From an uncultured archaeon (GTDB lineage Archaea > Thermoproteota > Nitrososphaeria > Nitrososphaerales > CALBXV01): a stretch of 10,718 bases of DNA. Both the position numbers and the translations under genes were made by a program. The DNA lies in NCBI GenBank assembly GCA_937890045.1, contig CALBXV010000652.1, positions 1 to 10,718 of the forward strand, written 5' to 3'. Shown one piece after another: positions 1-10,718 of this stretch. Under the pieces are notes generated by a model, which did no database searches, was not told the origin of the DNA, and saw only the letters and a list, made by a program, of their open reading frames with translations. Numbering within the stretch: position 1 is the stretch's first letter; the number at the start of each line of letters is the position of its first letter.

Positions 1-119
1 ACTTCAGCTTCTTTCATCACATCTTCTAATGTAGGTAATGGTTCACCAAATTTTCTATCCCATGCATGTTCTATCAACATACTTTTTGCTATTTTTTTAT
101 ATGATTCTAAAATTTTCAT
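1..119 (-). CDS. Partial gene downstream of the prohead protease cluster; possible head-core protein
   Basis: Only the first 39 codons are in the window; the gene runs off the left edge. The protein begins MKILESYKKIAKSM and reads through a charged, probably helical stretch to VMKEAEV at residues 34-40. The ATG lies one base after the TAA of the 90-residue gene (TAA-A-ATG), with a GGGA purine run just upstream, so translation is probably coupled. In T4 the scaffold gene 22 and then the major capsid gene 23 follow gene 21, so a scaffold or internal core protein is plausible by position. I do not recognise the family, and no scaffold hallmark can be judged from 39 residues. The M-K-E|A near residues 35-38 resembles the same tetrapeptide in the preceding gene and is close to, but not a strict match for, the gp21 cleavage pattern. 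Confidence 0.7.
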   Translation of the reverse strand, partial: MKILESYKKIAKSMLIEHAWDRKFGEPLPTLEDVMKEAE

Positions 120-120
120 T

Positions 121-393
121 TTATTTCCCACTATGTTTAATTTCTGTTTCCAAAAATCCTTTCAAGACACTTCTTTTATATAATATACTGTAAGCGTTCT
201 CTACTTGTCCTTTTTTAACATACTTTGTTGTTTCAGTTAACATTCTTTGAATGCCACCTTGTAATTGTTTTCTCGTCATCACACCATATCCAGGTATCTG
301 AACTTTAGCATCCAAAGGTGTCTTTACACCTTTCTTAGGTGCTGTAATTTTAGCTTCTTTCATGTTTCGGATTAGTGATTTTAGACTTATCAT
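121..393 (-). CDS. Small basic protein after gp21, with a capsid-targeting-like N-terminus
   Basis: Encodes 90 residues, basic and without cysteine. I chose the ATG at 393 rather than an upstream in-frame start because GAGGAG sits six bases before it (405-400), inside the last codons of gp21; the two genes are separated by one base. The first 13 residues (MISLKSLIRNMKE) could form a short amphipathic helix ending in E before Ala14. That layout recalls the roughly ten-residue capsid-targeting peptides of T4 internal proteins, which gp21 removes after [L/I]-x-E, although here the first position is Met. The rest is Lys-rich with a GYG turn and a C-terminal helical half. I do not recognise the family. 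An internal head or core protein is inferred from position between gp21 and the likely scaffold/capsid genes. Confidence 0.75.
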   Translation of the reverse strand: MISLKSLIRNMKEAKITAPKKGVKTPLDAKVQIPGYGVMTRKQLQGGIQRMLTETTKYVKKGQVENAYSILYKRSVLKGFLETEIKHSGK

Positions 394-394
394 A

Positions 395-1018
395 TTATGC
401 TCCTCGCATAATATCATTAATAACTGATTCTACCTTACAATATTCTCCACACGCTCTTCCAGCTGGAATTTCTATATCACTATTAACACCTTCACTCATT
501 GGATACATAAATGCACCATGTGTAGATGGGTTAGATACAAAATCAAATGCTATTAGTTCAAAATCTGGTTGTACTTCTTGTGACTGTTCTCCAGCTTCAC
601 TTACAGTTTCTACTGAACCCATTCCACGAGAAGAAATACCAAGTTTAATTCCACTTTTAAATAATTCTTTTAATATATTACCCGATGGTGTACTTAATAC
701 TTCAACTTCACCTAATAAATTATCACCTTCCCAATGCATCTCTTTTACATTATGAGATACATTACTAAGATTTACTACAGAACTTTCAGGGTGGTCTAAT
801 TCACCCATTGCTCTACTCTGTTTAATAAATTCTTTATGATATTTTTTAGCTTCACGTACTAAGACTTCACGAGGATAAACTCTGCCATTTTGGTTTTTAG
901 CTTCAGCTCTTTGTAAAACACCACGAACAACCAATTTTCCATTATTTTCTTTCATGGATTCATTAATCTGTTCCTGTTTTATTTCAAATGGTAAATAATC
1001 TACTATAAGTTGTCTCAC
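395..1018 (-). CDS. 21: Prohead core protein protease, T4 gp21-like
   Basis: Serine protease of the T4 prohead (herpesvirus-assemblin-like fold), acting inside the immature head to cut scaffold, capsid and internal proteins and then itself. The 207-residue length matches T4 gp21 (about 212). Visible hallmarks are NGRVYPR at residues 44-50, GELDHP at 72-77 with the catalytic His76, GISSRGMGS at 127-135 with the catalytic Ser (129 or 130, by analogy with the GVSSRG of T4), and a DFELIAFDFVSNPS strand at 152-165 typical of the family. The start is a GTG, two bases after the TAG of the 66-residue gene, with GGAG six bases upstream; the overlapping ATG one frame over is followed at once by TGA. 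I-N-E|S at residues 18-21 could be a self-processing site. It overlaps the SD of the following small gene, so the cluster is probably translated together. Confidence 0.95.
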   Translation of the reverse strand: MRQLIVDYLPFEIKQEQINESMKENNGKLVVRGVLQRAEAKNQNGRVYPREVLVREAKKYHKEFIKQSRAMGELDHPESSVVNLSNVSHNVKEMHWEGDNLLGEVEVLSTPSGNILKELFKSGIKLGISSRGMGSVETVSEAGEQSQEVQPDFELIAFDFVSNPSTHGAFMYPMSEGVNSDIEIPAGRACGEYCKVESVINDIMRGA

Positions 1019-1028
1019 ATCTAACTCC
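1018..1028 (-). promoter_or_regulatory. Shine-Dalgarno and GTG start of gp21
   Basis: GGAG at 1028-1025 is followed six bases later by GTG at 1018-1016. The ATG at 1020-1018 is in a different frame and reads ATG-TGA, so it cannot be the start. The site overlaps the TAG of the preceding gene (1023-1021), which suggests translational coupling. This decides the start of the protease gene. Confidence 0.8.
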
Positions 1029-1221
1029 GTGTTTTAATAATTTCGTTTTTCAAATCTTCTAATTTTTTTATCCATCTATTGATAAAATTAATAGTTTCCA
1101 TTTTATTGGGTTCTTCACCTCTGACTTTAGTTTCTTCTATGAGCCAGCGACGCTTCAAATTAGATAGACTTAATAATCTTCCTAAAAAATTAAGTCCATC
1201 TTTATTCCAAGATGGTTTCAT
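1021..1221 (-). CDS. Small hypothetical protein directly before gp21 (position of T4 gp67/gp68)
   Basis: Encodes 66 residues, basic, with Trp at positions 5, 26 and 51 and a C-terminal helix (residues about 42-64, INRWIKKLEDLKNEIIK) that could be a short coiled coil. It starts seven bases after the stop of the 211-residue gene and ends two bases before the GTG of gp21. No good SD precedes its ATG, so it probably depends on translation of the gene before it. In T4 the small prohead-core genes 67 and 68 lie between genes 20 and 21, so a core or assembly role is inferred purely from position. I see no sequence similarity I can name. The neat fit between neighbours supports it being a real gene despite its size. 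Confidence 0.65.
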   Translation of the reverse strand: MKPSWNKDGLNFLGRLLSLSNLKRRWLIEETKVRGEEPNKMETINFINRWIKKLEDLKNEIIKTRS

Positions 1222-1228
1222 GATAAGA

Positions 1229-1864
1229 TTAGTAAAGTTGACCGACTTTATTAGCTAATTTAACTAACCTTTCACTAATTTTTTTCATAGCCGTGTGAGT
1301 TCGTTTCCAATAGGATGTAGAATCTACTCCTATTTCATTCTTCAGTCTCACATTCATTTTAACAAGTTTATCTAACTCAGTTAACTTATCTCGAACCTCT
1401 CTCATTGAGTAACCAATTTTTTGTTTTGCTGATAGAGATTCATCGTTTTTATAATCGTGGTATTTACCTTCTGTTACATTTTCAAGTTTCTTATCAACTT
1501 GTTTTGCTTTAGAAACACCAACTCTATTTACACTTATAATACCTTTACGACCCTTTTTAAGTGCTTTAGCAACTTTCATAACTGCCTCACCTTTACCACC
1601 AGCGTCAATTATCACACTACCTATTTCAGTTTTTACATGAAACTTAGCTTCACTTACTTTTGAAAACCCAAATACATCAGGTTTTTTATGGCCTTCTTCG
1701 TGTCCAGCTTTTTTAATTTTTTTAGAATTTTTCTTACGAAATGCTGCTGGAGTTTTAGGTGGACCAGCACCCCCATCTATATTACCAGTTACGGATGCTT
1801 CTTCTAATTCCTGTTTAATAAGTTCTCTAATATATTTACGTAATACTTCAACTTTTATGGACAT
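1229..1864 (-). CDS. Basic head-core or internal protein, gp21-processed by inference
   Basis: Encodes 211 residues and is strongly Lys-rich. AAGGAGA precedes the ATG, and the start overlaps the end of the 289-residue gene by 17 bases. Residues 1-22 form a charged helix ending in L20-E21-E22 before Ala23, a strict match to the T4 prohead protease pattern, so the N-terminus looks like a removable capsid-targeting or core peptide. A Gly/Pro-rich segment follows (GGAGPPKTPAAF, 31-42), then a very basic stretch (44-61). A short internal repeat reads KVSEAKFH (69-76) and NVTEGKYH (129-136), 60 residues apart. The C-terminal third (145-211) is helical with heptad-like leucines. I do not recognise the family. 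Position between portal and protease and the basic composition suggest a prohead core or DNA-associated internal protein. Confidence 0.8.
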   Translation of the reverse strand: MSIKVEVLRKYIRELIKQELEEASVTGNIDGGAGPPKTPAAFRKKNSKKIKKAGHEEGHKKPDVFGFSKVSEAKFHVKTEIGSVIIDAGGKGEAVMKVAKALKKGRKGIISVNRVGVSKAKQVDKKLENVTEGKYHDYKNDESLSAKQKIGYSMREVRDKLTELDKLVKMNVRLKNEIGVDSTSYWKRTHTAMKKISERLVKLANKVGQLY

Positions 1865-2717
1865 TCTTAATCTCCTTGATTAGTTCATAATATCGCATTA
1901 GGGTTAAAACCTGTTTATCTTTTACAATTCTACCTTTTGTTAAATTTTCTATTTGATTTATAGCTTCAGTTAATTTAATCTTGGTAATTTTATCAGTAAC
2001 TTCAGGTGTGTAAATTTTTAATGTTTTTTTAATTTTTACTACTTCGCTATCAATATATTCTCTCATTGAATTTGTATTGCTAACATTATTAATATAATTC
2101 TTCAATAAACTCTTTTGAGATTCATCTAGTGTTTTATATTTTTGATTAAATTTATCTACAAGAATTTGATATGCTAATAATCTTAAATCTTTATCTTTTT
2201 TATTATATTCACGTAAAACTTTATTTTTAGTTTCAGTTAAATTAAGTTTTTTACTAGTAATATGTTCTAAAACAGTAAATTTAGAATTAACAACTGCTTC
2301 GGGATCGAATATAGTAGATATGGTTTCTGCTTGAAATACATTATAAATTGATGCTAATATTCTATAATTAGATATTCGACCATTAAAAAAGTCATTAGCA
2401 TTATAATTGTCTTTAATTTCTTTAATAAGATTGTATTTCTCACGCCTTAACGTTGAAGTATTCAATTTTTTTCGTGATTTAATAACTGCTTCTACTAATT
2501 GAGTCGCTCTATCTGCAGATTCATAATATTTTTCAGAAAGTACTCTATATAATTGTAATTCTTTACCCAATTCAGTATTTTCATTAAAATATTTCTTTAC
2601 AATTTTAACTGATTTTGTACTTTTTCCAGCTAAAACGTCTGCTGTAATTTGTCTTGTTAATAATTCAAAAAGAATACTCGTATTCTTTATTTTAGAATGT
2701 TTCAATTTTCGAGCCAT
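1848..2717 (-). CDS. Helical hypothetical protein following the portal gene
   Basis: Encodes 289 residues, Lys/Asn/Ile-rich and apparently all-helical, with no cysteine, membrane segment or recognisable catalytic motif. The start MARKLKHSKIKN at 2717 is preferred because GGAG at 2730-2727 lies nine bases upstream; a TTG five codons earlier overlaps that SD and is unlikely to be used. L-V-E|A (residues 74-77) and L-T-E|A (249-252) match the gp21 cleavage pattern, but so short a pattern also occurs by chance. The gene follows the portal after about 60 bases and overlaps the next gene by 17. Placement between gp20 and gp21 suggests a prohead core, scaffold or portal-associated role. I cannot name the family. 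Confidence 0.8.
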   Translation of the reverse strand: MARKLKHSKIKNTSILFELLTRQITADVLAGKSTKSVKIVKKYFNENTELGKELQLYRVLSEKYYESADRATQLVEAVIKSRKKLNTSTLRREKYNLIKEIKDNYNANDFFNGRISNYRILASIYNVFQAETISTIFDPEAVVNSKFTVLEHITSKKLNLTETKNKVLREYNKKDKDLRLLAYQILVDKFNQKYKTLDESQKSLLKNYINNVSNTNSMREYIDSEVVKIKKTLKIYTPEVTDKITKIKLTEAINQIENLTKGRIVKDKQVLTLMRYYELIKEIKNVHKS

Positions 2718-2777
2718 TATAAAATACTCCAATGTTTAATATAGTATGTCATAAATAAATATAAAGTTAAATAATAA
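2718..2777 (-). other. Intergenic leader between portal and the 289-residue gene
   Basis: A 60-base, almost entirely A/T stretch that holds the SD (TTGGAG) of the next gene. I see no convincing terminator hairpin and no exact T4-type late promoter (TATAAATA) on the minus strand. The AT-rich run reading TATATTTATTTATGACATAC could hide a promoter, but there is no clear -35/-10 pair. Confidence 0.4.
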
Positions 2778-4628
2778 TCATTCATTTGAAACACTTTCGC
2801 TTAAAGAACTTATCTCACTATTATACTCTTCTTCTAGTTCTTGTGCCTCTGTTATAATTTTATTATCATATTTATTAAATTTCATCGTTTTTTTCAATTT
2901 ATCAAAGTGAGCTAAAGCTAAATGTTTACCAAATCTTCGTGAACTGCTACCACCCTTTTTCTTATCGTGAGCTCCAAGTGGGTCTCTACCTCTTGCACTA
3001 CCATCTTTACTATATTTAGGGCCTTCTTTTGGTCTACCTGCACCATCCCAACCGCCGGGAGGTGAACCTCCATTAGGTCCCAAATCATCTAATTCGTGAC
3101 TTGTTCTACCCATTGCCATATCTGATGGTGTTCCAGTTGCTTCTCCGCTTTTTGCTGGGTCATTTCCTTCATTTTCAATCTGTGACCTTCTGAATTTTTG
3201 TTTGTAATCAAATGCTATCTCTTTATCAAGTTTTTGTATTTCTTCATCAGTAAATCCAAATATATTTTTATAAATCCATTCTGAAGAAACTAAACCGTCT
3301 TGTAACATAGAACTTGCAAGTGAAGTTTTATTATTCCATAATTCTACTTTTTCTTCTTCATATATTGTAGATGGGTTTGTAAGACCTAATTCAAAGTTAA
3401 CTAAATCTGCATCTTGATAACCTTGTGCATACAAGTGAACAATAGCTATCTTTGTTAATTCTGATATTGTAATTCTTTGAATTCTTTCAATAGTTCTAGC
3501 AAATCTTACATCCTCTGCTGCAAGTGTTGCCTTACTACCAATTTGTTCTTCAAATCCTAAAAACGCTTTTGGTATTCTTAATGAAGATAAAAGTTTATGT
3601 TTAAGATATTCAATATCTTCAACTGCTTCATAAGTTAAACCTGGTAATGAATCTATTTGTGTTCCACTATCTCCACCACGAACTGGTAAGAAAAAATCTT
3701 CTGTAATATTCTGCATATTATATTTTAAATTATAATCACCTGTATCTTCATCAACTACTGGAGCTTTTTTCATTTTATTAATAACTTTTTGCATATAATT
3801 ATCAACTTCAGTAGGTGGTATGTTTCCAATATCTAATTTGAAAATTCTCTTTTCAGGAGCTCTCATGATTCTATGTATTAACATAGCATCTTCCATAAGG
3901 GTTAATTGTTTCCAAATCTTACGAGCACCTTCAACTTGAGATTTACCGTATGGGAGATAATTAGAATCAGATAGTAATCTAAAATGAGCTACTTCATAAT
4001 TTTCTAATTCTTCTTTTGTAACAGAATCTTCTTGTTTATATCTATGTTGATTTGTAACTGACTCTATTAAGAATTTAACATATTCTGGATTGTCGGGGTC
4101 TAGATCTTCTAATCTTGATACATCATACGCCGATAATGGGACTACATTTGTAATACCATATTTTTCAGAAATATCTAACTTCAAAAAGAAATCACCATAT
4201 TTACACATATTGCGAACCCATGGCCATAAATTAAATTCTATATTTATAATATCATAGAATAAATTATGTAATATTTCTTTTATCTGATGATTATCAGTTT
4301 TAATTTCTAAAACTTCTCCATATTCAGATTTCATTGTGGATTCATCTGCATAAATATCAAGAGCACTTGAAATTATTGCATCACTATCCATTGATTCATA
4401 ATCTTTAAAAAGATTTAATCTCATTGACTTAGTTAATAGTGAATCTGAATATCCACTTAAGCCTGCACCAGTAAATATTTTTTGGTACCTATCAACTAAA
4501 TTGTTTCTTGTTATAGATTGTGTACGACTTGTATCAGCAACTTTTAATTTTTTGCCACCTACGTTTCTTACAATTACATTTGTAGAAAATAATCGTTGTA
4601 ATCTACCAAATAGACTTTTATCAGCCAT
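2778..4628 (-). CDS. 20: Portal vertex protein, T4 gp20-like
   Basis: Forms the dodecameric ring at the special vertex of the head, the initiator of head assembly and the docking point for terminase and neck. The 616 residues exceed T4 gp20 (524). The core is recognisable: LWPWVRNMCKYGDFFLK at 134-150; YGKSQVEGARKIWKQ at 227-241; MEDAMLIHRIMRAPEKR at 245-261, matching the T4 MEDAM-IYRI-RAP segment; the D-I-G-N-I-P strand at 266-271; and FFLPVRGGDSGTQIDSLPG at 312-330. The C-terminal part is unusual: residues 490-565 are Gly/Pro/Ser/Lys-rich and probably disordered, followed by an acidic tail (595-616) after I592-T593-E594|A595, a match to the gp21 pattern. The SD AAAGAGGT precedes the ATG and overlaps the terminase stop; the gap between them is 11 bases. 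Confidence 0.96.
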   Translation of the reverse strand: MADKSLFGRLQRLFSTNVIVRNVGGKKLKVADTSRTQSITRNNLVDRYQKIFTGAGLSGYSDSLLTKSMRLNLFKDYESMDSDAIISSALDIYADESTMKSEYGEVLEIKTDNHQIKEILHNLFYDIINIEFNLWPWVRNMCKYGDFFLKLDISEKYGITNVVPLSAYDVSRLEDLDPDNPEYVKFLIESVTNQHRYKQEDSVTKEELENYEVAHFRLLSDSNYLPYGKSQVEGARKIWKQLTLMEDAMLIHRIMRAPEKRIFKLDIGNIPPTEVDNYMQKVINKMKKAPVVDEDTGDYNLKYNMQNITEDFFLPVRGGDSGTQIDSLPGLTYEAVEDIEYLKHKLLSSLRIPKAFLGFEEQIGSKATLAAEDVRFARTIERIQRITISELTKIAIVHLYAQGYQDADLVNFELGLTNPSTIYEEEKVELWNNKTSLASSMLQDGLVSSEWIYKNIFGFTDEEIQKLDKEIAFDYKQKFRRSQIENEGNDPAKSGEATGTPSDMAMGRTSHELDDLGPNGGSPPGGWDGAGRPKEGPKYSKDGSARGRDPLGAHDKKKGGSSSRRFGKHLALAHFDKLKKTMKFNKYDNKIITEAQELEEEYNSEISSLSESVSNE

Positions 4629-4639
4629 TTTTTACCTCT

Positions 4640-6223
4640 TTACTTAATTAACCATTCTAATGATTCTTTTTTCTGATTTACTTCCATCACCCAAGAATCA
4701 TTCTGGTTATCTGTTGGTGTATACACACCTTGATTTGTTGTAATACTATTCATTGCTTTCTTTTGCAATTCTATACCTTCAGCTCTTAATCGTAAAGCTG
4801 TCTCTCTTATCCACAATCCCATAGCATATGACATTACCAAGTCATCATTATATCCTGACATAGCTTCTGCACGACTTCCGTTATATATAAATACAAACAA
4901 TTCATCAATTAATCTTTGAGAATGAACTGTTACTAATTTTTCTCTAAAAAATTCTTCCAATTTTGCTATTACTAATGGTCTTGTTTTAGATGTCAATGTA
5001 AATCCTGGAATTAATTGTTTTTCCATTCTATTAATTTTATTATTAATATGTCTTTGAGTATCTACTACTTGTAAATCTTTGCTCATATAAAATAAATTAT
5101 CATACTCTCTATCAATACATTGTTGTATAGCAGCCCAACCAATATTATTGTTTTCAACTACAAGTAAAGCATTATTATATTCAATTGATATATTAACTAA
5201 TAAATTACCATAATCTCTTGTAGACATTCTACCTTTATATTCGGCTACTTGTTCTAAACTCTCTACATCTAAAATATGAAATGCTGAATAATCTGTAGCA
5301 TCTCCTCTACTAACATCAGCGCATACTATATAATCTTTTGTATAATTTGGTGGCTCCCATATCCAAACATTACTATCAATACCCCTCTTTTCAATTGGGT
5401 CTTTAACTTGTGTAGTTCTATACTCCTCTAAAATAACACCATCAACTACAGATTGACCAGATGTAATAAAATCACAATCACATTCTTGAGCCGCCATTGA
5501 AGGGCCTAACAATTTATCTTGTTCATCTCTCCAGTCTTGTAGTCTCTCAGGATGTGATGTCCAGTGTAACTTCATAAAATTAAAATCATTTAACCCATCT
5601 TCTGCATCCATCCAAGTTCTGTGAAACCAATTACCAACACCATTCGGTGTAGATAGTGCTATACATTGTCCACCAGTTGATAATGTCTGAGATGCTGCTG
5701 CCCATATTGTATCAATCCTATCAATAAATGCTGCCTCATCAAGTATTAATAATGATAATGCCTCTGAACGACCAGCATCTTCACCACTTGATACTGCTTT
5801 TACTTGTGAACCATTTTTATATCTCAATGATAACTTATTATCTTCAACACAAGGTTGTTTTAACCAGCTCGGTAAATTTGCGTGCATTACACGAACTTTT
5901 GTTACTAAGTTTTTGGCAACTTCTTGTTTCGTAGCAATTACCAAGATGTTTTTATCGTGATGAAATGTCATCATCCATAAAGAGTATCCAGCAGTTAGTG
6001 TTGATATCCCTAATTGTCTTGCTTTCAAAATTATATTAAAGCGATGCTGTACTAAATCACTAACAGTTGATTCTTGAAAATTATATAAATTAAAAGGTAT
6101 CTTACCCTTTATTGGATGTTGTATCACACAATACTTTTTCAAGAAATAAACAGGGTCGGATGCACATTTTACATACTCCTGTTTAATTACATCTTTTAAT
6201 TGTCCTTTTGAGTTTCGGTCCAT
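4640..6223 (-). CDS. 17: Terminase large subunit, T4 gp17-like packaging ATPase/nuclease
   Basis: Motor that cuts concatemeric DNA and pumps it through the portal. The ATPase domain shows the adenine-binding Q motif (YNFQ, 47-50), a Walker A variant KARQLGIST (67-75), Walker B LLILDEAAF (158-166, with D162 and E163) and the coupling motif STPNG (191-195). The C-terminal RNase H-fold nuclease has the three expected acids: D303 in CADVSRGDATDYSAFHILD, E357 in LLVVENNNIG, and D460/D461 in GYNDDLVMSYAM, matching the T4 gp17 layout. At 527 residues it is shorter than T4 gp17 (610). The ATG lies one base after the TAA of the 97-residue gene and has no clear SD, so it is probably translationally coupled. 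The portal gene follows directly; T4 places tail genes 18 and 19 between these two. Confidence 0.97.
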   Translation of the reverse strand: MDRNSKGQLKDVIKQEYVKCASDPVYFLKKYCVIQHPIKGKIPFNLYNFQESTVSDLVQHRFNIILKARQLGISTLTAGYSLWMMTFHHDKNILVIATKQEVAKNLVTKVRVMHANLPSWLKQPCVEDNKLSLRYKNGSQVKAVSSGEDAGRSEALSLLILDEAAFIDRIDTIWAAASQTLSTGGQCIALSTPNGVGNWFHRTWMDAEDGLNDFNFMKLHWTSHPERLQDWRDEQDKLLGPSMAAQECDCDFITSGQSVVDGVILEEYRTTQVKDPIEKRGIDSNVWIWEPPNYTKDYIVCADVSRGDATDYSAFHILDVESLEQVAEYKGRMSTRDYGNLLVNISIEYNNALLVVENNNIGWAAIQQCIDREYDNLFYMSKDLQVVDTQRHINNKINRMEKQLIPGFTLTSKTRPLVIAKLEEFFREKLVTVHSQRLIDELFVFIYNGSRAEAMSGYNDDLVMSYAMGLWIRETALRLRAEGIELQKKAMNSITTNQGVYTPTDNQNDSWVMEVNQKKESLEWLIK

Positions 6224-6224
6224 A

Positions 6225-6518
6225 TTAATATACTACGCTTACAGTACCACTTCCGCTTATTTGTTTTACACCTATTTCATAAAGTGTTTTAGCAGTTAAA
6301 GATGATGCCGCAATAGAATCACCTTCGGTTGGCCAAATAACTGAACTTCCTGCAGTAGTTATAATAAATCCACTTGAACCGGCATCAGAACCAGTAAAAT
6401 GTGTTATACCAGCAGTTGCGGTTTTAATTTTGCCAAACTTTGCATCATCTTTTATAGAAGGTACGCTTCTACTTGACACATCAGTTCTTCCTTTACCACC
6501 ACTTGTTATTGTTGCCAT
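6225..6518 (-). CDS. Small Ser/Gly/Thr-rich protein, possible virion structural protein
   Basis: Encodes 97 residues with no cysteine and no methionine after the start. The composition (Ser, Gly, Thr, Ala, Val, Ile) and alternating pattern suggest a beta-sandwich: an FIITTAGSSVIWP strand pair at 51-63, a TAKTLYEIGV strand at 75-84 and a terminal GSGTVSVVY strand at 89-97. Residues 1-30 look like a flexible arm. The style resembles small decoration or fibre-associated virion proteins, but I recognise no specific family. It has a strong SD (AGGAGA, about six bases before the ATG) and a leader of its own with a small hairpin, unlike most genes here, which hints at high expression as for a structural component. 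Its stop is one base before the terminase start. Confidence 0.75.
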   Translation of the reverse strand: MATITSGGKGRTDVSSRSVPSIKDDAKFGKIKTATAGITHFTGSDAGSSGFIITTAGSSVIWPTEGDSIAASSLTAKTLYEIGVKQISGSGTVSVVY

Positions 6519-6582
6519 TTATTTTCTCCTATTATGTCGATTATTTTCGACTTACTATGTTATTTCCCTATATATAAATATA
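6519..6582 (-). other. Leader region before the 97-residue gene
   Basis: At 64 bases this is the longest gap in the window apart from the edges. Read on the minus strand it has an A/T-rich run (ATATATTTATATATAG), then GGGAAATAAC, then the 5-bp hairpin at 6551-6536, then the SD AGGAGA. It could hold a promoter or an mRNA processing site. The exact string TATAAATA occurs only on the plus strand (6573-6580), pointing away from the genes. Confidence 0.35.
6536..6551 (-). other. Small hairpin upstream of the 97-residue gene
   Basis: GTCGA (6536-6540) and TCGAC (6547-6551) pair around a six-base loop. It lies a few bases 5' of the SD for the 97-residue gene and downstream of the zinc-ribbon gene. 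The stem is short and no U-tract follows, so an intrinsic terminator is unlikely. It may be a 5' mRNA-stabilising or processing element, or chance. Confidence 0.3.
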
Positions 6583-7131
6583 TTACTTTAAAGAATCTTC
6601 TATTTTTTGTAGATGCTCTAAAGCTTTATCGGCCTGTTTTTTAATATCTTCCATATCCATTTGCCACTTTTCTTTATCAACGGAATATCCATCAGGTCTA
6701 ACTTGTTGCCAAAATTCTACAGAATCTTGTTTTTTAAACTCTTCAATACTTTGTTTTTGCTCTCTTACCCAGGCTAATTTGTTTGCAATCACTTTTTTTG
6801 TAGCCCATTCATCATATGTACCGTCAATCCTCAGTTTATTTTCAACTTTTACTTGACAGTCTAAACAATGACTGTATAAATACCACATTCTATCATCTAA
6901 CCGTCTTTTCATTACTTTTTTACATTCAGGACAGAACCAAGGTACTCTTGCTTCTTTAGTTATCTCTAATTTTTCATCTATTCGGTTTCGTTCTTCTTCT
7001 TTTTCTAGTTTTAACTTCTTTTTAAAGTCTAAATCTTCTTGAGCGACAAAAATTCGTTTTTCTGGAGTTTCTCCATGTAAAATAGTTTGTAACGCTTCAT
7101 TTTGTCGTTTATTTTCTCTACTATATGACAT
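6583..7131 (-). CDS. Zinc-ribbon protein upstream of the terminase
   Basis: Encodes 182 residues. The N-terminal 60 residues are highly charged (KKKLKLEKEEERNRIDEKLE) and likely a coiled coil. A four-cysteine zinc ribbon follows: C67-P-E-C70 and C89-L-D-C92, with aromatic and basic residues between (RRLDDRMWYLY). The C-terminal 80 residues are helical and rich in Lys, Gln, Glu and Trp. GAGGT precedes the ATG, 12 bases after the stop of the giant gene. The binding partner cannot be read from sequence; zinc ribbons with basic flanks often bind DNA, RNA or RNA polymerase. T4 has the small terminase gp16 just before gp17, and no other small-terminase candidate is visible here, so this protein or an absent gp16 are the options. 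That assignment is speculative. Confidence 0.8.
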   Translation of the reverse strand: MSYSRENKRQNEALQTILHGETPEKRIFVAQEDLDFKKKLKLEKEEERNRIDEKLEITKEARVPWFCPECKKVMKRRLDDRMWYLYSHCLDCQVKVENKLRIDGTYDEWATKKVIANKLAWVREQKQSIEEFKKQDSVEFWQQVRPDGYSVDKEKWQMDMEDIKKQADKALEHLQKIEDSLK

Positions 7132-7143
7132 ATTACCTCTTAA

Positions 7144-8364
7144 TTAAAAATTTAATAAACCTAATATTTGATTTACTGGCGCAAATGCTCCTGTAAACTT
7201 ATATGTTTTACCGTTATACTTAAATACTATTCCTTCTGATGGTACAATTGCGGATAATCCACCAATTTTATTTAATTTATCTAATTGTAACTTCAAAGTT
7301 TGTATCTTTTTTATATCTCCACCACTTTTTACTGTCTTTATTGCATTAATCACATCTTTTCGTATCTTTTGTACGGCCTTTTGGGGTGAAGCGGCTAAAT
7401 ATCCACCAATATTCTTTAATATTTCAGCTCCTACATCAAAAAACAACACTTCAAATGGTTTCATATTCTGTTTTACCCAATTTTGGTGGTCATTCTTATC
7501 AAATGATAATACCCAATCAAGAAATTTCTTATTATCTATATCTTTCTTTATCATTGGTATCTTATATGACTTATCAAAGAACGCCCATCTCTTAGTTAAG
7601 TTAACTAAAATATGATTTGGTATCTTATATTTCATTTGTTTTGACGCATTAAAAATAAACTCTTCCCAGTATGATTGATGGTATTTAGATAAAGTATCAT
7701 TATCTTTAAGTTTATACTGGTTTTGTAACTTTTTTAATCTATTCAAATATACTTTCTTCTTTTTACTAAAATCTTGTACTTTAGGTACTGATAAAAATTG
7801 TGGTTTACCAATTGTATAATGTTTTTGTACACTTTGATTAACTTGTTTAATCATACCAGCTAACATACGAGCTGAATCTTTAGGTTGTCCTATTGCTGTA
7901 CCACTTTCATCATATTCTAATGTTCCGTGAAATACTATTTGTGCTTTATCATAATCTATTACATTAGCAGACTTTGGATACATAACTTCTAAGTTCATCC
8001 AGTTTTTACCATTACCAAATATTTTTTCTTTTTGTTTATCAGATAAAGAACCTATTGATTTATTCAAATCTTTCATTGCAAATACAAATGCATCTCTAAT
8101 GTCACCTCTACCTGAAAACTTAGAAGCAACACCCTTTATATCCATCGCTGATGAACCAAAGTTTTTTAATTGACCTTTATTTCGAGCTGTAACTAATTTC
8201 CCATTTACCCAAGAAACCATTAAATTTTGTCCATCAAGTTTCTCTGTAACATTATCTTCACGACTTAATTCACCACCTAATCCTAATATAATTATATTCT
8301 TTAAATCTGAAAATGTAATATTTTTATCATCAAACGGGTGATTCATATGTCCATATGCTCCACC
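7144..8364 (-). other. Ligase-type nucleotidyltransferase (KxDG) domain
   Basis: Residues 769-1174 of the giant protein. TEKLDGQN (808-815) is motif I of the polynucleotide ligase/capping-enzyme superfamily with K810 as the expected adenylated lysine; R829 in TARNKG fits the conserved Arg after it; NLEVMY (892-897) with E894 fits motif III; SEGIVFK (1144-1150) fits motif IV; YKF with K1157 fits motif V. The protein ends 17 residues after K1157, so no C-terminal OB-fold is present. The distance from motif III to IV (about 250 residues) is larger than usual and contains a helical insertion. An RNA or DNA ligase-like adenylyltransferase is the best guess; whether it seals nicks is unknown. Confidence 0.7.
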
Positions 8365-10718
8365 TTCAATAAGTAACTGTATTTCTTCATCTAAATTAAT
8401 TCTTTCAGATAAACTACTAGCGTACTTTTTAGCCGCTTTCGGTCCTTTATTCTTTGCTACCCACCTAACTGCACTTTGACGACTGATTGTTTTCTTTCTT
8501 CCTTTTGGATTTGGATTCTTTACGGTATCTGGTGCAGATGTTTTCTTTTTTGCATCAGCTTTCTTTTTCTTATGAGCTTTATAAGCTCTAATAGCACCAA
8601 ATGTAACACCGGCTGCCATAGTTGCAGCACTACCTAAAATTTTTGTATAAGGTGCTGTTAATCCTGTAGCTGCTCCTACTGCAGTTAATACTAAGAACTT
8701 AGTTCCCATTGTGCCACTAAATAAATCTGCCATTGAAACTTCTCCTGTCGCTGCCGCTGTAGCTGCTGCTGATAAATCTAAATCATATTCTGGGTCTCCA
8801 ATAAATGTCATCTTAGTCCAAGCGTAAGTTATACCTGCTGCGGCCGCTACACCCATTACTCTTTTTAATTTTGGATGTTTCTGTAAGAAATTATCTAATT
8901 TTTTTAATGCTTTTTCTTTCTTTTGTCCAATTTTTGTTGTTGCTAATTTATTTGCTATCTTATTAGGAACATAATTGATAATCTTTTGATATACTTTGAA
9001 ACCTTTTTTAGCATTCTCTAATACCTTATCTACACTAAAGTCATTTAACTTCGCAATAGAAAATGTATTCTTATTCATCATTGTTTTTCTAACTTTATCT
9101 AAAGGTTGTTTTGCTTTTTTGGCCCAATCCTTTAAAAAGTTATTAAACTTAACTCCCTCTTCTAAAGTCATTCTATCTGCTTCAAGTATTAACTGTACTT
9201 CTTTATCTAAATTAATTCTTTCTTTTAAATCTGTATTTTCAGTTTCACCGTCTGCTCCAGGTAATGCGGGTGATTTAGGGTCAACTCCTTTATCTTCTAA
9301 TCCCATCCATTTAATAACTTCATATCCTAAATTTCTTAAAACTTTATCTTCTATGTGTTTTTTATATTTTCCCTGACTTTGATATGATACTGCAGGTACA
9401 ATAGTATACTTTAATGTATAATCATAATCAGGATTTACAGCATGTTTTCCTAAAATATACTGAACTAATTCCCAACCAGTATCTTTATACATAGAGTCAA
9501 TCCATTCTTTAGCATTTCTTTTATAAGTACTAAATCCTTTATGAAAAGTTGCAGGACCATCGTCAACTGGTGAACCAACTGTTATGCTTCCTTCTTTTAT
9601 TATTTTATTCATATCATTATTAATTAAAAAATCATCTAAAGATTCAAATAACTTTTTAAATTTATTATTCATCATAGTATAGATACCTTTATCAAAATAT
9701 CCAAATGCTTTCTTAAATAACTTTTCTCTATTCTTTTCATAATCAGGTGAACCGAGTAGTTGTCTCATAGTAGTTCCACTAACTTCTTTACCACCGACAC
9801 TAACTGAAACATGCGGTGCAGTAAGAATATATCCACGATCTCTATATCCAGTCATCTTATTTTTATTCTTTTTATAATCATCAAAGTATTTACCACCTTT
9901 TAATCTACCCGCGTCTTTCTTTCCAAAAATATAAATTACTGCAGTTGTATCTTCATCAAATTTCTTTAAAGTATTTACAGCCTTATATGGTGATGTTTCC
10001 TTAATAATACGATTTTTAGGAATACCCATCTTAACCATATGACGAACTTTTTCTCTAAAGTTCATAGGGTGTCTTGGTAATGATTTTAAATTAGATGTAA
10101 CTATATAAGCTTCATCTACTTGTTTCTTTAACCACTCATAAGTTTTTTTATGATGTGGACCAAAAGGTTGAAATCTTCCACCATATATTCCTACTACTTT
10201 TGTTATTTCTTTTTGTTCATTAATATTTTCACCAAGTAATCTTAATAGTTGAGTCATTACCATTGGATTATTAGTAAGAAAAATTTGTAATTTTCTAGTA
10301 TTTTTTGCATACATTTTTGGTATTAAATTTTTATCAATTAATTTTTGTAATGCCTTCTTCATCTTTGGTTTATTTACAAATTCTTTTATATCTTTATAAC
10401 CACTCATGCTATTAGTTTTATTTTTCCTTACTAATTCACGACTTGGAGATGGTATTTCAACTTCTTTGATACCACTCTTTTTTAATAATTTTTGTTTCTT
10501 AATCCAATTTTTAGCTATTTTATTCTTCATAGGTTTTCTAATAAATTTACCTATTCCTTTTTTCACTAACATATCAAATTTCTTCTGAGCCTGTTTAGGT
10601 TTTAAAGTAGCGTTATTATCAACTAACATAAAATTAGCGTTTCCAAACATACCCTGAAAAAACGCCATATTTTTTTGAACTTCATTCCAATATTTTTCAA
10701 CAATCTCTGGTGATAATT
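7144..10718 (-). CDS. Giant multidomain protein: cytidylyltransferase-like, membrane-segment and ligase-like modules (5' end outside window)
   Basis: The frame holds 1174 residues from the ATG at 10668 and stays open for 16 more codons to the right edge (LSPEIVEKYWNEVQKN before the Met), with no SD before that ATG, so the gene probably starts beyond the window. Numbering is from that Met. Residues 20-130 are basic and helical. Residues 158-305 are a nucleotidylyltransferase-like domain with GGRFQPFGPHHKK (163-175) and SGTTMRQLL (297-305). Residues 360-482 form a domain I do not recognise. Residues 497-768 hold Ala/Gly-rich hydrophobic segments (605-619, 656-672, 677-695) and a Lys-rich tail. 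Residues 769-1174 carry a KxDG ligase-type nucleotidyltransferase domain. Matches to the T4 prohead-protease pattern fall at 357-360, 494-497 and 766-769, between these modules. It may be a polyprotein of packaged head proteins; this is inference. Confidence 0.9.
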   Translation of the reverse strand, partial: LSPEIVEKYWNEVQKNMAFFQGMFGNANFMLVDNNATLKPKQAQKKFDMLVKKGIGKFIRKPMKNKIAKNWIKKQKLLKKSGIKEVEIPSPSRELVRKNKTNSMSGYKDIKEFVNKPKMKKALQKLIDKNLIPKMYAKNTRKLQIFLTNNPMVMTQLLRLLGENINEQKEITKVVGIYGGRFQPFGPHHKKTYEWLKKQVDEAYIVTSNLKSLPRHPMNFREKVRHMVKMGIPKNRIIKETSPYKAVNTLKKFDEDTTAVIYIFGKKDAGRLKGGKYFDDYKKNKNKMTGYRDRGYILTAPHVSVSVGGKEVSGTTMRQLLGSPDYEKNREKLFKKAFGYFDKGIYTMMNNKFKKLFESLDDFLINNDMNKIIKEGSITVGSPVDDGPATFHKGFSTYKRNAKEWIDSMYKDTGWELVQYILGKHAVNPDYDYTLKYTIVPAVSYQSQGKYKKHIEDKVLRNLGYEVIKWMGLEDKGVDPKSPALPGADGETENTDLKERINLDKEVQLILEADRMTLEEGVKFNNFLKDWAKKAKQPLDKVRKTMMNKNTFSIAKLNDFSVDKVLENAKKGFKVYQKIINYVPNKIANKLATTKIGQKKEKALKKLDNFLQKHPKLKRVMGVAAAAGITYAWTKMTFIGDPEYDLDLSAAATAAATGEVSMADLFSGTMGTKFLVLTAVGAATGLTAPYTKILGSAATMAAGVTFGAIRAYKAHKKKKADAKKKTSAPDTVKNPNPKGRKKTISRQSAVRWVAKNKGPKAAKKYASSLSERINLDEEIQLLIEGGAYGHMNHPFDDKNITFSDLKNIIILGLGGELSREDNVTEKLDGQNLMVSWVNGKLVTARNKGQLKNFGSSAMDIKGVASKFSGRGDIRDAFVFAMKDLNKSIGSLSDKQKEKIFGNGKNWMNLEVMYPKSANVIDYDKAQIVFHGTLEYDESGTAIGQPKDSARMLAGMIKQVNQSVQKHYTIGKPQFLSVPKVQDFSKKKKVYLNRLKKLQNQYKLKDNDTLSKYHQSYWEEFIFNASKQMKYKIPNHILVNLTKRWAFFDKSYKIPMIKKDIDNKKFLDWVLSFDKNDHQNWVKQNMKPFEVLFFDVGAEILKNIGGYLAASPQKAVQKIRKDVINAIKTVKSGGDIKKIQTLKLQLDKLNKIGGLSAIVPSEGIVFKYNGKTYKFTGAFAPVNQILGLLNF
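8362..8373 (-). other. Candidate prohead-protease site LIE|G
   Basis: L766-I767-E768 before Gly769, at the end of linker repeat copy 2 and directly before the ligase-like domain. Cutting here would release that domain as a 406-residue protein starting GGAYGHMNHP. Confidence 0.5.
8365..8406 (-). repeat. Linker repeat copy 2 (ERINLD)
   Basis: Encodes ERINLDEEIQLLIE, just before Gly769, in the same reading frame as copy 1. The two copies bracket the hydrophobic/basic module (residues 497-768) of the giant protein. This pattern fits duplication of a linker or insertion of a module by recombination between linkers. Confidence 0.85.
8581..8862 (-). other. Hydrophobic Ala/Gly-rich segments, possible membrane-inserting module
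   Basis: Residues 603-696 of the giant protein contain three hydrophobic, small-residue-rich stretches: about 605-619 (MGVAAAAGITYAW), 656-672 (TKFLVLTAVGAATGLTA) and 677-695 (ILGSAATMAAGVTFGAIR). A Lys-rich tail (698-727) follows. The segments are moderately hydrophobic and could be membrane helices or buried, glycine-packed helices. In a packaged protein this would suit insertion into the host membrane on ejection; that is inference. Confidence 0.5.
9178..9189 (-). other. Candidate prohead-protease site ILE|A
   Basis: I494-L495-E496 before Ala497, at the end of linker repeat copy 1 and just before the hydrophobic/basic module. Another match, L502-E-E|G, follows eight residues later. Confidence 0.5.
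9181..9222 (-). repeat. Linker repeat copy 1 (ERINLD)
   Basis: This 42-base segment encodes ERINLDKEVQLILE, just before Ala497. It matches the second copy at 8365-8406 at 37 of 42 bases, with the last 18 bases (9205-9222) identical. The copies lie about 816 bases apart in the same frame and orientation, and each ends at a candidate gp21 cleavage site. Confidence 0.85.
9223..9591 (-). other. Middle module of unknown function
   Basis: Residues 360-482 of the giant protein, bounded by candidate gp21 sites. It starts GSITVGSPVDDGPATFHKGF, continues through an aromatic helix (EWIDSMYKDTGWELVQYIL, 388-406) and a beta-like stretch (YTLKYTIVPAVSYQSQG, 417-433), and ends in a Pro/Gly/acidic linker (459-480). 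It looks like a compact alpha/beta domain of about 100 residues. I do not recognise it. Confidence 0.5.
9589..9600 (-). other. Candidate prohead-protease site IKE|G
   Basis: I357-K358-E359 before Gly360 of the giant protein matches the T4 gp21 pattern [L/I]-x-E|[A/G/S]. It lies in a helical linker after the cytidylyltransferase-like domain; a second, weaker candidate (L340-F-E|S) lies just before it. Confidence 0.45.
9754..10191 (-). other. Cytidylyltransferase-like (HxGH superfamily) domain
   Basis: Residues 160-305 of the giant protein. GGRFQPFGPHHKK matches the N-terminal nucleotide-binding motif of the NMN adenylyltransferase/cytidylyltransferase superfamily, except that the usual H-x-G-H is G170-P-H-H173: the first His and the Gly differ and the last His is kept. 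YIFGKKDAGR (246-255) and VSGTTMRQLL (296-305) fit the later substrate-binding and ISxTxxR-type motifs. Known members transfer AMP or CMP to a phosphorylated substrate; the substrate here is unknown. Confidence 0.75.

What the first reader, a model, noticed from the sequence alone, without database searches (positions are those of the whole stretch)
7144..10718. A giant gene that looks like a polyprotein of packaged enzymes, cut by the phage's own prohead protease
At least four distinct modules are fused in one frame. Matches to the T4 gp21 pattern ([L/I]-x-E before A/G) occur at residues 357-360, 494-497 and 766-769, each at a boundary between recognisable modules; further matches lie at 340-343 and 502-505. 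The protease gene is in the same operon. T4 gp21 is known to process internal head proteins that are then injected with the DNA. If the same happens here, the phage would deliver a cytidylyltransferase-like enzyme, a membrane-active basic protein and a ligase-like enzyme into the cell with its genome. The pattern is short and a few chance matches are expected in a protein this long; the placement at boundaries, not the count, is the argument.
Basis: partly seen in the sequence, partly recalled or inferred. Interest (0 to 1): 0.85.

Follow-up and report, generated by a model that had tools for sequence, protein, structure and literature searches.

The report
Phage enzyme polyprotein with protease linkers
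A large gene in marine relatives of phage T4 seems to string several exchangeable enzymes together, with likely cutting sites for the phage's own head-building protease between them, so that one protein could carry a set of separate tools into the virus particle.

Summary
The finding largely holds, with corrections. The ORF (7144-10668, minus strand) is cut off by the window edge: a cluster representative differing at two residues has 1422 aa, with an N-terminal leader and a P-loop kinase upstream. It belongs to an abundant family of mosaic proteins of marine T4-like phages (kinase, nucleotidyltransferase, 'DDGP', hydrophobic, RNA-ligase-like and other modules; 58 module orders in 88 proteins). 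Module onsets are preceded by hydrophobic-x-Glu although the upstream sequence varies: P1 is Glu in 147 of 166 distinct junctions (background 5%). Where modules are separate genes, a leader ending in the same x-x-E replaces the linker. At the ligase border 25 of 74 contexts have, instead of Glu, an in-frame ATG, all 25 behind AAGGAG: an internal start that would give the same Gly-Gly N-terminus. A gp21-type protease lies downstream in 38 of 41 loci; one (L049) lacks it at the usual place. Others found a cytidylyltransferase in cyanophage virions, and its gene has a T4-like leader. Cutting and delivery are inferred. Best reading: a T4-style polyvalent polyprotein cut by the prohead protease.

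The parts
7144..10718 (-). polyprotein gene, 5' part outside the window; the ATG at 10668 is internal
   Evidence: open frame to the window edge; P0001 (1422 aa) covers it with 2 differences in 1190 positions and extends further upstream
10453..10718 (-). C-terminal part of the P-loop kinase module (AAA_33 / Zeta_toxin like); inner limit approximate
   Evidence: PF13671 1.4e-06 and PF06414 1.9e-06 on P0001; module border by homology
10228..10452 (-). variable insert (PSPSR / NKPKMKKAL segment) ending LLGE
   Evidence: present or absent among homologues; the LLGE Glu itself is kept in 9/36 rows only
9643..10227 (-). NMN-adenylyltransferase/cytidylyltransferase-like module
   Evidence: CTP_transf_like E 0.0017, below Pfam's cut-off here, above it in P0025, P0036 and P0106; top six PDB Foldseek matches are nicotinate/NMN adenylyltransferases, E 5e-3 to 1e-2
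9589..9600 (-). candidate cut IKE|G, residues 357-360
   Evidence: P1 Glu 36/36 rows
9181..9591 (-). 'DDGP' module of unknown fold
   Evidence: low pLDDT in the model
9178..9189 (-). candidate cut ILE|A, residues 494-497
   Evidence: P1 Glu 22/25, A/G at P1' 1/25
9154..9165 (-). candidate cut LEE|G, residues 502-505
   Evidence: hydrophobic-x-E with A/G 24/24
8404..9180 (-). basic module with hydrophobic segments
   Evidence: sequence; present in part of the family only
8401..8412 (-). candidate cut LSE|R, residues 753-756
   Evidence: P1 Glu 34/34; lies in low-pLDDT segment 754-776
8362..8373 (-). candidate cut LIE|G, residues 766-769
   Evidence: P1 Glu 28/39, Met in 8; E 48, M 25, C 1 of 74 distinct DNA contexts in fetched loci
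7144..8364 (-). RNA-ligase-like module
395..1018 (-). prohead protease gp21 (Peptidase_S77)
   Evidence: PF03420 1.7e-28, phrog_207 3.2e-54
4640..6223 (-). terminase large subunit gp17
   Evidence: PF03237 9.1e-10
2778..4628 (-). portal gp20
   Evidence: PF07230 4.6e-77
1229..1864 (-). head-operon protein with leader-like start MSIKVEVLRKYIRELIKQELEE|A; possible core protein
   Evidence: position and sequence; no family match; inference

Best explanation
The gene encodes a polyprotein of exchangeable, mostly enzyme-like modules. One N-terminal leader, comparable to the capsid targeting sequence of T4 internal proteins, would bring the whole chain into the prohead core. The phage's own gp21-type protease then cuts after Glu at hydrophobic-x-Glu sites placed at module borders, at some borders as two sites flanking a short spacer, and releases separate kinase, nucleotidyltransferase, DDGP, hydrophobic and RNA-ligase-like proteins that stay in the head and enter the cell with the DNA. 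Modules are gained, lost and swapped at these borders. Shown here: the modules, mosaicism, site conservation at borders, replacement of linkers by leaders in split genes, the internal start sequence at the ligase border, and operon linkage to gp21. Inferred: that gp21 cuts there, packaging, injection, and a role in early counter-defence such as RNA or NAD repair.
For: P1 Glu at 147/166 distinct junctions against 5.0% background, P3 hydrophobic plus P1 Glu at 142/166. Hydrophobic-x-E within 20 residues upstream of internal anchors: kinase 33/33, DDGP 54/54, HYD 12/12, NMNAT 48/49, LIG 61/70, repeated on new loci. Recurrent homology breakpoints lie within 6 residues of [LI]xE at 0.50 (starts, n 367) and 0.63 (ends, n 286) against 0.11 and 0.10 expected. 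Split or first-placed modules carry leaders ending at the same point: kinase MIKLMDLLTE|GINDPGIFK, ligase MKFLKSYEEFLNENLILE|GGSYGH in LR756500. Ligase border: 48 E, 25 M (25/25 with AAGGAG), 1 C; 1 of the 49 non-M contexts has an SD-like stretch; 7 switches forced by well-supported branches. gp21 downstream on the same strand 38/41. T4 gp21 cuts after L/I-x-E and internal-protein leaders are targeting sequences (PMC9026906, passages, section 10). S-SM1 virions contain cytidylyltransferase T4-GC190 (PMC3037559 section 26), whose gene starts MKKFSAFLNE|A.
Against: No cleavage or virion data exist for this family in anything seen. One of the 41 loci, L049, has five other small ORFs where gp21 is expected, and no gp21 match on its 25-kb contig (a fragment, so not proof of absence). 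A leader regex does not separate head proteins from the rest of a 216-kb relative (10/230 genes against 5% control; with hydrophobic positions 4 and 7, 17/230). Some anchors lack an adjacent site: PSPS 12/23, internal GDT 3/6 within 20 residues, APAG 1/2 in new loci, IWGI P1 Glu 1/5. M-type ligases can be made outside the head. Profile comparison did not link the window's NTase or ligase to the cyanophage versions (hhalign probability 0.8% and 0.15%). Hydrophobic-x-E also occurs inside modules (22 loose matches in P0001 in all, for example 434, 454, 472 and 487 in the NTase). Junction counts are not phylogenetically independent. S-CREM2 authors warn that virion-associated enzymes may be contaminants (PMC10665884 section 19).
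Confidence: 0.74

Rival explanations
1. An uncut multi-enzyme fusion: the modules work as one chain and the hydrophobic-x-Glu residues are ordinary features of amphipathic, charged linkers.
For: No proteolysis data; linkers between domains are commonly rich in Glu and Leu (general knowledge); site 342 lies in a predicted helix.
Against: Glu is fixed at one exact position before the module while most neighbouring positions vary (kinase 35/35, GDT 30/30). The ligase border swaps Glu for an SD plus ATG that would yield the same Gly-Gly N-terminus. Modules also exist as separate genes.
Confidence: 0.12
2. Cut by gp21 or another protease, but the products work in the infected cell late in infection or in assembly and are not delivered.
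For: The M-type ligase start would make a ligase without any leader.
Against: Leader at the N-terminus of complete members, head-operon position, and cytidylyltransferases in cyanophage virions. 24 of 26 M-type contexts keep a hydrophobic-x-Glu within 60 residues upstream.
Confidence: 0.1
3. The chain is a head core or scaffold protein, chopped up and lost at maturation as T4 gp22, gp67 and gp68 are; enzyme-like folds are relics.
For: Head-operon location; multiple sites; basic and hydrophobic segments.
Against: Ligase motifs are invariant in 21 sequences from the window to huge phages; P0025 carries CCA-adding-enzyme and HD domains above Pfam's cut-offs.
Confidence: 0.03
4. The border motif is a DNA-level recombination site, kept for exchange and not for cleavage.
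For: Borders are the exchange points.
Against: Among the 25 E-type contexts printed, the codons differ (GAA or GAG, varied Leu/Ile/Val codons) while the amino-acid pattern is kept.
Confidence: 0.03

Closest known systems
Polyvalent proteins (Iyer et al. 2017, PMC5512222; passages read)
   Same: Large multi-enzyme proteins of phages, near late genes, predicted to be packaged and injected, with cassette-like variation; the authors compare them with polyproteins.
   Different: The release mechanism in the passages read is an embedded MPTase peptidase domain; Pfam shows no peptidase in P0001, P0025, P0036, P0094, P0118 or P0106. Here the separately encoded prohead protease would cut, at sites repeated at module borders.
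T4 internal head proteins and Alt (PMC9026906; passages and section 10)
   Same: Short N-terminal leader ending L/I-x-E, gp21 protease, and an injected enzyme (Alt) as precedent.
   Different: In T4 each internal protein has its own leader; here several modules share one chain.
Cyanophage and pelagiphage counterparts: T4-GC190, S-CREM2 ORF154, HTVC008M gene cluster
   Same: HTVC008M has kinase (44% identity to the module), NTase-like and ligase-like genes close together; AGE60461, AGE60463 and S-SM1 SSM1_190 begin with leaders ending x-x-E; an NTase was found in virions.
   Different: Separate genes; NTase and ligase not shown to be orthologous to the window's.
SPN3US / phiKZ head and ejection proteins (PMC5694885; passages)
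   Same: A gp21-related prohead protease cuts several head proteins (eight of about 50 in SPN3US) after x-x-E.
   Different: Motif A-x-E in SPN3US; the word 'polyprotein' does not occur in the text.

Membership tests
T4-type prohead protease gp21 (Peptidase_S77) | sequence match to the family, in the head operon | tested here: met
   PF03420 E 1.7e-28; downstream of the polyprotein in 38/41 loci
gp21 substrate | L/I-x-E at the cut | tested here: met
   hydrophobic-x-E at 142/166 junctions; cutting itself not shown
gp21 substrate | observed cleavage | not testable with these tools
   needs virion MS or co-expression
T4 internal protein with capsid targeting sequence | N-terminal leader with hydrophobic residues 4 and 7 and hydrophobic-x-E within about 25 residues (positions 4 and 7 from PMC9026906 section 10) | tested here: inconclusive
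   35 of 60 distinct N-termini, some from truncated proteins; genome background 17/230. The window lacks the N-terminus.
T4 internal protein | present in the head and injected | not testable with these tools
   precedent only
Polyvalent proteins | several unrelated catalytic domains in one chain | tested here: met
   by sequence and fold likeness only
Polyvalent proteins | near late/virion genes | tested here: met
   TerL, portal and gp21 downstream
Polyvalent proteins | embedded MPTase (frequent, not universal) | tested here: not met
   no peptidase domain by Pfam in the six members scanned
RNA ligase superfamily (LIG module) | motif I KxDG, motif III E, motif IV EG, motif V K (motif names recalled) | tested here: met
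   invariant in 21 sequences
RNA ligase superfamily (LIG module) | ligase fold | tested here: inconclusive
NMN/nicotinate adenylyltransferase | GxFxPxHxGH and ISxTxxR motifs (recalled) | tested here: inconclusive
   GRFQPFGPHH, with the HxGH part altered, and SGTxxR; top six Foldseek matches are NaMN/NMN adenylyltransferases, none at E <= 0.001

The most novel reading that the evidence does not exclude
'One ticket, many passengers': a single targeting leader loads a recombining string of repair enzymes (kinase, NMNAT-like, RNA-ligase-like, in some relatives a CCA-adding-like enzyme) into the head; gp21 turns it into separate proteins that act before any phage gene is expressed. At the ligase border the cut site has been exchanged repeatedly for a ribosome start, so the same Gly-Gly ligase can be made packaged or cytoplasmic.
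Probability: 0.42. Interest if true: 0.92.

Novelty: new variant of a known kind. Interest (0 to 1): 0.82.

Why it matters
Polyproteins cut into several enzymes are a hallmark of eukaryotic RNA viruses; for phages the solutions that I saw described are a built-in peptidase or one leader per protein. The borders also give a rule for finding unknown injected proteins, and the alternation of cut site and start codon is a natural experiment on why the modules must be separate.

Tried and rejected

Papers: PMC9026906 passages and section 10; PMC5694885, PMC5512222, PMC7824862, PMC9503650 and PMC6102473 passages; PMC3037559 passages and section 26; PMC10665884 passages and section 19; all others listings only. 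No description of such a prohead-protease polyprotein came up in the ten searches of open-licence PMC papers (some asked other things); that is no proof of absence elsewhere.

Full report
What is there. The window is a head-gene region of a T4-like phage, all on the minus strand: the large ORF, two small genes, terminase (PF03237, 9.1e-10), portal (PF07230, 4.6e-77), further small genes and a Peptidase_S77 prohead protease (1.7e-28). The closest named terminases are those of Microcystis phage Mel-JY01 (56%) and Flavobacterium phage immuto (54%). The ORF is open to the window edge. A protein search gave 1902 relatives among 7981 scored candidates (best 120 listed). P0001, which differs from the window protein at 2 of 1190 positions, has 1422 residues, so the window protein lacks an N-terminal leader (MNKLAEWLVKPYLKE) and most of a P-loop kinase.

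The sites. Strict [LI]xE[AG] occurs four times in the window protein (0.95 expected, P 0.0145), at 357-360, 494-497, 502-505 and 766-769, and five times in P0001, the fifth directly before the kinase. A further site LSE|R at 755 is kept 34/34, so the last border has two sites around a 13-residue spacer. LGE|N at 147 is kept 9/36 only. The conserved motif is hydrophobic-x-Glu; the published T4 gp21 specificity is L/I-x-E (PMC9026906, passages).

Placement is not chance. From P0001-P0120 and ORFs of loci L001-L083, 212 family members were found; 166 begin with a start and were counted as complete (some database entries may be truncated), 94 after thinning. Ends of local homology that recur (clusters of eight or more) lie within six residues of [LI]xE in 50% (starts, n 367) and 63% (ends, n 286), against 11% and 10% for random positions; with no minimum the figures are 28% and 32%. 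With module anchors, hydrophobic-x-E lies within 20 residues upstream in 33/33 internal kinase contexts, 48/49 NMNAT, 54/54 DDGP, 12/12 hydrophobic, 61/70 ligase, 10/10 PRV, 6/6 IWGI, 4/4 NKPK, 1/1 APAG, 3/6 GDT and 12/23 PSPS. New contexts from new loci gave kinase 10/10, NMNAT 14/15, DDGP 11/11, PRV 4/4, GDT 7/7, IWGI 1/1, APAG 1/2 and ligase 23/33. Where the exact cut can be named, P1 is Glu in 147/166 distinct junctions: kinase 35/35, PRV 19/20, APAG 11/11, GDT 30/30, ligase 51/65, IWGI 1/5; background Glu is 5.0%. The family is mosaic: 58 anchor orders among 88 proteins of at least 600 residues (some are truncated).

Split genes. Modules also occur alone or first in a chain, and then a leader ends where the internal linker ends: MIKLMDLLTE|GINDPGIFK (kinase alone), MKTLSEDLIKRFLKE|STINNSAFIDDAPPTF (DDGP first), MNKLVEEIIKPILE|ANPKIKKVVGIYGGRFQP (NMNAT first) and, in the huge phage LR756500, MKFLKSYEEFLNENLILE|GGSYGHLNHPFED (ligase alone). 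Pelagibacter phage HTVC008M has ligase-like, GDT, kinase and NTase-like genes in a row; its kinase is MIPFILKE|GLYDPGIFK, 44% identical to the module. Agrobacterium phage Atu_ph07 has another protein joined to the kinase at VTE|GVNDKHIFK.

Two ways to separate the ligase. Of 74 distinct DNA contexts before GG[AS][YA]GHM in fetched loci, 48 have Glu, 25 Met and one Cys. All 25 Met contexts have AAG GAG, nine bases and ATG; 1 of the 49 others has an SD-like stretch there. Of 41 distinct SD-preceded in-frame ATGs in 150 family ORFs, 31 are this one. On a tree of 67 ligase rows (66 labelled) the fewest changes of state are ten, and starred branches alone force seven. In 24 of 26 Met contexts a hydrophobic-x-Glu lies within 60 residues upstream. 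Both forms would give a ligase starting Gly-Gly after Met removal (inference). This is hard to explain unless separation of the module matters; it also means that the ligase can be made in the cytoplasm in these phages.

Protease and packaging. gp21 lies downstream on the same strand in 38 of 41 loci with at least 7 kb of downstream sequence, and the neighbours found are in the same order in all 41 (trivially in L003, where none was found). Of the three without gp21, L002 ends inside the portal gene, L003 is the stand-alone ligase elsewhere in its genome, and L049 is a true exception in place: five small ORFs follow the post-portal gene and no gp21 match was found on its 25-kb contig, which is a fragment. 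In T4, leaders of 10-19 residues target internal proteins and are removed (PMC9026906 section 10). Published mass spectrometry of purified S-SM1 virions detected a putative cytidylyltransferase, T4-GC190, and gp21 (PMC3037559 section 26). In the S-SM1 record T4-GC190 is SSM1_190, which begins MKKFSAFLNE|A. S-CREM2 virions also contain a cytidylyltransferase, with the authors' caution about contamination (PMC10665884 section 19). The window's NTase and ligase could not be tied to the cyanophage versions by profiles, so this is a precedent for the kind of cargo, not for this protein. A leader pattern alone does not mark head proteins. In the 216-kb relative the major capsid protein (PF07068, 1e-77) has LLE|D, LLE|N and IDE|A in its N-terminal region, which would suit the same protease.

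What the modules may do (inference). The NTase module is nearest to nicotinate/NMN adenylyltransferases; its first His motif is altered. The ligase module keeps ligase motifs and resembles RNA ligases weakly in fold. P0025 carries CCA-adding-enzyme and HD domains (Pfam; NCBIfam matches below cut-offs). A set of kinase, ligase and CCA enzyme suggests RNA repair against host nucleases; kinase plus NMNAT would also fit NAD restoration. No step of this was tested.

Verdict. A T4-style polyvalent polyprotein with sites for the head protease at its module borders is the best-supported reading; cutting and delivery await a virion experiment, for which Mel-JY01 (recorded host Microcystis elabens) offers a two-module member.

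Noticed in passing
L099 (KC465899) 3233-7426: HTVC008M carries consecutive genes for DUF6267, GDT-module, kinase and NTase-like proteins, an unfused counterpart of the polyprotein.
   Followed up: partly
L099:3233-4465; L102:27296-28270: DUF6267 (HTVC008M AGE60461; cyanophage T4-GC71 is similar) has KWDGAP, TKS and EGxV motifs and an HLEH start like the ligase module; possibly an unrecognised ligase-like family, but the profile comparison gave no support.
   Followed up: partly
L049:10541-13201: Family locus without gp21 at the usual place; small ORFs with leader-like starts (MIKLKEIIKE, MIKLKHILTE, MAKKIKMKDLMNE) follow instead.
   Followed up: partly
L100:4245-6581: Atu_ph07 gp053 (778 aa): an N-terminal part that looks ART-like by eye (recalled motif, no call) joined to the kinase at VTE|GVNDKHIF.
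   Followed up: no
L084:2112-4835: Flavobacterium phage immuto gp088 (907 aa, annotated NadR) looks like a different multi-module protein with KEVVKE|GSSG and a weak Peptidase_M91 match, E 0.0063, below cut-off.
   Followed up: no
L002:8689-11436: Huge phage LR756508 member with a ParB-like N-terminal module (LDGHHRWKA, by eye) behind a leader MKLGSFSKKLTINLIEE.
   Followed up: no
L018:5271 onwards: A 2463-residue member, the longest in the list.
   Followed up: no
L122: One ligase border has LLLC before GGAAGH, neither Glu nor Met.
   Followed up: no
window 121-417: 98-residue ORF whose internal ATG would give MISLKSLIRNMKE|A, leader-like, directly after gp21; matched in 2 of 84 loci, many of which end before it.
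   Followed up: no
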